Of a DNA stretch of 64,000 nucleotides, positions 1 to 64,000 are shown one piece after another. Within the stretch, counting starts at the first letter, position 1; every line of letters begins with the position of its first letter. A program made the position numbers and the translations under genes. Below the pieces are notes generated by a model that did not search any database, was not told where the DNA came from, and was given only the letters and a program-made list of their open reading frames with translations. Origin of the DNA: Niastella populi (GTDB lineage Bacteria > Bacteroidota > Bacteroidia > Chitinophagales > Chitinophagaceae); contig NZ_LWBP01000145.1 of assembly GCF_002078015.1 (NCBI RefSeq), positions 62,001 through 126,000 on the forward strand, written 5' to 3'.

Positions 1-474
1 GCCACTGCCTGTGCCGATGTCGAGGATATTGAAGTGGGAGGTAGGAGGCAGGAGGTAAGAGGCGTCCTTATTTTCGGGATCGCCGAACGGTGGCGTTAGC
101 CCGTCGATTCCTGACCCTGTATTTCGTACGTCGTACTTCTTACTTCTTACTTCTTCCACAATCCACTCCACCAATTCCTCCGTTTCAGGCCTGGGAATTA
201 ACACGCTCTCATCAACATAGAACGCCATCCCGCTAAACCAGGCTTCGTGCAAAACATATTGCACGGGTTTGTGCGTAAGCAGCTCCCGGGTATATTGTTG
301 TAACTGCTCAAGCCGTTCGGGCAACAAAAGCGACTGTTTGTGCATAATACGATCGATCTTCCGCATGCCGGTAACATGCTCCAAAACCCAGTCCGCTATA
401 TTGGCGGCCTCGCGGTTATCGTACAGTTCGTGCAGGGATGTGGTCAGCTGCTGTTGTGCCTCATATAAGGTCAT
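1..474 (-). CDS. prmC: Peptide chain release factor N5-glutamine methyltransferase, N-terminal part (runs off the window)
   Basis: PrmC methylates the glutamine of the GGQ motif of release factors RF1/RF2 in the cytosol. Only the first 158 residues lie in the window. The ATG at 472-474 gives MTLYEAQQQL. The family segment LIPRPETEELVEWI ends near residue 105, and SAM motif I (ILDIGTGSG) ends exactly at base 1. In the family these two blocks are normally separated by only about ten residues. Here about 40 residues (roughly 110-148, bases 31-147) lie between them. They are encoded by short repeats (TACTTCTTACTTCTTAC and GGAGGTAGGAGGCAGG-like words on the plus strand) that occur in intergenic regions elsewhere in the window, so this looks like an intergenic repeat inserted in frame. 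Divergent from ribD. Identity is firm; whether the enzyme tolerates the insert is unknown. Confidence 0.88.
   Translation of the reverse strand, partial: MTLYEAQQQLTTSLHELYDNREAANIADWVLEHVTGMRKIDRIMHKQSLLLPERLEQLQQYTRELLTHKPVQYVLHEAWFSGMAFYVDESVLIPRPETEELVEWIVEEVRSKKYDVRNTGSGIDGLTPPFGDPENKDASYLLPPTSHFNILDIGTGSG
33..155. repeat. GGAGG/TACTTC repeat inside prmC
   Basis: The plus strand carries GGAGGTAGGAGGCAGGAGG-type sequence at 37-58 and CGTACTTCTTACTTCTTAC at 132-150, as two arms around about 75 bases. The same words occur between genes at 43818-43855 and 48605-48632. The stretch is open in the prmC frame. Confidence 0.7.
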
Positions 475-500
475 AGCGGCAAAGATGGCGGATTTTGGAT

Positions 501-508
501 TATATTTG
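501..508 (+). promoter_or_regulatory. Bacteroidota -7 box TATATTTG for ribD
   Basis: Matches the consensus TAnnTTTG. It lies 25 bp before the TTG start chosen for ribD, which argues against a start upstream of it at 495. Confidence 0.5.
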
Positions 509-533
509 CGGCTTTATTTCCATCGACCCACCA

Positions 534-1592
534 TTGAATATTCACGAAACATATATGCAGCGCTGTATACAGCTGGCCCGGTCGGCTGCCGGTTACGTAG
601 CGCCCAATCCCATGGTGGGGGCCGTGCTGGTACATGAAAACCGCATCATAGGCGAGGGCTACCATCAGCAGTATGGCGGTCCGCATGCCGAAGTGCATTG
701 CGTGAATTCGGTAAAGGAGGCCGACAGGCACCTGATACCGCAGTCAACGATCTATGTGTCGCTGGAGCCCTGCGCACATTTTGGTAAAACGCCGCCCTGT
801 GCCGACCTGATCATCGAAAAAAAGATCCCGCATGTGGTCGTCGGTTGCCGCGATCCCTTTAAACAGGTCGATGGCAAAGGGGTGGAAAAACTGCAGGCTG
901 CCGGTGTGCAGGTCACCATGAATGTGCTGGAGCAGGATTGTAAAGACCTCAATAAACGGTTTATTACTTTTCATGCAGCACATCGTCCGTATATAGTTTT
1001 AAAATGGGCGCAAACGGCCAATGGAAAAATTGGCGGTGAAACCGGTGGGGAGCGATTGCTGATCAGCAATGACTACACCAACCGCCTAGTGCATAAATGG
1101 CGCAGTGAAGAAGCGGCTATTCTGGTAGGCACCAATACGGCGTTGTTCGATGATCCTTCTTTGACCACCCGGTTGTGGAAAGGCGCCAATCCCGTGCGGC
1201 TGGTGGTTGATATGAACCTGCGGCTGCCATCGTCGTTGCAGTTGTTCAACAAACAGGTAAGCACCATCGTGTTCAACAGCCTGCAACATGAAGAACAGGA
1301 CAACCTGTTGTATTACCAGGTTACGCAGGATGTGAACCTGGTGCATCAGATCGTACATGCTTTATATCAGTTAAAAATTCAGAGTGTGCTGGTGGAAGGC
1401 GGCGCGCAGTTATTGCAGTCGTTCATCGATGAAGGCCTGTGGGATGAAATACGGGTGATCACCAATAACGAAATGGTAGTTCAGCACGGATTACCCGCAC
1501 CGCGTATGCACACCGGCCGGTTACATAAACAGGAACAGTTGTTTTCAGATACCCTCCAATATTTCATGAACCCGCAAACCCTGGTACTTTGA
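534..1592 (+). CDS. ribD: Bifunctional riboflavin biosynthesis deaminase/reductase RibD
   Basis: Catalyses the deamination of the 2,5-diaminopyrimidine intermediate and then reduction of its ribosyl side chain, steps two and three of riboflavin synthesis (cytosol). The N-terminal zinc deaminase domain shows NPMVGAVLV, the HAEV ligand motif and PCAHFGKTPPC. The C-terminal RibD_C reductase begins near VLKWAQTANGKIGG. The length of about 352 residues is normal. I chose TTG at 534, giving (M)NIHETYMQRC, because this matches how family members begin. The reading frame stays open back to TTG 495, but that overlaps the likely promoter box. The end overlaps the next gene by 4 bp (TTGA), so translation is probably coupled. 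Confidence 0.93.
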   Translation: MNIHETYMQRCIQLARSAAGYVAPNPMVGAVLVHENRIIGEGYHQQYGGPHAEVHCVNSVKEADRHLIPQSTIYVSLEPCAHFGKTPPCADLIIEKKIPHVVVGCRDPFKQVDGKGVEKLQAAGVQVTMNVLEQDCKDLNKRFITFHAAHRPYIVLKWAQTANGKIGGETGGERLLISNDYTNRLVHKWRSEEAAILVGTNTALFDDPSLTTRLWKGANPVRLVVDMNLRLPSSLQLFNKQVSTIVFNSLQHEEQDNLLYYQVTQDVNLVHQIVHALYQLKIQSVLVEGGAQLLQSFIDEGLWDEIRVITNNEMVVQHGLPAPRMHTGRLHKQEQLFSDTLQYFMNPQTLVL

Positions 1593-2473
1593 GTAGTTTA
1601 TTCTTTCTCATTGCCAGTATTATACTTACTGCCTGGCTTACCATTGCATTCAAGCTCATTGCCCGTTTAGGTATCAATAACCTGCAGGCTATTGTGTATA
1701 ATTATGTGGTTTGTGTAATAACGGGAAGTATGGTGAACGGCAGCTTTCCGGTAAACAGTTCGCTGGCAAAGGAGCCGTGGCTGCCCTGGGCGCTGGTAAT
1801 GGGTTGTGGATTTATCTCCCTGTTCAACCTGGCAGCCTATACGGTGCAAAAGATCGGCGTGGCGGCGGCAACGGTAGCCTATAAGCTATCACTGGTGATC
1901 CCATTTGTATTTTCAATATACCTATATAATGAAAAGGGAACAGCATTAAAGATCGCCGGAGTGGCGCTGGCATTGCTGGCAGTATGGTTCACCACCAGGC
2001 CGGCGGTCAATGACAAAAAAGGTAAAAAGGTATCATGGTTCGTATGGGCTATGCCTTTGCTGCTATTCGTTGGCAGCGGCCTGCTCGATACCATGATAAA
2101 ATTTGTTGAACAGGCATTTATAAATACCGGTAACCAGGATGCGTACCTGATCACCGCGTTTTGTGTGGCGGCCTCAACGGGCCTGATCGTCCTGTTATTC
2201 CTGTTCGCAACGGGTAAACAGCGGTTCTCAGGCAAAGCCTTGCTGGCAGGAATTTGCATTGGTGTACCGAATTACTTTTCTATCTGGTGTTTGCTGGGCG
2301 CTTTGAAAGGGTATGCAAACAATAGTTCGGCTATCATTCCCATCAATAACATGGGAATTGTATTGTTCACGGCTATGGTTGCCTTGTTAATTTTTAAAGA
2401 AAAGCTCTCGGCTACCAATTGGTTGGGTATTGCACTGTCGCTGGGCGCTATTGCATTGATCGCTTATGGATAA
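1589..2473 (+). CDS. EamA/DMT-superfamily membrane transporter
   Basis: Predicted inner-membrane transporter with about ten hydrophobic segments in two similar halves, the usual EamA architecture (294 residues). The substrate cannot be read from the sequence; the family exports metabolites and amino acids. The start TTG overlaps the ribD stop in TTGA. Because it is coupled to ribD a link to flavin or pteridine compounds is possible, but this is only context. The next gene overlaps or follows within 30 bp, so ribD, this gene and the YigZ gene form one transcript. Confidence 0.8.
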   Translation: MSSLFFLIASIILTAWLTIAFKLIARLGINNLQAIVYNYVVCVITGSMVNGSFPVNSSLAKEPWLPWALVMGCGFISLFNLAAYTVQKIGVAAATVAYKLSLVIPFVFSIYLYNEKGTALKIAGVALALLAVWFTTRPAVNDKKGKKVSWFVWAMPLLLFVGSGLLDTMIKFVEQAFINTGNQDAYLITAFCVAASTGLIVLLFLFATGKQRFSGKALLAGICIGVPNYFSIWCLLGALKGYANNSSAIIPINNMGIVLFTAMVALLIFKEKLSATNWLGIALSLGAIALIAYG

Positions 2474-2504
2474 GTTACCCGCCATTAATCAATTACATTC
2501 AATT

Positions 2505-3116
2505 ATGAGTGACCCCGAATTTTTTTATACGATCGACCGCACCGTAACCGCAGAGTTTAAAGACCGTGGCAGTAAGTTCATTGCCTATACGTATCCCATT
2601 CAATCGGTTGATGATTTCAAAAAAAACATCGAAGCCATCAAAAAAGAACATCCCAAAGCCACGCACCATTGTTTTGCGTATCGTATAGGGCTCGATAATA
2701 ATACATACCGGGTAAGCGACGATGGTGAACCATCGGGTACGGCCGGTAAGCCCATACTCGGGCAAATAGACAGTAAAAAGCTCACCAACATCCTGGTGGT
2801 CGTCGTGCGCTATTTTGGCGGTACGTTGTTAGGAGTTCCGGGCCTCATCAATGCTTACAAATCAGCTGCTTCGCTTGCCCTGCAGATAACGCCCATCATT
2901 CCGAAACCCATCGAGGTGGTATATACGCTTCAGTTCGATTATACCCAAATGAACGAGGTAATGACGCAGGTAAAACAGCTCAACTGCCAGGTGCTGGAAA
3001 AAGATATGAACCTTTTCTGCCGCCTGGTGATCGGAATACCAAAGGGAAGGCTGGAGGAGGCGATATATAAATTCAAAGAGATCAGAAATGTAGAAATATC
3101 GAAAAGTAATTTGTAG
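2505..3116 (+). CDS. YigZ/IMPACT family protein
   Basis: Cytosolic protein of the YigZ (UPF0029/IMPACT) family. Conserved blocks are visible: FKDRGSKFIAY near the N-terminus, ATHHCFAYRIG, VSDDGEPSGTAGKP and VVVRYFGGTLLGVPGLINAY, followed by a C-terminal DUF1949-like ferredoxin fold. The biochemical role of bacterial YigZ is unsettled; eukaryotic IMPACT acts on Gcn2 signalling. I prefer the ATG at 2505 (MSDPEFFYTI), which fits family N-termini. An in-frame ATG at 2466 would overlap the upstream stop and add 13 residues. Third gene of the ribD transcript. Confidence 0.85.
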   Translation: MSDPEFFYTIDRTVTAEFKDRGSKFIAYTYPIQSVDDFKKNIEAIKKEHPKATHHCFAYRIGLDNNTYRVSDDGEPSGTAGKPILGQIDSKKLTNILVVVVRYFGGTLLGVPGLINAYKSAASLALQITPIIPKPIEVVYTLQFDYTQMNEVMTQVKQLNCQVLEKDMNLFCRLVIGIPKGRLEEAIYKFKEIRNVEISKSNL

Positions 3117-3117
3117 T

Positions 3118-3125
3118 ATCTTTCG
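3118..3125 (+). promoter_or_regulatory. Possible -7 box TATCTTTC
   Basis: One mismatch to TAnnTTTG, located 20 bp before the lipoprotein ATG at 3146 and just after the YigZ stop. It may give the lipoprotein gene its own promoter. Confidence 0.3.
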
Positions 3126-3145
3126 CTATAGAGGTCTGATAGCGT

Positions 3146-3973
3146 ATGAATCGGTTTATTAAAATAATCCTGTCCCTTTTTGTACTCGCAGGCTGTAACT
3201 CGGGTAACAGTCCGTGGGGCAAAAACAAATCGAAAGATACCTTATCGGTGCATTCCGTTCCTTATGAAAGGTTACTGGATAAGGCAATGGACAGCGCCGA
3301 GCAAATATCTTTTTTAAAGGATTATTGTATCAGGAACCTCGATAGCCATAAACGGGACGACCGTTTCAGTACCCTGGCCGTTTTCGATGGCGATACCCAC
3401 CGCATACAATTCTACAAGGGAAACATCTGCACCAATAAAAAACAACATGCTGTTGTCGGTTTTTTGAACAAGAACCTCTTCTTCTTTTTTCTGAAAGAAA
3501 ATAACTGGAAGCTGCGCCAGGTAATGAATGGTTTCGGCGTTATAAAAGACAGCGCCATCCAGTTCTGTGATGTGAATTTCGATGGCTTTAAAGATCTGTC
3601 TATCATCTGGAACTATTCTGCAGGTACCTGTAACTGTTCGGGGCCCGGCTGCCGGGATGTTTATATTTACAATAGCGAAGCCGATAACTTCGACCATATG
3701 CCCCAGATACGCTCGTTTTATGATTTCGGTATTTCGGCCGAGGAAAGATCTGTTTACCTCGGCGAGCATTGCACCGGCTTTTATGGAAAATATATGTGGG
3801 AGAACGGGCAGTTACAGATCCAGGAGGAATACACTTCGAACCAATGGAGTGAAAAGGATTCTACCCGCTGGCACCTCGAACATTTTATTTATTACGATGG
3901 CGAACGCATGCCGGCCTACACCATTCCCAATTTGCCCTTACCTGAAAAATGGCAAAAGACGTTTGGGTGGTGA
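3146..3973 (+). CDS. Lipoprotein with XAC2610-like C-terminal region
   Basis: 275 residues. A signal peptide with lipobox LFVLAGC puts the lipid anchor on Cys16, so it is expected at the cell envelope. The middle contains FCDVNFDGFKDLSIIWNYS, an FG-GAP-like calcium-loop pattern (DxNxDGxxD) shared with the XAC2610-type hypothetical proteins; I recognise this from the pattern only. There is a Cys-rich patch CNCSGPGC. No enzymatic motif is seen. The stop codon merges with a GTTGTTCAGTTATTCAG repeat tract that fills the gap to the next gene. Confidence 0.7.
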   Translation: MNRFIKIILSLFVLAGCNSGNSPWGKNKSKDTLSVHSVPYERLLDKAMDSAEQISFLKDYCIRNLDSHKRDDRFSTLAVFDGDTHRIQFYKGNICTNKKQHAVVGFLNKNLFFFFLKENNWKLRQVMNGFGVIKDSAIQFCDVNFDGFKDLSIIWNYSAGTCNCSGPGCRDVYIYNSEADNFDHMPQIRSFYDFGISAEERSVYLGEHCTGFYGKYMWENGQLQIQEEYTSNQWSEKDSTRWHLEHFIYYDGERMPAYTIPNLPLPEKWQKTFGW

Positions 3974-4071
3974 GTTGTTCAGTTATTCAGTTGTTCAGTT
4001 ATTCAGTTGTTCAGTTGTTCAGTTGTTCAGTTCTGCGTTTAACTGAATACTCAATAACGGAATAACTAATG
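3973..4071. repeat. GTTCAGTTATTCA tandem words between convergent genes
   Basis: About seven copies of GTTGTTCAG or GTTATTCAG run from 3973 to 4031. A mirrored arm (AACTGAATACTCAATAACG, then AATAACTAATGG) follows at 4040-4071. The element fills the whole gap between the two convergent stop codons. Related sequence occurs at 23417-23505, 60484-60520 and 60733-60750. Confidence 0.75.
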
Positions 4072-4073
4072 GA

Positions 4074-4961
4074 TTAAGCATTGAACCGGTCACTCACAAC
4101 CAACTCTTTACTTCCTGCAGTATACTTATAGAAGCCTTCACCGGTCTTCATACCCAGGTAACCCGCGGTAACCATATTGGTTAGTAAGGGACAGGGCGCA
4201 TACTTGGGATTGCCGAACCCTTCGTGCAATACGTTCAGGATCGAATGGCAGGTATCGAGACCTATAAAATCGGCCAGTTGCAATGGTCCCATAGGGTGGG
4301 CCATACCCAGCTTCATAATGGTATCTATTTCATTCACGCCGGCTATGCCTTCGTACAAACTGTAAATGGCCTCATTGATCATCGGCATCAGGATACGGTT
4401 GGCAATAAAGCCGGGATAGTCGTTCACTACACAAGGTACTTTACCCAGTTGTTTGCTTAGGGCAACAATGGTGTCGGTCACCGTTTGCGAAGTGGCATAA
4501 CCGTTAATGATCTCTACCAGTTTCATAACCGGTACGGGATTCATGAAATGCATACCGATCACCTGGCTGGCCCGTTTGGTAACGGCGGCGATACGCGTAA
4601 TGGAAATGGAAGAGGTATTGGTGGCCAGCAGGGCATTGGCCGGGGCCACACTGTCGAGCTGTTTGAAGATATTTAATTTAAGCGCTATGTTTTCGGTAGC
4701 GGCTTCTACAACCAGTCCGGCGCCGTCAACCCCTTTGGCCAGGTCGGTAAACGTGGTAATATTGGCCAGGGCGGTATTCTTCTGATCTTCTGTAGCAGCG
4801 CCTTTGGCAATCTGCCGGTCGAAATTCTTTTGGATGGTTTGTACGGCTTTTTCGAGCTGGGCGGCATTTACATCGATAAGGTTTACTTTAAAACCGTTCT
4901 GCGCAAAAACATGGGCTATTCCATTGCCCATAGTGCCGGCGCCGATTACAGCGATATTCAT
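4074..4961 (-). CDS. 3-hydroxybutyryl-CoA dehydrogenase family protein
   Basis: NAD-dependent oxidation or reduction at C3 of short-chain 3-hydroxyacyl-CoA in fatty acid or butanoate metabolism (cytosol). The N-terminal Rossmann motif is GAGTMGNGIAHVFA, followed by NTSSISITRIA and the signature GMHFMNPVPVMKLVEII. The C-terminal 3HCDH domain has GFIANRILMPMINEAIYSLYEG and MKLGMAHPMGPLQLADFIGLD, in several adjoining pieces. With ATG 4959-4961 (MNIAVIGAGTMG) the length is 295 residues, normal for the single-domain enzyme. A longer frame to 5066 translates GATAAT repeats and is rejected. No operon partner is nearby. Confidence 0.9.
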   Translation of the reverse strand: MNIAVIGAGTMGNGIAHVFAQNGFKVNLIDVNAAQLEKAVQTIQKNFDRQIAKGAATEDQKNTALANITTFTDLAKGVDGAGLVVEAATENIALKLNIFKQLDSVAPANALLATNTSSISITRIAAVTKRASQVIGMHFMNPVPVMKLVEIINGYATSQTVTDTIVALSKQLGKVPCVVNDYPGFIANRILMPMINEAIYSLYEGIAGVNEIDTIMKLGMAHPMGPLQLADFIGLDTCHSILNVLHEGFGNPKYAPCPLLTNMVTAGYLGMKTGEGFYKYTAGSKELVVSDRFNA

Positions 4962-5241
4962 AATGTGATAATTTGATAATGTGATAATGTGATAATCCCG
5001 CAGAGCGGGACAGGTTCTGATAATTGGGCTCGCCTGTTTCGAGCCATCTTTTGCAGGCCGCAACATTCTTTAGCTACAGGATACCCAAATATTAGTGCAG
5101 GCAAAAATAAGGGAAACTAACGAGTGTTCGTCGAAAGTGTAATAAAGTAAATTAGCTATGAACAGAATCGCCAGACACGATAATGGAACTGTATTCCATT
5201 ACCGAAATATCGAATTATCACATTATCGAATTATCTAATTC
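4962..5241. repeat. GATAAT-word element with inverted arms
   Basis: The left arm 4964-4996 is a run of TGATAATTTGATAATGTGATAATG-like words (TTTGATAATGTGATAATG). The right arm 5205-5237 is its mirror (CGAATTATCACATTATCG). They enclose about 200 bases with a GC-rich centre (CCCGCAGAGCGGGAC). The left arm starts directly at the dehydrogenase start codon. Other copies are at 54487-54592 and 55628-55694. Confidence 0.7.
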
Positions 5242-5876
5242 TGATTTTTAAAGTCTCCCCGTTTCCAGGCCTTGATAAATTCAGCCCAGGCAGCAGGATT
5301 GAAGATGTTTTGAGGTGGGGCCTGTCCGCTGTAGTAATACCGTTGTGAATTATTACGCAAAAACATGTTTGAGCTTTCGGTGCCGTCGCGGGGGAGGGTG
5401 CGGGCCAGTACTCTGCGTTTTCCTTCATCGGTATTTTTACGGGCAATTTCAATATCGTCATCAGGGATCGACACGTTCACGAAATCGCGCTCGAACTGTT
5501 CTTTTGTGGGGCGGGGCCTGATGATGGTGGCCGGCAGGTAAACCGTGTCGGTAACCATCAATTGAAGTAAGCTATATTGATTTCCGTCTAATTCGCGGGG
5601 AATGGCGGCCAGTTTAGGTTTATAACCAACCGAGGTGAATTCGACGATATCACCTTTCATCACCACTATGCTGAAGACGCCCTGTTCGTTGGTTATGGTA
5701 CCGCGGTTTTGGCCTTTGATCATGATTGTTACCGAGGGAATGGCTTTCAGACTGTCGGCGGTCATGACCACACCGTACAGCTGAACTACGGAATCCTTCA
5801 GTTTTTCAAACTGAGCTTTAGAGGCAAAGGGAATGGCAACCGCCAGTGTAACCAGAAAAAGTAAACGTCTTTTCAT
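5235..5876 (-). CDS. Exported carboxypeptidase-regulatory-like domain protein
   Basis: 213 residues with a signal peptide (MKRRLLFLVTLAVAIPFASKAQ). Residues of about 30-115 form a CarboxypepD_reg-like beta-sandwich: VVQLYGVVMTADSLKAIP, then NRGTITNEQGVFSI, then VGYKPK. This is the domain often found at the N-terminus of SusC proteins or alone in periplasmic proteins. The rest (RPTKEQFERDF onward) is not recognised. I chose ATG at 5874-5876; the TTG at 5885 overlaps the promoter box TATATTTG (5883-5890). That box ends only six bases before the ATG, so the mRNA should have a very short leader or none. Confidence 0.75.
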   Translation of the reverse strand: MKRRLLFLVTLAVAIPFASKAQFEKLKDSVVQLYGVVMTADSLKAIPSVTIMIKGQNRGTITNEQGVFSIVVMKGDIVEFTSVGYKPKLAAIPRELDGNQYSLLQLMVTDTVYLPATIIRPRPTKEQFERDFVNVSIPDDDIEIARKNTDEGKRRVLARTLPRDGTESSNMFLRNNSQRYYYSGQAPPQNIFNPAAWAEFIKAWKRGDFKNQN

Positions 5877-5882
5877 GCCCGT

Positions 5883-5890
5883 CAAATATA
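5883..5890 (-). promoter_or_regulatory. -7 box TATATTTG six bases before an ATG
   Basis: On the minus strand the box is followed by six bases and then the ATG at 5876, so transcription should start at or next to the start codon. Confidence 0.5.
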
Positions 5891-5935
5891 TACATAATGA
5901 CTAAAATACTTCAACAAAATACTCCCCCCAATGGT

Positions 5936-5943
5936 TAATTTTG
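5936..5943 (+). promoter_or_regulatory. -7 box TAATTTTG for the Mrp gene
   Basis: Matches TAnnTTTG and lies 36 bp before the ATG at 5980, in the divergent gap. Confidence 0.5.
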
Positions 5944-5979
5944 TGGCAAATAAATCTTTTTAACAAAACTATTAGATGA

Positions 5980-7080
5980 ATGACCCCAGAGAAAGTTTTA
6001 GATGCATTGAGGAACGTTCAGGAACCTGATTTGGGAAAGGATATTGTTACGTTGAACATGGTAAAAGACATTGAGATCAACGGGAATGCGGTGTCTTTCA
6101 CCCTGGTGCTTACGACACCAGCCTGCCCAATGAAAGACCTGATGGGAAGGGCCAGCGAAAATGCGATCAGATCACTGGTTAATAAAGAGGCAGTTGTAAA
6201 AGTGAACTTTACTTCCAATACCAGTTCAAACCGTACCGATCCGGGGTCTGTTCTGCCTAAAGTAAAAAATATTATTGCGGTAATAAGTGGAAAAGGTGGC
6301 GTAGGGAAAAGCACGGTATCCGCCAATCTGGCACTTGCACTGGCTCAAAGCGGTGCTAAAGTGGGGTTGATGGACGCCGATATTTATGGCCCCAGTGTGC
6401 CCATTATGTTCGGGGTGCGGGGCGAAAGACCCATGATGAAAAGCATGGGCGAAGGCCAGAAAGGAATGATCGTGCCGCTGGAGCGGTTCGGCATAAAACT
6501 GATGAGTATCGGTTTGCTGGTTGATGAAAAAAATGCGGTGATCTGGCGCGGTCCCATGGCCAGCAGCGCCATTCGCCAGTTTGTGACCGATGTGTTGTGG
6601 GATGAACTGGATTACCTGGTGATCGATATGCCCCCCGGTACCGGCGATATTCACCTAACCCTGGTGCAAACGGTGCCTGTTACCGGCGCCGTAATTGTTA
6701 CCACGCCGCAGGATGTGGCCCTGGCCGATGCTAAAAAAGCCATCGGCATGTTTAGCCAGGCACAGATAAAAGTGCCGATCATAGGCCTTGTTGAGAACAT
6801 GAGTTATTTTGTACCCGCCGAACTTCCTGATAATAAGTATTATATCTTTGGCAAAGAAGGTGGTAAACGCCTGGCTGAAGAATACGATCTTCCATTCCTC
6901 GGGCAAATACCACTGGTACAAAGTATTCGCGAAGGCGGCGATATAGGAATTCCTATCATGGTGAGCGATGATGTGATCACCCGCCAGGCCTTTGAAGAAT
7001 TTGCAGCCAATGCCACCCGCAGCATTGCCATGCGTAATGCCAACGTAAGCGCTGCGAAAGTGGCTGAAGTAATAGAATAG
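5980..7080 (+). CDS. Mrp/ApbC-type P-loop ATPase (iron-sulfur carrier family)
   Basis: 366 residues. Residues 1-85 are a MIP18/DUF59-type domain (VLDALRNVQEPDLGKDIV, LTTPACPMKD). A MinD/Mrp P-loop ATPase follows with deviant Walker A SGKGGVGKST near residues 102-112, MDADIYGPSVP, and DMPPGTGDIHLTL as the Walker B/switch region. The family carries and inserts iron-sulfur clusters in the cytosol. The CxxC pair that binds the bridging cluster in ApbC/Nbp35, expected just after ENMSYF, is absent. The sequence there reads VPAELPDNKYYIFG. Cluster transfer by the usual chemistry is therefore uncertain. Confidence 0.9.
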   Translation: MTPEKVLDALRNVQEPDLGKDIVTLNMVKDIEINGNAVSFTLVLTTPACPMKDLMGRASENAIRSLVNKEAVVKVNFTSNTSSNRTDPGSVLPKVKNIIAVISGKGGVGKSTVSANLALALAQSGAKVGLMDADIYGPSVPIMFGVRGERPMMKSMGEGQKGMIVPLERFGIKLMSIGLLVDEKNAVIWRGPMASSAIRQFVTDVLWDELDYLVIDMPPGTGDIHLTLVQTVPVTGAVIVTTPQDVALADAKKAIGMFSQAQIKVPIIGLVENMSYFVPAELPDNKYYIFGKEGGKRLAEEYDLPFLGQIPLVQSIREGGDIGIPIMVSDDVITRQAFEEFAANATRSIAMRNANVSAAKVAEVIE

Positions 7081-7086
7081 TTCCCG

Positions 7087-7133
7087 GTTACCGGTTACCA
7101 GTTCCCGGAACCCGGCAACTGGTAACCGGTAAC
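7087..7133. terminator. 22-bp hairpin made of ACCGGTTACC words
   Basis: Arms 7087-7108 and 7112-7133 pair with one mismatch around a 3-base loop. No T tract follows, so it may be a repeat element or mRNA-stabilising hairpin rather than a true terminator. Related words occur at 11294-11395 and 34318-34425. Confidence 0.5.
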
Positions 7134-7234
7134 TAAAGGTTCACTGGTATTAATAAGTTCAACTACCAACTAAGGTCAACATTAAGTTTGATTGCTGCTC
7201 CAATATCCCTGAATCATTACTGTAAAAATCTTAT

Positions 7235-8143
7235 ATGATTAAATTTAGGGAAGTAACAGAGTTGCTGTTACTCGTTGGGCTGATTTTCGCCTGCCACGCA
7301 TCTAAAAAAGTTTCAAAACCATTGCTACCTGCATTTGATATAGAGGGTCACCGGGGCTGCCGGGGATTGATGCCCGAAAATACCATTCCTGCCATGATGA
7401 AGGCCCTGGAACTGGGTGTTACCACCCTTGAAATGGATGCGGTGATCACCAAAGACAAACAGGTTATCCTGTCACATGAGCCTTTTTTCAATCATGAGAT
7501 CACCACGGGCCCCGATGGAAAATATATAACTGAGCAGGATGAGCGCAAGCTGAACATCTACCACATGACCTATGCGCAAACGCAAACCTATGATGTGGGG
7601 TTGAAGCCGCATCCCCGCTTTCCCGATCAGCAGCGGATGAAAGCTACGAAGCCATTGTTGAAAGAGGTGATAGCAAACGTAGAGGCATATCATAAACTGA
7701 ACGGCGGCCGCATGGTGTTTTATAATATCGAAACAAAAACACAACCCGTTACCGATGGCGTTTTTCACCCTTCGCCCGATGAATTTGTAAACACGCTGAT
7801 GAAAGTGATCAATGCAGCCAAAATCAGTGACCGCGTGATCATTCAGTCATTCGACTTTCGAACCCTGCGGGTGATGCATAAAAGACATACAGCGGTAAGA
7901 ACAGCGGCGCTGATCGAGGATTTTGATAAGCGTTCGTTTGAAGAACACCTGAAAGCACTGGGGTTTAAACCAACCATCTACAGTCCGCACTATAGCCTGG
8001 TAAATAAAGAACTGGTTGATAAATGCCATGCACAACAGATGAAAATAATTCCCTGGACGGTAAATGATAAAGCGGGCATCGACAAGTTGAAAGCGCTTGG
8101 CGTTGATGGCATTATTACCGATTACCCCAACCTGTTGAAATGA
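7235..8143 (+). CDS. Glycerophosphodiester phosphodiesterase lipoprotein
   Basis: Hydrolyses glycerophosphodiesters to glycerol-3-phosphate and an alcohol. The N-terminus is hydrophobic with lipobox LIFAC, so it should sit in the periplasm or outer membrane. GDPD motifs: EGHRGCRGLMPENTIPA (catalytic HR, then PENT), LEMDAVITKDKQVILSHEP (metal ligands and second catalytic His), IIQSFDFRTLRVMHK and IIPWTVND with DGIITDYPN at the C-terminus. About 302 residues, normal. It stands alone between a repeat hairpin and the SDR gene. Confidence 0.9.
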   Translation: MIKFREVTELLLLVGLIFACHASKKVSKPLLPAFDIEGHRGCRGLMPENTIPAMMKALELGVTTLEMDAVITKDKQVILSHEPFFNHEITTGPDGKYITEQDERKLNIYHMTYAQTQTYDVGLKPHPRFPDQQRMKATKPLLKEVIANVEAYHKLNGGRMVFYNIETKTQPVTDGVFHPSPDEFVNTLMKVINAAKISDRVIIQSFDFRTLRVMHKRHTAVRTAALIEDFDKRSFEEHLKALGFKPTIYSPHYSLVNKELVDKCHAQQMKIIPWTVNDKAGIDKLKALGVDGIITDYPNLLK

Positions 8144-8233
8144 GAAGATGATTGACGGGCTGAATGGGAAGCTGAAAGTTGATAGTTGAAAAAATGAAAT
8201 ACAGTTGCGATAAGCTTATAAATTTACAGTAAC

Positions 8234-9019
8234 ATGAATTTATCGTTAGAAGGCCGGAATGCAGTTATCTGCGGAAGCACACAGGGAATTGGGCTGGCCA
8301 TTGCCGAAGAACTGGCATTGCTGGGAGCTAACTGTACCCTGCTGGCCAGGAATGAAGAAGCACTGAAAACGGCAGTGAAAAAACTCGATATCGCCCTGCG
8401 GCAACAACACGGTTACCTGGTGGCCAACTTCAGTAAACCCGAACAGGTAAAACAGGTGATCGGGCAGCATGTGCAGCAACAGCCGGTACATATTCTTGTA
8501 AACAATACCGGCGGCCCGCCACCGGGTTCGGTGCTCGATGCAACGGAAGAGGCGTTTTTACAGGCATTCAATCAGCACCTGATCGTAAACCAGTTGCTGG
8601 CACAGGCAGTAATTCCCTCAATGAAGCAGGCGGCATACGGCCGTATCATCAATGTGATCTCAACGTCTATACGCATTCCCATCACCAACCTGGCGGTATC
8701 AGGCACGGTGCGGGGCGCCGTGGCTATGTGGTCGAAGGTACTTGCCAACGAAGTAGGGCAGTTCAATATAACGGTGAACAATATTTTGCCGGGACTTACC
8801 AAAACGCAACGGCTCAACAGCCTGATACAGAACAATGCGGAAAAGCGAAATGTGTCAACTGATGTAATTGAACAGGAAATGGAAAGCGAAATACCAATGA
8901 AACGTTTTGGTGAAGCGGTGGAACTGGCTGCGGTAGCTGCATTCCTGGCTTCGCCCGCAGCCTCGTATGTAAATGGTGTAAGCATCCCTGTGGATGGAGG
9001 AAAAACAGGCACGTTATAG
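8234..9019 (+). CDS. Atypical short-chain dehydrogenase/reductase (3-oxoacyl-ACP reductase-like)
   Basis: 261 residues with a Rossmann fold. The cofactor loop reads CGSTQGIG (residues 13-20), followed by NNTGGPPPG and a C-terminal ASYVNGVSIPVDGG typical of SDRs. The catalytic YxxxK is not present: where it should be, near residues 155-165, the sequence reads LAVSGTVRGAV, preceded by ISTS. This resembles the BKR-like subgroup described as lacking a perfect catalytic tetrad. Substrate unknown. Upstream and downstream gaps carry repeat words (GAGAAATGAAGAATG at 9021-9040). Confidence 0.82.
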   Translation: MNLSLEGRNAVICGSTQGIGLAIAEELALLGANCTLLARNEEALKTAVKKLDIALRQQHGYLVANFSKPEQVKQVIGQHVQQQPVHILVNNTGGPPPGSVLDATEEAFLQAFNQHLIVNQLLAQAVIPSMKQAAYGRIINVISTSIRIPITNLAVSGTVRGAVAMWSKVLANEVGQFNITVNNILPGLTKTQRLNSLIQNNAEKRNVSTDVIEQEMESEIPMKRFGEAVELAAVAAFLASPAASYVNGVSIPVDGGKTGTL

Positions 9020-9020
9020 A

Positions 9021-9100
9021 AATGAGAAATGAAGAATGAAAAATTAGAAACGAGAAAGGAAATACAAATAGAAAATATCGAATGTTGAATGTCGAAGTGA
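9021..9100. repeat. GAAATGAGAAATGAAGAATG words
   Basis: A run of short related words (GAAATGAGAAATGAAGAATG, then AATGTTGAATGTCGAAG) fills the gap before kynU. The reverse complement of the first word also forms the last codons of ubiX at 38176-38198. Confidence 0.55.
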
Positions 9101-9206
9101 AAGCAGGAATATGAGTTAAAGGTTGATATTTAGCTGTATTTGTATTTGCTTACAGCTTATGGCTTGCACCTTGCAGCTGTATTTTGTATTCACCAACAAA
9201 AACTAC

Positions 9207-10493
9207 ATGCAATTTCAAAACACGCAGGCATTCGCTCAAATGCTTGACCAGCAAGACGAACTGCGCTCATTCAGAGACCAGTTCATAATGCCCGTTATAG
9301 ATGGAAAACAACAGATCTATTTTCTGGGCAACTCCCTTGGCCTGCAACCAAAGCGCACTGCCGGTTACCTGCAACAGGTATTGAACAAATGGGCTAATTA
9401 TGGTGTGGAAGGATTTTTTATGGGCGAGGAGCCCTGGTTGCAATACCACGATAAACTTGTTCAACCGCTTTCAACGATTGTGGGTGCATTGCCACATGAA
9501 GTGGTGGCAATGAACCAGCTTACGGTGAACCTGCATTTACTGCTGGTGTCATTTTATCAGCCAACGCAAAAACGAAATAAGATCATTTGTGAAGCCAGGG
9601 CGTTTCCGAGCGATCAGTATATGCTTGAAACGCATGTGAAGTATTGCGGCTTCGATCCCAATGAGGTTATCATAGAAGTGGCGCCCCGTGCCGGTGAACA
9701 CAATATCAGGCACGAGGATATACTGCAGGCCATTCAGCAGCATAAAGATGAACTGGCCCTGGTAATGTGGGGCGGTTTGAACTATTATACCGGCAAGGTG
9801 TTCGATATGGCGGCCATTACAAAGGCGGCACAGGCGGTTGGCGCCAAAGTAGGGTTCGACCTTGCCCATGCCGCCGGCAACATTCCTTTGCAATTGCACA
9901 ACTGGAACGTGGATTTCGCCGCCTGGTGCAGTTACAAATACATGAATTCGGGCCCCGGCGGAATTGGGGGCGCCTATATACATGAACGTTATCATAACGA
10001 CGATAGCCTGCACCGGTTTGCCGGTTGGTGGGGCTACGATACTGCCACCCGTTTCCTGATGCAGAAAGGGTTTAAAGCCAACCGTTCGGCAGAGGGCTGG
10101 CAATTGAGCACCCCTTCCGCGCTATTATATGCGGCACACCAGGCTGCGCTCGATATTTTCATGGAAGCCGGCATTGACCGGCTGCAAACGAAAAGAAGGC
10201 TGTTGAACAACTGGTTATGGTTCCTGCTCGATGAGCTGAACGGCCTGCAAACGGAACCTGTAGTTGATTTCATTACACCTCGCACAGAGGCGGAACGGGG
10301 AAGCCAGGTATCTATGTTGATGTTACAACAGGGCAAACAGGTTTTTGATGCACTGGCCCGCGCCGGCGTTATTGTAGACTGGCGCGAACCCAATGTAATA
10401 CGGCTGGCCCCCGTACCATTATACAATACTTTTGAGGAAGTATGGCAATTCACTAATATCTTGCGACAAATTTTACAACTCCAACACGCATGA
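9207..10493 (+). CDS. kynU: Kynureninase
   Basis: PLP enzyme that cleaves kynurenine or 3-hydroxykynurenine to (hydroxy)anthranilate plus alanine in tryptophan catabolism (cytosol). With the ATG at 9207 (MQFQNTQAFAQ) it has 428 residues, normal for the family. The frame extends to TTG 9123 but that part has no family similarity. Seen: IYFLGNSLGLQPK near the N-terminus; GFDLAHAAGNIPLQLHNW with the PLP-binding Asp; and WCSYKYMNSGPGGIGG with the Schiff-base Lys near residue 243. The stop overlaps the pyrF start by 4 bp (ATGA), so the two are co-translated. Confidence 0.93.
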   Translation: MQFQNTQAFAQMLDQQDELRSFRDQFIMPVIDGKQQIYFLGNSLGLQPKRTAGYLQQVLNKWANYGVEGFFMGEEPWLQYHDKLVQPLSTIVGALPHEVVAMNQLTVNLHLLLVSFYQPTQKRNKIICEARAFPSDQYMLETHVKYCGFDPNEVIIEVAPRAGEHNIRHEDILQAIQQHKDELALVMWGGLNYYTGKVFDMAAITKAAQAVGAKVGFDLAHAAGNIPLQLHNWNVDFAAWCSYKYMNSGPGGIGGAYIHERYHNDDSLHRFAGWWGYDTATRFLMQKGFKANRSAEGWQLSTPSALLYAAHQAALDIFMEAGIDRLQTKRRLLNNWLWFLLDELNGLQTEPVVDFITPRTEAERGSQVSMLMLQQGKQVFDALARAGVIVDWREPNVIRLAPVPLYNTFEEVWQFTNILRQILQLQHA

Positions 10494-11293
10494 CACGGCA
10501 GCAACTGGTTGAACAAATACGCACTAAAAAAAGCTATCTGATAGTAGGCCTCGATACAGACATTACAAAGATCCCGAAACACCTGTTATCAACGGCCGAT
10601 CCTATCTTTGAATTCAATAAACAGATCATCGATGCTACCAGGGATCATTGCGTAGGGTATAAGATCAACACCGCATTTTATGAAGCCCTCGGCATTCCCG
10701 GCTGGGGGGCGATGGAGAAAACAGCCGCTTATATTCCTTCAACCCATTTTAAAATTGCCGATGCCAAACGCGGTGATATTGGCAATACCTCTTCACAATA
10801 TGCCAAAGCATTTTTTGAAACGCTGCAATTCGATGCCATTACGGTAGCGCCTTACATGGGATCTGACAGCATATTGCCTTTTCTCGAGTACAAAGACAAA
10901 TGGACCATCGTATTGGGACTTACTTCCAATACCGGCGCCCGTGATTTTGAACTGCAGAAAGCAGGCGATGAACTGTTGTATGAAAAAGTATTACGCACAA
11001 CCGCGCAGTGGGGCACAGCCGATCAGTTGATGTTTGTGGTAGGCGCTACGCAGGCTTCGGAATTTACCAACATCCGCGCCATTACGCCCAATCATTTTTA
11101 TCTGGTGCCGGGGGTAGGGGCGCAGGGCGGAAGTTTAAAAGATATTTCAGAAAAAGCGATGAATAAAGAGGTGGGGCTGTTGGTGAATGCCAGCCGCGCC
11201 GTTATTTATGCTTCCGGCGGTGAAGATTTTGCTGTAAAAGCAAAACAAATCGCGGCAGCTTACCAGCAGGAAATGGCCGGGTATCTCAAATAG
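10490..11293 (+). CDS. pyrF: Orotidine 5'-phosphate decarboxylase (type 2)
   Basis: Final step of UMP synthesis: OMP to UMP plus CO2 (cytosol). 267 residues, typical of the longer type-2 form. Seen: YLIVGLDTD near residue 16; the catalytic DAKRGDIGNTSSQYA (Lys-Asp pair) near residue 92; TVAPYMGSDSI; VPGVGAQGG (phosphate loop); and the C-terminal VNASRAVIYAS. Pairing of pyrF with kynU in an overlapping unit is not a metabolic pathway; it is presumably local to this lineage. Confidence 0.95.
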   Translation: MTRQQLVEQIRTKKSYLIVGLDTDITKIPKHLLSTADPIFEFNKQIIDATRDHCVGYKINTAFYEALGIPGWGAMEKTAAYIPSTHFKIADAKRGDIGNTSSQYAKAFFETLQFDAITVAPYMGSDSILPFLEYKDKWTIVLGLTSNTGARDFELQKAGDELLYEKVLRTTAQWGTADQLMFVVGATQASEFTNIRAITPNHFYLVPGVGAQGGSLKDISEKAMNKEVGLLVNASRAVIYASGGEDFAVKAKQIAAAYQQEMAGYLK

Positions 11294-11856
11294 TTACCCG
11301 TTGCCGGTTCCCGGGCCTTAGATTTCGTAACAGGGAACAATTGACCGGGCATTCTGTAATAACCCGGTATCTGCTACCAGGTAACCCGTTCTTCCTTACA
11401 ATTTTTACCCATACAATTCTCTTCATAAAAGATTTACTTTCACACACTTCGATTTAAAAAATGTGAATTAATTTTTCCCCAACACACAGGGGTGCACACA
11501 ATTGCAGGCGTTAAAAAGCGTTCTTAAATACTTAAAGACGTAAAGATACCAAAAGCCTTTTCCGTAACTGTTGTAGGTGATTTGAGTTGGATTGCGAAGA
11601 AATACTAAGTGAAAGCTCGTATTACTACGGTATTACGGTGAAAATGCAGTACGTATTAAAACGTCATTACCCTATGTACCTATAAATCCGTAAGCCCCTG
11701 TTAGAATGAAAATTCTTACATGGGTATGTTGTTGCATGGGGGAACCATTAGCCAATGATCGAAATATACCCGGTAGTTGGTTTTTTAAGTTGCAGCAATT
11801 TAAAACATAAATAAAGGTCCATTATCCTATTGAAATTTAAAATCCAATCATCGGCT
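11294..11856. other. Non-coding gap before the beta-helix gene
   Basis: 11294-11395 carries mirrored ACCGG/TACCCG words (GTTACCCGTTGCCGGTTCCC and TACCAGGTAACCCG). The rest is AT-rich with no convincing open frame. I see no clear TAnnTTTG box close to the next gene. Confidence 0.5.
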
Positions 11857-14800
11857 ATGCGAAAAATTTTACGCAAGTGCGTATTTAATAACCGTATTCT
11901 GTTTACCCTTTGTTTAGGTTTTTTCTTCCTGGGCGCCAATGCACAGGTGTCGGGTACATTTACCATCAACCGGCTGGTTGCAACCGGCGGATCAAATTTC
12001 AATTCATTTGCTGCAGCTGTAGCTCATTTATCGGGCGGTGTTAATGGCGCCGTAACGTTTAACGTGGTTGCAGGCAGCGGTCCGTATAATGAGCAGGTGA
12101 TCATTAACAATATTGCCGGTACCTCGGCTGCCAATACCATTACATTCAACTGTAATGGAGAAACGCTTACCTTTCTTTCTACAAATAGTAACCAGCGCGC
12201 AGGTGTAAAGCTGAACAACGCCGATTATATAACTTTCGATAATCTGGTTGTTGTGCCCCAGGCTGCTGCCGGCGGCGAGTATGGTTACGGCTTTCATTTG
12301 CTCAACAATGCCGATCATAATACCATAAGAAACAGTTTCGTCAACAATCAGCCCAACTGGGATGATCCCCAGGCTAATGCTGGCATTGTTATCAACGGTA
12401 ACGACGGTTATGCTATCGATGCCGGAAACAGCAATTGCGATGATAATCTGATACAGCAGAATACCATTACCGGCTCATTTGAAGGTATTACACTTTCATC
12501 TCAACCGGTATCGGGTGCACCTGTATTTATGAGTGGGAACAGGATAGTAGGCAATATGATCGTCAATTCAATTTATATTGGCATTCAAACTTACTATACG
12601 TCTAATACATTGATCGATGGTAATGAAATTACCGGCGGGCCTGATGCTATTTATGGATCATATGGTATATATGTGAGTATGGTGAATCATAGCCTTTCGG
12701 TTACCCGTAACAAAATACATGGTTTTGATGCTTCTGCGGGTAATTTATTATATGGCATTTATATTGCTTCAGAAAGCGAAGCAGGCAAGGAATGCCTTAT
12801 AGCCAATAACCTTATTTATGATCTGAAATGCGGTAACGTAATATGGGGTATTGCGTCAAGTGGAGGGCCTTTCACCTCTTTATCAGCCAGTTATCTTAAT
12901 ATTTATCATAACACTATTTCGATCGACGATCAGAGCCTTCCCGGCCAGGAGTCGTATGGTATTTACCTCGAAGAGGTAGCAAATGTAAATGTGGCAAATA
13001 ATATCGTTACCGTAACCCGTCCAACATTTACGCAAAATTATGGGATCTACCTTGGAAACATACCCACGAATTTTACTGGCAGGAACAACGTTTATTATGT
13101 TCCCACGGGCTTGTCGCCCATATGCGCAACCGGTTTTTATGATGGAAATTTTTATGAATCGGTTTCAGAGTGGCGTATGAATACCGGCTATGATCTGTAT
13201 TCATCCAATGCCAACCCCGCATATGCCAACCTTGCCGGTTTCGACCTAAGACCAACTGCGCAGATAATAGATAACATGGCCATGGCTGCGCTGGGCATTA
13301 CCGCCGATATTACCGCCGCTGTTCGCGCTGCTGCACCCGACCCTGGTTGTTATGAATACAATTCCGCGGCCTGTTCAACACCTGTTACGGCAGGCACCAT
13401 CAATGTATTGCCCGATTCAATCCTATGTTCAGGCCCACGGATATATTTTAATTTATCGGGTAATTCGGCAGGTAACGGACAAACGTATACCTGGCAAACA
13501 TCCACCACCGCATCGGGTACATTTACCAATGTGGCTGCGGCCGGCAGTTATTCTTCTTATGAAGTTACACCCACTTCCACCTTGTTCTACCGCGTTGCGG
13601 TTGCCTGCGGCGCTGTTACAGCGTTTACTCCGCCTGTACGCGTGCTGGTAAACACTACGCTTAACGGAGGCACTTATACTATCAATGACGCCCTGCCAAC
13701 AGGCGGCACCAATTTCAATTCCTTCAGAGATGTGTCCCTTTCGATGCAGTGCGGAATCAATGGTGCCGTGGTATTTAATGTGGCAAGCGGCAGCGGTCCG
13801 TATAATGAGCAACTGATCATTCCGGCTGTAAACACTTCACCTGTAAAAACGGTAACATTTAATTGTAACGGCGCTACCATTCAATATGAACCTAACGATC
13901 CCGATTTAACCGCGGTGGTTAAACTCAATGGCGCTGATTACATTACTATCGATAGTCTGAATGTGAACGTGCTGGGTACAGTAAATGATTATGGTATCGG
14001 CATTCAGATTGCGGGCGATGCCGATCATAACACCATCAGGCGCTGTAAGATCAATATCAATACCACATCACTTAATACCCATTATGCCGGTATTGTTATC
14101 AATCCGGGTCTCAGTGATCCGGGCGACCCTATTGCTCACAATTTTTGCGATACCAATACTATTGTGAATAATACAATTACCGGCGGGTATTATGGCATAT
14201 CCTGTGCTTCAAAGTCGAATGTTGACGGTCAGGAGTATTCAATAGGAAATGTATTCAGGAACAATATATTAAAAGATAATGCCGGTTATGGCATCTTTAT
14301 AGCCGGTACTGCCGGATCTGTGATCGATAACAACGATATCAGCCAGCCTACGCGTACTGTTCTCGGCAATTTCAACGGTATAAATGTTTTCAGGGCAAAC
14401 GTTGCATTAACGCTTACCAGGAACAGGATCCATAATTTGTCGGAAAAAGTGAAGTCTTCGACCGTTCAGCTGGAAGGTATCCACTTTGAAAGAGTAAATG
14501 TCCTGGCTGCCGCCGATAAGAATGTGGTCAGTAACAATTTGATCTATAACTTCAACGGTAACGGCTGGCAATATGGATTATATACCATTTCCTCGAGTCA
14601 TCTGAAGTTTTATCACAACACCGTTTCGCTGGAGGATACCGCTTCCAAATCTGTAGGTAATACCCGTGGTTTCGGAATGTTCGGGGTGGTAAGACCAGGA
14701 ATTGAATTGATAAATAACAGCATCGTTCTGCGCAGGGGCGGCACCGGGCAAAAATCCTGTGTATACATGAATATCAACGACCCCGGCATGATCGCCAACT

Positions 14801-15624
14801 ACAACAACTTATATATTACTTCCAATGCCGGTATCAACTTCATAGGATATGTGGCCGGTTCTATTTATAATACGATGGCTGACTGGCAGGCTACCGGACG
14901 CGACGCCAACTCAATAACTATCGACCCCGTTTATCACGATATAGCCAACGGCGATCTTACACCAACCAAGATACCATTCGAAGATAAAGGTACCAGCGTA
15001 GGTTTGGCCGATGATATCAACGGCGTTACCAGAAGCACAACAACACCTGATATCGGGGCCATAGAATTTTCTATTTGCCGTGCGCTTTCAAATCCCATGC
15101 TGTCGGTTAGTGAAGAAAGCGTGAACACGATAAAGTTTGACTGGACAGCAGTTCCCGGTACTACCGGTTACCGCGTTTCGGTCGATGAAGGCGCCACCTG
15201 GACCGTACCTTCTTCAGGAGCTTTTGGCACAACCCATTTGGTTACCGGTCTTAAACCGACAGACAGCGTGGTGCTGAGAGTGAAAGCGCTGGGCGCCCGT
15301 ATAGATTGCCCTGAATATTTATCACTGGCGGTGCAGGGCAAGGCGCAAACAAACCTGGTATTTATTCCCAATACTTTTTCGCCCAACGGTAACAATATAG
15401 ACGATCACTTTAAGATTTACAGCAACGTAATGAAGACTATGCGTTTGATGGTCTTTAACCAATGGGGACTAAAGGTTTTCGAAACCAATGATCCGCAGGG
15501 AACATGGGACGGCACTTACAAAGGCAAGCCACAGCCTGTTGGTGTATACGTGTATGTGGTAACGGGAGCATTGTCGAATGGCTCCAAAATAAACCAGAAA
15601 GGAACGTTCAATTTAATCCGGTAA
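11857..15624 (+). CDS. Giant secreted parallel beta-helix protein with T9SS CHU_C C-terminus
   Basis: About 1255 residues from ATG 11857; the TTG at 11830 only adds residues before a signal peptide (LFTLCLGFFFLGANAQ). The protein is two similar halves. Each opens with a block TxGGxNFNSFxxA...GGxNGAVxFNVxxGSGPYNEQ (near residues 40 and 620), then right-handed beta-helix turns rich in NNxIxxN, GIYI and DHNTIR. A fibronectin-like segment (DWTAVPGTTGYRVSVDEG) precedes a C-terminal CHU_C/type B T9SS signal: IPNTFSPNGNNIDDHFKI ... VFNQWGLKVFETND ... YKGKPQPVGVYVYVV. It is expected to be secreted and attached to the cell surface. Followed by PorP/SprF and OmpA-family genes, the usual partners of such cargo. 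No catalytic residues are evident; adhesion is an inference. Confidence 0.85.
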   Translation: MRKILRKCVFNNRILFTLCLGFFFLGANAQVSGTFTINRLVATGGSNFNSFAAAVAHLSGGVNGAVTFNVVAGSGPYNEQVIINNIAGTSAANTITFNCNGETLTFLSTNSNQRAGVKLNNADYITFDNLVVVPQAAAGGEYGYGFHLLNNADHNTIRNSFVNNQPNWDDPQANAGIVINGNDGYAIDAGNSNCDDNLIQQNTITGSFEGITLSSQPVSGAPVFMSGNRIVGNMIVNSIYIGIQTYYTSNTLIDGNEITGGPDAIYGSYGIYVSMVNHSLSVTRNKIHGFDASAGNLLYGIYIASESEAGKECLIANNLIYDLKCGNVIWGIASSGGPFTSLSASYLNIYHNTISIDDQSLPGQESYGIYLEEVANVNVANNIVTVTRPTFTQNYGIYLGNIPTNFTGRNNVYYVPTGLSPICATGFYDGNFYESVSEWRMNTGYDLYSSNANPAYANLAGFDLRPTAQIIDNMAMAALGITADITAAVRAAAPDPGCYEYNSAACSTPVTAGTINVLPDSILCSGPRIYFNLSGNSAGNGQTYTWQTSTTASGTFTNVAAAGSYSSYEVTPTSTLFYRVAVACGAVTAFTPPVRVLVNTTLNGGTYTINDALPTGGTNFNSFRDVSLSMQCGINGAVVFNVASGSGPYNEQLIIPAVNTSPVKTVTFNCNGATIQYEPNDPDLTAVVKLNGADYITIDSLNVNVLGTVNDYGIGIQIAGDADHNTIRRCKININTTSLNTHYAGIVINPGLSDPGDPIAHNFCDTNTIVNNTITGGYYGISCASKSNVDGQEYSIGNVFRNNILKDNAGYGIFIAGTAGSVIDNNDISQPTRTVLGNFNGINVFRANVALTLTRNRIHNLSEKVKSSTVQLEGIHFERVNVLAAADKNVVSNNLIYNFNGNGWQYGLYTISSSHLKFYHNTVSLEDTASKSVGNTRGFGMFGVVRPGIELINNSIVLRRGGTGQKSCVYMNINDPGMIANYNNLYITSNAGINFIGYVAGSIYNTMADWQATGRDANSITIDPVYHDIANGDLTPTKIPFEDKGTSVGLADDINGVTRSTTTPDIGAIEFSICRALSNPMLSVSEESVNTIKFDWTAVPGTTGYRVSVDEGATWTVPSSGAFGTTHLVTGLKPTDSVVLRVKALGARIDCPEYLSLAVQGKAQTNLVFIPNTFSPNGNNIDDHFKIYSNVMKTMRLMVFNQWGLKVFETNDPQGTWDGTYKGKPQPVGVYVYVVTGALSNGSKINQKGTFNLIR

Positions 15625-15651
15625 TCAATAACCCTAAAAAAACCGTTTGTA

Positions 15652-16650
15652 ATGCGATATCTTATAAAAACCGGCTTGTCGCTGTTGATGCTAGTGTCAG
15701 CGTTTACGGGTCATTCTCAAACAGACCCGCACTTCTCGCAATACTATGCCTATCCCATATGGCTGAACCCGGCCTTAACGGGCGCCATTGATGGTAATTA
15801 CCGGGTTACGGCTATGTATCGTAGTCAATGGGGAGGTATCAGCAATGCTTTTGCCACGCCCGGCATATCTGCCGATATAGTAACGAATAAGAACGTAAGC
15901 CTGGGTTTGAATGTGATGAACCAGCGTGCGGGCAACATAGGTTATAACTATTTAACCGGTTACGCTACCATGGCCTATAATGGTGTTCGCTTCGGTTATC
16001 ACCAGATATCCATGGGAATGGCCCTTGGCGTTATCAACCGCCGGTTCGATCCTTCGAAGTTCACCTCAGGCAGCTTGTGGCGACCTGATTTTGGCCCCCA
16101 GCCGCCCGGCACTACAACCGGAGAAACATTTAGCAAAACATCGGCCATTGCGTTCGATGCCGGTGTTGGTGCAGTTTACTTCGATGGTACGCCCGGTAAA
16201 AAAGCCAACTTCTTTGGTGGAATTTCAGCTTATCACTTAACGCAACCGCAGGATCCCTTCCTGGCCGGAGAACATGAAAAAATGCCTATGCGGTTAACAG
16301 CCCACGGCGGTATAAAATATAACCTGAACGAAGATGTTAGCATTACACCCAACGTGTTGTATATGCGCCAGGGAAATGCCGATGAAAAAATGGTTGGCGC
16401 CTATGCCCAGATGCGGGTAAATGAAACCACCGACTTTTTACTGGGTGGCAACTACCGGTTCAAAGATGCTTTTTCGCCCTATGCCGGTGTTTATTACAAG
16501 AACTATATGATCAGCGTGAGCTACGATGTAAATATGAGCGATCTGGGAAAAATGGCAGGCAATGCCAACAACTTCGAAATATCGCTTACGCTCATTGGTC
16601 GTAAATCGATAAAACAGGATGCGGTACCCTTTGTTTGTCCGCGGTTGTAG
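15652..16650 (+). CDS. PorP/SprF family outer-membrane protein (T9SS-associated)
   Basis: 332 residues with a signal peptide ending near HSQ. The family start block QTDPHFSQYYAYPIWLNPALTGA and YRSQWGGI identify PorP/SprF. The rest is a predicted beta-barrel rich in alternating aromatic strands. SprF-type proteins are outer-membrane partners needed for secretion or surface attachment of a specific CHU_C cargo, here most likely the upstream beta-helix protein (28 bp gap). In this lineage there are normally many paralogues, so it is not necessarily the core PorP of the secretion system. Confidence 0.88.
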   Translation: MRYLIKTGLSLLMLVSAFTGHSQTDPHFSQYYAYPIWLNPALTGAIDGNYRVTAMYRSQWGGISNAFATPGISADIVTNKNVSLGLNVMNQRAGNIGYNYLTGYATMAYNGVRFGYHQISMGMALGVINRRFDPSKFTSGSLWRPDFGPQPPGTTTGETFSKTSAIAFDAGVGAVYFDGTPGKKANFFGGISAYHLTQPQDPFLAGEHEKMPMRLTAHGGIKYNLNEDVSITPNVLYMRQGNADEKMVGAYAQMRVNETTDFLLGGNYRFKDAFSPYAGVYYKNYMISVSYDVNMSDLGKMAGNANNFEISLTLIGRKSIKQDAVPFVCPRL

Positions 16651-16737
16651 GAATAGCTCCAGAAAAAAAAGTTGTTTGACGGGAATGGCAGGCGATTTCA
16701 GGAAAAGAAGCAAGAGGTAAAAAGTAAGAAAATGATA

Positions 16738-16770
16738 ATTCACCATTGACCATTCACCATTCACCAAATT
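16738..16770. repeat. CCATTCACCATTGACC words
   Basis: ATTCACCATTGACCATTCACC repeated between the PorP/SprF and OmpA-family genes (words shown here join without gaps). The same word forms arms of larger elements at 47711-47886 and 53491-53699. Confidence 0.65.
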
Positions 16771-16794
16771 ATCTCATTAGCAAATCAGCATATT

Positions 16795-18810
16795 ATGTTT
16801 AAGCATATATTAATAATCGCCGGTTTAGGAATGGCTTCAGCCTGTGCCAATGCGCAGGCAACCAATTTTAAACGGGTGGCCGAGCAGTTCTATGCCAAAG
16901 GCGATTATTATTCAGCCGCACATTATTTTGAAAAGTACCTGAGCGGAAAAACGCCTTCCCATTCCGGCTACAATGCCTATGTTGTGCAGAAGCAGGGCGC
17001 TGCATTGATCAACCCCAATGATCTGGGCGGGCTCGACGGCAACCTGTTATACCATATGGGGGATTGTTATTACAATCTGAACGACTATATCCATGCCGAA
17101 CAATGGTATAAATTATTGCTGAAGAAAGATTCAACCACGTTCCCGCTGGCACGTTACTATTACGGTATTTGCCTGCGTGCAAACGGTAACTATCCTATTG
17201 CGCAACAGGAATTGAACAAGTTCATTAAGGAAAATAATGTAGGCGACATCTATACCAAAGCGGCCCAGCAGGAGATCGATAACTGTACTTTTATTCAACA
17301 GCAGTTGTCGAATGGCCCAACAGGTATCAAGATCGAACGGCTTAATAACAATATCAATAAAGAAGGCGCCAATTATGCAGCCAGCTGGTTAAACAGCAAC
17401 ACCCTGGCGTTCACTTCAACCCGTGCTGAAGGTTATAGTAACGCCCTGTACAGCGCCGCTTTACAGGACGGCGGTTTTGGCAAAGTGGAAAAGATAAACG
17501 TGGCGGCTCCCCGCAATACGCACCTTGGCACGCCGGCCTTTACACCCGATGGCTCAAAAATGTTCTTTACCAGCTGGATGGTGAAAAACGGGAAAAAAAT
17601 ATCGGCTATCTACATGAGTGAGCGCAATGGCGAACGCTGGAGCGAACCGGTGGTTATCGATGGCAAACTCAGCGAACAATCGTTCAACTCCCGCCAACCC
17701 CAGGTTACCCCCGATGGTAAATATCTGTTATTTTCCAGCGACCGTTCAGACGGTATTGGCGGTTTTGACATCTGGTATGCCACGCTCGACAGCAAGGGAA
17801 TGCCCACACAAATAACCAATATGGGCCCGGCCATCAATACCACGGGCAATGAAGAAGCGCCGTTCTACCATGGCGGCAGCCAGTCGCTGGTTTTTGCTTC
17901 CAACGGAAGAACCGGTATGGGCGGCTTCGACCTGTATTCTTCTACCGGCTATTTTTCGGGTTCCTGGACGGTAGCGCTGAACCTTGGCTACCCGGTGAAT
18001 TCGGAAAAGGACGACATCTATTTCGTAGGACGGGGTAAAGGCCTGCTCGAGGATGCATTGATAAGCAGCGACCGCTTCTCCTTATGCTGTCTTGAATTGT
18101 TCTCAGTGACCAAGAACTACCACCAGGTATTTACGGGTGTGGTGCTGGATTGTGATACCAAACAACCGCTCGAAGGCGCTATTGTAACCGCCAAAGACCC
18201 GCGTGGCAATGACGTGGCAACTATAAAAACACAGGCGGGCGGGCGGTATACCATTCAAACCGACGCCGGGATAGCCCTGCAGATCAGCGGCGCTCAGGAT
18301 GATTACCAGAGCGGCCTGCTCATGGCCTACCCTTCAAAAGGGGATACGGTACATGCCCAGGAGCTATGTTTGACCAAAAAGCCCGATCCGTTTAAAAATA
18401 AGACGGAGGTTACCTACCAGATCGTGTTCGAGTTGAAAACCGAGATCGCGAAGGAATCGTATCCGTACCTCGATCTGATAGCTGCCTATCTGAAAGCCAA
18501 CCCGGCCGTGGTGCTTGAAATAAATGTGCATACAGATGGTTTGGGATCGGTTAAATCGAACGAGTTCCTGTCGAAAGGCCGGGCCAATGCCTGCGCCGAA
18601 TACCTGATAACAGCCGGTGTATCGCCAAGGCAGCTGTCGCCAAGAGGTTTTGGCGAATGTTGCCCGATAGAGAAAGAAACAACGCCTGATGGAAAGGATA
18701 TCCCTGAAGCCCGCGAGAAGAACCGGCGCGTTGTGTTCAAGATGATCAATGATGGAACCCCGGCCAACAATGGTACTCCGATCATCAATGGCGAGCAGAG
18801 GACCAACTAA
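16795..18810 (+). CDS. OmpA-family protein with TPR, PD40 propeller and carboxypeptidase-like domains
   Basis: 671 residues with a signal peptide (LGMASACANAQA). Order: TPR-like repeats to about residue 160 (AEQFYAKGDYYSAAHYFEKYL, HMGDCYYNLNDYIHAEQWY); WD40/PD40 beta-propeller strands (TPDGSKMFFTS, TPDGKYLLFSSDRSDGIGGFDIW, GRTGMGGFDLY); a CarboxypepD_reg domain near 450-520 (FTGVVLDCDTKQPLEGAIV); and a C-terminal OmpA domain that binds peptidoglycan (NVHTDGLGSVKSNEFLSKGR, EKNRRVVFKM). This is the PorE-like layout that anchors T9SS/gliding machinery to the cell wall. The last 20 or so residues are low-complexity. Third gene of the T9SS block. Confidence 0.87.
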   Translation: MFKHILIIAGLGMASACANAQATNFKRVAEQFYAKGDYYSAAHYFEKYLSGKTPSHSGYNAYVVQKQGAALINPNDLGGLDGNLLYHMGDCYYNLNDYIHAEQWYKLLLKKDSTTFPLARYYYGICLRANGNYPIAQQELNKFIKENNVGDIYTKAAQQEIDNCTFIQQQLSNGPTGIKIERLNNNINKEGANYAASWLNSNTLAFTSTRAEGYSNALYSAALQDGGFGKVEKINVAAPRNTHLGTPAFTPDGSKMFFTSWMVKNGKKISAIYMSERNGERWSEPVVIDGKLSEQSFNSRQPQVTPDGKYLLFSSDRSDGIGGFDIWYATLDSKGMPTQITNMGPAINTTGNEEAPFYHGGSQSLVFASNGRTGMGGFDLYSSTGYFSGSWTVALNLGYPVNSEKDDIYFVGRGKGLLEDALISSDRFSLCCLELFSVTKNYHQVFTGVVLDCDTKQPLEGAIVTAKDPRGNDVATIKTQAGGRYTIQTDAGIALQISGAQDDYQSGLLMAYPSKGDTVHAQELCLTKKPDPFKNKTEVTYQIVFELKTEIAKESYPYLDLIAAYLKANPAVVLEINVHTDGLGSVKSNEFLSKGRANACAEYLITAGVSPRQLSPRGFGECCPIEKETTPDGKDIPEAREKNRRVVFKMINDGTPANNGTPIINGEQRTN

Positions 18811-19244
18811 GCCCGACAAACGGTGACCCATGATCGGTGATCTGCCCCCTTTTAGATCGATGAACCGGCTGCAATGCCGGTTGGCCCTCCAAATATTACC
18901 GCGCCCTCGGGTAAATTTTGACTAGCGGAAAAGCACTATAATTAAAAGCCCCCGGATTTCGGCAAGTTCGAATGGTCCGGGGGCCTTATTTTTACGCTGG
19001 AAATCCCGGTTTTTCCCGTTAAATTTAATGCAGCCATTGTAGCTTCAAAAAACGGGCTGGCAGCTGTTGCAGGCGCCGGCCGGAAGGTTATCGCTATTTG
19101 TTTCGGAATAGCCGCGCAATCCGGGTTATTTCATATTAAAATCCATACAGTTTAAAAATCCTTAAATTGCAATAATACCCAGCCTTTAAGGAGTTTTTTA
19201 CGTATACGCTTAGTGATCATCTACATAATCAAAATTTACATTTT
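18811..19244. other. Gap between T9SS block and small lipoprotein
   Basis: Holds an intrinsic terminator (18948-18991) and then about 250 bases with no open frame of note. I see no other structure. Confidence 0.5.
18948..18991 (+). terminator. Intrinsic terminator after the T9SS block
   Basis: GCCCCCGGA (18948-18956) pairs with TCCGGGGGC (18976-18984), followed by CTTATTTTTA. Confidence 0.75.
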
Positions 19245-19775
19245 ATGAAACAAGTTTTCTCAGTCCTCTCTGTTACCTGTGTGGCGTTCTTCACGATCTT
19301 TTTGTCAACGACCAACGTAGGCTGTAAAAAGGGCGATGATGGTGCCAAGGGTGATACCGGAACGGCTAATGTTATGTTCTCAGGTTGGCTTAACGTTAAA
19401 TTTCAGCCACAAACAAATAACGATGGTGATACAGTGGTATGGACAGCTGAAATCGATGCTCCCAAATTAACTAAAGCAATACTGGATTCAGGTACCGTAA
19501 AAGTATATTTAAACATAGGTACCGCTGCTTCTCAGACTGTTTTTCCTTTGCCTATTGCAGATTTCTACTATGCAGCCGCTTATATTGAAAGTCTGAATCT
19601 TTATTATACGCCAGGAAAAATTACGATGTATGCATCACAGGACGCAAGTACAGAAACTGTAGCTGGTCAAACATACTATCAATTCCGCTATGTTATTATT
19701 CCGGGTGGTGTGCCAGCTGGGCGTATGGGAACCGATTACCAGGCTGTTAAGGATTATTACAAAATTCCAGACTGA
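19245..19775 (+). CDS. Small exported protein, probable lipoprotein
   Basis: 176 residues. A hydrophobic N-terminus ends in TTNVGCKKGDD; the Cys may be lipidated although the residue at -3 is unusual. It is followed by a short collagen-like stretch GDDGAKGDTGTANV, as in many Bacteroidota cell-surface lipoproteins. The rest is beta-rich (VMFSGWLNVKFQ, WTAEIDAPKLTKAILDSGTVKVYLN) and not recognised. Flanked by terminator-like hairpins on both sides, so it is probably monocistronic. Confidence 0.7.
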   Translation: MKQVFSVLSVTCVAFFTIFLSTTNVGCKKGDDGAKGDTGTANVMFSGWLNVKFQPQTNNDGDTVVWTAEIDAPKLTKAILDSGTVKVYLNIGTAASQTVFPLPIADFYYAAAYIESLNLYYTPGKITMYASQDASTETVAGQTYYQFRYVIIPGGVPAGRMGTDYQAVKDYYKIPD

Positions 19776-19898
19776 GAAAACTATAAACTGCAGAAATCAT
19801 TATAGGTGATTCTGATAACCCCATAGAACGCTTTCCCGGGAAAACCGGGTTGAAAGTTTTACCGTATTTATTTCTACATAGAGATCTTATATTAACCT

Positions 19899-19931
19899 GC
19901 GGGCCTGTGCATTTTTCAATGCGCAGGCCCG
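19899..19931. terminator. Hairpin after the small lipoprotein
   Basis: GGGCCTGTGCAT (19901-19912) pairs with ATGCGCAGGCCC (19919-19930). No long T tract follows on the plus strand. Confidence 0.5.
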
Positions 19932-20009
19932 GCCGGTTACTTTGAATATTCGATTCCCAGGATCCGTAAGAACGTTAACCTATTCTTCAGTAATCAAAAT
20001 CTAATTGCT

Positions 20010-23000
20010 ATGCGTTTTAAACAAAACGCTTCTGAGGCAAAAGCTCTACAAACAACCTGCAAAAAACTGTTGTTGTTGGTATTTGTAGCTGGTTGTTTGC
20101 CTGTCACAACCCACGCATTCAATATTTTCAACCATATAAAGGATACGCCATTTTTCCAGGATACCACCCTCGTAAGAGGTAAGGTCAGCGGCTCGGAGGA
20201 AGGCAGTGTATTGCCCCAGGTATCTGTACAGAACCTGGTGAGTGGCAGAGGTGCCTTTACCAATACTTCGGGTGAATTTGCCATAGGAGCAAAACGGGGC
20301 GATAGTCTCCGTTTTACCTATACCGGGAAAGCACCCCAAACCGTCATTTACCGCGGCGAGAAGTTTTTAGACGTGCATTTGTCCGAAGGCGGCCGGGCCC
20401 TCTCGGAAGTGATCGTAACCGGTTTCCAGACCATCGAAAAAAAGAAATTCGCCGGTTCCGCCGCTACCGTAAAAATGGATGATGCCAAACTGAACGGTCA
20501 AACCGATATCAGCCGCATGCTCGAAGGCCGCGCTGCCGGGGTTTCGGTACAGAACGTATCGGGCACCTTTGGTACGGCGCCTAAAGTGCGGGTGCGCGGC
20601 GCCACCTCCATCAACGGCGACAACAAACCCTTGTGGGTGGTTGACGGCGTGGTGCTCGAGGATATCGTAAACATTTCGAACGACCAGCTGTCGAGCGGCG
20701 ACCCTACCACTTTGTTAGGTTCTGCCGTAGCCGGTTTGAACGCCAACGATATTGAAAGCTTCGACATTTTGAAGGATGCATCAGCCGCCGCCCTCTATGG
20801 CGCAAGGGCCATGAACGGGGTAGTGGTGATCACTACCAAAAAAGGCCGCGCCGGAAAACCCAATGTAAATTATATCGGCAATTTCAGCACTTACCTGAAA
20901 CCTACCTATGCCGATTTCAATATTATGAACTCCGCCCAGCAGATGTCGGTACTTGCCGAGCTGGAACGTAAAGGCAGTCTCAATGCCAACATCCTCGACC
21001 GGCAGGATAATGGCGTATATGGCAAAATGTACGAGTTGCTGAACCAGGTAAACCCCGACGGTTCATTCGTACTGCAAAATACGACCGAAGCCAAAAAGGC
21101 TTTTTTGATCCGGTATGGCCGGGCCAATACCGACTGGTTCGACCTGCTTTTCCGCAATAACTTCCTGCAGGAACATTCTTTAAGTATTTCTTCGGGTACC
21201 GACCGTTCACAATCGTATTTTTCTACCAGCTACTTTGGCGATAACGGCTGGACGATCGCCGATAAGGTGAGCCGGTACACCCTCAACTTCCGCAATAATT
21301 ATAGATTTAACGATAAACTGTCTGCCGATTTTACCACCGTAGGATCGGTTCGCCAGCAAAAAGCGCCCGGCGCCCTTTCGCGCAACAGCAACCCGGTCGA
21401 TGGCAGCTATGACCGCGATTTCGATATCAATCCATTCAGCTATGCCCTTAATTCAAGCCGCACCTTAACGGCTTTCGATGAACAGGGTAACCGTGAATAT
21501 TTCCGCCGCAATTTTGCGCCGTTCAATATTCTCACCGAACTGGAGAATAACTATTTAGACCTTAAAGTGATCGACCTTCGCTTGCAGGGCAGCCTTAACT
21601 ACAAGATCACACCCGAACTGCGGTATGAATTTGTAGGCGCCCTGCGCTTCGTGAAATCGAGCCGCGAGCACCAGATCACCGAATCGTCGAACATGGCCAA
21701 TGCGTACCGCTCGGCAAATACATCAACTATCAGAGCGAACAATAGGTTCCTGTACCGCGATCCTGAAAATCCCGATGCAGAACCGGTAGTGGTGTTGCCC
21801 TATGGCGGTTTCTATAACCGTACCGAAGACCAGCTGCTTAGCTACGATTTCCGCAACACCCTGAACTATACCAAAGAGATCAACGAACTGCATAGCATCA
21901 GCGCGTTGATCGGTCAGCAGGTAAAGTATGCCGACAGGCAGAACTTCAACAATACCGGTTATGGATACCAGTACGAGAACGGGGGTGTACCATTTATCGA
22001 CTACCGCGTGTTGAAGCAAACCATCGAGCTGAACTTCCCTTATTATGGCATGTCGAAAGACTTTGACCGTTTTGTGGCCTTCTACGGTTCGGGTACCTAT
22101 ACTTATAATTCAAGATATAACTTAACCGGAACCGTACGGTACGATGGTTCAAACAGGCTGGGCCGGTCGCGGCAGGCCCGCTGGCTGCCCACCTGGAGCG
22201 TAGCCGGATCATGGAACGTAGAGCAGGAAAACTTTATGAGCAGTGTCGGTTGGGTGGATGCCCTTACCGTTCGCGCCAGCTATGGTTTAACTGCCAGCAT
22301 GGGACCCGCCACCAACTCGAACATCGTATTGAAGAACATCAATACCAACAGAACTTATTTAACAGAAAGGGAATCGGTTATTCAACTGGCCAACCTCGAA
22401 AATTCTGAGCTTACCTGGGAAAAATTGTATACCGCTAACGTAGGTATCGATGCCACTATGCTGAACAGGCGGTTGAATTTCAGTTTGGATGCTTACCATC
22501 GCAACAGCTTCGACCTCATTAGCCTGGTTAAAACTTCAGGCGTGGGCGGTGAGCCATACAAAGCGGCCAACTATGCCGATATGGAATCGCAGGGTATTGA
22601 ATTGCTGGTAGGTTATGTACTGGTAAATAACAAAAAGTTCAAATGGCGTACCAATATCACCGCCGGTTACAATACCAATAAGATCACCAACGCCCGCAAC
22701 GAGCCCCTTATCTGGGACCTGGTTGCTGCCGAAGGCGGAAACAAACAGGGTTATCCCGTACGCAGCCTGTTCTCGATCAACTTCAAAGGGTTGGAACATT
22801 TTACCGGTATACCGCAGTTTGTTGATGAAACCGGTAAGATCGCCAATAACGTATACCTGCAGGACCAGAACACCAGCTACCTGGTGTATGAAGGTCCCGT
22901 TGATCCCAGGCTCACCGGCGGCTGGCTGAACAGCTTTAGCTATAAAAATTTTACCCTGAGCGTATTCATTACTTATCAGGCCGGAAATAAGATCAGGTTA

Positions 23001-23417
23001 TATCCTGCATTCAGGAACAGCTATTCTGATCTCGACGCTATGCCGAAAGAGTTCTATGACCGCTGGACGATGCCCGGCGATGAGAAGTTCACTTCGGTGC
23101 CTTCGATCCTCGGCGCTTTCGAGCAGTCGCGGTTAGGCGGTAACACACCTTATAACAATTACAACTACTCAACTGAGCGTATAGCCAGGGGAGATATGGT
23201 GAGGTTGAAGAATATTTCGTTCACCTGGCAGGTGCCGGCCGCTATCATTAAAAGGATAGGCATGAACAGCCTGGCATTGCAGGCCGTTTCGAACAACACC
23301 TGGCTCATTTATTCAGATAAAAAGTTAAAAGGGCAGGACCCCGAGTTCTTCAATACCGGTGGTGTTGCTCAACCCGTTCAAAAACAGTTCACATTTTCAT
23401 TGAAAATGGGGCTATAA
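20010..23417 (+). CDS. SusC/RagA family TonB-dependent outer-membrane transporter
   Basis: 1135 residues. Signal region, then a CarboxypepD_reg-like domain (residues 57-130: VRGKVSGSEEGSVLPQVSVQ) and the SusC-type TonB/plug transition SEVIVTGFQTIEKKKFAG. The plug domain carries GRAAGVSVQNVSGTFGTAPKVRVRGATS, in adjoining pieces, and the SusC signature ASAAALYGARAMNGVVVITTKKG. A long beta-barrel follows to residue 1135. It imports a bulky substrate across the outer membrane with energy from TonB. The next genes are SusD, a zinc metallohydrolase lipoprotein and a DUF4302 lipoprotein. No glycoside hydrolase is present, so the substrate is probably not a polysaccharide. Confidence 0.95.
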   Translation: MRFKQNASEAKALQTTCKKLLLLVFVAGCLPVTTHAFNIFNHIKDTPFFQDTTLVRGKVSGSEEGSVLPQVSVQNLVSGRGAFTNTSGEFAIGAKRGDSLRFTYTGKAPQTVIYRGEKFLDVHLSEGGRALSEVIVTGFQTIEKKKFAGSAATVKMDDAKLNGQTDISRMLEGRAAGVSVQNVSGTFGTAPKVRVRGATSINGDNKPLWVVDGVVLEDIVNISNDQLSSGDPTTLLGSAVAGLNANDIESFDILKDASAAALYGARAMNGVVVITTKKGRAGKPNVNYIGNFSTYLKPTYADFNIMNSAQQMSVLAELERKGSLNANILDRQDNGVYGKMYELLNQVNPDGSFVLQNTTEAKKAFLIRYGRANTDWFDLLFRNNFLQEHSLSISSGTDRSQSYFSTSYFGDNGWTIADKVSRYTLNFRNNYRFNDKLSADFTTVGSVRQQKAPGALSRNSNPVDGSYDRDFDINPFSYALNSSRTLTAFDEQGNREYFRRNFAPFNILTELENNYLDLKVIDLRLQGSLNYKITPELRYEFVGALRFVKSSREHQITESSNMANAYRSANTSTIRANNRFLYRDPENPDAEPVVVLPYGGFYNRTEDQLLSYDFRNTLNYTKEINELHSISALIGQQVKYADRQNFNNTGYGYQYENGGVPFIDYRVLKQTIELNFPYYGMSKDFDRFVAFYGSGTYTYNSRYNLTGTVRYDGSNRLGRSRQARWLPTWSVAGSWNVEQENFMSSVGWVDALTVRASYGLTASMGPATNSNIVLKNINTNRTYLTERESVIQLANLENSELTWEKLYTANVGIDATMLNRRLNFSLDAYHRNSFDLISLVKTSGVGGEPYKAANYADMESQGIELLVGYVLVNNKKFKWRTNITAGYNTNKITNARNEPLIWDLVAAEGGNKQGYPVRSLFSINFKGLEHFTGIPQFVDETGKIANNVYLQDQNTSYLVYEGPVDPRLTGGWLNSFSYKNFTLSVFITYQAGNKIRLYPAFRNSYSDLDAMPKEFYDRWTMPGDEKFTSVPSILGAFEQSRLGGNTPYNNYNYSTERIARGDMVRLKNISFTWQVPAAIIKRIGMNSLALQAVSNNTWLIYSDKKLKGQDPEFFNTGGVAQPVQKQFTFSLKMGL

Positions 23418-23505
23418 GAGTTGTTGAGTTCATGAGTTGTTAAGATCATCTGATTGCCCAATAACTCACAACTAAATAACTGAACAACTGAATAACTAAA
23501 GAATT
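23417..23505. repeat. GAGTTGTT / AACTGAATAACT words between SusC and SusD
   Basis: Left words GAGTTGTTGAGTTCATGAG and mirrored right words AACTGAACAACTGAATAAC fill the gap between the two genes. Same family as 3973-4071. Confidence 0.65.
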
Positions 23506-23518
23506 ACAATTTGCGACC

Positions 23519-24982
23519 ATGTACAAACAAATAACATATTTTTCTTTATACGCCTTGCTGTTCACCGCAGCAGGATGTAAAAAGTTCCTCGATAAAAACC
23601 CTGATAACCGGGCTGCGCTTACAACGCCCGAACAGGTATCGCAGTTGCTGGGTACTGCTTATCCCCAGGCAAACTATATGGCCTTTACCGAATCCATATC
23701 GGATAACGTAACCGATAAAGGCACGGGCGTGCAGGATAAAACCAATGTCGATCCTTATTTCTTTCGCGATGTAACCGATAACCAGCAGGATTCTCCGGAG
23801 TTTTACTGGAACGCCTGTTATACGGCTATTGCCGCTGCCAACCAGGCGCTGGAAGCCATAGCCAACGCAGGGGCCGACAGCACCGGATACACCGCGCAGA
23901 AAGGGGAGGCGCTGGTATGCCGGGCATATGCACATTTTATGCTCGTAACCTTCTTTGCAAAAGTGTATGATCCTTCAACGGCAAGCACCGATCTGGGCAT
24001 TCCTTATGTAACCACTCCCGAGAAAGTGGTGTTCAAACAATACGATCGCAAAACGGTAGCATACGTTTATCAAATGATAGAGCAGGACCTTACGACAGGT
24101 TTACCGCTTATCGATGATACGAAGTACACTATACCGCGTTATCACTTTACCAAAGCGGCGGCCAACGCCTTTGCTTCCCGTTTCTATTTGTTCAAAGGTG
24201 ATTTTGCCAAAGTGCTCAATCATGCCAACGCGGTATTTGCAGCCGGTAATATAACCTCCATGCTGCGCCCCTGGAACACTACCTACCGCACTATGACGCC
24301 GCAGGAACTGTTTGCGGTTTATCAAAAAGCTACCGAAACGGCCAACCTGTTGTTGTGTGAAACCGCTTCTTTATGGGGCCGCAATTATTACACTGTTCGC
24401 TATGGAATGAATTCTGAAATACGTGATGAGATCTTCAGCCAGAATGTAACTGGCGGCGAGTGGGCTTTTTCTTACCAAACCTATACCGCCGGTACCAATA
24501 ACTATGTAATACCGAAGATCAACGAGTATTTTGTGCGTAACTCGGTAAATGCCAATATCGGTTTGCCGTACGTGATGGTGCCTTTGTTCACTACCGAAGA
24601 AGTATTGTTCAACCGTATAGAAGCGAACATTTATCTGAACAACAGTAATGCTAATGCCGCCATTGCCGACCTGAACACCTATGCAAGTACCCGTATTGTT
24701 AACTATAATGCTGCCACCCATAGCATAACGCCCACCAGGTTGCAGGGGTATTATGGTTCAGCCAATGTAAGGCTAAATGCCCTGAATGCACTGCTCGATT
24801 TTAAACGGGCCGAATATGTGCAGGAAGGTATGCGCTGGTTCGATATTTTAAGGTATGAAATAGGGGTTGTTCATACAACTACCGATGGTCAAACCCTTAC
24901 GCTGCCAGGGAACTCATTACAACGGGTATTCCAGTTGCCGGAATCGGTTAGCCAATCGGGAATGCAGTTAAACCCGAGATAA
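23519..24982 (+). CDS. SusD/RagB family nutrient-binding lipoprotein
   Basis: 487 residues. Lipobox LFTAAGC places the anchor at Cys20; KKFLDKNPDNRAALTTPEQ is the typical SusD start. SusD TPR-like segments follow (YTAIAAANQALEAIA, AQKGEALVCRAYAHFMLVTFFAKVY) and the C-terminal block LLDFKRAEYVQEGMRWFDILRYEI near residues 425-448, in adjoining pieces. It forms the lid over the SusC barrel on the cell surface and captures the substrate. About 100 bp after SusC, in one transcript with the next two genes. Confidence 0.93.
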   Translation: MYKQITYFSLYALLFTAAGCKKFLDKNPDNRAALTTPEQVSQLLGTAYPQANYMAFTESISDNVTDKGTGVQDKTNVDPYFFRDVTDNQQDSPEFYWNACYTAIAAANQALEAIANAGADSTGYTAQKGEALVCRAYAHFMLVTFFAKVYDPSTASTDLGIPYVTTPEKVVFKQYDRKTVAYVYQMIEQDLTTGLPLIDDTKYTIPRYHFTKAAANAFASRFYLFKGDFAKVLNHANAVFAAGNITSMLRPWNTTYRTMTPQELFAVYQKATETANLLLCETASLWGRNYYTVRYGMNSEIRDEIFSQNVTGGEWAFSYQTYTAGTNNYVIPKINEYFVRNSVNANIGLPYVMVPLFTTEEVLFNRIEANIYLNNSNANAAIADLNTYASTRIVNYNAATHSITPTRLQGYYGSANVRLNALNALLDFKRAEYVQEGMRWFDILRYEIGVVHTTTDGQTLTLPGNSLQRVFQLPESVSQSGMQLNPR

Positions 24983-25055
24983 AAAAGGGAATCTGAAGAA
25001 TTCGGATGTGGAATTTGGAAGTATTTGAAAAAGAAGGAAAGTCCGAAAAGCGATA

Positions 25056-25088
25056 ACCACAAACAATAAACCACAAACAATAAACTGA
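25056..25088. repeat. ACCACAAACAATAAACC words
   Basis: Two copies of ACCACAAACAATAAAC in the gap before the zinc hydrolase gene. Same family as 29822-29980 and 32104-32245. Confidence 0.6.
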
Positions 25089-25096
25089 TTCTTAAA

Positions 25097-25972
25097 ATGA
25101 GGAGCATCAAAATATATTTATGTATCATTTTGCTGGCAGCAGCCTGTAAAAAGGAAGATGACCTTGGCGATGTGAGCGCGATACCCGGTTTGGGTGGTGA
25201 TACCTGGGCGCCTACCGCCATCGATAATTACATCAAAACCAACTTTACCGATCCTTTTAATGTTGCTGCCAAGTATAAATGGGACCAGGGCGAACTCGAT
25301 TTCGACAAAACCCTTACGCCGCCCAGGGAGGAAAAGATCATTCCGGTGCTGGATGCCATTAAAAAAGTGTGGATCGATAACTATGTGGCCGAAGCAGGAA
25401 AAACGTTCATGCAGAAATATATTCCCAAGTTCTTTGTGCTGGTAGGCAGCGCCAACTGGAACCTCGACGGTACCATTACCCTTGGTACTGCCGAAGGCGG
25501 CCGCCGCATAGTATTGTATGTACTGAATGATTTCAGAATAAAAGGCATGCCTGGCTATGTTCAAAGCGATTCGGTGAATATAAAAATGATGTTCCATACC
25601 ATCGAGCACGAGTTTGCCCACATCCTGCACCAGACGGTATTGTACCCTGAAGATTTCAGACGCATTTCCGTAGGCGGTTATACTTCCAACTGGAACAATG
25701 TTCTGGATGCGGAGGCCAATGAAAGAGGTTTTATTACAGCATATGCGATGTCGGCCGCCGATGAGGATTTTGTGGAAATGATCTCGATAATGCTTTCGGA
25801 AGGCAAAGCCGGGTATGAAGCCATCGTGAATAATATTGCCAGCGCAGAAGCAAGAAGCAAGCTGCGCGAGAAAGAGGCTATTGTGGTGAATTATTTCAAA
25901 GATGTGTGGGGCATCAATTTCGCCAGTTTACAAACCCGCACCCGTAACTCGATCAACGCATTGATCAAATAA
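25097..25972 (+). CDS. Substrate import-associated zinc metallohydrolase lipoprotein
   Basis: 291 residues. Lipobox ILLAAAC with Cys17. The zinc motif HEFAH lies at residues 171-175 with a further His178 (HEFAHILHQ). The family (TIGR04549-like, HExxH lipoproteins found with SusC/SusD pairs) is predicted to process a substrate at the cell surface before or during import; the substrate class has not been established as far as I know. Fits the third position of the SusC-SusD locus. A peptide or protein substrate is an inference from the gluzincin-like motif. Confidence 0.85.
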   Translation: MRSIKIYLCIILLAAACKKEDDLGDVSAIPGLGGDTWAPTAIDNYIKTNFTDPFNVAAKYKWDQGELDFDKTLTPPREEKIIPVLDAIKKVWIDNYVAEAGKTFMQKYIPKFFVLVGSANWNLDGTITLGTAEGGRRIVLYVLNDFRIKGMPGYVQSDSVNIKMMFHTIEHEFAHILHQTVLYPEDFRRISVGGYTSNWNNVLDAEANERGFITAYAMSAADEDFVEMISIMLSEGKAGYEAIVNNIASAEARSKLREKEAIVVNYFKDVWGINFASLQTRTRNSINALIK

Positions 25973-26002
25973 GTTATAAGTTATAAGTAATAAGTTATAA
26001 GT
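25973..26002. repeat. ATAAGTT words exactly filling an intergenic gap
   Basis: AAGTTATAAGTTATAAG and TAATAAGTTATAAGT fill every base between the stop codon ending at 25972 and the ATG at 26003. Confidence 0.7.
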
Positions 26003-27331
26003 ATGAACAAGAACCTGATATATTTCTTACTCGCTATAATAACCCTGGTTGCTTCGTGCCGCAAGGACGATGACAATGCGTTTGATAAATCGCCCGATGA
26101 GCGGCTTAATGAAACGCTGCAGCAATACCAGGCGGCCCTGTCGGGCTCAACCTATGGCTGGAATGCCAACCTCACCACCGCCGATGGCGGCTCTTACCGG
26201 TTTTATTTTAGCTTCAATGAAAGCAACCGGGTTGAAATGTACAGTGATTTCGACAGCACAACCGCTACCACCATTAGGGAAAGCAGCTACCGGTTGAAGG
26301 CATTGCAGCAACCCAGTCTTATTTTCGATACGTACTCTTACATTCACATGCTCAGCGATCCGGATGGCGCAGTGAGCGGTGGAACGTATGGGCAGGGTTT
26401 GAGATCTGACTTTGAATTTGCAATAGATACCGTTACGGCAGATAGCATCAGGTTAACCGGCCGTTTTAATGGCAGCAGGCTCAGCTTACGAAAAGCGGCG
26501 CAGGGCGACCGCGCTGTGTGGGCCAGTAAACAGGTGACCAACGGGGTGGTTAATTTTCGCAACTACTGGAAGATCCACCTGTATTTCAAAAGGCTTGTTT
26601 ACGCGGGCACTCAGTATGAGCTGCAGTTCGACACAACGCTTAAAAAAGTATCTGTTTCATGGATAAGCGGCGCGCAAACGAATACTGTAACGAGAGGGTA
26701 TTACTTCTGGGCCAATGGCGTTTATTTCTCAGACCCCATTGTAAACGGTTCTGCGAACATTCCCGGTTTCAGTATCACCAGTTATAATGCCGGCACCCAA
26801 ACCATGAATGTAACGGTGAACGGTACCGCAGCAACGATCGGTGGGTTTACCACACCCATCAATTCCGATGTGCGAAATGCCTCCAACCGTTGGTGGCAAC
26901 GAAGCGGTTCGGGTGATAATTACTGGATCTCGTTCGACGGCTGGCATGTAAATGGGGTAGACGATGCCTATAACATCAAAGCGCTGAAGAACGATACGGC
27001 CGATTTCTATTTTATATTGTATAAGGGCAATACCAATGGCGCCGATGCCTTCTTTACCATTTACCTCGACCAGGCCGAACAGGTGCTCGATGTGGAAAAT
27101 GGTTCGTGGGTAACCATGAATATCAATACCTCGAACGGGCTGGCACGCTTTAATGAAATTGATTTGCGCGACCCCGCCGTGCCCTGGCCTGCAACAGGTG
27201 CCGCAGCGCAAACCCGCAGCCAGATGTACCAGCCAAACGGTTATTACTTTGTTCAAAGCAGCGCCAATACTTACGACCAGGTTAGTGTAGCCGATCCAAG
27301 AATATGGATCACGTGGTATTGGTTGTTCTGA
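26003..27331 (+). CDS. DUF4302 family lipoprotein
   Basis: 442 residues. Lipobox TLVASC with Cys19 followed by RKDDD. The start block FDKSPDERLNETLQQYQAAL, then YGWNANL and YRFYFSFNESNRVEMYSDF match the DUF4302 pattern as I know it, a family found in SusC/SusD loci with HExxH lipoproteins. Function unknown; presumably a surface-exposed substrate-binding accessory. Last gene of the locus, followed by a strong terminator. The N-terminal half carries the DUF; the C-terminal half is less conserved in pattern. Confidence 0.78.
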   Translation: MNKNLIYFLLAIITLVASCRKDDDNAFDKSPDERLNETLQQYQAALSGSTYGWNANLTTADGGSYRFYFSFNESNRVEMYSDFDSTTATTIRESSYRLKALQQPSLIFDTYSYIHMLSDPDGAVSGGTYGQGLRSDFEFAIDTVTADSIRLTGRFNGSRLSLRKAAQGDRAVWASKQVTNGVVNFRNYWKIHLYFKRLVYAGTQYELQFDTTLKKVSVSWISGAQTNTVTRGYYFWANGVYFSDPIVNGSANIPGFSITSYNAGTQTMNVTVNGTAATIGGFTTPINSDVRNASNRWWQRSGSGDNYWISFDGWHVNGVDDAYNIKALKNDTADFYFILYKGNTNGADAFFTIYLDQAEQVLDVENGSWVTMNINTSNGLARFNEIDLRDPAVPWPATGAAAQTRSQMYQPNGYYFVQSSANTYDQVSVADPRIWITWYWLF

Positions 27332-27385
27332 CAGTTTTAAGATAACCAGGGTGAGCCGCTCCGGAAGAGCGCCCCCCTTATAAAA

Positions 27386-27430
27386 ATAAAAAGTGGGCCT
27401 CCTGTTCAAACCGGAAGGCCCACTTTTTAT
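27386..27430. terminator. Bidirectional intrinsic terminator
   Basis: AAAAGTGGGCCT pairs with AGGCCCACTTTTT around a GC-containing loop, with A/T tracts on both sides. It ends the SusCD transcript (plus) and could also stop minus-strand transcripts. Confidence 0.85.
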
Positions 27431-27587
27431 TTATGTCAAAACGGGGCCCGGCTGTTATACCGGGGTTCCCGTTGTAGCGCGTCTCGACGCTGCTGACTGC
27501 AAATTGTGAAACGGGAAAGGATTGCTGTTTTTGTGCGCTCCCTGTATTTACTTTATCACCTTTATCAACTATATCAACTTTTCAACT

Positions 27588-28601
27588 TCAGATCCTGACA
27601 GTCCCCTTCTTCTCCTTATTCTTCTCTTTATTCTTTTTTTCGTCCTTGTTCATGTTGATGTTCAGGTTGTGGCCGATGGTTATTTGTCCGAAGTCTGACT
27701 TTATTTTCATGGCTGTACTGCCGCTGCCCGATTTGCCAAGGTAGCGTTTGTTGAACTTCGGTCCATGTTGTTCTTTATCTTCCTTTTCTTCCTTTATTTC
27801 TATGTTCGATTTGTTATGGAAGTCGCCAAAATGCGTGCTGATATCAACGTTGGCCGAGATGTTTGTATTTACATCGAGATAAAGATGCGAAAAGCTGTTC
27901 TTTACGGTAAGGGTTTTCGTATTGTTATCAACTCCCAGTTTGGCTACATCGCAATATTCGAACACTGCATTCACCGCACCATCGAGATTGTCGATAGCCG
28001 CCTTTGAAAATTTGACCACCAGGCTGCCGTTGTTGATGCTGCCGATGGTTCCCTTTCCAAATTCAATACGCACCTGTTTTACATTGCTCAGTTTGCCGGC
28101 GGTAAGGCTGCCGAATTTGCTTTCGAGGGTAACCTCGCCCTGGTAGTCGCCTATGCTGGTAGGGCCAAAATCGTTCTTTGCGTACAAAGGATTGCGGGCG
28201 GGAATGAACACTTCATAGTCTATGTGAAATCCCTGTTTTTCACCCTTGCTCCATTTGGGATCTTTCTTTTTATCGAATTTTGTTTTGAAATATACGCCGT
28301 CGTTGTTTTTACCATCCTCGATGGTAATGTGGTCGAGGATGGCCTGTGCCTTTTCATCAGTGTTGGCTTCGGCGGTAATGATAACGGTTGCTTTCACTTC
28401 ATTTCTGTCCCAGGTATTTATTTTTAATTCGCCAAACTGGTTTGTGAAAGAGATTTTATCACTGTTGCTTACGTTATAGGATTTGGTGTACGTTTTCTTT
28501 TTTTCCACCAACGGGTCTCCGGCTATGGCCTGCGCCGATGTCAACACGCAGGCAATAAATAAAGCGAACCTATATTTTGCTAAAGATAGTGTCATGTTCA
28601 T
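27588..28601 (-). CDS. Exported repeat-rich putative surface protein, DUF4097-like
   Basis: 337 residues with a signal peptide (FIACVLTSAQAIAG). The body is a beta-solenoid-like pattern typical of DUF4097 or head-GIN putative adhesins: ISFTNQFGELKINTWDRNEV, YEVFIPARNPLYAKNDFG, VTLESKFGSLTAGKL, FEYCDVAKLGV, ISTHFGDFHN, IKSDFGQITIG. The tail is Lys/Glu-rich (DEKKNKEKNKEKKG). Such proteins often sit in ECF sigma/anti-sigma operons in Bacteroidota. The start ATG lies inside the end of the upstream anti-sigma gene (32-bp overlap), so translation is coupled. A second ATG at 28595 is equally possible. Confidence 0.75.
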   Translation of the reverse strand: MNMTLSLAKYRFALFIACVLTSAQAIAGDPLVEKKKTYTKSYNVSNSDKISFTNQFGELKINTWDRNEVKATVIITAEANTDEKAQAILDHITIEDGKNNDGVYFKTKFDKKKDPKWSKGEKQGFHIDYEVFIPARNPLYAKNDFGPTSIGDYQGEVTLESKFGSLTAGKLSNVKQVRIEFGKGTIGSINNGSLVVKFSKAAIDNLDGAVNAVFEYCDVAKLGVDNNTKTLTVKNSFSHLYLDVNTNISANVDISTHFGDFHNKSNIEIKEEKEDKEQHGPKFNKRYLGKSGSGSTAMKIKSDFGQITIGHNLNINMNKDEKKNKEKNKEKKGTVRI

Positions 28602-29202
28602 TACTTTTTGATGCTTTGATTTGGTTGATGATGCTTAATTGCTGATTGAGGATCTCAGTCTGCAGCCGAAGGTTCTCAATCATGGCTTCCAGTAATTGTT
28701 CGCGGTTAGGGTTTTCAGGTAATTCTTTTTTCAACGCGTTGTAAGAACTGTCCAGTTTATTGATATCCGCAACAAACATTTTATACAGGTTAGGATTTAC
28801 TTTTTCTATTTCTTTCAGTTCATTTTGTCGTTGTTCAATGAGCCGGGTGAATTGAACTACTTCTTTTGCATAACCGGGGTTTATCTCTTTCAGCAACTTG
28901 TCGTTTACAGCAGGGCTGTTTTGTTGGGGCGGGGTAACGGCCACCGGGTTATTACCCGGGCGGTTATTCAACAGCGAATAGATGCCTATACCGGCGAGGA
29001 TCAGAATGGCTGCGGCGGCTGTCCACCGTAAAATTCTCAGCATGCTGATGATGCCGCCCTGCGACGTTTGTTTTTGTTCGGTTTTTTCTTTAGCGGTCAG
29101 TTCCTGTTCCAGGTTCTTCCAAACCCTTTCACCGGGCTCATCCGTATCGAACTGGTTGCGGTTGTCGCGCATAAATTGTTCAAGACCCTTGCTCATATTC
29201 AA
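28570..29202 (-). CDS. Probable anti-sigma factor, single-pass membrane protein
   Basis: 210 residues. The cytosolic N-terminus (EQFMRDNRNQFDTDEPGERVWKNLEQEL, in adjoining pieces) has the pattern of Bacteroidota anti-sigma proteins. One TM segment lies near residues 56-78 (WTAAAAILILAGIGIYSLL). A periplasmic coiled-coil-like region rich in Glu, Lys and Leu follows (FTRLIEQRQNELKEIEKV, LLEAMIENLRLQTEILNQQL). No zinc-binding HxxxCxxC is seen. It overlaps the sigma gene by 4 bp and the next gene by 32 bp. The role as the anti-sigma factor rests on position and architecture, not on a conserved motif. Confidence 0.68.
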   Translation of the reverse strand: MNMSKGLEQFMRDNRNQFDTDEPGERVWKNLEQELTAKEKTEQKQTSQGGIISMLRILRWTAAAAILILAGIGIYSLLNNRPGNNPVAVTPPQQNSPAVNDKLLKEINPGYAKEVVQFTRLIEQRQNELKEIEKVNPNLYKMFVADINKLDSSYNALKKELPENPNREQLLEAMIENLRLQTEILNQQLSIINQIKASKSNEHDTIFSKI

Positions 29203-29750
29203 ACTCCTTGTTTTAAAAAAGTCAGCAGTTTTTGTTTGGCGCGCACGTACTGGGTACGTACAGTGTTATGAGAAATATTTAGTATCTGAGATATTTCTTC
29301 ATGATCGTAACCTTCCAGCAGGTACAGGCTCAGTACGGTCCTGTAGCCATCGGGCAGCCGGCTGATCATTTTTTTCACTTCTTCCACTTTGTACTGTATA
29401 TCTTCCTCGCTTACCGTTTCTTCTTCAGTTACCGCCTGTAATTCGGTGCTTTCAATGTCAGTCAGGTCATTCCGCCGTTTACGCAGAATGTTGATCGATT
29501 TATTGATGACGATCTTTTTCAGCCAGGCGCCAAAAGTGCTTCGGTAATGGAAATCGTGAAGGGAGCGAAATGCGTCAAGGAACGATTCCTGCAGCACATC
29601 CTCTGCGTCGGCTGTATTGTTTACGATACGTAAACTGGTGTTATACATAGCTTTGGAATATTTCCGGTACAATAGCTGATAACAATGGGCGTCGCCCCGT
29701 TTACAGCCTTCTACCAGTTCATCCCGGATGATGTTTGCAGTCAGCTCCAA
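29199..29750 (-). CDS. ECF RNA polymerase sigma factor
   Basis: 183 residues. Region 2: YQLLYRKYSKAMYNTSLRIV and ADAEDVLQESFLDAFRSLH. Region 4: ISRLPDGYRTVLSLYLLEGY, HEEISQILNISHNTVRTQYVRAK (helix-turn-helix). It directs transcription of a regulon in response to the partner membrane protein. The start is a TTG at 29748-29750 (MELTANIIRDEL); no ATG fits upstream. First gene of the minus-strand operon sigma/anti-sigma/surface protein. Confidence 0.9.
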   Translation of the reverse strand: MELTANIIRDELVEGCKRGDAHCYQLLYRKYSKAMYNTSLRIVNNTADAEDVLQESFLDAFRSLHDFHYRSTFGAWLKKIVINKSINILRKRRNDLTDIESTELQAVTEEETVSEEDIQYKVEEVKKMISRLPDGYRTVLSLYLLEGYDHEEISQILNISHNTVRTQYVRAKQKLLTFLKQGV

Positions 29751-29821
29751 AATGATCTGTTTAGGTTGTTTTATATAGAGACATGGGTAAGATCATGATG
29801 TTGCATGGCTCGCGATATTTG

Positions 29822-29980
29822 TTTGTAGTTTATGGTTTGTGGTTTGTGGTTCCTGCCGCGCTTTGGAGCGATTGCTAAATTTTTAAAGCTCTAAAAATCA
29901 GGAGGAAGACAGGCTCCGGATTATCGGGCGGGTGCACATAAAATAACCACAAACCACAAACTACAAACCACAAACTTGTC
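29822..29980. repeat. TTTGTGGTTTGTAG element with inverted arms (copy 1)
   Basis: The left arm 29822-29852 repeats TTTGTAGTTTATGGTTTGTGG. The right arm 29944-29977 is its mirror (ACCACAAACCACAAACTAC). The core begins CTGCCGCGCTTTGGAGCG. Copy 2 at 32104-32245 has the same layout and the same core start GCGCGCTTTGGA. It fills most of the divergent gap before the acyl-CoA dehydrogenase. Confidence 0.75.
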
Positions 29981-30016
29981 TTACTTTTAGCTTAATATCG
30001 AAAAATCAGTTTAGTC

Positions 30017-31201
30017 ATGGGTATCAGAACCGATTTGTTCACCAGCCCGGATTACTTCTTACTGGATGAGTTATTGACCGACGAACAGAAACTTGTCAGA
30101 GAATCCGTTCGTAATTACGTAAAAAAAGAGATTTCGCCCATCATTGAAGATTTTGCTCAAAAAGCGGAATTCCCCGAGCAGGTTGTACTGCAATTGGGGG
30201 AGTTGGGGTGCTTCGGCCCAACCATACCGGTTGAATACGGTGGGGGTGGACTGGATTACATCAGCTACGGTTTAATGATGCAGGAACTGGAGCGCGGCGA
30301 TAGCGGCATACGGTCTACGGCCTCGGTACAGGGGTCGCTGGTAATGTATCCCATTTATGAATACGGCAGCGAGGACCAGCGGCGCAAATACCTGCCCAAA
30401 CTGGCCAATGGCGAGTGGCTGGGTTGTTTCGGCTTAACCGAACCCGATCATGGGTCAGACCCCGGCAGCATGACCACGCATTTTACCGATGCCGGCGATC
30501 ATGTAATACTCAATGGAGCCAAAATGTGGATCAGCAATGCGCCTTATGCAAAGGTTGCCGTCGTTTGGGCAAAGGATGAACAGGGCGAGGTGCGCGGCCT
30601 GATCGTGGAACGCGGCATGAAAGGGTTTACGGCGCCGCTCACCCATAACAAATGGAGCCTGCGGGCTTCCGCCACCGGTGAGCTGGTATTCGACAACGTA
30701 AAGGTGCCAAAGGAGAATATCCTGCCCAATGTAAAAGGGCTGAAAGGCCCGTTGAGCTGTTTAACCAGGGCGCGCTATGGTATTGCCTGGGGTGTAGTGG
30801 GGGCGGCTATGGATTGTTATGATACCGCCCTGCGGTACTCGAAAGAAAGAATTCAGTTCGATAAACCCATCGGCGGTTTTCAATTGCAGCAAAAAAAGCT
30901 GGCCGAAATGATCACCGAGATCACCAAGGCGCAGTTGCTGAACTGGCGCCTGGGTGTTTTGATGAATGATGAGAAAGCCACACCGCAGCAGGTAAGCATG
31001 GCCAAACGCAATGGCTGCGAAATAGCGGCGTCTATTGCGCGGGAAGCGCGGCAGATCATGGGCGGCGCCGGCATCACCGGCGAATACTCCATTATGCGGC
31101 ATATGATGAATATTGAAAGTGTTATTACCTACGAAGGCACACATGACATACATTTGCTGATCACCGGTATGGATGTTACCGGTTTCAATGCTTTTAAATA
31201 A
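30017..31201 (+). CDS. Acyl-CoA dehydrogenase, glutaryl-CoA dehydrogenase-like
   Basis: 394 residues. FAD flavoprotein that oxidises (and, if a true GCDH, decarboxylates) an acyl-CoA, feeding electrons to ETF. Seen: WLGCFGLTEPDHGSDPGSM (FAD/substrate loop), KMWISNAPYAKVAVVWAK, ARYGIAWGVVGAAMDCYDTA, ERIQFDKPIGGFQLQQKKLA and ITYEGTHDIHLLITGMDVTG, which contains the catalytic Glu near residue 370 in the position used by GCDH. Together with kynU elsewhere this suggests tryptophan/lysine catabolism through glutaryl-CoA; substrate is inferred. About 11 bp before aroK, in one transcript. Confidence 0.88.
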   Translation: MGIRTDLFTSPDYFLLDELLTDEQKLVRESVRNYVKKEISPIIEDFAQKAEFPEQVVLQLGELGCFGPTIPVEYGGGGLDYISYGLMMQELERGDSGIRSTASVQGSLVMYPIYEYGSEDQRRKYLPKLANGEWLGCFGLTEPDHGSDPGSMTTHFTDAGDHVILNGAKMWISNAPYAKVAVVWAKDEQGEVRGLIVERGMKGFTAPLTHNKWSLRASATGELVFDNVKVPKENILPNVKGLKGPLSCLTRARYGIAWGVVGAAMDCYDTALRYSKERIQFDKPIGGFQLQQKKLAEMITEITKAQLLNWRLGVLMNDEKATPQQVSMAKRNGCEIAASIAREARQIMGGAGITGEYSIMRHMMNIESVITYEGTHDIHLLITGMDVTGFNAFK

Positions 31202-31212
31202 CTTGCGACGTA

Positions 31213-31722
31213 ATGAGGATATTTTTGATCGGTTTCATGGGTTCCGGAAAAACGCATTGGGGCAAACAGGTTGCGCAAAAGCTGAGTTTACCATTCTATG
31301 ACCTCGATGAAGTGATCGTAGAGGAAGAAAAGCGAAGCATTCCCGAAATATTTGGCGAGTCTGGTGAAGAATACTTTCGTAATAAAGAAAAAGATGTGCT
31401 GGAGAAGATCGTCGATGAGAATACCAATATGGTGCTTTCGTGCGGCGGCGGCACGCCCTGCTTTTTCAACAATATCGAATTCATGAAAAAGTATGGTACG
31501 GTGGTATGGCTCAATACCCAGGTTGATGTGCTGTTGCACCGCCTGATGAAAGAGCGTTTACAACGGCCATTACTGAAAGATATCCAGGACGAAGACCTGA
31601 AGCATTACATCATTCGTAAACTGAACGAACGCCGGATGTATTATGAACAGGCGGATGTAATTATCAATAAGGAAGATGCCATATCTATGAACGACTTTAT
31701 TCAAACCGTTTTACATGCATAA
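31213..31722 (+). CDS. aroK: Shikimate kinase
   Basis: Phosphorylates shikimate at O3 with ATP in the chorismate pathway (cytosol). 169 residues, the usual length. Walker A GFMGSGKT at residues 7-14, DLDEVI (Asp32 in the DxD-type site), EEYFRNKEKDVL, and the glycine loop SCGGGTPC near residues 76-83. The lid ERLQRPLL is present. It starts 11 bp after the acyl-CoA dehydrogenase and overlaps the DUF423 gene by 8 bp. Confidence 0.95.
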   Translation: MRIFLIGFMGSGKTHWGKQVAQKLSLPFYDLDEVIVEEEKRSIPEIFGESGEEYFRNKEKDVLEKIVDENTNMVLSCGGGTPCFFNNIEFMKKYGTVVWLNTQVDVLLHRLMKERLQRPLLKDIQDEDLKHYIIRKLNERRMYYEQADVIINKEDAISMNDFIQTVLHA

Positions 31723-32104
31723 AGGTTTTCTGCAAACGGCCGCCATTCTGGGCGCACTGGCCGTAGCTCTCGGCGCTTTTGGCGCACATGGATTAAAGAA
31801 AATTGTTCCCCCCGAAACCGTCACTACTTTTGAAACCGGGGTGCGCTATCAATTCTACCATGTATTTGCATTATTGGCCGTTGCCATCCTGTTTGGAAAC
31901 TTCCCCGGGAAGCATCTCCAGTACGCAGGGATCTGCTTTATTGTTGGCATTATACTTTTCTCCGGTTCTTTATACATTCTCACCATGTTGCAGGCCACCA
32001 AAACCGTTGGCATGCGTGGTATAGGCGCGGTTACACCAATTGGGGGATTGTTCTTTATTATAGGATGGATCTTCCTGTTCCTGGCTGTATTGAGGAAGGC
32101 GTAA
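31715..32104 (+). CDS. DUF423 family inner-membrane protein
   Basis: 129 residues with four predicted TM helices. The DUF423/YgdD pattern is clear: ILGALAVALGAFGAHGLK, ETGVRYQFYHVFALLAVAI, ILFSGSLYILTM and GAVTPIGGLFFIIGWIFLFL. Function not established. The start overlaps the aroK stop by 8 bp. Confidence 0.9.
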   Translation: MHKGFLQTAAILGALAVALGAFGAHGLKKIVPPETVTTFETGVRYQFYHVFALLAVAILFGNFPGKHLQYAGICFIVGIILFSGSLYILTMLQATKTVGMRGIGAVTPIGGLFFIIGWIFLFLAVLRKA

Positions 32105-32245
32105 GCAGTTTGTTATTTGTAGTTTGTGGTTTGTTGTTGCTGGCGCGCTTTGGATCTCCTTTCCCGATTTACACTGCCTGAAATTTATCGGGGTTCGCGC
32201 GTATAAAGAACCACAAACAACAAAACATAAACCACAAACCTACAA
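32104..32245. repeat. TTTGTGGTTTGTAG element with inverted arms (copy 2)
   Basis: Left arm TTTGTAGTTTGTGGTTTG (32118-32135), core CTGGCGCGCTTTGGAT, and right arm ACCACAAACAACAAAAC ... AAACCACAAACC (32211-32239). It fills the gap between DUF423 and the convergent kinase gene and touches the kinase stop codon. Confidence 0.75.
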
Positions 32246-34225
32246 CGGAGCTTCGAACGTCAGCACACAATTCAGTTCCGATTCTATTTTAAATGAACCG
32301 TCGATGCTTTCCATCCGGCGGCGCATATTGCTGAGGCCGTTGCCGAACCGGCGTAATTTATCGGCATCGATGCCTACGCCATTATCGCTCACTTTTATCA
32401 TTAGCCATTTGTCGCTGGTTGAAATAATGATCTGTATTTGCGAAGCCTGGGAATGCTTCATGGCATTGTTGAGCGCTTCTTTTATACTCAGGAAGATATT
32501 CCTTCTTTTTTCGCCACTCACTTCCGCCTGCGGTATAAGTGCGGGCAACTGCACTTTGCACTCAATAGGCGTGCTATCGAAATACTCTATCGCATGCGCT
32601 CTGATGTAAGCGATCAGGCTTTCCAACGTGTCGTTGCTACTTTTCATGGTCCAGATGATGGTGTTCATCTTGCCCAATAATTCATTCGCCGAGTTGGAGA
32701 TCTTTTCCAGTTCGGGCACTACTTCGCCTTTCAATCTGCTTTTCATGATCTCGCTCATAAGCCTGATGGCCGTTACGCCCGAACCCAGTTCGTCGTGCAT
32801 ATCGGCCGAAATGCGGTTGCGCTCTTCCTGTTTGGCCGCCATTACGGCCATTTGTTTATCGAATTCTTTCCGTTCGTTTTCCAGTTTCAGGCGTTCGCGT
32901 TCTTTTACCCGTTCAATGATATCGCGCCGGTTTTTATACGCCAGTCCCGACAGGAAAAAACCCAGTTCCAGCACCAGGCCGATCTCATAATAAAAAAGCG
33001 CCCGGTTAAAGATGGAAGTGATATTGTTTTCGACCAGCTTCCAGCCGGTGATGATGATGATATAGGAAATAACGGCAAAAATGATGAGGGCCGCATTGCC
33101 TGCCGCCAGGTAATTGAGCAGGGTATTTTTCTTTTTAATACTGTAGATGATAAAGAACATTCCTGTTAAAAAGAATACCTGTTTGATGATAAAGTTTTCC
33201 ATGATGTTCAGCATAATGTACTTGTCGGTAAGAAAGTACACGATGGAGAACACAATGCTGGCGCCGATCAGCAGCAGCGAAAAGAAATGCAGGAATTTAT
33301 CGAGCAGCGGGTATTGCTCCCTGCTGTTGATGAACTTTCGCATGAAGATCTGGTACAACACCACGCTGCCCGTCATGATCATGAAATCGAGATACTCCTC
33401 ATAAAAATAGTTAAAGGGAGTAGCGCTGTAGTTGAGGTATGATTTCAGGAAAAGCAGGGAACAGGTAAGGAAGGTGTAGCCCGCATAAAAAATGAATTCC
33501 TTGTTGCGGCTCTGGATATAAACAGCCAGCGAATAAAAGATCATGAACAGCAATACACCCGATACCGTGTAAGTGAACACATCGAGCAACGAATCGCGGT
33601 TGCGTTGCGCTATACCCCATTGCTCGAGGTAATCGTGCCTGATAATGCGGGGAATAAGGGAATTTATATTGGTGCGCACAAAGTTGAACCGGCAAAAATA
33701 GGTGGCCGTTTCATGCGGCTGCACAGTGATCTGTTTAACGCCGTCATACCGTTCATCGGTAGTAAGACTGTCGGGCATGTGCGCAAAAGTGCCTGCTATA
33801 TTGTCGGGATTGGCTTTGAACAACGTTACCTTGCGGCAAAACGAACCGGGAATAAAGCATACGGTAATGGCCGTATCGTCGGTATTCTTCAGCATGAATT
33901 GTAAAAAACAATCCCGTTCGATCAGTTTGCCCGGCAGGTCGTGCGGCAGGTAATTGCCGGGATTCTGCTTATAGGGCAGGTTAAAAATATCCGCATCGGG
34001 GATCTGCTGTTTGGGTTGTGCCGTAAACAGGGAATGTTTGCCAATGGCTTTTTGATAGCGGATAGCCGCTACATCCACGATATTCGAATCGGCCCATTGT
34101 GCATAACTATTACAGGCCAAACCCAAAAGCAGGATATAAAAAAATGTATGTTTGATGACCTTGTAATAAGGATGACGGCGAGTAGCGTTGGCAGATACAA
34201 ATCGAGGATGGCTTTTACTGGTCAT
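32240..34225 (-). CDS. 7TM-DISM sensor histidine kinase (NarL/HisKA_3 type)
   Basis: 661 residues. Signal region, then a periplasmic 7TMR-DISM extracellular domain (to about residue 205), about seven TM helices (210-425), a coiled coil (RVKERERLKLENERKEFDKQ), a HisKA_3 dimerisation domain with RISADMHDELGSGVTAI (phospho-His near residue 475) and a C-terminal HATPase with EALNNAMKHSQAS (N box), VSDNGVGID and GNGLSNMRRRME. No response regulator gene is adjacent, so it is an orphan; partners of this type are usually LuxR-family regulators. The ligand is unknown. Confidence 0.9.
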   Translation of the reverse strand: MTSKSHPRFVSANATRRHPYYKVIKHTFFYILLLGLACNSYAQWADSNIVDVAAIRYQKAIGKHSLFTAQPKQQIPDADIFNLPYKQNPGNYLPHDLPGKLIERDCFLQFMLKNTDDTAITVCFIPGSFCRKVTLFKANPDNIAGTFAHMPDSLTTDERYDGVKQITVQPHETATYFCRFNFVRTNINSLIPRIIRHDYLEQWGIAQRNRDSLLDVFTYTVSGVLLFMIFYSLAVYIQSRNKEFIFYAGYTFLTCSLLFLKSYLNYSATPFNYFYEEYLDFMIMTGSVVLYQIFMRKFINSREQYPLLDKFLHFFSLLLIGASIVFSIVYFLTDKYIMLNIMENFIIKQVFFLTGMFFIIYSIKKKNTLLNYLAAGNAALIIFAVISYIIIITGWKLVENNITSIFNRALFYYEIGLVLELGFFLSGLAYKNRRDIIERVKERERLKLENERKEFDKQMAVMAAKQEERNRISADMHDELGSGVTAIRLMSEIMKSRLKGEVVPELEKISNSANELLGKMNTIIWTMKSSNDTLESLIAYIRAHAIEYFDSTPIECKVQLPALIPQAEVSGEKRRNIFLSIKEALNNAMKHSQASQIQIIISTSDKWLMIKVSDNGVGIDADKLRRFGNGLSNMRRRMESIDGSFKIESELNCVLTFEAPL

Positions 34226-34506
34226 ATTTTGTCCCGGTGTTGCACAGGGGAGAGTTAGTTTCGAAGTTGAAAATTACAACAAATAAGGGAAACCGTTTAA
34301 TACGGGGCGTTACCAGTTTGAAGGAACCCGGTACCGGTTACCGGGAATACAGGTTTCAGGTGTAAGTACAATCAGCGATCCCGGTTTTAGTGCTGGCAGC
34401 CGGAACCCGGAACCCGGCAATGATATACTGCTAAACAAAAGTTAACATATGCAGCGTGCTTTTTTACCTTCTTCTCACACCCTTCTCCCTTATACCCTAA
34501 ACTACT
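34226..34506. repeat. ACCGGTTACC / GGAACCCGG words upstream of ftsK
   Basis: 34328-34352 contains GGAACCCGGTACCGGTTACC and a mirrored set GGAACCCGGAACCCGGCA lies at 34400-34420. Same family as 7082-7134 and 11294-11395. Confidence 0.6.
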
Positions 34507-34514
34507 TATCTTTG
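34507..34514 (+). promoter_or_regulatory. -7 box TATCTTTG five bases before the ftsK ATG
   Basis: A perfect TAnnTTTG match whose last G is followed by CGACC and then ATG 34520. The transcript should start at or within a few bases of the start codon (leaderless or nearly so). Confidence 0.6.
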
Positions 34515-34519
34515 CGACC

Positions 34520-37084
34520 ATGGCCAACCGCTTAAAAGCAGACAAAGCAGAAAAGAAAAAGCCAGCAAATCCGGAAAAGTTCAAACCTGAAAAAGAAGCT
34601 CAGGTTACGGTGAAACAATTGGTTAAGGACGAACGTACCCATAAGATAGCCGGTGCTTTCGCTTTATTAGTCAGCCTGTTCTTGTTTATTGCCTTTGCAT
34701 CTTACCTGTTCACCTGGCGCGAAGACCAGGATAAAGTGTTCAGGGGAGCCGCTATTTTATTACCCGGTGAAGAAGTAAAAACTACCAACCTGCTGGGTAA
34801 CCTCGGCGCATATATTTCACATTTGTTCTTTTATAAAGGGTTTGGCGCCGCCTCCTTTATGTTCTGCAGCCTCTTTTTCGTAATAGGCGTAAATGCTTTG
34901 CTCGCTTCCAGAATATTCTCCCTCTGGCGCAACGTGCGCTACGTAATAGTAAGCCTGTTATTTTTCAGTGTGGTATTTGCTTTTATGTTCCGCGGCAGCG
35001 CATTTGCTTGGGGCGGAGCGGTAGGCGATATGTGCAGCGACTGGCTGGTGCGAATGATAGGCAGCGTTGGTACGGCGGCATTACTGCTTGTGGCCGGACT
35101 GGCTTATATTATCTGGCGCTTTAATCCCGTGTTCAAAGCGCCTTCGTTGGGTAAAACAAAAACACCGGAGCCTGTAACTGCGATGGAAGGGGCAACATTG
35201 GTGGTTGCCAAAGAAGTTTTAAAGCCCGAAGTGATTAAAGAAACCGGCAATAAGCTCAAAGATGGCATGGGCGTGCTGAAAAAGGGACCTAAAGATCCGG
35301 ATGAAGAAGTTGAAACAGACCTGCAACTGGTAGAAAAAGACGAACCGGTTGAAGAACACCCCGAAGATGTGGAAGAAGATATAGAAGAGGAGGTGGAAGA
35401 GCCCGAAAAACCTGAAATTCCACTACAGGTTGAAACGCCTTCCGTTACCGGAAAAAATAAAAACAACAAACCGGCGCCTGACCTCGAGCTTGAGATAAAA
35501 TCGTATCCCGAAGTAAATGAGCCGGTGGATGTACCGGTTGAGGAAGTGCAACCGGAAGTAAAACCTGTAATTAACCAGGAACCATACGATCCGTCGCTCG
35601 AGCTGCGTAATTATAAATTCCCCGGTCTCGATCTGCTCGAGCTGCATGGCAGCGAACGCATCATTCAGGACCCCGCCGAACTGGAGACAAACAAGAACCA
35701 GATCATCAATACACTGAAGAATTACGATATCGATATTCAAAAGATCAGCGCCACCGTGGGGCCAACCGTAACGTTGTACGAAATAGTACCGGCTGCGGGG
35801 GTGCGCATTTCGCGGATCAAAAACCTGGAAGACGATATCGCGTTGAGCCTGGCGGCCCTTGGTATCCGGATCATTGCCCCTATTCCGGGTAAGGGTACGG
35901 TAGGTATTGAGGTGCCCAATGTGAAAAAGACCGTGGTAAGTATGCGCAGTATGCTGTCATCGGAGAAATTCCAGAACAACAGTTTCAGCCTGCCGGTAGC
36001 CATAGGTAAAAAGATCGATAACGAAAACTTCATTGTTGACCTTACCACCATGCCGCACCTGCTGATGGCCGGTGCTACGGGCCAGGGTAAATCGGTTGGT
36101 TTGAACGCCATCCTGGTATCACTGCTGTATAAAAAACATCCATCGCAATTAAAGCTGGTACTGGTTGACCCCAAAAAGGTGGAGCTGAGCCTGTACCGCC
36201 ATATTGAAACGCATTTTCTGGCCAAATTACCGGGCGAGGAAGAGGCGATCATCACCGACACCAAAAAGGTGATCCATACCCTGAACGCCCTGTGTATTGA
36301 AATGGACAACCGGTACGACCTGTTGAAGGAAGCCGGCGCCCGTAATATTCGCGAATACAACGAGAAATTCATAAAACGGAAGCTCAACCCGCAGAAAGGG
36401 CATCAGTTCCTGCCATTCATTGTGCTTGTAGTGGATGAGTTCGCCGACCTTATTATGACGGCCGGTAAGGAAGTGGAAATGCCGATTGCGCGGTTGGCGC
36501 AGCTGGCCCGTGCGGTAGGAATCCATTTGATCATCGCCACCCAGCGTCCATCGGTGAACATTATCACCGGTACCATCAAAGCCAACTTCCCGGTACGTAT
36601 TGCCTTTAAAGTATCTTCAAAGATCGACTCCCGTACCATTCTCGATGCCGGCGGCGCCGAGCAGCTGATCGGTAAGGGCGACATGCTTATTTCCTATAAT
36701 GGTGAAATCACCCGCCTGCAATGCGCCTTTGTTGATACCCCCGAGGTAGACAGCATTTGCGAATGCATCGGCACCCAGGAAGGCTATCCCCAGGCATTCT
36801 TCCTGCCCGAATATGTTGATGAAAAGCAGTTCGAAGGCAAGGAACTTGACCTCGATGACCGCGATACCCTGTTCGAAAGTGCTGCCCGTATGATAGTGAA
36901 CAGCCAGATGGGCTCAACCTCGTTGTTACAACGAAGGATGAAACTGGGTTACAACCGGGCAGGCCGGTTGATGGACCAGTTGGAAGCTGCCGGTATCGTA
37001 GGGCCCAGCCAGGGAAGCAAGGCACGGGATGTGCTTATAAAAACTGAGGCCGATCTGGATCAGCTGCTGGCCGATATAATTTAA
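34520..37084 (+). CDS. ftsK: DNA translocase FtsK/SpoIIIE
   Basis: 854 residues. The N-terminal membrane domain has four TM helices within residues 45-200. An acidic, proline-containing linker follows (EEDIEEEVEEPEKPE, near 290). The motor domain has Walker A AGATGQGKS near residue 515 and Walker B VLVVDEFADLI near 633, plus ATQRPSVNIITGTIKANFP. The C-terminal gamma winged helix (LLQRRMKLGYNRAGRLMDQL ... GIVGPSQGSKARDVL) reads DNA polarity sequences. It pumps chromosome ends across the division septum and activates XerCD. The linker is short compared with the E. coli protein. Confidence 0.96.
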   Translation: MANRLKADKAEKKKPANPEKFKPEKEAQVTVKQLVKDERTHKIAGAFALLVSLFLFIAFASYLFTWREDQDKVFRGAAILLPGEEVKTTNLLGNLGAYISHLFFYKGFGAASFMFCSLFFVIGVNALLASRIFSLWRNVRYVIVSLLFFSVVFAFMFRGSAFAWGGAVGDMCSDWLVRMIGSVGTAALLLVAGLAYIIWRFNPVFKAPSLGKTKTPEPVTAMEGATLVVAKEVLKPEVIKETGNKLKDGMGVLKKGPKDPDEEVETDLQLVEKDEPVEEHPEDVEEDIEEEVEEPEKPEIPLQVETPSVTGKNKNNKPAPDLELEIKSYPEVNEPVDVPVEEVQPEVKPVINQEPYDPSLELRNYKFPGLDLLELHGSERIIQDPAELETNKNQIINTLKNYDIDIQKISATVGPTVTLYEIVPAAGVRISRIKNLEDDIALSLAALGIRIIAPIPGKGTVGIEVPNVKKTVVSMRSMLSSEKFQNNSFSLPVAIGKKIDNENFIVDLTTMPHLLMAGATGQGKSVGLNAILVSLLYKKHPSQLKLVLVDPKKVELSLYRHIETHFLAKLPGEEEAIITDTKKVIHTLNALCIEMDNRYDLLKEAGARNIREYNEKFIKRKLNPQKGHQFLPFIVLVVDEFADLIMTAGKEVEMPIARLAQLARAVGIHLIIATQRPSVNIITGTIKANFPVRIAFKVSSKIDSRTILDAGGAEQLIGKGDMLISYNGEITRLQCAFVDTPEVDSICECIGTQEGYPQAFFLPEYVDEKQFEGKELDLDDRDTLFESAARMIVNSQMGSTSLLQRRMKLGYNRAGRLMDQLEAAGIVGPSQGSKARDVLIKTEADLDQLLADII

Positions 37085-37171
37085 GAAGTTAGAACTTTGT
37101 TAATGTGATTTTAAAATACAACCCCCATTAACATTTCACGTCTTATTATTGCCGCTAAAGGTTATAACCAA

Positions 37172-37179
37172 TATCTTTG
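37172..37179 (+). promoter_or_regulatory. -7 box TATCTTTG for lolA
   Basis: A perfect TAnnTTTG match, 25 bp before the ATG at 37205. Confidence 0.55.
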
Positions 37180-37204
37180 CGGCCTTTACAAAAGCATTCA
37201 TATA

Positions 37205-37858
37205 ATGAAAAGCCTAATTGTATTAATTTCTACATATTTCATAGCTACCCTAAGTTTTGCCCAACAAAGCGACCCCGCCGCCAAAAAAGTTTTGGATGCG
37301 GTAAGCGCGAAGTTCAAGACCTTTAAAGCGGTACAGGCCACCTTCACTTTTCAGAATGAAGACAATAAAGGCAATGTGCTGGGAACCAAAAAAGGTACTG
37401 CTTCACTCAAAGGCCCCCGCTACCGGGTAAGTTTTTCCGGAGCCAGCCAGGAGGTTTTTTGCGACGGCACCAATATCTGGACGTACGATAAATCGGCCAA
37501 CGAGGTAACTATCACCAAACCCGATAATTCGGCCAATACCATAACTCCGCAAAAGATCTTCTCTAACTTTTACGATAAGGATTTCCTGTACAAGCTGAAT
37601 GGCGATAAAATGGTAGGCAGGAAAAGAGTGCAGGAAATTGAAATGACCCCGGTTGATAAAACCAAACCATTTCACAAAGTATACCTGCTGATCGACAAAC
37701 AGAACAAAACGCTGTACAGCACCCGCGTACTTGATAAAGCGGGCAACGTAATGGTGTATACCATCAATACCATGAATGGCTCGGCCAACCTGCCCGATAA
37801 CCTGTTTGTGTTCGATAAGAACAAATATCCCGGCGTAGAAGTGATAGATTTGCGATAG
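37205..37858 (+). CDS. lolA: LolA-like outer-membrane lipoprotein carrier protein
   Basis: 217 residues with a signal peptide (YFIATLSFAQQ). LolA-fold pattern: VLDAVSAKFKTFKAVQATFTF, GTKKGTASLKGPRYRVSF, VFCDGTNIWTYDKSANEVTI and ITPQKIFSNFY. Periplasmic chaperone moving lipoproteins from the inner to the outer membrane, consistent with the many lipoproteins in the window. Has its own promoter after ftsK and is followed by a terminator. Bacteroidota LolA proteins are divergent, so the exact client range is inferred. Confidence 0.88.
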   Translation: MKSLIVLISTYFIATLSFAQQSDPAAKKVLDAVSAKFKTFKAVQATFTFQNEDNKGNVLGTKKGTASLKGPRYRVSFSGASQEVFCDGTNIWTYDKSANEVTITKPDNSANTITPQKIFSNFYDKDFLYKLNGDKMVGRKRVQEIEMTPVDKTKPFHKVYLLIDKQNKTLYSTRVLDKAGNVMVYTINTMNGSANLPDNLFVFDKNKYPGVEVIDLR

Positions 37859-37893
37859 AAAGCCCTAACCGTAATAACTAAATTATTCTGGAG

Positions 37894-37920
37894 CCCCGGC
37901 AATGCCGGGGTTTTGCTTTT
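37894..37920 (+). terminator. Intrinsic terminator of lolA
   Basis: CCCCGGC AAT GCCGGGG at 37894-37910, followed by TTTTGCTTTTT. It immediately precedes the palindrome array. Confidence 0.85.
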
Positions 37921-37924
37921 TAGG

Positions 37925-38127
37925 ATTTTCATATGAAAACGGTGCGTTTTCATATGATTTTGTACCATTTTCATATGAAAATGATGTGTTTTCATATGAT
38001 CAGATACCATTTTCATATGAAAACAGTACGCTACCATATGATTTGATACCATTTTCATATGAAAAAGGTATGTTTTCATATGATTTTATACCATTTTGAT
38101 ATGAAAACTGTCCGTTTTCGGATGATT
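37925..38127. repeat. Ten-copy, 21-bp-phased CATATG palindrome array
   Basis: The core CATATG starts at 37930, 37951, 37972, 37993, 38014, 38035, 38056 and 38077, then GATATG at 38098 and CGGATG at 38119: ten positions exactly 21 bp apart. Odd copies read TTTTCATATGAAAA (a perfect 14-bp palindrome); even copies read TTTTCATATGAT, except copy 6 (ACCATATGAT). The higher-order unit is therefore 42 bp, five copies, the last two half-units decayed. The spacers vary (for example CGGTGCG, TGATGTG, CAGTACG). 21 bp equals two DNA turns, putting every core on the same face of the helix. Because 21 is divisible by 3, both strands are open in some frames and spell heptapeptide repeats (FSYENGA/FSYDFVP on plus, FHMKMVSDHM-like on minus), but copy 9 has an in-frame TGA and no start context. 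Lies between the lolA terminator and the end of ubiX. Confidence 0.9.
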
Positions 38128-38181
38128 TAAGGTGAATATCATTTATGGAAAGCTCACTGAGATATGTTCCTTATTAATTCT

Positions 38182-38751
38182 TCATTTCTCATTTTCGCCT
38201 CCCCACCGGTAGGTACTTATATCCAGTCCCGCCAGGTCAAGCACCCGGTCGGTAACGGTGGCAACCGCTTCTTCAATGGTGGCCGGGCGGCTGTAGAAGG
38301 AGGGGGTGGCCGGGCAAATTATTCCACCAGCCAGGGTAACCGTTTCCATGTTGCGGATATGCACCAGGTTATAAGGTGTATCGCGCACCACGCAAATCAA
38401 TTTCCGGCGTTCTTTCAAAACCACATCGGCGGCGCGCGAAATAAGATCGCTCGAAACCCCGGTAGCAATGCGGCCAAGGGTGCCCATAGAGCAGGGGGCA
38501 ATGATCATGGTATTATAACGGCCCGAACCGGAGGCGAAGGGCGCGGTGAAGTCTTTGGTTGAATAGAATGTAACGGGGTATTGGGTGTAATCGGTATTGC
38601 CCAGTTCGGTTTCCCAAACCTGTTTGGCGTTATCGGTCATAACCACCCCAACATCCTGCCATTGTTGTTTAATGGTCAGCAACTTTTCAATCAGTAACCG
38701 GGCGTAAATACTGCCACTGGCGCCGGTAATGGCCAACACTATTTTGTGCAT
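38182..38751 (-). CDS. ubiX: UbiX family flavin prenyltransferase
   Basis: Makes prenylated FMN, the cofactor of UbiD-type decarboxylases, from FMN and dimethylallyl phosphate (cytosol). 189 residues, normal. N-terminal LAITGASGSIYARLLIEKL; then FTAPFASGSGRYNTMIIAPCSMGTLGRIATGVSSDLISRAADV in consecutive pieces; RRKLICVVRDTPYNLVHIRNM; and ICPATPSFYSRPATIEEAV. No ubiD gene is in the window. The last codons (GENEK and stop) are written in the GAAATGAAGAATT repeat word. Divergent from the thioredoxin-like gene, with promoter box TATTTTTG. Confidence 0.93.
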   Translation of the reverse strand: MHKIVLAITGASGSIYARLLIEKLLTIKQQWQDVGVVMTDNAKQVWETELGNTDYTQYPVTFYSTKDFTAPFASGSGRYNTMIIAPCSMGTLGRIATGVSSDLISRAADVVLKERRKLICVVRDTPYNLVHIRNMETVTLAGGIICPATPSFYSRPATIEEAVATVTDRVLDLAGLDISTYRWGGENEK

Positions 38752-38779
38752 GGAAATGACTTAATTTTAGGTTATTAAA

Positions 38780-38787
38780 CAAAAATA
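38780..38787 (-). promoter_or_regulatory. -7 box TATTTTTG for ubiX
   Basis: On the minus strand TATTTTTG matches TAnnTTTG, 28 bp before the ubiX ATG and 4 bp from the divergent ATG at 38791. Confidence 0.4.
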
Positions 38788-38790
38788 CAG

Positions 38791-39360
38791 ATGCAAACAT
38801 TGAAAATGTGTCTTTTGTTTTGCTGGGTAGTTGTTTTTTCATGCGGCGAAAAGCCTGCGGTAAACGCAGATAAAGGGAACTGGGGGAAGAAGAAGGAAGG
38901 TGCCGCGGCGGAAAAACTGAAGTGGATGAGCCTCGACGATGCAGCGGCCTCGCTGAAAACCGAAAAGCGCCCTGTGTTGATCGATCTGTATACCGACTGG
39001 TGCGGCTGGTGTAAGGTAATGGACAGGAAAACCTATGGCAACAAGAACGTGACCAGTTACGTGCAGCAGAAATTTTACCCGGTTAAGTTTGATGCCGAAG
39101 GCCGTAAATCAATTACCTGGAATGGTAAGACCTATGACTTCAATACACGCCATAAAACACATGATTTTGCTATTTATCTTACCAACGGTCAATTGAGTTA
39201 CCCCACTACCGTTTTCATTCCCGCCGATGGCGAACCACAGGCAATTCCCGGTTTTCTGGCCCCCAATGAATTTGAGCTTTTAGCCAGATATTTCGGCGAA
39301 GGCAAGTTTGGCAAAGTGCCATTTGATGAATACCGGAAGGGATTTAAGTCGAGCTGGTAG
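38791..39360 (+). CDS. Thioredoxin-fold lipoprotein (DUF255-like)
   Basis: 189 residues. Lipobox VVVFSC with Cys18. The thioredoxin fold has the active site DWCGWCKVMD at residues 69-78 (CGWC 71-74), then SYPTTVFIPADGEP with the cis-Pro. It is expected in the periplasm as a disulfide reductase or isomerase or in cytochrome/metal maturation; the partner is unknown. The spacing between CGWC and cis-Pro is longer than in thioredoxin, as in DsbD-gamma/DUF255 proteins. Confidence 0.85.
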   Translation: MQTLKMCLLFCWVVVFSCGEKPAVNADKGNWGKKKEGAAAEKLKWMSLDDAAASLKTEKRPVLIDLYTDWCGWCKVMDRKTYGNKNVTSYVQQKFYPVKFDAEGRKSITWNGKTYDFNTRHKTHDFAIYLTNGQLSYPTTVFIPADGEPQAIPGFLAPNEFELLARYFGEGKFGKVPFDEYRKGFKSSW

Positions 39361-39751
39361 AAGGGTGACCGGAGTTTATTATAAAATAAATCAATTCGAT
39401 CTTATGGCATGGCGCCTGGAAATGACCGTTGCGAAGTATATGATCAATGTTATGTATTCATTAAGCTCAAATACATAAAGATGTAAATAGGTAAGGTTTC
39501 TGAAACAAAATACTTTACATGTATTTTATAGGAATGTATTGTTGATTGAAGAAATTGAAAATTGAAACGGTTACCTGACAAAAGATAAGTATATAATTAA
39601 ATAATATATTAGTGCAAACGGTTGCGTTTATTATTCAGATAATTAAAATGGACCTAAATTTGATTTATTTTCGTGTTGACTTTAATCAATTATTGAAACC
39701 AGACAGTAAAAATACCAGATAGATACGCCCTATACTTTGAGATTTTCATAC
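39361..39751. other. AT-rich gap with no gene
   Basis: About 390 bases with no useful open frame. The only feature I see is the promoter-like box at its right end. Confidence 0.4.
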
Positions 39752-39834
39752 TATATTTGAATTTTCATAGGATAAGGTTTAATGGTTAATGGTATTTGAT
39801 TAGTGCAGCCTCCCCTCCGGGAGGCTATTTTTTT
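39752..39834 (+). ncRNA. Candidate small RNA of about 70 nt
   Basis: A perfect -7 box TATATTTG at 39752-39759 is followed about 47 bases later by an intrinsic terminator: AGCCTCCC (39807-39814), loop CTCC, GGGAGGCT (39819-39826), then ATTTTTTTT. No gene on the plus strand lies between them, so a short transcript of about 39764-39834 is likely. No known RNA family is recognised. Confidence 0.45.
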
Positions 39835-39855
39835 GCACCTACCTCAGCTTTTGGC

Positions 39856-40302
39856 CTATTTGAACGACTTGATATTGGTAATAGCAAGATTGGTGAAGTC
39901 AATTTCTATGGTAGGAATGAAGGTACCGGGCACAAATTCATCTGAATGCCCTAATTTATAGCGCAGTTTATTGCTATGCCGCTTATTGATGAACATAAGA
40001 TCGTTGAAAACATCGTTGTATAAACCAAGGCAGTAAATGGTAATGTAGTATCGGCCTTCGGGCACTTTGGGAATGGTGAACATGTTATCCCTGGGGTAGT
40101 AGATATTCTTAACAACGCCGGCCCCGGTATGATCATAGCGGTCGAAAATGACCAATACAGAGTCAACCCGCGGATTATTCGCTTTCCGGGGGTGAAGCCG
40201 TATTTGTACATTCACACTGTCGGTAAGTCTTTTATATTGTGCGTTTGCCGTATCAGCTGTAAACAGCATGAACAGCATGGTCAGCACACAGACCGCTTTC
40301 AT
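39856..40302 (-). CDS. Small exported protein of unknown function
   Basis: 148 residues with a signal peptide (LTMLFMLFTADTANAQ). The mature part looks like a single beta-sandwich domain (VNVQIRLHPRKANNPRVDSVLVIFD, in adjoining pieces; FTIPKVPEGRYYITIYCLGLY). The pattern P-[KR]-VPEGRYYI is seen in carboxypeptidase-regulatory/transthyretin-like folds, which is a weak suggestion only. It stands alone. Confidence 0.65.
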   Translation of the reverse strand: MKAVCVLTMLFMLFTADTANAQYKRLTDSVNVQIRLHPRKANNPRVDSVLVIFDRYDHTGAGVVKNIYYPRDNMFTIPKVPEGRYYITIYCLGLYNDVFNDLMFINKRHSNKLRYKLGHSDEFVPGTFIPTIEIDFTNLAITNIKSFK

Positions 40303-40456
40303 AGATATTGATATTAGGGTGCCGGAATAAAATTCACTTCATGCTTAGTGTTTTTTCTACGTCTTTTTACTATTGAAAACCATTGAACTCTAATAGGTAA
40401 TAACGCTTATTCATATATTTTCTTATTTATGCGGTTACCAGTTTAGGCATTTTGGC

Positions 40457-40493
40457 CAAAAAAAATCCCGTTCGGGCTCAGCCGGAACGGGAT
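40457..40493 (-). terminator. Intrinsic terminator of the alpha-oxoamine synthase gene
   Basis: On the minus strand ATCCCGTTC pairs with GAACGGGAT (40465-40493) followed by a run of T. Confidence 0.85.
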
Positions 40494-40552
40494 GCATTAA
40501 TTTTCAATATGTTGTCAACTTTGACCCAATGTAAACCCGGGCAAAGTTATTA

Positions 40553-41809
40553 TCAGGCCTCAGCCATATCGGGGATTGCAGATACTTTATAAGCGCCTGC
40601 ATCCAGCTTTTGTTTGGTATCGGAGAACGCTTCCAGTGTTTTCTGGATATCCTCATCGGTATGCACCGCCGTAGGAATTAAACGGTAAATAATGTGGCCT
40701 TTCGGAATTACCGGGTAAACTACGATAGAACAGAAAATACCGTAGTTCTCGCGCAGGTCCATCACCATCGCTGTTGCTTCTTCAACTCCGCCGTTCATGT
40801 ACACAGGAGTAACTACCGAATCGGTCTTACCGATATCGAAACCTCTTTCTTTCAGGCCTTTTTGCAGTTTGGCAGCCACATCCCACAGCTTGTTCTTCAA
40901 CTCGGGACGGGTCATCAGCAGTTCAAGGCGCTTCAGGTTACCAATAACCAGCGGCATAGGTAAACTTTTAGCGAAGATCTGGCTGCGAATGTTATAGCGG
41001 ATATAATCGATGATAGATTTAGGACCGGCGATAAATGCGCCGATAGAGGCCATTGATTTGGCGAATGTAGAAAAGTACAGGTCAATATCATCCTGAACGC
41101 CCTGTTCTTCACCGGCGCCGGCGCCTGTTTTGCCCAGGGTGCCAAAGCCATGCGCATCATCGACCAGCAGCCTGAATTCGTATTTCTTTTTCAGTGCAAC
41201 AATTTCTTTCAGTTTGCCCTGATCGCCGCCCATTCCAAAAACCCCTTCGGTAATAACCAGAATGCCACCGGCTTTTTGTTTTTCGATCAGCGCGGTTGCG
41301 CGTTGCAGCTGTTTTTCAAAATCTTCTATGTCATTGTGTTTGAAAACATACCGGTGACCGGGATGCAAACGAACCCCGTCTATAATACAGGCATGGCTTT
41401 CAGCATCATATACGATAATGTCGTGACGGCTGCACAATACATCGATAAGGCTTACCATGCCCTGGTAACCAAAATTTACTAAAATAGCATCTTCTTTCGA
41501 TTCAAAAGCGGCCAGCTTTTTTTCCAGCAACTCATGGTTGTTTGAGTTTCCGCTCATCATACGGGCGCCCATTGGTAAAGCTAATCCGTATTGAGCAGCG
41601 CCTTCAGTATCGGCTTTCCGCACTTCGGGATGATTCGCTAACCCCAGATAATTGTTCAGACTCCACACGATCATATCCTTCCCCCTGAACTTCATTCTGC
41701 TCCCGATCTCGCCTTCCAGTTTAGGAAACGCAAAATAACCATGCGCTCTTTCACGATGTTGACCTAATGGACCTTGATTTTTTAGTAATCTTTCAAAAAT
41801 ATCTGCCAT
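40553..41809 (-). CDS. Alpha-oxoamine synthase family PLP enzyme (SPT/KBL/CFAT-like)
   Basis: 418 residues from ATG 41807-41809 (MADIFERLLKNQGPLGQH); the frame continues to 42025 but across the promoter box TACCTTTG (41857-41864). Fold-type I PLP motifs: NNYLGLANHPEV, ARMMSGNSNNHELLEKKLAAF in adjoining pieces, ESHACIIDG, VDDAHGFGTLGKTG, and STFAKSMASIGAF with the Schiff-base Lys near residue 251. The family condenses an amino acid with an acyl-CoA/ACP (serine palmitoyltransferase, 2-amino-3-ketobutyrate ligase, cysteate acyltransferase of sulfonolipids). It is not like typical KBL at the N-terminus. A role in long-chain-base or sulfonolipid synthesis is plausible for Bacteroidota but not shown. 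Confidence 0.85.
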   Translation of the reverse strand: MADIFERLLKNQGPLGQHRERAHGYFAFPKLEGEIGSRMKFRGKDMIVWSLNNYLGLANHPEVRKADTEGAAQYGLALPMGARMMSGNSNNHELLEKKLAAFESKEDAILVNFGYQGMVSLIDVLCSRHDIIVYDAESHACIIDGVRLHPGHRYVFKHNDIEDFEKQLQRATALIEKQKAGGILVITEGVFGMGGDQGKLKEIVALKKKYEFRLLVDDAHGFGTLGKTGAGAGEEQGVQDDIDLYFSTFAKSMASIGAFIAGPKSIIDYIRYNIRSQIFAKSLPMPLVIGNLKRLELLMTRPELKNKLWDVAAKLQKGLKERGFDIGKTDSVVTPVYMNGGVEEATAMVMDLRENYGIFCSIVVYPVIPKGHIIYRLIPTAVHTDEDIQKTLEAFSDTKQKLDAGAYKVSAIPDMAEA

Positions 41810-41856
41810 AATATGGATTTTATTAATAGGGTTATTGCTGTTTTTGGCGAATGGCG

Positions 41857-41864
41857 CAAAGGTA
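41857..41864 (-). promoter_or_regulatory. -7 box TACCTTTG for the alpha-oxoamine synthase
   Basis: A perfect TAnnTTTG match 47 bp before the chosen ATG. It decides against the longer frame. Confidence 0.55.
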
Positions 41865-42095
41865 GCGTTTTTAACGGTTTGATAACCTTGCCCGCATGGT
41901 TTAATGCCCGCCCCGCAGAACGAATTCGTTGCGCCGGCGTTGTTTGCATAAACGGATATTGGAAGCGAATATTTGAAGCAAATAGCTAAAAGTTTAAAAA
42001 AACGGCCATTCAAACAAATTAGCAATCAAACTATTAAGCAATCGTTTGTGTTTGTTATTTTATGAAATTTTAATGTTGGGGTTTGAGCAGCCGGT

Positions 42096-42103
42096 TATCT
42101 TTG
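42096..42103 (+). promoter_or_regulatory. -7 box TATCTTTG for the phosphatase gene
   Basis: A perfect TAnnTTTG match, 14 bp before the ATG at 42118. Confidence 0.55.
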
Positions 42104-42117
42104 CCAAAACTTTTTTA

Positions 42118-43770
42118 ATGCGTCTTCTTTTAGCAACGATTTGTTTTTCGCTGTTTTGTTTTATTGCTCCCGCTCAAACCAAAACCAGCACGGTTTCCGG
42201 CACAGCCTTAAGCCGCCCTAAATTAGTGGTTGGTATCGTAATAGACCAGATGCGTTGGGACTACCTCTATCGCTATTATGACCGTTATGCGCCCGACGGC
42301 GGTTTCAAACGTTTCCTGAACAAAGGTTTCAGTTGCGAGAACACGCTGATCCCATATGTGCCCACCGTCACCGCCTGTGGCCATACCTGTATTTATACCG
42401 GCAGTGTTCCTGCCATTCATGGTATTATTGGCAACGGCTGGTACGATCCCCTGAAACAGCGCAGTGTTTATTGTACCGAAGATCCAGGCGTTGAAACTGT
42501 TGGCGCTGCCGCAGGTACGGCCGGTTCAATGAGCCCCCGGAATATGCAGGTGACAACCATTTGCGATGAACTGAACCTCGCCACCAACTTCAGAAGCAAA
42601 GTGATCGGTATTGCCGTAAAGGACAGAGGCGGCATTTTACCAGCCGGCCATTCAGCCAATGCTGCGTACTGGTACGATTCACGCAATGGAAACTGGATCT
42701 CTTCTACCTATTACATGAAAGAACTGCCGAAATGGGCGCAGGACTTCAATGCAAAGAAACTGGTTGACAAATACTATGGTCTGGGCTGGAACACCCTGTA
42801 CCCCATCAACTCGTATGTGCAAAGCACGGCAGACGAAAAACCATACGAGGGCAAACCGTTTGGCGCCGAGCAGAAAGGTTTTCCGTATGACCTGAAGAAA
42901 TTCGCCGGTTCAAACTATGGCGCTGTTAACAGCACACCATATGGCAATACCATTACCATTGAAATGGCAAAAGCCGCCGTTACCGGTGAACAACTGGGCG
43001 CCGATAACATCACCGATATGCTGGCCGTTAGCTTTTCTTCTCCTGATTACATTGGCCATGCTTTTGGCCCTAACTCCGTTGAGCAGGAAGACGATTACCT
43101 GCGGCTCGATAAAGAACTGGGTGGTTTTTTCAGCTTCCTCGATGCCAAAGTAGGAAAGGGGCAATACCTCGTGTTCCTTAGTGCCGACCATGCCGTAGCG
43201 CATGTGCCCGGCTTTAGTGAGGAGCATAAGTTACCGGGCGGACATGCGCCAGCCGGCCGCTGGTCGCAGGACCTTGCCAAACTGCTGAATGAAAAATACG
43301 GCAGCAGCAAACTGATCATTGGAAACTATAACCACCAGTTATACCTGAACCACCACCTGATCGATTCAATGAAGCTCGATGAGGATGGTATCAAAAAAAC
43401 GATTGTACAATACCTCGGCCGCCAGCCGGAAGTTGCACGCGTATTTGCGCTTGATAAGTTTATGGAAGTGCCTTTGACCGCGACGCAGCGCGATATGGTA
43501 GCCAATGGCTATAATCAGAAATTAAGCGGTGATATTCAGGTATTATTGCAATCGGGCTATATGGAAGGCGGCGCTACCGGTACCACCCATAGCGCCTGGA
43601 ATCCCTACGATTCGCATATTCCGCTGTTATTTTATGGCTGGAAGGTGCCTGCAGGCAAAACCAACCGCGAAACCTATATGACAGATATAGCCGCCACGCT
43701 GGCCGCTATGCTGCATATTCAAATGCCCAGTGGTTGTGTGGGAAAGGTGATTGAAGAGGTGGCTAAATGA
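42118..43770 (+). CDS. PafA-like alkaline phosphatase
   Basis: About 550 residues from ATG 42118 (MRLLLATICFSLFCF, signal peptide ending APAQ). Motifs of the PafA group of the alkaline phosphatase superfamily: VVGIVIDQMRWDYLYRYYDRY (first metal ligand Asp); VPTVTACGHTCIYTGSVPAIHGI with the Thr nucleophile near residue 84; KDRGGILPAGHSANAAYW; SSPDYIGHAFGPNS; FLSADHAVAHVPG; and THSAWNPYDSHIPLLFYG. It hydrolyses phosphate monoesters in the periplasm using two zinc ions; PafA enzymes are not repressed by phosphate. In-frame codons before 42118 overlap the promoter and are rejected. Confidence 0.92.
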   Translation: MRLLLATICFSLFCFIAPAQTKTSTVSGTALSRPKLVVGIVIDQMRWDYLYRYYDRYAPDGGFKRFLNKGFSCENTLIPYVPTVTACGHTCIYTGSVPAIHGIIGNGWYDPLKQRSVYCTEDPGVETVGAAAGTAGSMSPRNMQVTTICDELNLATNFRSKVIGIAVKDRGGILPAGHSANAAYWYDSRNGNWISSTYYMKELPKWAQDFNAKKLVDKYYGLGWNTLYPINSYVQSTADEKPYEGKPFGAEQKGFPYDLKKFAGSNYGAVNSTPYGNTITIEMAKAAVTGEQLGADNITDMLAVSFSSPDYIGHAFGPNSVEQEDDYLRLDKELGGFFSFLDAKVGKGQYLVFLSADHAVAHVPGFSEEHKLPGGHAPAGRWSQDLAKLLNEKYGSSKLIIGNYNHQLYLNHHLIDSMKLDEDGIKKTIVQYLGRQPEVARVFALDKFMEVPLTATQRDMVANGYNQKLSGDIQVLLQSGYMEGGATGTTHSAWNPYDSHIPLLFYGWKVPAGKTNRETYMTDIAATLAAMLHIQMPSGCVGKVIEEVAK

Positions 43771-43817
43771 TATTTTGTTAATTGATCATACATAGGAGTG
43801 TGCTGTAGGAATGGTAA

Positions 43818-43855
43818 CAGGAGGCAGGAAGTAAGTATGACGTAAGAAGATAATA
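43818..43855. repeat. GGAGGCAGGAAGTAAG words
   Basis: AGGAGGCAGGAAGTAAG followed by GACGTAAGAAGAT in the gap after the phosphatase gene. Same family as the insertion in prmC. Confidence 0.6.
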
Positions 43856-43894
43856 AAAAGGGGAACGCGCTAAAAATTGGCGGGTTCCCCTTTT
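43856..43894. terminator. Intrinsic terminator after the phosphatase gene
   Basis: AAAAGGGGAAC (43856-43866) pairs with GTTCCCCTTTT (43884-43894). Confidence 0.85.
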
Positions 43895-43998
43895 CTATTT
43901 ATGATATTTAGTTGTTAAAATTAGTGGCGGTACCTGAGGAATAATGCTCTTCTCACTTCTTTTTTACTAACGGTCGTTCAACAATCCCCCTGTACCAA

Positions 43999-44006
43999 TA
44001 CATTTG
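43999..44006 (+). promoter_or_regulatory. -7 box TACATTTG for the M16 protease gene
   Basis: A perfect TAnnTTTG match, 19 bp before the ATG at 44026. Confidence 0.55.
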
Positions 44007-44025
44007 TAGTCCAAAAACACCTATC

Positions 44026-46887
44026 ATGATGTACTCTTTGCATGCTCATACCCGGTGGCTGTTGCTACTGTTGGGCATTTTTGTTTTTCAGGATGCTGCT
44101 GCTCAGCTGAACACCCAAAGCAAATTACCGGTAGATGCGAAAGTGAAGATCGGGAAGCTGGCAAATGGCCTTACCTATTACATTCGTCAGAATAAGAAAC
44201 CAGAGCAGAAAGTTGAACTGCGGCTGGTACTGAATGCCGGTTCCATTCAGGAAGACGAAGACCAGCAGGGGCTGGCCCATATGGCCGAGCATATGGCCTT
44301 CAACGGTACAACGCATTTCAAAAAGAATGATATCGTTTCCTTTTTGCAGAACATAGGCGTTGGCTTCGGTAACGACCTGAATGCCTATACCAGTTTTGAT
44401 GAAACGGTGTATATTCTGCCCATTCCAACCGATAAACCCGGTAATCTCGAAAAAGGTTTCCAGGTGCTGGAAGACTGGGCGCACAACGTTACCTATCTCG
44501 ATGATGATATCGATGGCGAGCGCGCCATCATTCTGGAAGAAAGCCGTTTGGGCAAGGGCGCCAATGAACGCATCTTCAGAAAGATCTATCCCCGCCTGTT
44601 CGAAGGCTCGAAGTACGCAAAGCGGTTACCGATAGGGGTAGACAGTATCATAAAGAACTTTCCCGTTGATAATATCCGCCGTTTTTACAAGGAATGGTAC
44701 CGGCCCGATCTGATGGCCGTGATCGTTGTGGGGGATATTGAACCGGCCAAAGCGGAAGCCATGGTGAAGAAACATTTTTCGGGGCTTACCAACCCGGCCT
44801 CGCCCCGCAAAAGGGAATATGCCGAGGTGCCGCCTTACACTTCCTCACAGGCCATGGTTGTAACCGATAAAGAAGCAACCAGTTATAATGTGGCCATCAA
44901 TTACCCGGCTGTTAAGAAGGAATCGGCGGTAACTGTTGGCGACTACCGTAAAGAGCTCATAGAGCAAATGTTCGTTTCTATGCTGAATGAACGGTTGCAG
45001 GAGCTAACGCAAAAAGAGAATCCGCCTTTCCTGTACGCCTATGCCGATTTTGAATCGTATGCCCGCGGCTACCAGTCGTTCAATACAATGGCTGCTGCCG
45101 GCGGTGGCGATGTGCAAAGAGCCATGAATGTACTGGCTGAAGAAATAGAGCGCGTAAAACGGTATGGCTTCACCGCCCCCGAATTACAGCGGGTCAAGAA
45201 ATCAATACAGGCGCAATATGAAAGAACATTTAACAACCGCGCCAAAACCGAGTCGGCCGATTATGTTCAGGAATACGTGAACAATTTCCTGGTGCAGGAA
45301 CCCATACCGGGCATTGAGAAAGAGTATGAATATGTGAAAGCGATGCTGCCTGCCATAACACTCGATGAAGTAAATGCGGTGTCGGCAGCCATCAAAGGCC
45401 AGCAGAACCTGTTTGTATACCTGAGCGGTCCCGAGCCGAAGGAAGCCGATAAACTGCCTGCAGAAAGCGAACTGCTGGCGATCATTGACTCGAAAACAAA
45501 GGCCGATATAAAGCCATATGAAGAAAAAGCGGTTGCTTCAACGTTGTTAAGCAGTGAGCCGGTGGGTGGCAAAGTGGTTAAGGTTACAAAGAACGTTTTA
45601 CTGGGAACCACTGATTATGTACTCAGCAACGGCATTACGGTAACATTGAAGCCAACCGATTTCAAGAACGACCAGATCCTGATGGGCGCTACCCGTGCCG
45701 GTGGTAAAAACAATTACGGCCTGGCCGATAAATACAGTGCCGAGTACATGGTACCTGCTACGGTAGCCATGGGCGTTGGCCAGTTTTCGCCTACTGATCT
45801 TGGTAAGGCACTGGCCGGTAAAACAGTAAGCGTTGATCCGGTGTTTACCGCCATTTCGGAAGGCTTCAGAGGCAGCAGCAGCGTGAAAGATCTGAAAACC
45901 CTGTTCCAGTTAATCTATCTCAATAGTACAGCGCCGCGCGGTGATACGGCTTTGTTCGGGGCTTTTTTGCAACGGAACAAAACGCAGTTTGCCATGATCG
46001 GCGCCAATCCGCGCGCTTCGTTCGTCGATACGCTGTATAAAACTTTGTTCAATAATGATCCCATGGCGCCGGTGGCCGTGCCTAACAGCGCCTACTTCGA
46101 TAAAGTGAATTACAAACGCGTGATGGAGATCCGTAAGGAACGTTTTGGCGATTGCAGTGGAATGCACTTTGTGTTTGCCGGTAGTTTTAAAGAAACTGAC
46201 ATAAAACCGTTGATTGAAAAATATATAGCCGGTTTGCCCGCTACCGGTAAAAAATTCAGTTTCGCCGATAATAAGGTACGTCCGGTAGAAGGTAAAAGAA
46301 CGCTGAACGTATATAAGGGAAAAGAAGATCAAAGCCTGATCCTGGCTTTTTATACCGGTGAAACACCATACAATGAAGACCTCGAGCTGAAAGCGCATGC
46401 ATTGAGTGAAGTGCTGAACATTCGCATCATTGAAGAGCTGCGCGAAAAGATCCAGGGCATTTATGGCGGCGGCACTTATGCCGAACTGGAAAAATACCCG
46501 TATAGTAATTACAGTTTTGTACTGAACCTGCCTTGCGGTCCCCAAAAAGTGGATACGCTGTTGAAGGCGATCAAAAACGAATTCAGCAGTATGGTAGCGA
46601 AAGGCCCTGATACCTCGTATGTGAACAAGGTAAAAAAACAATGGCTCGAACAGCATAAGCTGAACATGAAAGAGAATGGTGTTTGGGTGGAAAAGTTGTT
46701 ACAGTACAAATTACAGGGCGGCGATCCCGACAGGTTTGTTCATTATGAAAAGTACGTGAACAAACTAACGCCGTTAGACGTACAGCAGGCGGCCAAACTG
46801 GTGCTAAATGGAAATGAGTTCCTGGCCATTCAGATGCCGGAGAGTGCAAAGAGTGGAACAGGAGAGGAGCCAAAGAAAGGCTTTTAG
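44026..46887 (+). CDS. M16 family zinc metalloprotease (pitrilysin/insulinase type)
   Basis: 953 residues with a signal peptide (LLLGIFVFQDAAAQ). The inverted zinc motif HMAEH is at residues 85-89, and the third ligand Glu165 lies in DGERAIILEESR, the expected 76 residues downstream. Two M16 halves are present; the C-terminal half (from about residue 530, DYVLSNGITVTLKPTDFKND, in adjoining pieces) lacks the zinc motif, as usual. It degrades peptides in the periplasm. Typical of the large single-chain Bacteroidota M16 proteins. Monocistronic, followed by a terminator. Confidence 0.93.
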   Translation: MMYSLHAHTRWLLLLLGIFVFQDAAAQLNTQSKLPVDAKVKIGKLANGLTYYIRQNKKPEQKVELRLVLNAGSIQEDEDQQGLAHMAEHMAFNGTTHFKKNDIVSFLQNIGVGFGNDLNAYTSFDETVYILPIPTDKPGNLEKGFQVLEDWAHNVTYLDDDIDGERAIILEESRLGKGANERIFRKIYPRLFEGSKYAKRLPIGVDSIIKNFPVDNIRRFYKEWYRPDLMAVIVVGDIEPAKAEAMVKKHFSGLTNPASPRKREYAEVPPYTSSQAMVVTDKEATSYNVAINYPAVKKESAVTVGDYRKELIEQMFVSMLNERLQELTQKENPPFLYAYADFESYARGYQSFNTMAAAGGGDVQRAMNVLAEEIERVKRYGFTAPELQRVKKSIQAQYERTFNNRAKTESADYVQEYVNNFLVQEPIPGIEKEYEYVKAMLPAITLDEVNAVSAAIKGQQNLFVYLSGPEPKEADKLPAESELLAIIDSKTKADIKPYEEKAVASTLLSSEPVGGKVVKVTKNVLLGTTDYVLSNGITVTLKPTDFKNDQILMGATRAGGKNNYGLADKYSAEYMVPATVAMGVGQFSPTDLGKALAGKTVSVDPVFTAISEGFRGSSSVKDLKTLFQLIYLNSTAPRGDTALFGAFLQRNKTQFAMIGANPRASFVDTLYKTLFNNDPMAPVAVPNSAYFDKVNYKRVMEIRKERFGDCSGMHFVFAGSFKETDIKPLIEKYIAGLPATGKKFSFADNKVRPVEGKRTLNVYKGKEDQSLILAFYTGETPYNEDLELKAHALSEVLNIRIIEELREKIQGIYGGGTYAELEKYPYSNYSFVLNLPCGPQKVDTLLKAIKNEFSSMVAKGPDTSYVNKVKKQWLEQHKLNMKENGVWVEKLLQYKLQGGDPDRFVHYEKYVNKLTPLDVQQAAKLVLNGNEFLAIQMPESAKSGTGEEPKKGF

Positions 46888-46915
46888 CGGCTAAATAACT
46901 ATAATACAATACGAA

Positions 46916-46946
46916 AGCCCTGACGGTACCGTCGGGGCTTTTTTTA
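46916..46946 (+). terminator. Intrinsic terminator of the M16 gene
   Basis: AGCCCTGACGG pairs with CCGTCGGGGCT around TA, followed by seven T. Confidence 0.85.
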
Positions 46947-47138
46947 TGATGGAATAACTGCAATAAATGTGCAGGGCATAATACTACAGGCGGATAGTAA
47001 ATAGTGAATTTCGTTCATCGTTTGGCGTTTATCGTTCTACATTTATGTGTATTTTATTGAAATGCAATACGCTTGAGCAAAGCGGTAAGCACTAAAAAAT
47101 ACGGCTGGTAAAAACGCGCAAATGCGGGTGGTGCAAGC

Positions 47139-47152
47139 AATTCACGTGAATT
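47139..47152. promoter_or_regulatory. Perfect palindrome AATTCACGTGAATT
   Basis: A 14-bp perfect palindrome in an AT-rich gap. It could be an operator for a dimeric regulator; no gene follows closely. Confidence 0.35.
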
Positions 47153-47269
47153 TTTGCTCACACGTTTTATTATTAAAAAACCCTAAAAAAATTTTTTTAT
47201 TTTCTCTTAAACACTAACTTGCAGGAACAAACGGATATAGCAGAACTCCTCCCAAATGTATTTGCACTC

Positions 47270-47571
47270 AGAATTTAAAGCTTGGATATTATGCAAGCTA
47301 GGCCCTTCATGAACACTATTTTAAAACGTAGTTAGAACTGTACGAACCTGCAAGCATGTTGCTTTGCATGAAGATAAATAATTGAAAATTATAGTAAAGA
47401 TATCCCGGAGGTGAGAGGTGTCTTTAGTACCGGCTTTAATTAGTAGCGGGTGAAGCTTTGTTCATACATAGCATCGTTAAGTTGCTCTGAAAAATTACCC
47501 GTTTAATGATTTCGCTGGTTTAGGGGTTGCTAGATCACGACAGTCGGCCGCATGGCTGGCTGTCTTTTTTT
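47270..47571 (+). ncRNA. Candidate non-coding transcript with intrinsic terminator
   Basis: An intrinsic terminator stands alone: GACAGTCGGCC (47539-47549), loop GCAT, GGCTGGCTGTC (47554-47564), seven T. Upstream, TGTATTTG (47258-47265) is one base off TAnnTTTG. This would give a transcript of about 300 nt without a convincing reading frame, apart from a 14-codon one (MQARPFMNTILKRS) near 47291. It does not show RNase P, tmRNA, 6S or SRP landmarks that I can recognise. Confidence 0.4.
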
Positions 47572-47710
47572 ATGCCCGGTTCAACCATTGTGATGTAATG
47601 TGTAGTAGTAACGTTATTGAACAATCGAACGGTGTTTATGTCTATAAGTTATTATGTTCTTTAGTTCATAAGTTAACCGCGTAGAGTGTAAATGCAGCTT
47701 AAAGCCTTCA

Positions 47711-47886
47711 TCGGCAATCGGCAAACCTCGGCGCGGCCTGCTTCGTCAATTGTCAATCGGCTCGAATGTCGGGCAGTGCAAGGTCATAAATAAATTCCCA
47801 AAATTAGTGAGCTCTTTCACGTTTGCCGTTTGCCGTTTCACGTTCAGCGAGGCCATTCACCATTCACCATTGACCATTCACCATTT
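47711..47886. repeat. 175-bp dispersed repeat, copy A
   Basis: Shares an ordered set of blocks with 53491-53699: CGGCAAAC, CCTCGGCGCGGCCT/CCCCGGCGCGGCCT, TCAATCGGCT, GAATGTCGGG/GAATTTCGGG, GTGAGCTCTTTCACG/GCGAGCCCTTTCACG and CGAGGCCATTCAC. It ends in CCATTCACCATTGACC words. Confidence 0.75.
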
Positions 47887-48059
47887 GAAAAGGATATCAT
47901 AAATCATTGCAACCACCCTCATTTTTATGTTGTCATTAACGAATAACATGCTGAAACACAGTTGGTATGCAAAAGTTTGTTAATTGAACGGTTGTACACA
48001 TTTTCAATTAAACGCGGTATGTATTTTGGTTTCTCAGCAGTAACTAAAAACGATGATTT

Positions 48060-48551
48060 ATGAAACGGGTTCTACAGGTTCTGCCAATTCTTGCCATCTT
48101 AACAACAGCATCAGTTCATTCATCAAAAGCACAGGTAAGCGTTAGTGTAAATATCGGTGCCCAGCCTATGTGGGGACCCGCAGGCTACACTTCGGTCGAT
48201 TACTACTACCTGCCCGATATCGAATGTTACTATTATGTACCCCGGCAACAGTTCGTTTACCTGAACGGTCCATCGTGGGTGTTCTCAGCCAGCTTGCCGG
48301 CCCGTTATCGCGGGTACGATCTGTATGGCGGTTATAAAGTGGTTTGCAACGGTCCAAGACCTTATACGCACTTCCGCGAGCACCGCGTTACTTATGCCCG
48401 TTACAGGGATTACAGGGGCCACCAGACCTGCATACGTGATTCCCGTGGAGGCGGCGGTTACTACGATCGCGGTCCCCGTGGACGTGGACATGGACACGGT
48501 CACCATCATGGTCGCGGTCATGGACATGGTCGTGGACATGATCGTTGGTAA
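48060..48551 (+). CDS. Exported protein with Gly/His/Arg-rich tail
   Basis: 163 residues with a signal peptide (LPILAILTTASVHSSKAQ). The middle is aromatic-rich (VDYYYLPDIECYYYVPRQQFVYLNG, in adjoining pieces; YRGYDLYGGYKVV). The last 25 or so residues are GRGHGHGHHHGRGHGHGRG-like, which could bind metal ions. Proteins with this YYYLPDIECYYY pattern recur in Chitinophagaceae as far as I know, with no assigned function. The tail is encoded by a GGACATGG/GGTCATGG codon repeat that could expand or contract. Confidence 0.7.
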   Translation: MKRVLQVLPILAILTTASVHSSKAQVSVSVNIGAQPMWGPAGYTSVDYYYLPDIECYYYVPRQQFVYLNGPSWVFSASLPARYRGYDLYGGYKVVCNGPRPYTHFREHRVTYARYRDYRGHQTCIRDSRGGGGYYDRGPRGRGHGHGHHHGRGHGHGRGHDRW

Positions 48552-48604
48552 TGATCGTGTTTGTTACAAAAACGTATAGTGGTTTGGGTGAGCCTGTATT
48601 ATGA

Positions 48605-48632
48605 AGTAGGAGGTAGGAGGCAGGAAGCAAGA
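48605..48632. repeat. GGAGGTAGGAGGCAGGAAG words
   Basis: AGTAGGAGGTAGGAGGCAGG followed by AAGCAAGAATAG; same family as 33-155 and 43818-43855. Confidence 0.6.
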
Positions 48633-48686
48633 ATAGTCCCACGGCTCAGGCGCTAAATAAATTCAGGTTTGCTGTACGTCATAAAA

Positions 48687-48728
48687 GAAAAGGTGAGCTT
48701 CGCAGTCAATAGCGGGCTCACCTTTTCT
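48687..48728. terminator. Bidirectional intrinsic terminator
   Basis: GAAAAGGTGAGC pairs with GCTCACCTTTTC. It serves the Gly/His-rich protein gene and the convergent class I aldolase gene. Confidence 0.8.
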
Positions 48729-48836
48729 TTATCTTACTATTATATAACGGTGACACCACCTTTTGAAGACCCTTGTCAACCTGTTACCTCGTCAACTTAC
48801 TTCGTACTCTCAGGTCAAAGAAGTGTCACTTTAAAA

Positions 48837-49895
48837 CTAGGCCACGGTGATATCCTTATCCAGGTACACATCCTGGGTAGCCTGCAGCAGCTCAACACCC
48901 TCTTTGAAAGGACGCTGGAAGGCTTTGCGGCCAAGGATCAGTCCCATACCACCTGCTCTTTTATTGATAACGGCAGTATAAACCGAATCGGCCAGGTCGC
49001 TGGCGCCCTTGCTTTCGCCGCCACTATTGATCAGCCCCACCCGGCCACTGTAACAATTCAATACCTGGTAACGGCACAGGTCGATGGGGTGATCGCTGGT
49101 GAGCTTGTCATACACCAGGTTACTGGTTTTACCATGTTTGGTTGCCAGGTAACCGCCATTGTTGGTAGGCAGTTTTTGTTTAATGATATCGGCCTGCAGT
49201 GTAACGCCCAGGTGATTGGCCTGACCGGTAAAATCGGCTGCGGTATGATAATCCACGCCATCTACTTTAAAACCGCTGTTGCGCGTATAACACCACAAAA
49301 TGGTGGCCATGCCCAATTCGTGCGCCAGTTCAAATGCTTCGGCCACTTCTTTCAACTGGCGGGCGCTTTCGGCAGAGCCCCAGTATATAGTAGCGCCAAC
49401 TGCTACGGCTCCCATGTTCCAGGCGCTCCTGATGGTGCCGAACATGGTTTGGTCGTATTTATTGGGCATACTTAAAAACTCATTGTGGTTGATCTTTACA
49501 ACAAACGGAATACGGTGTGCGTATTTGCGGCTCATGATACCCAGTACACCATATGTACTGGCTACGGCATTGCAACCACCTTCAATGGCGAGTTTGATAA
49601 TATTTTCGGGGTCGAAATAAATTGGGTTGGGCGAGAAAGCGGAACCTCCGCTGTGCTCGATGCCCTGGTCGACCGGGAAGATGCTGCAAAAACCGGTGTT
49701 GGCCAAACGCCCGTTGCCTAATAATGATTGCAGGCTGCGCAATACCTGGTTGCTGCGGTTGCTGTTGAGCCAGATCTCTTCAATGTGGTTGGGCGAGGGA
49801 AGCGTGATGGTTGATTTGTCAATGGTAGTACTCTTGTGCTCTAAAAGATAAGAGGCTTTGTCACCAAGCAGATCGATGATTTTTTTTGACGGCAT
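48837..49895 (-). CDS. fbaB: Fructose-bisphosphate aldolase class I (DhnA type)
   Basis: Reversible cleavage of fructose-1,6-bisphosphate through a Schiff base (cytosol). 352 residues. Seen: [35 protein letters not shown] in adjoining pieces, [43 protein letters not shown] and a C-terminal [13 protein letters not shown]-like motif ([18 protein letters not shown]). It resembles the archaeal-type class I enzyme of DhnA-group proteins. A class II aldolase gene lies just upstream on the same strand, but the two are separated by a strong hairpin and this gene has its own promoter box, so they can be regulated separately. Confidence 0.92.
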
Positions 49896-50038
49896 ACTTA
49901 TTATTTAGTTTGTGTGAATTGTCAATCGTGAATGCAATTCATAAGCCACAGATAACAGCTTAAAACTAAAGCGTAAAGCCAGATACATTTCAATTGCAGG
50001 CTTTCTGCTTTTCGCTTTGGCCCTGTATTCCGGCTGCG

Positions 50039-50046
50039 CAAAGATA
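50039..50046 (-). promoter_or_regulatory. -7 box TATCTTTG for the class I aldolase
   Basis: A perfect TAnnTTTG match on the minus strand, followed by a leader of about 140 nt before the ATG at 49895. Confidence 0.55.
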
Positions 50047-50082
50047 TGCCGTATCCCATAAATACCGGGACAGTAAAACGAA

Positions 50083-50106
50083 AGACCCGGCGGTACCGCC
50101 GGGTCT
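50083..50106 (-). terminator. 24-bp perfect palindrome between the two aldolase genes
   Basis: AGACCCGGCGGT and its exact mirror meet without a loop. On the minus strand it is followed by TTCGTTTTACTG, a weak T tract. It probably ends the class II transcript. Confidence 0.7.
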
Positions 50107-50158
50107 GATATCATAATCTTTTAAACCTGTAAAGGAATAGAAAGCTAAATTCTAAATA

Positions 50159-51229
50159 TTAAGCGTTTCTGTTGATGCAATTCAAATCATTGAATGCAAT
50201 TTCTAAACGTTTAATAAATGTTTCTTCACCTTTGCGTAACCATACGCGCGGATCGTAGTATTTCTTATTTGGTTTGTCAGCCCCTTCAGGGTTGCCCAGC
50301 TGATCCTGCAGATACGCTTCGCTCTTTTTGTAATAGCCGAGAACGCCTTCCCAGAACGCCCATTGAAGATCGGTATCGATATTCATTTTGATAGCGCCGT
50401 AGCTGATCGCTTCGCGGATCTGGTGTTGGGGAGAACCGCTGCCGCCGTGGAATACGAAGTAAACGGGCTTTTCGCCGGTTTTATATTCTTTTTTGATGAA
50501 GTCCTGGCTGTTCTTCAGGATCTCAGGACGAAGTTCCACGTTACCCGGACTATAAACACCGTGCACATTACCAAATGCGGCAGCTACGGTGAACAGGCGG
50601 CCAATTTTGCCTAATTGCTCATACGCAAATGCCACGTGTTGTGGTTGTGTATATAATTTATCGTTTTCAACACCGCTGTTGTCAACGCCATCTTCTTCAC
50701 CACCGGTAACACCCAGCTCAATTTCAATACCCATGCCGAGGGGCGCCATGCGTTTGTAATATTCAACTGATGTATGAATGTTCTCTTCGATCGGCTCTTC
50801 GCTCAGATCGAGCATGTGTGAGCTGAACAAAGGTTGTTTTTTCTCTTTGAAGAACTGTTCGCCGGCATCGATCAAACCGCTGATCCATGGCAGCCATTTT
50901 TTGGCGGCATGGTCGGTATGCAGCACAACGGGAACACCGTAATATTTTGCTACGTTATGTATATGCAATGCACCGGAAATAGCGCCGGAGATATTGGCCT
51001 GCAACTGATCGTTGGGCATACCTTTACCGGCAATGAACTGTGCACCACCGTTAGAAAATTGTATGATGACAGGTGAATTCACTTTTGCGGCTGTCTCAAG
51101 GGTCGCATTGATCGTATTAGTGCCAATTGTATTAACTGCGGGTAACGCGAACTGGTTTTCTTTAGCGTCTTTATAAAGGGCTTCCAGTTCTTCACCAAAG
51201 AGTACTCCTGGTTTGTATTTTTTCATCAT
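50159..51229 (-). CDS. fbaA: Fructose-bisphosphate aldolase class II
   Basis: Zinc-dependent aldolase of glycolysis/gluconeogenesis (cytosol). 356 residues, the class IIA length. Seen: FALPAVNTIGTNTINATLE, VVLHTDHAAKKWLPW with zinc ligand His107, FSSHMLDLSEEPIEENI, GIEIELGVTGGEEDGVDN, FGNVHGVYSPGNV and FHGGSGSPQHQIREAISYG, KMNIDTDLQWAFW. Either of two adjacent ATG codons may be the start (51229 or 51226). Unrelated in sequence to the neighbouring class I enzyme. Confidence 0.95.
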   Translation of the reverse strand: MMKKYKPGVLFGEELEALYKDAKENQFALPAVNTIGTNTINATLETAAKVNSPVIIQFSNGGAQFIAGKGMPNDQLQANISGAISGALHIHNVAKYYGVPVVLHTDHAAKKWLPWISGLIDAGEQFFKEKKQPLFSSHMLDLSEEPIEENIHTSVEYYKRMAPLGMGIEIELGVTGGEEDGVDNSGVENDKLYTQPQHVAFAYEQLGKIGRLFTVAAAFGNVHGVYSPGNVELRPEILKNSQDFIKKEYKTGEKPVYFVFHGGSGSPQHQIREAISYGAIKMNIDTDLQWAFWEGVLGYYKKSEAYLQDQLGNPEGADKPNKKYYDPRVWLRKGEETFIKRLEIAFNDLNCINRNA

Positions 51230-51507
51230 TTTCAGTGTTAAAGCGTGTTGTTATTTATTGAACGTCAAAAGCGTTGAAAAATATTTAATGAAGTATCTAT
51301 TTTTTTAATAAGCGGCGAAGATAGTCAATTTAGCAATGAATGCAGGCGTATTTGTTACATGATAACGGTGGCCTTGTCGTAAGTCATTGATTTATTGGAG
51401 CCCGGCCGGAAAGCGATTTAAATGTTAAGAAATGGTAATGTATGCAAAAGGCGGGTTGTCTTTAGCTTTCAGGTTGAGCTGGTGGCTGCTAGCTGGCGGC
51501 CGGCCTT

Positions 51508-52380
51508 TCAGGCGTTAACGGGTTTCGCCTTCAGTATATCGCTTGCCACCTTACCGGGTAATACCCTGAACACGGGGATGTTGACGGCATACCGGTTACA
51601 CAGTTCACGTATGCGGCGGTCGATCTGTTCGGGCGAATAGCGGGCCGAAAAATGACCGAGGATGAGCTGTTCTACATTTGAGCGGCTTACCATTTCCAGC
51701 ACTTCCTCGAGATAGCTGTGTTTGTTGCCATGGGCGAAGATCTGGTTATCGTCCTCATGCATGAAAGTGGCTTCGTGGATCAGGATCTTCGTATGCTCCC
51801 AACGGGTAAGGTCTTCCACGGGCGTATCGCCCGAATAGCCGAGTAAAGTGGTTTGAACTTCGGTATGGGTGTTGGCTTTGCCCTGTTCTTCAATGATGCG
51901 TCTTATCTCTTCTCCTGAGCGCTGCGTTAGCTCCGGCTTCAATTTCATTTTCGATTGTATTACCTTATAGCTCAGGCTTTTTACGCCTGCTTTTGTGGGC
52001 ACATGGCCATTGTGTATGGCTTTGATGATGATGTCTTCCCTGATGCGGAGATTGCTCTCGGGTGTAATTGGGTTCCATACCGCGCCCGATACATGCGGAT
52101 CGAACCGGCTGCTGAAATCCTTTAGCGCCGGAAAAGAACTGCTGTCCCGGGGATAATATATTACGGGGTAACCGGGCCGGGCATTCAGCTGATTGAACTG
52201 CAGCAGTCCGGTCAAATGATCGCGATCGGGATGCGAGATGAATACATGTTCTATTTTCCGGCTTTTTTGTAAAAGGCTGGCGCTTACGCCATCGCCGGCG
52301 TCGAATAGGAGTTTGAGTTCCTCGATGAAATACCAGGTTGAAAACATGGCGGTTGAATAGCCGGTTATGGTGAATTGCAT
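51508..52380 (-). CDS. RNase Z-like metallo-beta-lactamase-fold hydrolase
   Basis: 290 residues from ATG 52378-52380 (MQFTITGYSTAMF); an upstream ATG at 52407 would overlap the preceding gene. Seen: LLFDAGDG; the metal loop ISHPDRDHLTGLLQF; YSGDTPVEDL; ILIHEATFMHEDD; HGNKHSYLEEVLEM; and LILGHFSARYS, which match the tRNase Z-type order of motifs. In the metal loop the canonical HxHxDH reads HPDRDH, so the second His is Asp. It may still bind metal but may not be the tRNA 3'-processing enzyme. Follows the kinase-like gene by about 16 bp and is probably co-transcribed. Confidence 0.8.
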   Translation of the reverse strand: MQFTITGYSTAMFSTWYFIEELKLLFDAGDGVSASLLQKSRKIEHVFISHPDRDHLTGLLQFNQLNARPGYPVIYYPRDSSSFPALKDFSSRFDPHVSGAVWNPITPESNLRIREDIIIKAIHNGHVPTKAGVKSLSYKVIQSKMKLKPELTQRSGEEIRRIIEEQGKANTHTEVQTTLLGYSGDTPVEDLTRWEHTKILIHEATFMHEDDNQIFAHGNKHSYLEEVLEMVSRSNVEQLILGHFSARYSPEQIDRRIRELCNRYAVNIPVFRVLPGKVASDILKAKPVNA

Positions 52381-52396
52381 GGTTGATTGGGTGGAT

Positions 52397-53488
52397 TTAA
52401 TCCTCAAACTTACCCAGGTTCTTCTGGATCAGTTTCAGGTTCTTTTGCAGGGTTTGTTTCAACTGGCGTTTAACCAGCTGCCCCATGGAATTGCATTTAT
52501 AAAATTGCTGGTTGTGAAAGTAGTCGCCCAGTTCGGTGCGCAACTGGTGCAGTTTGGCGGGAACCGAGATCTGGTCTTTGGACATAATGTTCAGTAACTC
52601 CATAAGCCGGAAACGTGATGAGGCAACCCGGAAGGCCATCATGGTGCGTTCTTCTGTTTGGTACTGGTGAATACTTTCCTTATTGAGCAGTTTTGAACAT
52701 AGATCAACGTACGCATTGTTCTCTTTAAAGAATTGCGGCATATACAAATTCTTACGGCCTTCGTACGACTGCTGATCGAAGTCGATAGCGCGAATGCGGT
52801 ATTGATAATCCTCTATATCGGGGGTAATATCAACCACAAAATTGTACGAGCGCATATCGCCCAGCAACCGTACAAAACAGCGTTCGTTGAACTTCACGAA
52901 TTCCTTTGCCAGCCTGATCTTGTTGGTATGCGGATCGTTCAGGTGATTGGCTATGAACACATCGCCGGGAATGCCGGGTATATGTTCTTCTATAAGCGTG
53001 TTTTGATTGGTAAGGTAGGTGATACGGTTGGGTGAAAGAATATGTTCCAGCTCCAATCCGTAAATGCGCGAGGCATCGGCGATCTTTATATAGTAGTGGT
53101 CGTAGTTGTCGTTATACTTGTTCACGATCCGGATGCGGAATGGGTTCGAATTGCCAAAGCTGCAATAATCGATGCGCGCTACATCGAGGTGGCTGGTAAA
53201 GGTAAGATCGCCCTCTGTTTTCAGAATGGCATACATCTGAACCAGTCCGCCCCTGATATATTCCCAGTCGCGCATATCATACATCACCGTTTCCCAGTAG
53301 GTATCGTTTCCTTTTTTATCTTTTAGGGGAAGAGAATAGGTGATGCGCAGCAGGTCGTTATAAGATACGGGCAGTTTTTGCTCGCGGCCATGATTTTTCA
53401 GGTAGGCACGTAACCGCTCGTGCACCGGGAACATGGGCTTTTTTCGCGATGGTTTATTGGGCTCGTTATTATCTATGTTTGAGTTCAT
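52397..53488 (-). CDS. Conserved hypothetical protein with kinase-fold-like motifs
   Basis: 363 residues, no signal peptide, cytosolic. I do not know the family by name. The motif order resembles an aminoglycoside-phosphotransferase/protein-kinase fold: YYIKIADASR with Lys135 (beta-3 Lys), LELEHIL (Glu in helix C, near 147), TLIEEHIPGIPG (hinge, 164-174), LLGDMRSYNFVVD (catalytic-loop-like Asp211 and Asn216), and RAIDFDQQS (metal Asp236/Asp238). The usual catalytic-loop His before GD is Leu. The C-terminal 100 residues are helical and basic (QLVKRQLKQTLQKNLKLIQKN). Paired with the RNase Z-like gene. The upstream gap is fully occupied by a dispersed repeat. Confidence 0.6.
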   Translation of the reverse strand: MNSNIDNNEPNKPSRKKPMFPVHERLRAYLKNHGREQKLPVSYNDLLRITYSLPLKDKKGNDTYWETVMYDMRDWEYIRGGLVQMYAILKTEGDLTFTSHLDVARIDYCSFGNSNPFRIRIVNKYNDNYDHYYIKIADASRIYGLELEHILSPNRITYLTNQNTLIEEHIPGIPGDVFIANHLNDPHTNKIRLAKEFVKFNERCFVRLLGDMRSYNFVVDITPDIEDYQYRIRAIDFDQQSYEGRKNLYMPQFFKENNAYVDLCSKLLNKESIHQYQTEERTMMAFRVASSRFRLMELLNIMSKDQISVPAKLHQLRTELGDYFHNQQFYKCNSMGQLVKRQLKQTLQKNLKLIQKNLGKFED

Positions 53489-53490
53489 AA

Positions 53491-53699
53491 TTGGTCAATG
53501 GTGAATGGTCAATGGTCAATGGCGAATCGGCAGACGTGAAACCCCCACTTCATCGGGGCAGGCTGTGAAACGGCAAACCCCGGCGCGGCCTTCTTCGGCA
53601 ATCGGCTTGAATTTCGGGCGGCGCAAGGACGTAAGTAAATCTCAAATTTCGCGAGCCCTTTCACGATTCACGTTTCGCGAGGCCATTCACGATTCACGC
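53491..53699. repeat. Dispersed repeat, copy B (fills the whole gap)
   Basis: The left arm repeats GGTCAATGGTGAATGGTCAATGG-like words (GGTCAATGGTGAATGG). The core shares ordered blocks with 47711-47886 (CCCCGGCGCGGCCT, AATCGGCTTGAATTTCGGG, GAGCCCTTTCACG). It ends CGAGGCCATTCACGATTCACG. It occupies the gap between the stop of the BtuF-like gene (53704) and the start of the kinase-like gene (53488). Confidence 0.78.
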
Positions 53700-53703
53700 A
53701 AAT

Positions 53704-54483
53704 TTAAGATATGCTACCCAATAAACTGTTGAAGTAAGCGGGGGCGTTCAGCAGCCGGCTGCCGTACCAGCTGAACATTTCACCGTCTACGAGCATGATC
53801 CTGGTGTGAGGCAACAGTGGTTGCAGTTCATCAATATGTTTTTGCGAAAAGGGAAAGGGCTCCGATGAAAGCAGCAGCAGGTCGCATTGTTTCAATTGCC
53901 AGGTATCGATGGCGGGGTAGCGGGTAGTATTGCCAAAGATGTTTTGTAACCCGCAGCGGGAAAGCATATCATGAATGAAGGTATCGCGGCCAATGGTCAT
54001 GTATGGATTGCGCCAGATAAGGTAACCGGTTCGCTGTTGGTTGTTGGTGATTTGAAGTGTAGTGAAGGCCGTATTGATCTGGCTCAGCAGGTGCCCGGCG
54101 TTGTTTTGCCTGCCGGTGATCAAGCCGATCTGCTCAATCATCTCCAGCGCATCATCGAGGTTGTTTACATCTGTTATATATACCGGGTATTTTTTCGTCA
54201 GTTCATCAACCTGTTCTTTTACGTTCTCTTCCTTATTGGCGATAATAAGATCGGGTTGCAGTTCGTGAATGATTTCGGGCTTGATGTTCTTGGTGCCGCC
54301 CACTCTTGTTTTTTGCCTGAACCAGCTTTCGGGATGTACGCAGAATTTGGTAATACCTGTTACCTGATCGTCGAGCTGTAAGGTATACAGCAGTTCGGTT
54401 ATCGATGGCACCAGCGATACAATGCGGCGTGGTTCGGCCGGTACATCAACCCAGCGGCCCAACTGATCGGTGTAGACTGGCAT
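53704..54483 (-). CDS. BtuF/FhuD-type metal-complex-binding protein without signal peptide
   Basis: 259 residues. Helical-backbone substrate-binding domain: YTDQLGRWVDVPAEPRRIVSLVPSITELLY in adjoining pieces, GGTKNIKPEIIHELQPDLII, and the end of the first lobe VYITDVNNLDDALEMI; the second lobe includes YLIWRNPYMTIGRDTFIHDML. This is the fold of BtuF and siderophore- or vitamin B12-binding proteins of ABC importers. The start MPVYTDQLGR has no signal peptide and no lipobox, and there is no room upstream for one in frame. No permease or ATPase gene is adjacent. A cytosolic role is possible. Confidence 0.82.
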   Translation of the reverse strand: MPVYTDQLGRWVDVPAEPRRIVSLVPSITELLYTLQLDDQVTGITKFCVHPESWFRQKTRVGGTKNIKPEIIHELQPDLIIANKEENVKEQVDELTKKYPVYITDVNNLDDALEMIEQIGLITGRQNNAGHLLSQINTAFTTLQITNNQQRTGYLIWRNPYMTIGRDTFIHDMLSRCGLQNIFGNTTRYPAIDTWQLKQCDLLLLSSEPFPFSQKHIDELQPLLPHTRIMLVDGEMFSWYGSRLLNAPAYFNSLLGSIS

Positions 54484-54486
54484 GGC

Positions 54487-54592
54487 TAATTGCTAATGTG
54501 ATAATTCGATAATGTGATAATGAAATACAGCTGCGAAGGTAGGAAAACTAATGTGCTAATTTTCTAAACTGATAATTCGATAATTCGATATT
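54487..54592. repeat. GATAATTCGATAATGTG words
   Basis: GTGATAATTCGATAATGTG and AACTGATAATTCGATAATTC on either side of a short core. Same family as 4962-5241. Confidence 0.7.
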
Positions 54593-54704
54593 GAAATGCT
54601 GGAAGAAGAACGTGGGGGATGGCGTGTTTTGTAAGAAAAGTTTGGAAAGGAGGCTTTGCGTTAAGCCTTAAGCGTTCGGCGTTTAGCCTGGAAGACCGCT
54701 GCTG

Positions 54705-54742
54705 CCTCCTGCTAAAAACTATTGTACGGTTTTAGCAGGAGG
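54705..54742. other. Perfect hairpin CCTCCTGCTAAAA / TTTTAGCAGGAGG
   Basis: A 13-bp perfect stem with a loop of about 12 bases and no T tract. Confidence 0.6.
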
Positions 54743-55007
54743 GGTTATTGGAGTTAAGCAGACGGTTTTTAACACACAGGAATTGGAACTACCTCGGTCT
54801 TTTTCGGACGTTGGATTTTAATACTGGTTAATCAAAGGATATACTGGTGGTTTTTCACGGATATTCGTTTGTCACGGACATTGGATCTGGATAATGGATT
54901 TTATGAATGATATTGGATTGTTCTTATTTGAAGTTGACTGGTACCGGATTTCTCTTGATCTTTTATTGGATATTGAACGCTGTTGGTTTTTCCTGAACAT
55001 TGGAATA

Positions 55008-55026
55008 GATTGATTAGTAATCAATC
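55008..55026. promoter_or_regulatory. 19-bp perfect palindrome GATTGATTAGTAATCAATC
   Basis: Arms GATTGATTA and TAATCAATC around a single G. A possible operator; no gene is close. Confidence 0.35.
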
Positions 55027-55593
55027 AACTTCAGGGACAAAGGTAATACAGAAGCAAATGTTAACAAGAGCAGAAACTCTCGATTTAAATTGTTCAGTAT
55101 TTACTGCAGAAGTCGTAGCTATCACTTACTGTTAAGCGTAGTATTTCTTCTAAGGGAAAGTAGTATTACGAAAGTGTAAAATATACAGTTTTATTTACAT
55201 TGATCCTGGTCAAACATTTTATAAAAGCACATGTTTGAAATGCGCTTCCAGTAAGGGTTTGAGCGAATATGTCCAGCTTAATCCGGAATTTATACACATT
55301 AAACGAAGAAGGAATGCCATTGATCGAATAAAGTTCCGTCACCGCCAAAACATTGGCATCTTTGTTATGTTATTACGCTGTTGACGTACCCTATAAAATT
55401 CGTACCGGATTTACGAATGGCCTTAAATCCTAAAACTGTAGAATAAGCCCCTAAACCCTGAATTTTTTTTGATAATAAGTTTTTTGGTTTTGATCCGTAC
55501 CCCGCATCCAATATCAATGAAAACCAGAAATCTCTATCAGCAAACCAGTCCTTAGTAAAAACCGTCCAAAGTACCTGAACAAGATTTCACAAG

Positions 55594-55626
55594 AGCGTCC
55601 TGTTAATAGCGGGGCGCTTTGTTTTT
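55594..55626 (+). terminator. Orphan intrinsic terminator
   Basis: AGCGTCCT pairs (with G-T pairs) with GGGGCGCT, followed by TTGTTTTTT. No plus-strand gene precedes it for 4 kb, so an unannotated transcript may end here. Confidence 0.5.
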
Positions 55627-55627
55627 T

Positions 55628-55694
55628 AATGTGATAATGTGATAATTCGATAATGAAATTCCATTATCACATTATCGAATTATCAAATTAGCTA
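55628..55694. repeat. GATAAT inverted repeat touching a stop codon
   Basis: GATAATGTGATAATTCGATAATG (two adjoining words) and its mirror CATTATCACATTATCGAATT around AAATTC; the right end includes the stop codon of the CBS-domain lyase. Confidence 0.75.
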
Positions 55695-57059
55695 ATTGCC
55701 CAACGCCTGAATTACATCATACTTGGTAACAATATGGTAATTCCCCAATTCATCCTTACTTAACACCGCCCCATTGTCTTTATTGATCAGCGTGCGCAAT
55801 TTTTCAATAGGCGTATTGAAATCAACAATAGGGAAGGCGGGCTCCATTACGGTTTCGATGGCGGCATTTTTTATATCGGGGTTTGAAAATATTTTCTGGA
55901 ACAAACCGCTTTCACTGATAGCGCCTACGGGCCCGCTGCCATTTATTACGGGAATATGTTCGATGTCATACTTGCGCATCAGTTCTACCGCATCCGACAC
56001 GGTACGGGCAGGATCGATGGTCACCAGTTTTTGTTTGGCGCCGCGGTTATTGATGATGTCCTTACATGTTTTTACATCCATAAAACCTCTTTCCATCATC
56101 CACTGGTCGTTATAGATCTTGGCAACATAGCGGCTGCCATGGTCGTGGAAGATGCAAACTACCAGGTCGTCTTTCTTCAGCGGGTGGGCGGCTGCTATTT
56201 GCATCAGTCCCTGTATACAACTGCCGGCGCTGTAACCACAGAAGATCCCTTCATCCTTCGCCAGGCGGCGGGCCATGATGGCCCCATCACGGTCGGTTAC
56301 CTGTTCAAAATGATCGATGACGCTCATGTCGTAGTTCTCCGGAACGAAGTCTTCCCCAAAACCTTCCGATATATAGGGGTGAACCTCATTCATATCTACT
56401 TCGCCTGTGCGAAAAAATTTGGTAAGCAGCGAACCGTACACGTCAACCGCCCATATTTTAATATTAGGGTTCTTTTCTTTCAGGTACATAGCCGTACCGG
56501 TTACCGTACCGCCGGTGCCGGCGGTGCAAACCAGGTGGGTGATTTTGCCATCGGTTTGTTTCCATATTTCGGGGCCCGTGGTTTCGTAGTGGGCGAGCCG
56601 GTTAGCGAGGTTATCGTATTGATTACAGTGAAACGAATTCGGAATTTCTTTGGCCAGGCGGCGGGCTACGGAATAATAGCTGCGCGGGTCTTCGGGTTCA
56701 ACATTGGTTGGACAAACAATTACTTCGGCACCAACGGCTTTTAAGATATCGACCTTTTCTTTTGATTGTTTATCGGTGGTCGTGAAAATGCATTTGTACC
56801 CTTTTACACAGGCTGCCAGGGCCAGCCCCATTCCCGTATTACCGCTGGTGCATTCAATGATGGTGCCGCCGGGCTTTAATTTACCTTCTTTTTCCGCAAC
56901 TTCTATCATTTTAACCGCCATGCGGTCTTTTATAGAGTTTCCCGGGTTAAAATAATCTACTTTGGCTACAACGGTGGCAGGTAGGTGGTTAGTGATCTTG
57001 TTGAGCTTGATAAGTGGCGTATTTCCAATCGTTTCGAGAATATTATTTTTAATATCCAT
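55692..57059 (-). CDS. Cystathionine beta-synthase-like PLP enzyme with CBS domain pair
   Basis: 455 residues from ATG 57057-57059 (MDIKNNILETIGNTPL); a longer frame crosses the promoter box. Fold-type II PLP domain: VDYFNPGNSIKDRMAVKM with the Schiff-base Lys44, ECTSGNTGMGLALAA (Asn loop), CTAGTGGTVTGTAMYLKEK (phosphate loop), ISEGFGEDFVP and GIFCGYSAGSCIQGLMQIA. Residues of about 340-455 form two CBS motifs (DPARTVSDAVELMRKYDIEHIPV and VMEPAFPIVDFNTPIEKLRTLI, each in adjoining pieces). The reaction is beta-replacement of serine or O-acetylserine with homocysteine or sulfide. The CBS pair suggests adenosyl-ligand control. Cystathionine synthase versus cysteine synthase cannot be decided here. 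Confidence 0.9.
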   Translation of the reverse strand: MDIKNNILETIGNTPLIKLNKITNHLPATVVAKVDYFNPGNSIKDRMAVKMIEVAEKEGKLKPGGTIIECTSGNTGMGLALAACVKGYKCIFTTTDKQSKEKVDILKAVGAEVIVCPTNVEPEDPRSYYSVARRLAKEIPNSFHCNQYDNLANRLAHYETTGPEIWKQTDGKITHLVCTAGTGGTVTGTAMYLKEKNPNIKIWAVDVYGSLLTKFFRTGEVDMNEVHPYISEGFGEDFVPENYDMSVIDHFEQVTDRDGAIMARRLAKDEGIFCGYSAGSCIQGLMQIAAAHPLKKDDLVVCIFHDHGSRYVAKIYNDQWMMERGFMDVKTCKDIINNRGAKQKLVTIDPARTVSDAVELMRKYDIEHIPVINGSGPVGAISESGLFQKIFSNPDIKNAAIETVMEPAFPIVDFNTPIEKLRTLINKDNGAVLSKDELGNYHIVTKYDVIQALGN

Positions 57060-57079
57060 TGCATGTAGTTTGTTGGCTG

Positions 57080-57087
57080 CAAAGGTA
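57080..57087 (-). promoter_or_regulatory. -7 box TACCTTTG for the CBS-domain lyase
   Basis: A perfect TAnnTTTG match, 20 bp before the chosen ATG. Confidence 0.55.
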
Positions 57088-57194
57088 CGTTTTTCCCCCG
57101 GCAGGTTGATTTTCAATCAGCGCGGCAGCTACCTTTGTGCAATTAGAATCAATACTTTGATGATTTTTTAACGTAGCGGCCCCGGGATCGGGTT

Positions 57195-57202
57195 TAAATT
57201 TG
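57195..57202 (+). promoter_or_regulatory. -7 box TAAATTTG for the alpha/beta hydrolase
   Basis: A perfect TAnnTTTG match, 17 bp before the ATG at 57220, in the divergent gap. Confidence 0.55.
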
Positions 57203-57219
57203 CAGAGGGGACCCTTATT

Positions 57220-57873
57220 ATGAAAGTGTATTTTATTAGTGGACTTGCTGCCGACAAGCGTGTATTTAAATACATTTCGCTGCCGCCTGGTTGCGAAGCC
57301 GTACATCTGGAATGGATAACACCGGAAAAAGACGATACGCTTTCTTCGTATGCAATGCGACTGGCATCGAAAATAAACAGGGACGAACCTTTTGCCCTGG
57401 TTGGCTTATCATTTGGCGGCATGCTGGCCACTGAAATTGCCAAACAATACAAACCTGCCGTAACCATCCTCATATCGAGTGTACCGGTATCGAAACAGCT
57501 GCCCGGGTATTTTCGAATGGCCGGAAAAATAAAATTGCACAAACTGGTGCCGGTATCGTTGTTGAAATCATCGGCCGCCACCAAGCGGTACTTCACCCGC
57601 GAAAAAAGTGACGATAAGAAATTACTCTGGGACATCATCAATGAAAGCGACGCCGGTTTAATACGCTGGAGCATCGATGCCATTCTTAACTGGCAAAATG
57701 AAACCATTCCCCAACCGGTATGGCATATTCACGGAAGAAGAGATGAGATATTGCCGGTGAAGTTTACACAACCTACACTCACCATTCCCCGGCACGGACA
57801 TTTGCTGGTAATGACCTGCCCCGAGGTTGTGAATGAATTTCTGGCAAAAGCCCTTACCGAAGGGGTGGCATGA
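57220..57873 (+). CDS. Alpha/beta hydrolase
   Basis: 217 residues, cytosolic. Oxyanion region YFISGLAADKRVF, nucleophile elbow GLSFGG with Ser64, acid in HGRRDEILP and catalytic His in RHGHLLVM near the C-terminus, so the triad is complete. Small single-domain hydrolase; ester or thioester substrate unknown. Divergent from the CBS-domain lyase. Confidence 0.85.
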   Translation: MKVYFISGLAADKRVFKYISLPPGCEAVHLEWITPEKDDTLSSYAMRLASKINRDEPFALVGLSFGGMLATEIAKQYKPAVTILISSVPVSKQLPGYFRMAGKIKLHKLVPVSLLKSSAATKRYFTREKSDDKKLLWDIINESDAGLIRWSIDAILNWQNETIPQPVWHIHGRRDEILPVKFTQPTLTIPRHGHLLVMTCPEVVNEFLAKALTEGVA

Positions 57874-58215
57874 TGCCTTTTTACGAAAGTCTTATTGGTT
57901 CTCTTGTATATATAAGATGGCCCAGGTTGGGTCGTTGCAAAGCACTATCTGCATGAGCAGGAAGCTGATGGAAATTAGTATTTTTTTTACTTATAAACAA
58001 AGCCGGGACCAACCTATATATGTCATAATTTTGAGCACACCCAATAAAAAACCGGTACGTTTTTTATAAAAAAATGTTGTTGGTAAAAACAAGTTTTTTG
58101 TTTGTCAGCATACCTTACATTTGCGACCCCTTTGGAGGAAGTCTGACGTTAAGGAGCTGAAAAAGGGAAGCAGGTTCGGAATTACGATATTAAAAAAACT
58201 GCAAATTCTCAATAG
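57874..58215. other. Gap before tex
   Basis: No gene is seen. It contains the tex promoter box at its right side and otherwise AT-rich sequence without repeats. Confidence 0.5.
58116..58123 (+). promoter_or_regulatory. -7 box TACATTTG for tex
   Basis: A perfect TAnnTTTG match with a leader of about 88 nt before the ATG at 58216; GGAGGAAGTC follows in the leader but is too far from the start to act as a ribosome site. Confidence 0.5.
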
Positions 58216-60489
58216 ATGGAAGTAAAGTACATTCAGAAGATCGCTGAAAAATTATCATTCAGCATTAAGCAGATCAATAATATTCACCAGTTGCAGAGCG
58301 AAGGAGCTACCATTCCTTTTATGGCCCGTTACCGGAAGGAAGCGACCGGCAATATGGATGAAGTTGGGATTACCCAGGTAGTTGAGCAGATCGCTTATTT
58401 TTCTGAACTGGATAAACGCAAAGAAACGGTTATCAAAACCATTGAAGGGTTGGGCAAATTAACGCCTGAGTTGAAAGACCGTATCGATAACAGTTTCGAT
58501 GCTACCGAACTGGAGGATATTTATCTTCCTTACAAACCAAAACGCAAAACAAGGGCTACCCAGGCAATTGAAAAAGGACTGGAGCCATTGGCGAAAATGG
58601 TATTTGAGCAGGGGCTTGAAAATCCTGATGAAGCAGCCGCCAAATTCATCAACGAGCAGGTAAAGGATATCAAAGAAGCCATGCAGGGCGCCCGCGATAT
58701 CATTGCCGAGTGGGTGAGTGAAAATGAACAGGCCCGTAATAAAGTGCGGCAGCAGTTCACCGAAACAGCCAAGCTTACATCGAAGGTATTGAGCAGCAAA
58801 AAAGAAGAAGAGGAAGCGCAGAAATACCGCGATTATTTTGAGTTCAATGAGAACCTGGCCGATAGCCCTTCCCATCGCATTCTGGCTATACGCCGTGCCG
58901 AGAAAGAAGGTTACCTGGTTATGGATATCAATATCGATAAACAAACCGCTGTTGAGGAGCTCAACAGAACGTTTGTAAAGAACAACAACCCTTTTGCCAG
59001 TGAGGTAAAGAAAGCGGTTGACGATTCTTTCGACCGGTTGTTGAAACCTTCTATCGAGAACGAATTCCGGTTAGTGAGCAAGAACAAAGCCGATGAAGAA
59101 GCGATTCAGGTGTTTACCGAGAACCTGCGTCAGTTGTTGCTGGCCTCACCACTGGGCTCTAAAAGAGTGCTGGCGCTCGACCCCGGTTTCCGTACCGGTT
59201 GTAAACTGGTTTGCCTTGATGCGCAGGGCAACCTGGTGTACAACACCGCCATCTACCCGCACCCGCCACAAAACGAATGGCAGAAGAGTGTGGCCGAATT
59301 AAAATTCCTGGTTGACAAATATGATATAGAAGCCATCGGTGTAGGTAATGGTACCGCCGGTCGCGAAACCGAACAACTGGTGCGCAGCATCGACTTCGGT
59401 AAAACCGTAAGCGTGTTCCAGGTAAATGAAAGCGGCGCTTCTATTTACTCCGCATCTGATGTTGCACGTGAAGAATTCCCCGATCAGGATGTTACCGTAC
59501 GTGGCGCCGTAAGTATCGGCCGCCGTTTGCTCGATCCGCTGAGCGAACTGGTAAAGATCGATCCCAAATCAATTGGGGTTGGACAATACCAGCACGATGT
59601 AAACCAAACCCGCCTGAAAGAGGCGTTGGACAGGGTAGTGGAAAGTGCGGTGAACTTTGTGGGGGTTGATGTGAACACCGCATCAAAACACCTGCTGGTG
59701 TACGTATCAGGTTTAAGCAACACACTCGCTAAAAATATTGTCGAGTACCGCGCCAAGAACGGCCCTTTCAAAACCCGTGAAGAGTTGAAGAAAGTGCCGA
59801 TGATGGGACCCAAATCATTTGAGCAGTGCGCCGGTTTCTTACGCATTCCCAATGCCGACAACCCGCTGGATAATTCATCTGTTCACCCCGAAAGTTATCA
59901 CGTGGTGGAAGCCATGGCAAAAGACCTGCAGGCTTCGCTGGAAGACCTGATCAAAAAAGGCGACCTGCGCAAGAAGATCAACAAAAAACAATACATCACA
60001 GAAAGCATCGGTGAATATACCATCGATGATATCTTAAAGGAACTGGAAAAACCCGGTCGCGACCCGCGTGCGCAGATCGAGGAGTTCCGTTTCGATGATA
60101 CCATCAAGGCCATCGAAGATGTAAAACCGGGTATGACCGTACCGGGCATCATCACCAACATTACCAATTTCGGGGTGTTTGTTGATATTGGCGTAAAACA
60201 GGATGGACTGGTGCATATTTCTCAACTGAGTAATACCTATGTAAGCGATCCCAACGAGGTAGTGAAACTGCAGCAGAAAGTAATGGTAACCGTTACCGAT
60301 GTGGATGTTTCGCGTAAAAGGATCTCGCTTACCATGAAAGATCAACAAAAAGGCGGTGGTGAAAAACGCAGCGGTGGCGGCGATCGCAAACAGAACAGCG
60401 GTGGCGGAAAAGCACAGCCGAAAAAGGCTGAACCGCTGAACCCCTTCCAGGCGAAGCTGGCGGAATTAAAGAAAAAGTTTAATGATTAG
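58216..60489 (+). CDS. tex: Tex family RNA-binding transcription accessory protein
   Basis: 757 residues. Order: N-terminal helical Tex domain (ATIPFMARYRKEATGNMDEV, YLPYKPKRKTRATQA); a YqgF/RNase H-like domain from about residue 315 (RVLALDPGFRTGCKLVCLDA); helix-hairpin-helix units near 500-560 (GLSNTLAKNIVEYRAKNGPF, VPMMGPKSFEQCAGFLRI); a linker; and an S1 RNA-binding domain near 635-710 (GIITNITNFGVFVDIGVKQD, GLVHISQLS). The tail is Gly/Lys-rich. It binds nucleic acid and acts in transcription or RNA metabolism; the exact role is unclear in the family. Monocistronic. Confidence 0.95.
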   Translation: MEVKYIQKIAEKLSFSIKQINNIHQLQSEGATIPFMARYRKEATGNMDEVGITQVVEQIAYFSELDKRKETVIKTIEGLGKLTPELKDRIDNSFDATELEDIYLPYKPKRKTRATQAIEKGLEPLAKMVFEQGLENPDEAAAKFINEQVKDIKEAMQGARDIIAEWVSENEQARNKVRQQFTETAKLTSKVLSSKKEEEEAQKYRDYFEFNENLADSPSHRILAIRRAEKEGYLVMDINIDKQTAVEELNRTFVKNNNPFASEVKKAVDDSFDRLLKPSIENEFRLVSKNKADEEAIQVFTENLRQLLLASPLGSKRVLALDPGFRTGCKLVCLDAQGNLVYNTAIYPHPPQNEWQKSVAELKFLVDKYDIEAIGVGNGTAGRETEQLVRSIDFGKTVSVFQVNESGASIYSASDVAREEFPDQDVTVRGAVSIGRRLLDPLSELVKIDPKSIGVGQYQHDVNQTRLKEALDRVVESAVNFVGVDVNTASKHLLVYVSGLSNTLAKNIVEYRAKNGPFKTREELKKVPMMGPKSFEQCAGFLRIPNADNPLDNSSVHPESYHVVEAMAKDLQASLEDLIKKGDLRKKINKKQYITESIGEYTIDDILKELEKPGRDPRAQIEEFRFDDTIKAIEDVKPGMTVPGIITNITNFGVFVDIGVKQDGLVHISQLSNTYVSDPNEVVKLQQKVMVTVTDVDVSRKRISLTMKDQQKGGGEKRSGGGDRKQNSGGGKAQPKKAEPLNPFQAKLAELKKKFND

Positions 60490-60806
60490 TTGATTAGTTG
60501 ACTAGTTGACGAGTTAACTAGGTTCGGGCCCGCGAAAAGTTGATAAAGTGATAAAGGATAACCCGCGTTTCTGCATGCCTCGCAGCAGGAATACAAATAA
60601 AGGTTTCTAAATAATAAGTCCCACGCCGGTAACCGGGGTGGGACTTTACATTTAAAGAAGGATGCAAAAACTAAGAACTAAGAACTGAGAACTATGAACT
60701 ATGAACTATGAACTGAGAACTGAGAACTATGAACTGAACAACTGAATAACCAGAGTCCCCCCGAGTTTGAAAATTCGTTTGTAGAAGACGAAGTTCAGTG
60801 ACGCGG
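60490..60806. repeat. Composite repeat, copy 1 (left of the second ECF module)
   Basis: Ordered blocks: TTGATTAGTTGACTAGTTGAC words; AAAAGTTGATAAAGTGATAA then AGGATAACCCGCGTTTCTG; a terminator hairpin (60616-60646); GGATGCAAA; and AACTATGAACTATGAACTGAG words to about 60740. The same blocks in reverse orientation fill 62583-62866. Confidence 0.75.
60616..60646 (+). terminator. Intrinsic terminator-like hairpin after tex
   Basis: AAGTCCCAC pairs with GTGGGACTT; the interior CCGGTAACCGG also pairs. Confidence 0.7.
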
Positions 60807-61331
60807 TTATTTATGCTGGTTGGCGATCTCCTGCTTTTTTCTATTCAGGTACATATCGAGTAGCACAAGGCCCAGTACCGCATTGATCATCATAAATGCC
60901 GATGTGTAAGTATTGTTGAAAAAGCCGCTCATATCTACTTTACTGATCCTGCTGTAGTCAATTAATGAAGCGCCGGTTGCTGTTGCCGGCCAGGTCATTT
61001 GTGCAAAACCTGCTATCAGCATACCAATAATGCTGCAAAAGAAAAAGAGCGCAATACCCCAAACGATCCGTTTGTTGATATACGATTTGGCGGCAGGCGC
61101 AATATGGTGTTTGCTTATAGATTCCATGATGTTTTGTGTGAAACGCATGGAAGGTTCGTCCAGCTCCAGATGGTTGTTCAGCAGGGTTTGTAATTCAAGC
61201 AGCTCCTGGTACTTTTGGCGCCACGCGTGGTTAGAAGCGATCAGCTCAGCGATGAACAGGCGCTCATCACCGGTGCAAACACCATCGATGTATTCCCACA
61301 AACGTTCCTCCATATTCTGTTGACTGCTCAT
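60807..61331 (-). CDS. Probable anti-sigma factor, two-pass membrane protein
   Basis: 174 residues. The N-terminal cytosolic part has the anti-sigma-like pattern MEERLWEYIDGVCTGDERLF...IASNHAWRQKYQELLEL. TM helices lie near residues 88-111 and 143-162. No cysteine pair for zinc. It directly follows the ECF sigma gene (19-bp gap), which is the main support for its role. Confidence 0.68.
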   Translation of the reverse strand: MSSQQNMEERLWEYIDGVCTGDERLFIAELIASNHAWRQKYQELLELQTLLNNHLELDEPSMRFTQNIMESISKHHIAPAAKSYINKRIVWGIALFFFCSIIGMLIAGFAQMTWPATATGASLIDYSRISKVDMSGFFNNTYTSAFMMINAVLGLVLLDMYLNRKKQEIANQHK

Positions 61332-61350
61332 TGTTTTGTTTTTAAGTTAA

Positions 61351-61935
61351 CTAACCAACCATATCTTTTACTTCTTCCGCATAATGCTTTTCCATTTTCT
61401 CTTTCAACCGTTGCCTGGCGCGGTGCAGTTTTACTTTAGCGGTGTTCGGGTCAACGCCAATGATACGGCCGATCTCTTCAAGGCTTTGTTCTGCCTGGTA
61501 AAATAAAGTGATTATACGGGCATCGTCGACACTCAATAATTTAATAGCCTCATTAATTACCTGCGCTTTCGATTTCTGTTCTACCTGGTTCGCCCTGAAA
61601 GTAGCGTTCTGATTGTCTGCCACTTCAAATATATGTTCATTGTCGAGCGAATGAACGGATATTTTCTTTTTGCGTAAAAAGGTGATACAGGTAGTGGTGA
61701 CAATCGTATACAGCCAGGTGCTGAATTTTGATTCGCCCCTGAAATCGGCCAGGCTGCGGTAAGCCTTTACAAATACATCCTGGGCAATTTCTTCAGCATC
61801 TTCCCGGCTGATCGTATAGCGCAATACAATGGTAAAAACGAAATTCTGGTATCGTTTTACCAAATGCGCGTACAGTGCCTGTTCGCCCCCAAGCACTTTG
61901 TTGATGATCTCGTTATCAGCCGGTCCGGTTTGCAT
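61351..61935 (-). CDS. ECF RNA polymerase sigma factor
   Basis: 194 residues. Region 2: YAHLVKRYQNFVFTIVLRYT, SREDAEEIAQDVFVKAYRSL and KFSTWLYTIVTTTCITFLRK. Region 4: LLSVDDARIITLFYQAEQSL, EEIGRIIGVDPNTAKVKLHRAR (helix-turn-helix). ATG start at 61933-61935. It forms an operon with the anti-sigma gene. Distinct in sequence from the ECF sigma at 29199. Confidence 0.9.
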   Translation of the reverse strand: MQTGPADNEIINKVLGGEQALYAHLVKRYQNFVFTIVLRYTISREDAEEIAQDVFVKAYRSLADFRGESKFSTWLYTIVTTTCITFLRKKKISVHSLDNEHIFEVADNQNATFRANQVEQKSKAQVINEAIKLLSVDDARIITLFYQAEQSLEEIGRIIGVDPNTAKVKLHRARQRLKEKMEKHYAEEVKDMVG

Positions 61936-62213
61936 TATTTAAACTATGACGATGTTGAAAGTGATCAGGTTACAGTATCTTCCTTAATTTATCGGGGAAG
62001 AAAAGGCATTGCCTGTGCCGGAAATATGATCCCATGATTATCAGTAGTTTATTCAGCGTAAATATTACAGGAGTGTTCGGTTTTGATACTTTTCTGTTCA
62101 TTTTTGAAATAATTTCTGTGAACTCCTGTAACCGGCCGGGCAGGACGGTAGTCATAGTTGATGTATCGGTACTACAAAAATTAAAACCCTAACAATAATA
62201 AAATTTAAATAGT

Positions 62214-62582
62214 ATGCAACCAGGAGAAGCCATTGTAATGATTATACTTTTTCTCTCTTTTTTCACTTTGATCTTTGGTATTGTGTATTTGCAAAAGCGT
62301 GAAAACCTTGCAATGCTTGAGAAAGGATATAATCCAAGAGAAAAGGTAAACCGTCCGGCACCATATACCAACCTGAAATGGGGTTTGCTTTTGATGGGCG
62401 CGGGTATAGGACTGGCATTGTCTTATTTTGTTACCCAATACATGTTGCACGATTATGAGAACCCGGCCCTGTGGTTTGCATTTTTAGCAATCGGCGGCGG
62501 AGCCGGCCTTATTGCTTCCTATAAAGTGGAGAAAAAAGAGCTGCTTGATCCACAGAATCAGGCTGAACGAAGAGCGGCTTGA
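62214..62582 (+). CDS. DUF6249-like membrane protein
   Basis: 122 residues with three predicted TM helices (IVMIILFLSFFTLIFGIVYL; WGLLLMGAGIGLALSYFV; LWFAFLAIGGGAGLIASY). The cytosolic loop LQKRENLAMLEKGYNP matches a pattern common in Bacteroidota proteins next to ECF sigma genes (DUF6249, from memory). Divergent from the sigma gene, so it may belong to its regulon. The leader is about 40 nt after an AAACCCTAAC stretch. Confidence 0.75.
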   Translation: MQPGEAIVMIILFLSFFTLIFGIVYLQKRENLAMLEKGYNPREKVNRPAPYTNLKWGLLLMGAGIGLALSYFVTQYMLHDYENPALWFAFLAIGGGAGLIASYKVEKKELLDPQNQAERRAA

Positions 62583-62866
62583 AGTTGTTCAGTTCACAGT
62601 TCACAGTTCACAGTTCATAGTTCATAGTTCATAGTTCATAGTTCATAGTTTTTTCAATGATGGTGCGATTACCTATTATTTGCATCTTTGCTTTATAAAC
62701 AACAGTCCCACCCCGGTTACCGGAGCGGGACTGTTGTTTATAAGTATTCCATTCAACTTTGAATCTTGTAGAGCGTTTTCAGAAACGCGGGTTATCCTTT
62801 ATCACCTCTATAAACTGCATCAACTTTTCAACTTACAGCGAGCCTGCCCTTGTCAACCCGTCAACT
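62583..62866. repeat. Composite repeat, copy 2 (right of the second ECF module, inverted)
   Basis: Blocks in order: GTTCACAGTTCATAGTTCATAG words; TTTGCATCTTTGC; a hairpin (62697-62739); CAGAAACGCGGGTTATCCTT then TATCACCTC; CATCAACTTTTCAACTTACAG; and CTTGTCAACCCGTCAACTC. This is the reverse complement of the order in 60490-60740. Partial copies are at 27545-27592 and 48771-48800. Confidence 0.75.
62697..62739. terminator. Hairpin AAACAACAGTCCC / GGGACTGTTGTTT
   Basis: A 13-bp outer stem and a CCGGTTACCGG inner part; symmetric, so it can act in both directions. Confidence 0.7.
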
Positions 62867-64000
62867 CTACCTCCCCATCACCTCTAACGCTTTCGAAATA
62901 GCCGTATCATCAGAATTGCTCACTTCATAATATCCTTCCATTCGCCAGATCTGCCGGGCCAGCCAGGTCTTGATGCGTTTTTCGATCTCCACCTTATCAC
63001 GCTCAGGTACGTTTTGAATGTTAATAGAGTTCCTGCCTGCATAACCGATCAGGCTGTTCCAGGCGGTGCGGGTATCGTTATAACGGCGCGCAAAATCAGC
63101 CGGGTCTTTAAACTGGTCGAAGTAGGCTTTGTTTTGCTGGTAATAGGTATAAATGAATTTACTGAACAGCTGGTTGTCGAACAACACATACACATTGCTC
63201 GAGAACGTGGCCGTATCGAACGGAATAAAAACGTCGGGGGTAATACCGCCGCCGCCATATACGATCCTGCCTTTTTTGGTCCTGAACGCGGGGCCGGTAT
63301 GTTTGGTAACGGTATCGCCGTTTACCAGCTCGCCGTTTGCAAAACGTTCAGCAAGCTCTTCATTATAGGCATCGCGGCCTTTGTTATATGGCTTTTGAAT
63401 ATTGCGGCCGAGGGGCGTAAAATAACGGGCAACGGTAAGGCGCAGAGCAGAACCATCGCTGAGGTCGTATTGCTCCTGTACCAGCCCTTTACCGAAAGTG
63501 CGGCGGCCGATAATGGTAGCGCGGTCCCAGTCCTGCAGGGCGCCGGCCACAACTTCACTGGCCGATGCGGAGCTTTCATCAACCAGCAGCACCAGTTTGC
63601 CGGTTTCGAACAAACCGGGGCGTTTGCAGAGGTATTCTATCTTTTCCTGTTTATTGCCCTGGGTATAAACGATCAGTCGTTCGTCATCGAGGAATTCATC
63701 GACAATATCGGTGGCTTCGGTGAGTATACCGCCGCCATTGCCCCGAAGATCGAAGATGAGTTTTTTCATGCCTTTTTGCTTAAGGGTTTCCATGGCCTTC
63801 ATGAACTCTTCATAGGTAGTGCCGCTGAATTTGTTCAAATGTATATAACCGGTAGTAGTATCGATCATATAGGCGGCGTCGACCGAATATAAAGGGATGG
63901 TGCCGCGGGTAATGACCGTTTCAACCGGTTTGCCATTGCGCAGAATGGTAACGTTAACCTTGCTGCCGCCAATGCCGCGCAGGAGATTCTTTATTTTGTC
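62867..64000 (-). CDS. S41 family C-terminal processing protease, C-terminal part (runs off the window)
   Basis: The visible 377 residues begin at the right edge inside the PDZ domain (LLRGIGGSKVNVTILRNGKP, ETVITRGTIPLYSVDAAYM); an ATG at 63868 is internal, not the start. Catalytic core: MKKLIFDLRGNGGG, LLVDESSASASEVVAGAL with the catalytic Ser, and RTFGKGLVQEQYDL with the catalytic Lys. The C-terminal 120 residues are helical. Periplasmic or outer-membrane-side protease that trims or degrades proteins from the C-terminus. The N-terminal part lies outside the window. Confidence 0.92.
   Translation of the reverse strand, partial: DKIKNLLRGIGGSKVNVTILRNGKPVETVITRGTIPLYSVDAAYMIDTTTGYIHLNKFSGTTYEEFMKAMETLKQKGMKKLIFDLRGNGGGILTEATDIVDEFLDDERLIVYTQGNKQEKIEYLCKRPGLFETGKLVLLVDESSASASEVVAGALQDWDRATIIGRRTFGKGLVQEQYDLSDGSALRLTVARYFTPLGRNIQKPYNKGRDAYNEELAERFANGELVNGDTVTKHTGPAFRTKKGRIVYGGGGITPDVFIPFDTATFSSNVYVLFDNQLFSKFIYTYYQQNKAYFDQFKDPADFARRYNDTRTAWNSLIGYAGRNSINIQNVPERDKVEIEKRIKTWLARQIWRMEGYYEVSNSDDTAISKALEVMGR

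Follow-up and report, generated by a model that had tools for sequence, protein, structure and literature searches.

Phased CATATG palindromes in Niastella populi and related palindromic arrays with differing cores across the genus Niastella

The F-plasmid centromere sopC consists of 12 tandem 43-bp units, each harboring a palindrome bound by SopB, and REP/BIME elements are individual hairpins that have a loop and carry a GTAG or CGTC tag. For the bacterial satellites of constant period, we know of no established function. According to the available parts of two reports by Subirana and Messeguer, such satellites keep a constant period of 20-21 or 52 nt, while their sequence is species-specific and contains short conserved words (PMC8161180; PMC6749651), and a polymerising protein, a role in the nucleoid, or small RNAs are proposed in the accessible text of the former (PMC8161180). 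The GTAG/CGTC tag of REP appears in the available text of PMC3733652, and that of PMC7383237 describes NBS as spread round the chromosome. Near the terminus, NBS are absent. No account of the arrays treated here was found in the literature on Niastella or Chitinophagaceae repeats or on Bacteroidetes 21-bp palindromic repeats, subscription papers lying mostly outside the scope of that search. In this study, we investigated a palindromic array in the window, meaning the whole stretch of 64,000 nucleotides of Niastella populi DNA that was analysed, and the arrays related to it. The genome of the window is denoted G000 and the other Niastella genomes G001-G009, with C for contigs and L for loci.

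The array in the window and its copies in the same genome

It was observed that the cores of the window array begin at 37930 + 21n (n = 0-9) with zero indels and that the last two are decayed, as the preliminary description had stated, and its 42-bp superperiod was recovered as well, TRF reporting a 42-bp unit at 37925-38128 with 4.9 copies, 80% matches, 0% indels and a score of 261 (Table 1). The alternation of odd and even copies described there holds for the most regular part of the array, where copies 1, 3, 5 and 7 are perfect TTTTCATATGAAAA and the even copies read TTTTCATATGAT (ending in ...CATATGAT), but copy 9 carries one mismatch, copy 6 deviates (CTACCATATGAT, with CTAC in front) and copy 10 is decayed. 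Sites with at most two mismatches from TTTTCATATGAAAA number eight in the window, six of them inside the array, against 0.72 expected, and not one of 100 shuffles gave eight. The direction of the array is nearly ambiguous, with scaffold scores of 73.6 for the minus strand and 69.2 for the plus strand.

Table 1. Features of the window array and of its neighbourhood (positions in the window)
Feature	Positions	Strand	Remark
Whole array, ten 21-bp units or five 42-bp superunits	37926..38128	.	last two units decayed
A sites, TTTTCATATGAAAA	37926-37939, 37968-37981, 38010-38023, 38052-38065	.	
Fifth A site, TTTTGATATGAAAA	38094-38107	.	
B cores, CATATG	37951, 37993, 38035, 38077	.	decayed to CGGATG at 38119
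Core starts, all units	CATATG 37930, 37951, 37972, 37993, 38014, 38035, 38056, 38077; GATATG 38098; CGGATG 38119		
ftsK, further left	34520..37084	+	Pfam FtsK domains
lolA, left neighbour	37205..37858	+	Pfam LolA
Apparent intrinsic lolA terminator, CCCCGGC-loop-GCCGGGG then Ts	37894..37914	+	read from sequence by eye
ubiX-type flavoprotein gene, on the right, convergent	38182..38751	-	Pfam Flavoprotein

The array occupies the gap between the converging lolA and ubiX-type genes, and the apparent lolA terminator directly precedes it, as a neighbour lying outside the array. Pfam agrees with the ftsK, lolA and ubiX neighbours named earlier, its own name for the last being Flavoprotein and 'ubiX' that of the preliminary description. 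LolA shares 79-85% identity with seven Niastella and Longitalea records, and the lolA-ubiX interval, read by eye, carries the array in none of seven relatives. Other short repeats were noticed in this interval (L063-L066, at about 4652-5000), including heptamer hairpins (TTACAGG... / ...CCTGTAA) in four relatives, 8-mers ATTATCAC in L063, and heptamers TTCAATA in L062 and L067. The window itself contains 16 arrays of period 7 to 9 between 3973 and 62650 (TRF), such as AGTTGTTC, AACTAAG and AGTTCAT, many of them of intergenic type.

At least seven whole CATATG arrays were detected in G000 (C145, which is that of the window, C189, C200, C214, C240 and two on C253), together with three fragments at contig ends (C206, C218 and C234) and two decayed relics (C2 at 258.6 kb and C89 at 18.9 kb). 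Across ten loci of this genome, all 67 consecutive in-array CATATG spacings measure 21 bp, and three further spacings of 339-361 bp reach a CATATG outside an array; at the same loci the spacer positions are mixed, while no internal unit has lost its core. Exact TTTTCATATGAAAA occurs in 32 copies in G000, 32 of 32 in arrays, with zero, one or two copies in each of nine congeners. Isolated core sites, by which a self-regulated gene might be marked, were absent from G000. Zero CATATG arrays were present in 400 kb of G000 samples, which had been chosen without the two C253 arrays. Two arrays of another make were also encountered in this genome, namely a 41-bp array on C2 near 87.8 kb (L246:7771), which lay in those samples, with a self-identity of 0.95 and inverted arms CTGTCAGCGC / GCGCTGACAG, representing a second, GC-rich palindromic array kind, and a 41-bp array with TAATTA-like cores (L028:3096-3330, on C200), which abuts the CATATG array and is perhaps older with another core.

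Arrays with other cores in the genus

The preliminary description had made its reading depend on relatives carrying such an array. A search for three CATATG at 21-bp spacing in 394 family genomes gave, among the matches listed, only G000 and G215 (L021), and the latter, with spacers unlike those of G000, was taken as chance; the CATATG array is thus absent from relatives within that scope, while its period and design are present there. The reversed-pattern control, GTATAC at the same spacing, matched in several of the 394 family genomes, and among 98 genomes only in G035, where the repeat was dropped as a different element, being a 21-bp repeat inside a 148-aa open frame (L059:1329-1775, G035:C21; probably a heptapeptide protein repeat). 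When the window array was used in blastn, weak in-phase matches appeared in congeners and led to 21/42-bp arrays with other cores. These cores are CAGTTG/CAACTG and TCCCAGGA/TCCTGGGA in G005, TCCCAGGA, TCCCGGGA and TCCTAGGA in G009, TACGTA with TAATTA in G003 (one array, L053, having a deviating core), CTATATAG in G008, TTTATAGCTGGAAA in G007, and TTTGCAATTGCAAA and TTTCGAGCTCGAAA in G006, with CAATTG as another core among Niastella arrays, and the arrays of G001 and G002 have a period of 41 bp. By exact pattern, TCC-type arrays were found in G005 and G009 only, of the 10 genomes.

Despite their differing cores, the Niastella arrays have a common design, which consists of a T-tract, the core, an A-tract and related spacers in a 42-bp unit. 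Forty-two two-unit stretches from five species align without gaps over 84 columns, in which two Ts before the core and two or three As after it are near-invariant; in the TCC class of G005, AAA often replaces TTT before the core (flank identity 0.66). Alignment A1 was built without L048, L051, L054, L058, L059, L060 and L061 (weak, chance or unlike) and without the contig-end fragments L029, L031 and L032. Spacer identity between classes is modest (0.35-0.48 vs 0.24-0.29 for permuted columns), and 14 of the 15 class pairs were reached by none of 200 permutations and the remaining pair by one; the profile that registered the units has this design itself, a bias towards between-class agreement. 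At E 0.1, a sequence-only profile matched in all ten genus genomes, and for six of these the value fell below 1e-7 (among the matches listed); members of alignment A1 match the profile R1 by construction. Family-wide, a profile search at E 1e-4 matched in 5 of 244 genomes: three belong to Niastella, and the remaining two, from other genera, gave a single weak match apiece. The filters of this search were stricter and missed the Niastella genome G006, which leaves the other absences unproven. When 200 kb from each of four further genera were scanned de novo for periodicity, zero 42-bp arrays and one 21-bp run that looks coding (G015, L262) came up, and among 80 named loci (638,024 bases) none of the seven with a period of 18-59 over the threshold was of this design. 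A 19-bp array, TATTGGC...GCGTACC, was noticed in a Bacteroidetes MAG of another genus (L076:7396-7550, JAIUNW010000008.1), with a word resembling the Niastella spacer GCGTACC.

The expectation of conserved cores and variable spacers was borne out by the spacing count and by the comparison of arrays. Between arrays of one genome or class, the core and spacer identities were 0.96 and 0.51 in G000, 0.78 and 0.54 in G009, 0.80 and 0.57 as well as 0.85 and 0.46 in the two G005 classes, 0.67 and 0.50 in G003, and 0.83 and 0.50 in G008, for units chosen with a profile of which the core is a part; the count of 67 of 67 spacings is independent of that profile. This comparison left out the decayed array L193, all units with a score of at most 3, and the genomes G001, G002, G004, G006 and G007. 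Palindromy was likewise assessed across classes. At the A site, 86.2% of cells are paired, compared with 75.7% in shuffles and at most 63.9% when slid, the covariation score is 0.339 vs 0.161 shuffled and at most 0.159 slid, and 64 cells changed on both sides vs 20.6. Two further measures were not convincing, with pairs changed on both sides at 9 vs 6.9 (reached by 55 of 500 shuffles) and pair types at 21 vs 18.2 (35 of 500). The B site is weaker, with 68.4% paired vs 57.5%, and its values for the same two measures lie at or below the shuffles (reached by 400 and 425 of 500). The central two bases are non-palindromic in the CAGTTG/CAACTG and TCCCAGGA classes. Within a genome, the core is far better kept than the spacers, and it stays largely palindromic across classes while its letters change.

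Loci were assigned as syntenic by their flanking proteins, and the cores differ in five syntenic sets, of which four have full arrays on both sides. These are L027 (G000, CATATG) with L173 (G005, CAGTTG); L028 (G000) with L182 (G005, TCCCAGGA) and L184 (G009, TCC type); L030 (G000) with L176 (G005, CAGTTG); L048 (G005, about two units with mixed cores) with L052 (G003, TACGTA); and L055 (G008, CTATATAG) with L198 (G005, CAGTTG) and L186 (G009, TCC type). The G005-G009 pair in the second set (L182/L184) is of TCC type on both sides, and so is a sixth set, L185 with L197, for which one flanking gene was matched. Syntenic arrays with different cores share a core identity of 0.21-0.62 (seven pairs), which is no better than the 0.18-0.62 of unrelated loci of those classes, compared with 0.67-0.96 within one genome or class. 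The core at a syntenic locus is the species' own and is not bound to the locus. Array direction is opposite in L027/L173, in L030/L176 and in L186 relative to L055/L198. Together with the lack of a lolA-ubiX array in relatives, these flips indicate that arrays, besides being retained, appear, disappear, turn round or grow anew. As traces of this turnover, edge units with a foreign core were seen in G005 (L044, L174) and G003 (L188), next to the abutting 41-bp array of L028, and near-identical units in G006:C11 (0.97) and in G005 at 4.95 Mb (1.0) show recent expansion. A protein family of about 200 aa lies near arrays in four species (L056:2775-3395, L183:1280-1885, L187:271-870 and L199:3615-4283); in the single member that was scanned, this gene (206 aa) matched nothing in Pfam, and it was regarded as a multicopy neighbour.

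The chromosomal distribution was followed in G005, where the arrays among the matches listed span 0.11-8.44 Mb and include 11 CAGTTG-type arrays, eight TCC-type places by exact pattern and a few mixed ones. The sign of GC skew switches between 3.15 and 3.60 Mb in twenty 20-kb samples, which was taken as the terminus, and this switch, near 3.4 Mb, is flanked by arrays at 3.21 and 3.64 Mb. These samples (400 kb) contained four 21/42-bp arrays (L211, L215, L219 and L221), and extrapolating from this small number, four, the genome may hold several dozen. The one at L219:13719 (near 4.064 Mb) is a 21-bp array with the word TTGGAGCAACC, outside the described classes. The genes flanking 39 arrays, called by ORF length, are tandem in 24 cases, divergent in 8 and convergent in 7, a count without C206, C218, C234, C240 and G008:C25 (not both flanks) and the weak L048; with no orientation bias, the arrays stand out neither as terminators nor as promoter elements.

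Possible readings of the arrays

Comparison of the sequences establishes the periodicity, the core constraint, the palindromy, the shared design and the different cores at syntenic loci. We infer from here a binding protein, its co-operativity and its role. It seems to us an even question whether the window array is one of about ten dispersed binding-site tracks for a putative sequence-specific dimeric protein, with reader and core changing together. Dimers of such a protein would sit every 21 bp, that is every two helical turns, on one face of the DNA, and the T and A tracts with the two-turn spacing would let them assemble co-operatively. One protein would read all the arrays of a class, and a change in its specificity would therefore be followed by units with a new core replacing the old ones or regrowing at all arrays. 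The likely job would be architectural, such as nucleoid organisation or the joining of distant loci, and not single-gene control. The dimeric protein on one face had already been suggested in the preliminary description, and the conserved core, the exact two-turn period and the same-period arrays in relatives fit it, but the partition (parS-like) and iteron versions offered with it find no support, as discussed below. Speaking against the reading are the two core classes with a non-palindromic centre, the AAA that often precedes the TCC-class cores of G005, the covariation measures that hardly exceed the shuffles, the deviating array L053 of G003, the reversed direction at some syntenic loci and the lack of an array at lolA-ubiX in relatives. 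A stronger form, in which one dimeric protein per class and its 21-bp-phased palindrome tracks co-evolve fast and each species has rewritten the palindrome at all arrays, the syntenic ones included, is a tentative and rather doubtful proposal.

A selfish or neutral 21/42-bp satellite, which spreads from one intergenic site to the next and expands through slippage or unequal exchange with nothing binding to it, so that the latest expanded variant dominates each species, is a real possibility, though not one that we favour. Such a satellite would account for the near-identical units of G006:C11 (0.97) and of G005 at 4.95 Mb (1.0), for the gain or loss of an array at lolA-ubiX, for the opposite direction at some syntenic loci, and for the foreign-core edge units and the different-core array abutting in L028, and the intergenic regions of the genus are filled by other short-period repeats. 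However, core and spacer divergence is very unequal between arrays of one genome, and neutral copies would not behave so; moreover, no internal core has been lost and palindromy is kept across classes.

It is improbable that the arrays act as transcripts, whether as a structured or small RNA or as a sponge for an RNA-binding protein. On either strand, the window array gives a much stronger fold than its shuffles (z -9.6 and -11.9), L035 does likewise (z -9.4 and -10.0), and 52-nt satellites of B. coagulans are reported to be transcribed (PMC8625621). But repeats made of palindromes are bound to fold on both strands, and the effect is smaller in L046 (z -7.9 and -3.4) and in the other four loci (-1.6 to -4.3). 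In addition, Rfam covariance models gave 0 matches in 8 array loci at the gathering threshold, and the flanks show no orientation bias. At the centre of an RNA hairpin pairing is dispensable, yet it is retained in most classes, which speaks for two-fold recognition of DNA in duplex form and not for a hairpin with a loop centre.

A very remote reading is that the arrays, as a centromere or in nucleoid occlusion, are bound by ParB, Noc or some other member of the ParB family. The core half-sites resemble parS TGTTTCAC-GTGAAACA and NBS TATTTCCC-GGGAAATA as presented in the available text of PMC7383237, and TTTTCCCGGGAAAA of G009 has 12 of 14 central bases in common with NBS. The exact parS 14-mer GTTTCACGTGAAAC was found in 0 of 10 Niastella genomes (G000-G009), though each has ParB, so Niastella ParB must use something else. 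Nevertheless, nine of the ten genus genomes encode one HTH_ParB protein and G001 encodes two, the HTH region of this protein hardly varies between species whose cores differ, and arrays lie on both sides of the presumed terminus of G005, unlike parS or NBS. ParB/Noc was consequently rejected as the reader, and with it the partition or parS-like site of the preliminary description, which had also called for the distance from the terminus to be noted. The iteron cluster named there finds no support either, there being many chromosomal copies and no match in plasmid and phage searches, nor in viral contigs for two core patterns. That the arrays encode a heptapeptide repeat (FSYENGx) is barely credible. 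One frame is open through most units and ORFs cover many arrays, but any period that is a multiple of three leaves frames open of its own accord, ten ORFs over arrays had no Pfam match, edge units bring stops in five of the arrays examined, and the core does not vary at third codon positions either.

Comparison with known systems

The putative dimer tracks resemble sopC in that tandem units of comparable length each contain a palindrome suited to a dimeric protein, whereas in Niastella the arrays are numerous and dispersed over the chromosome, every 42 bp holds two sites, the core is species-specific and no extra ParB-type protein was found. With parS and NBS they share TTTC..GAAA-like palindromes of 14-16 bp; those are single sites of fixed sequence, in contrast to phased arrays with a variable core on both sides of the terminus. 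Like REP/BIME, the arrays are intergenic, palindromic and dispersed, but their palindromes are loop-less, are held in exact 21-bp phase and change in sequence; GTAG is frequent in the spacer of some Niastella classes and absent from the TCC class. If the co-evolution reading is true, the arrays would parallel, in bacteria, the rapidly evolving satellites of centromeres or the PRDM9 sites, their two-turn layout staying constant while their core can be exchanged. Niastella is a convenient system, having many dispersed arrays, a short palindromic core that differs between close species, and syntenic loci as natural swaps, and if site and reader do co-evolve, it would be a tractable bacterial case of the satellite-protein turnover that is otherwise studied at eukaryotic centromeres.

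The Niastella arrays belong to the constant-period satellite kind. They are non-coding and dispersed, keep a 20-21-nt period and are species-specific in sequence, like the satellites described in the available text of PMC8161180. The period is 21 bp in G000, 42 bp in relatives and 41 bp in G001 and G002, several non-coding arrays occur per genome (at least seven whole and three fragments in G000), and the word is species-specific, as CATATG arrays are confined to G000 among the matches listed from 394 genomes and core identity is 0.67-0.96. Set against what that text describes (PMC8161180), Niastella differs in its 42-bp pair of sites, in the palindromic core between T and A tracts, in the spacer design shared across differing cores and in the exchange of cores at syntenic loci. 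This study adds the common design, the palindromic core that can be exchanged on it, and their comparison at individual loci.
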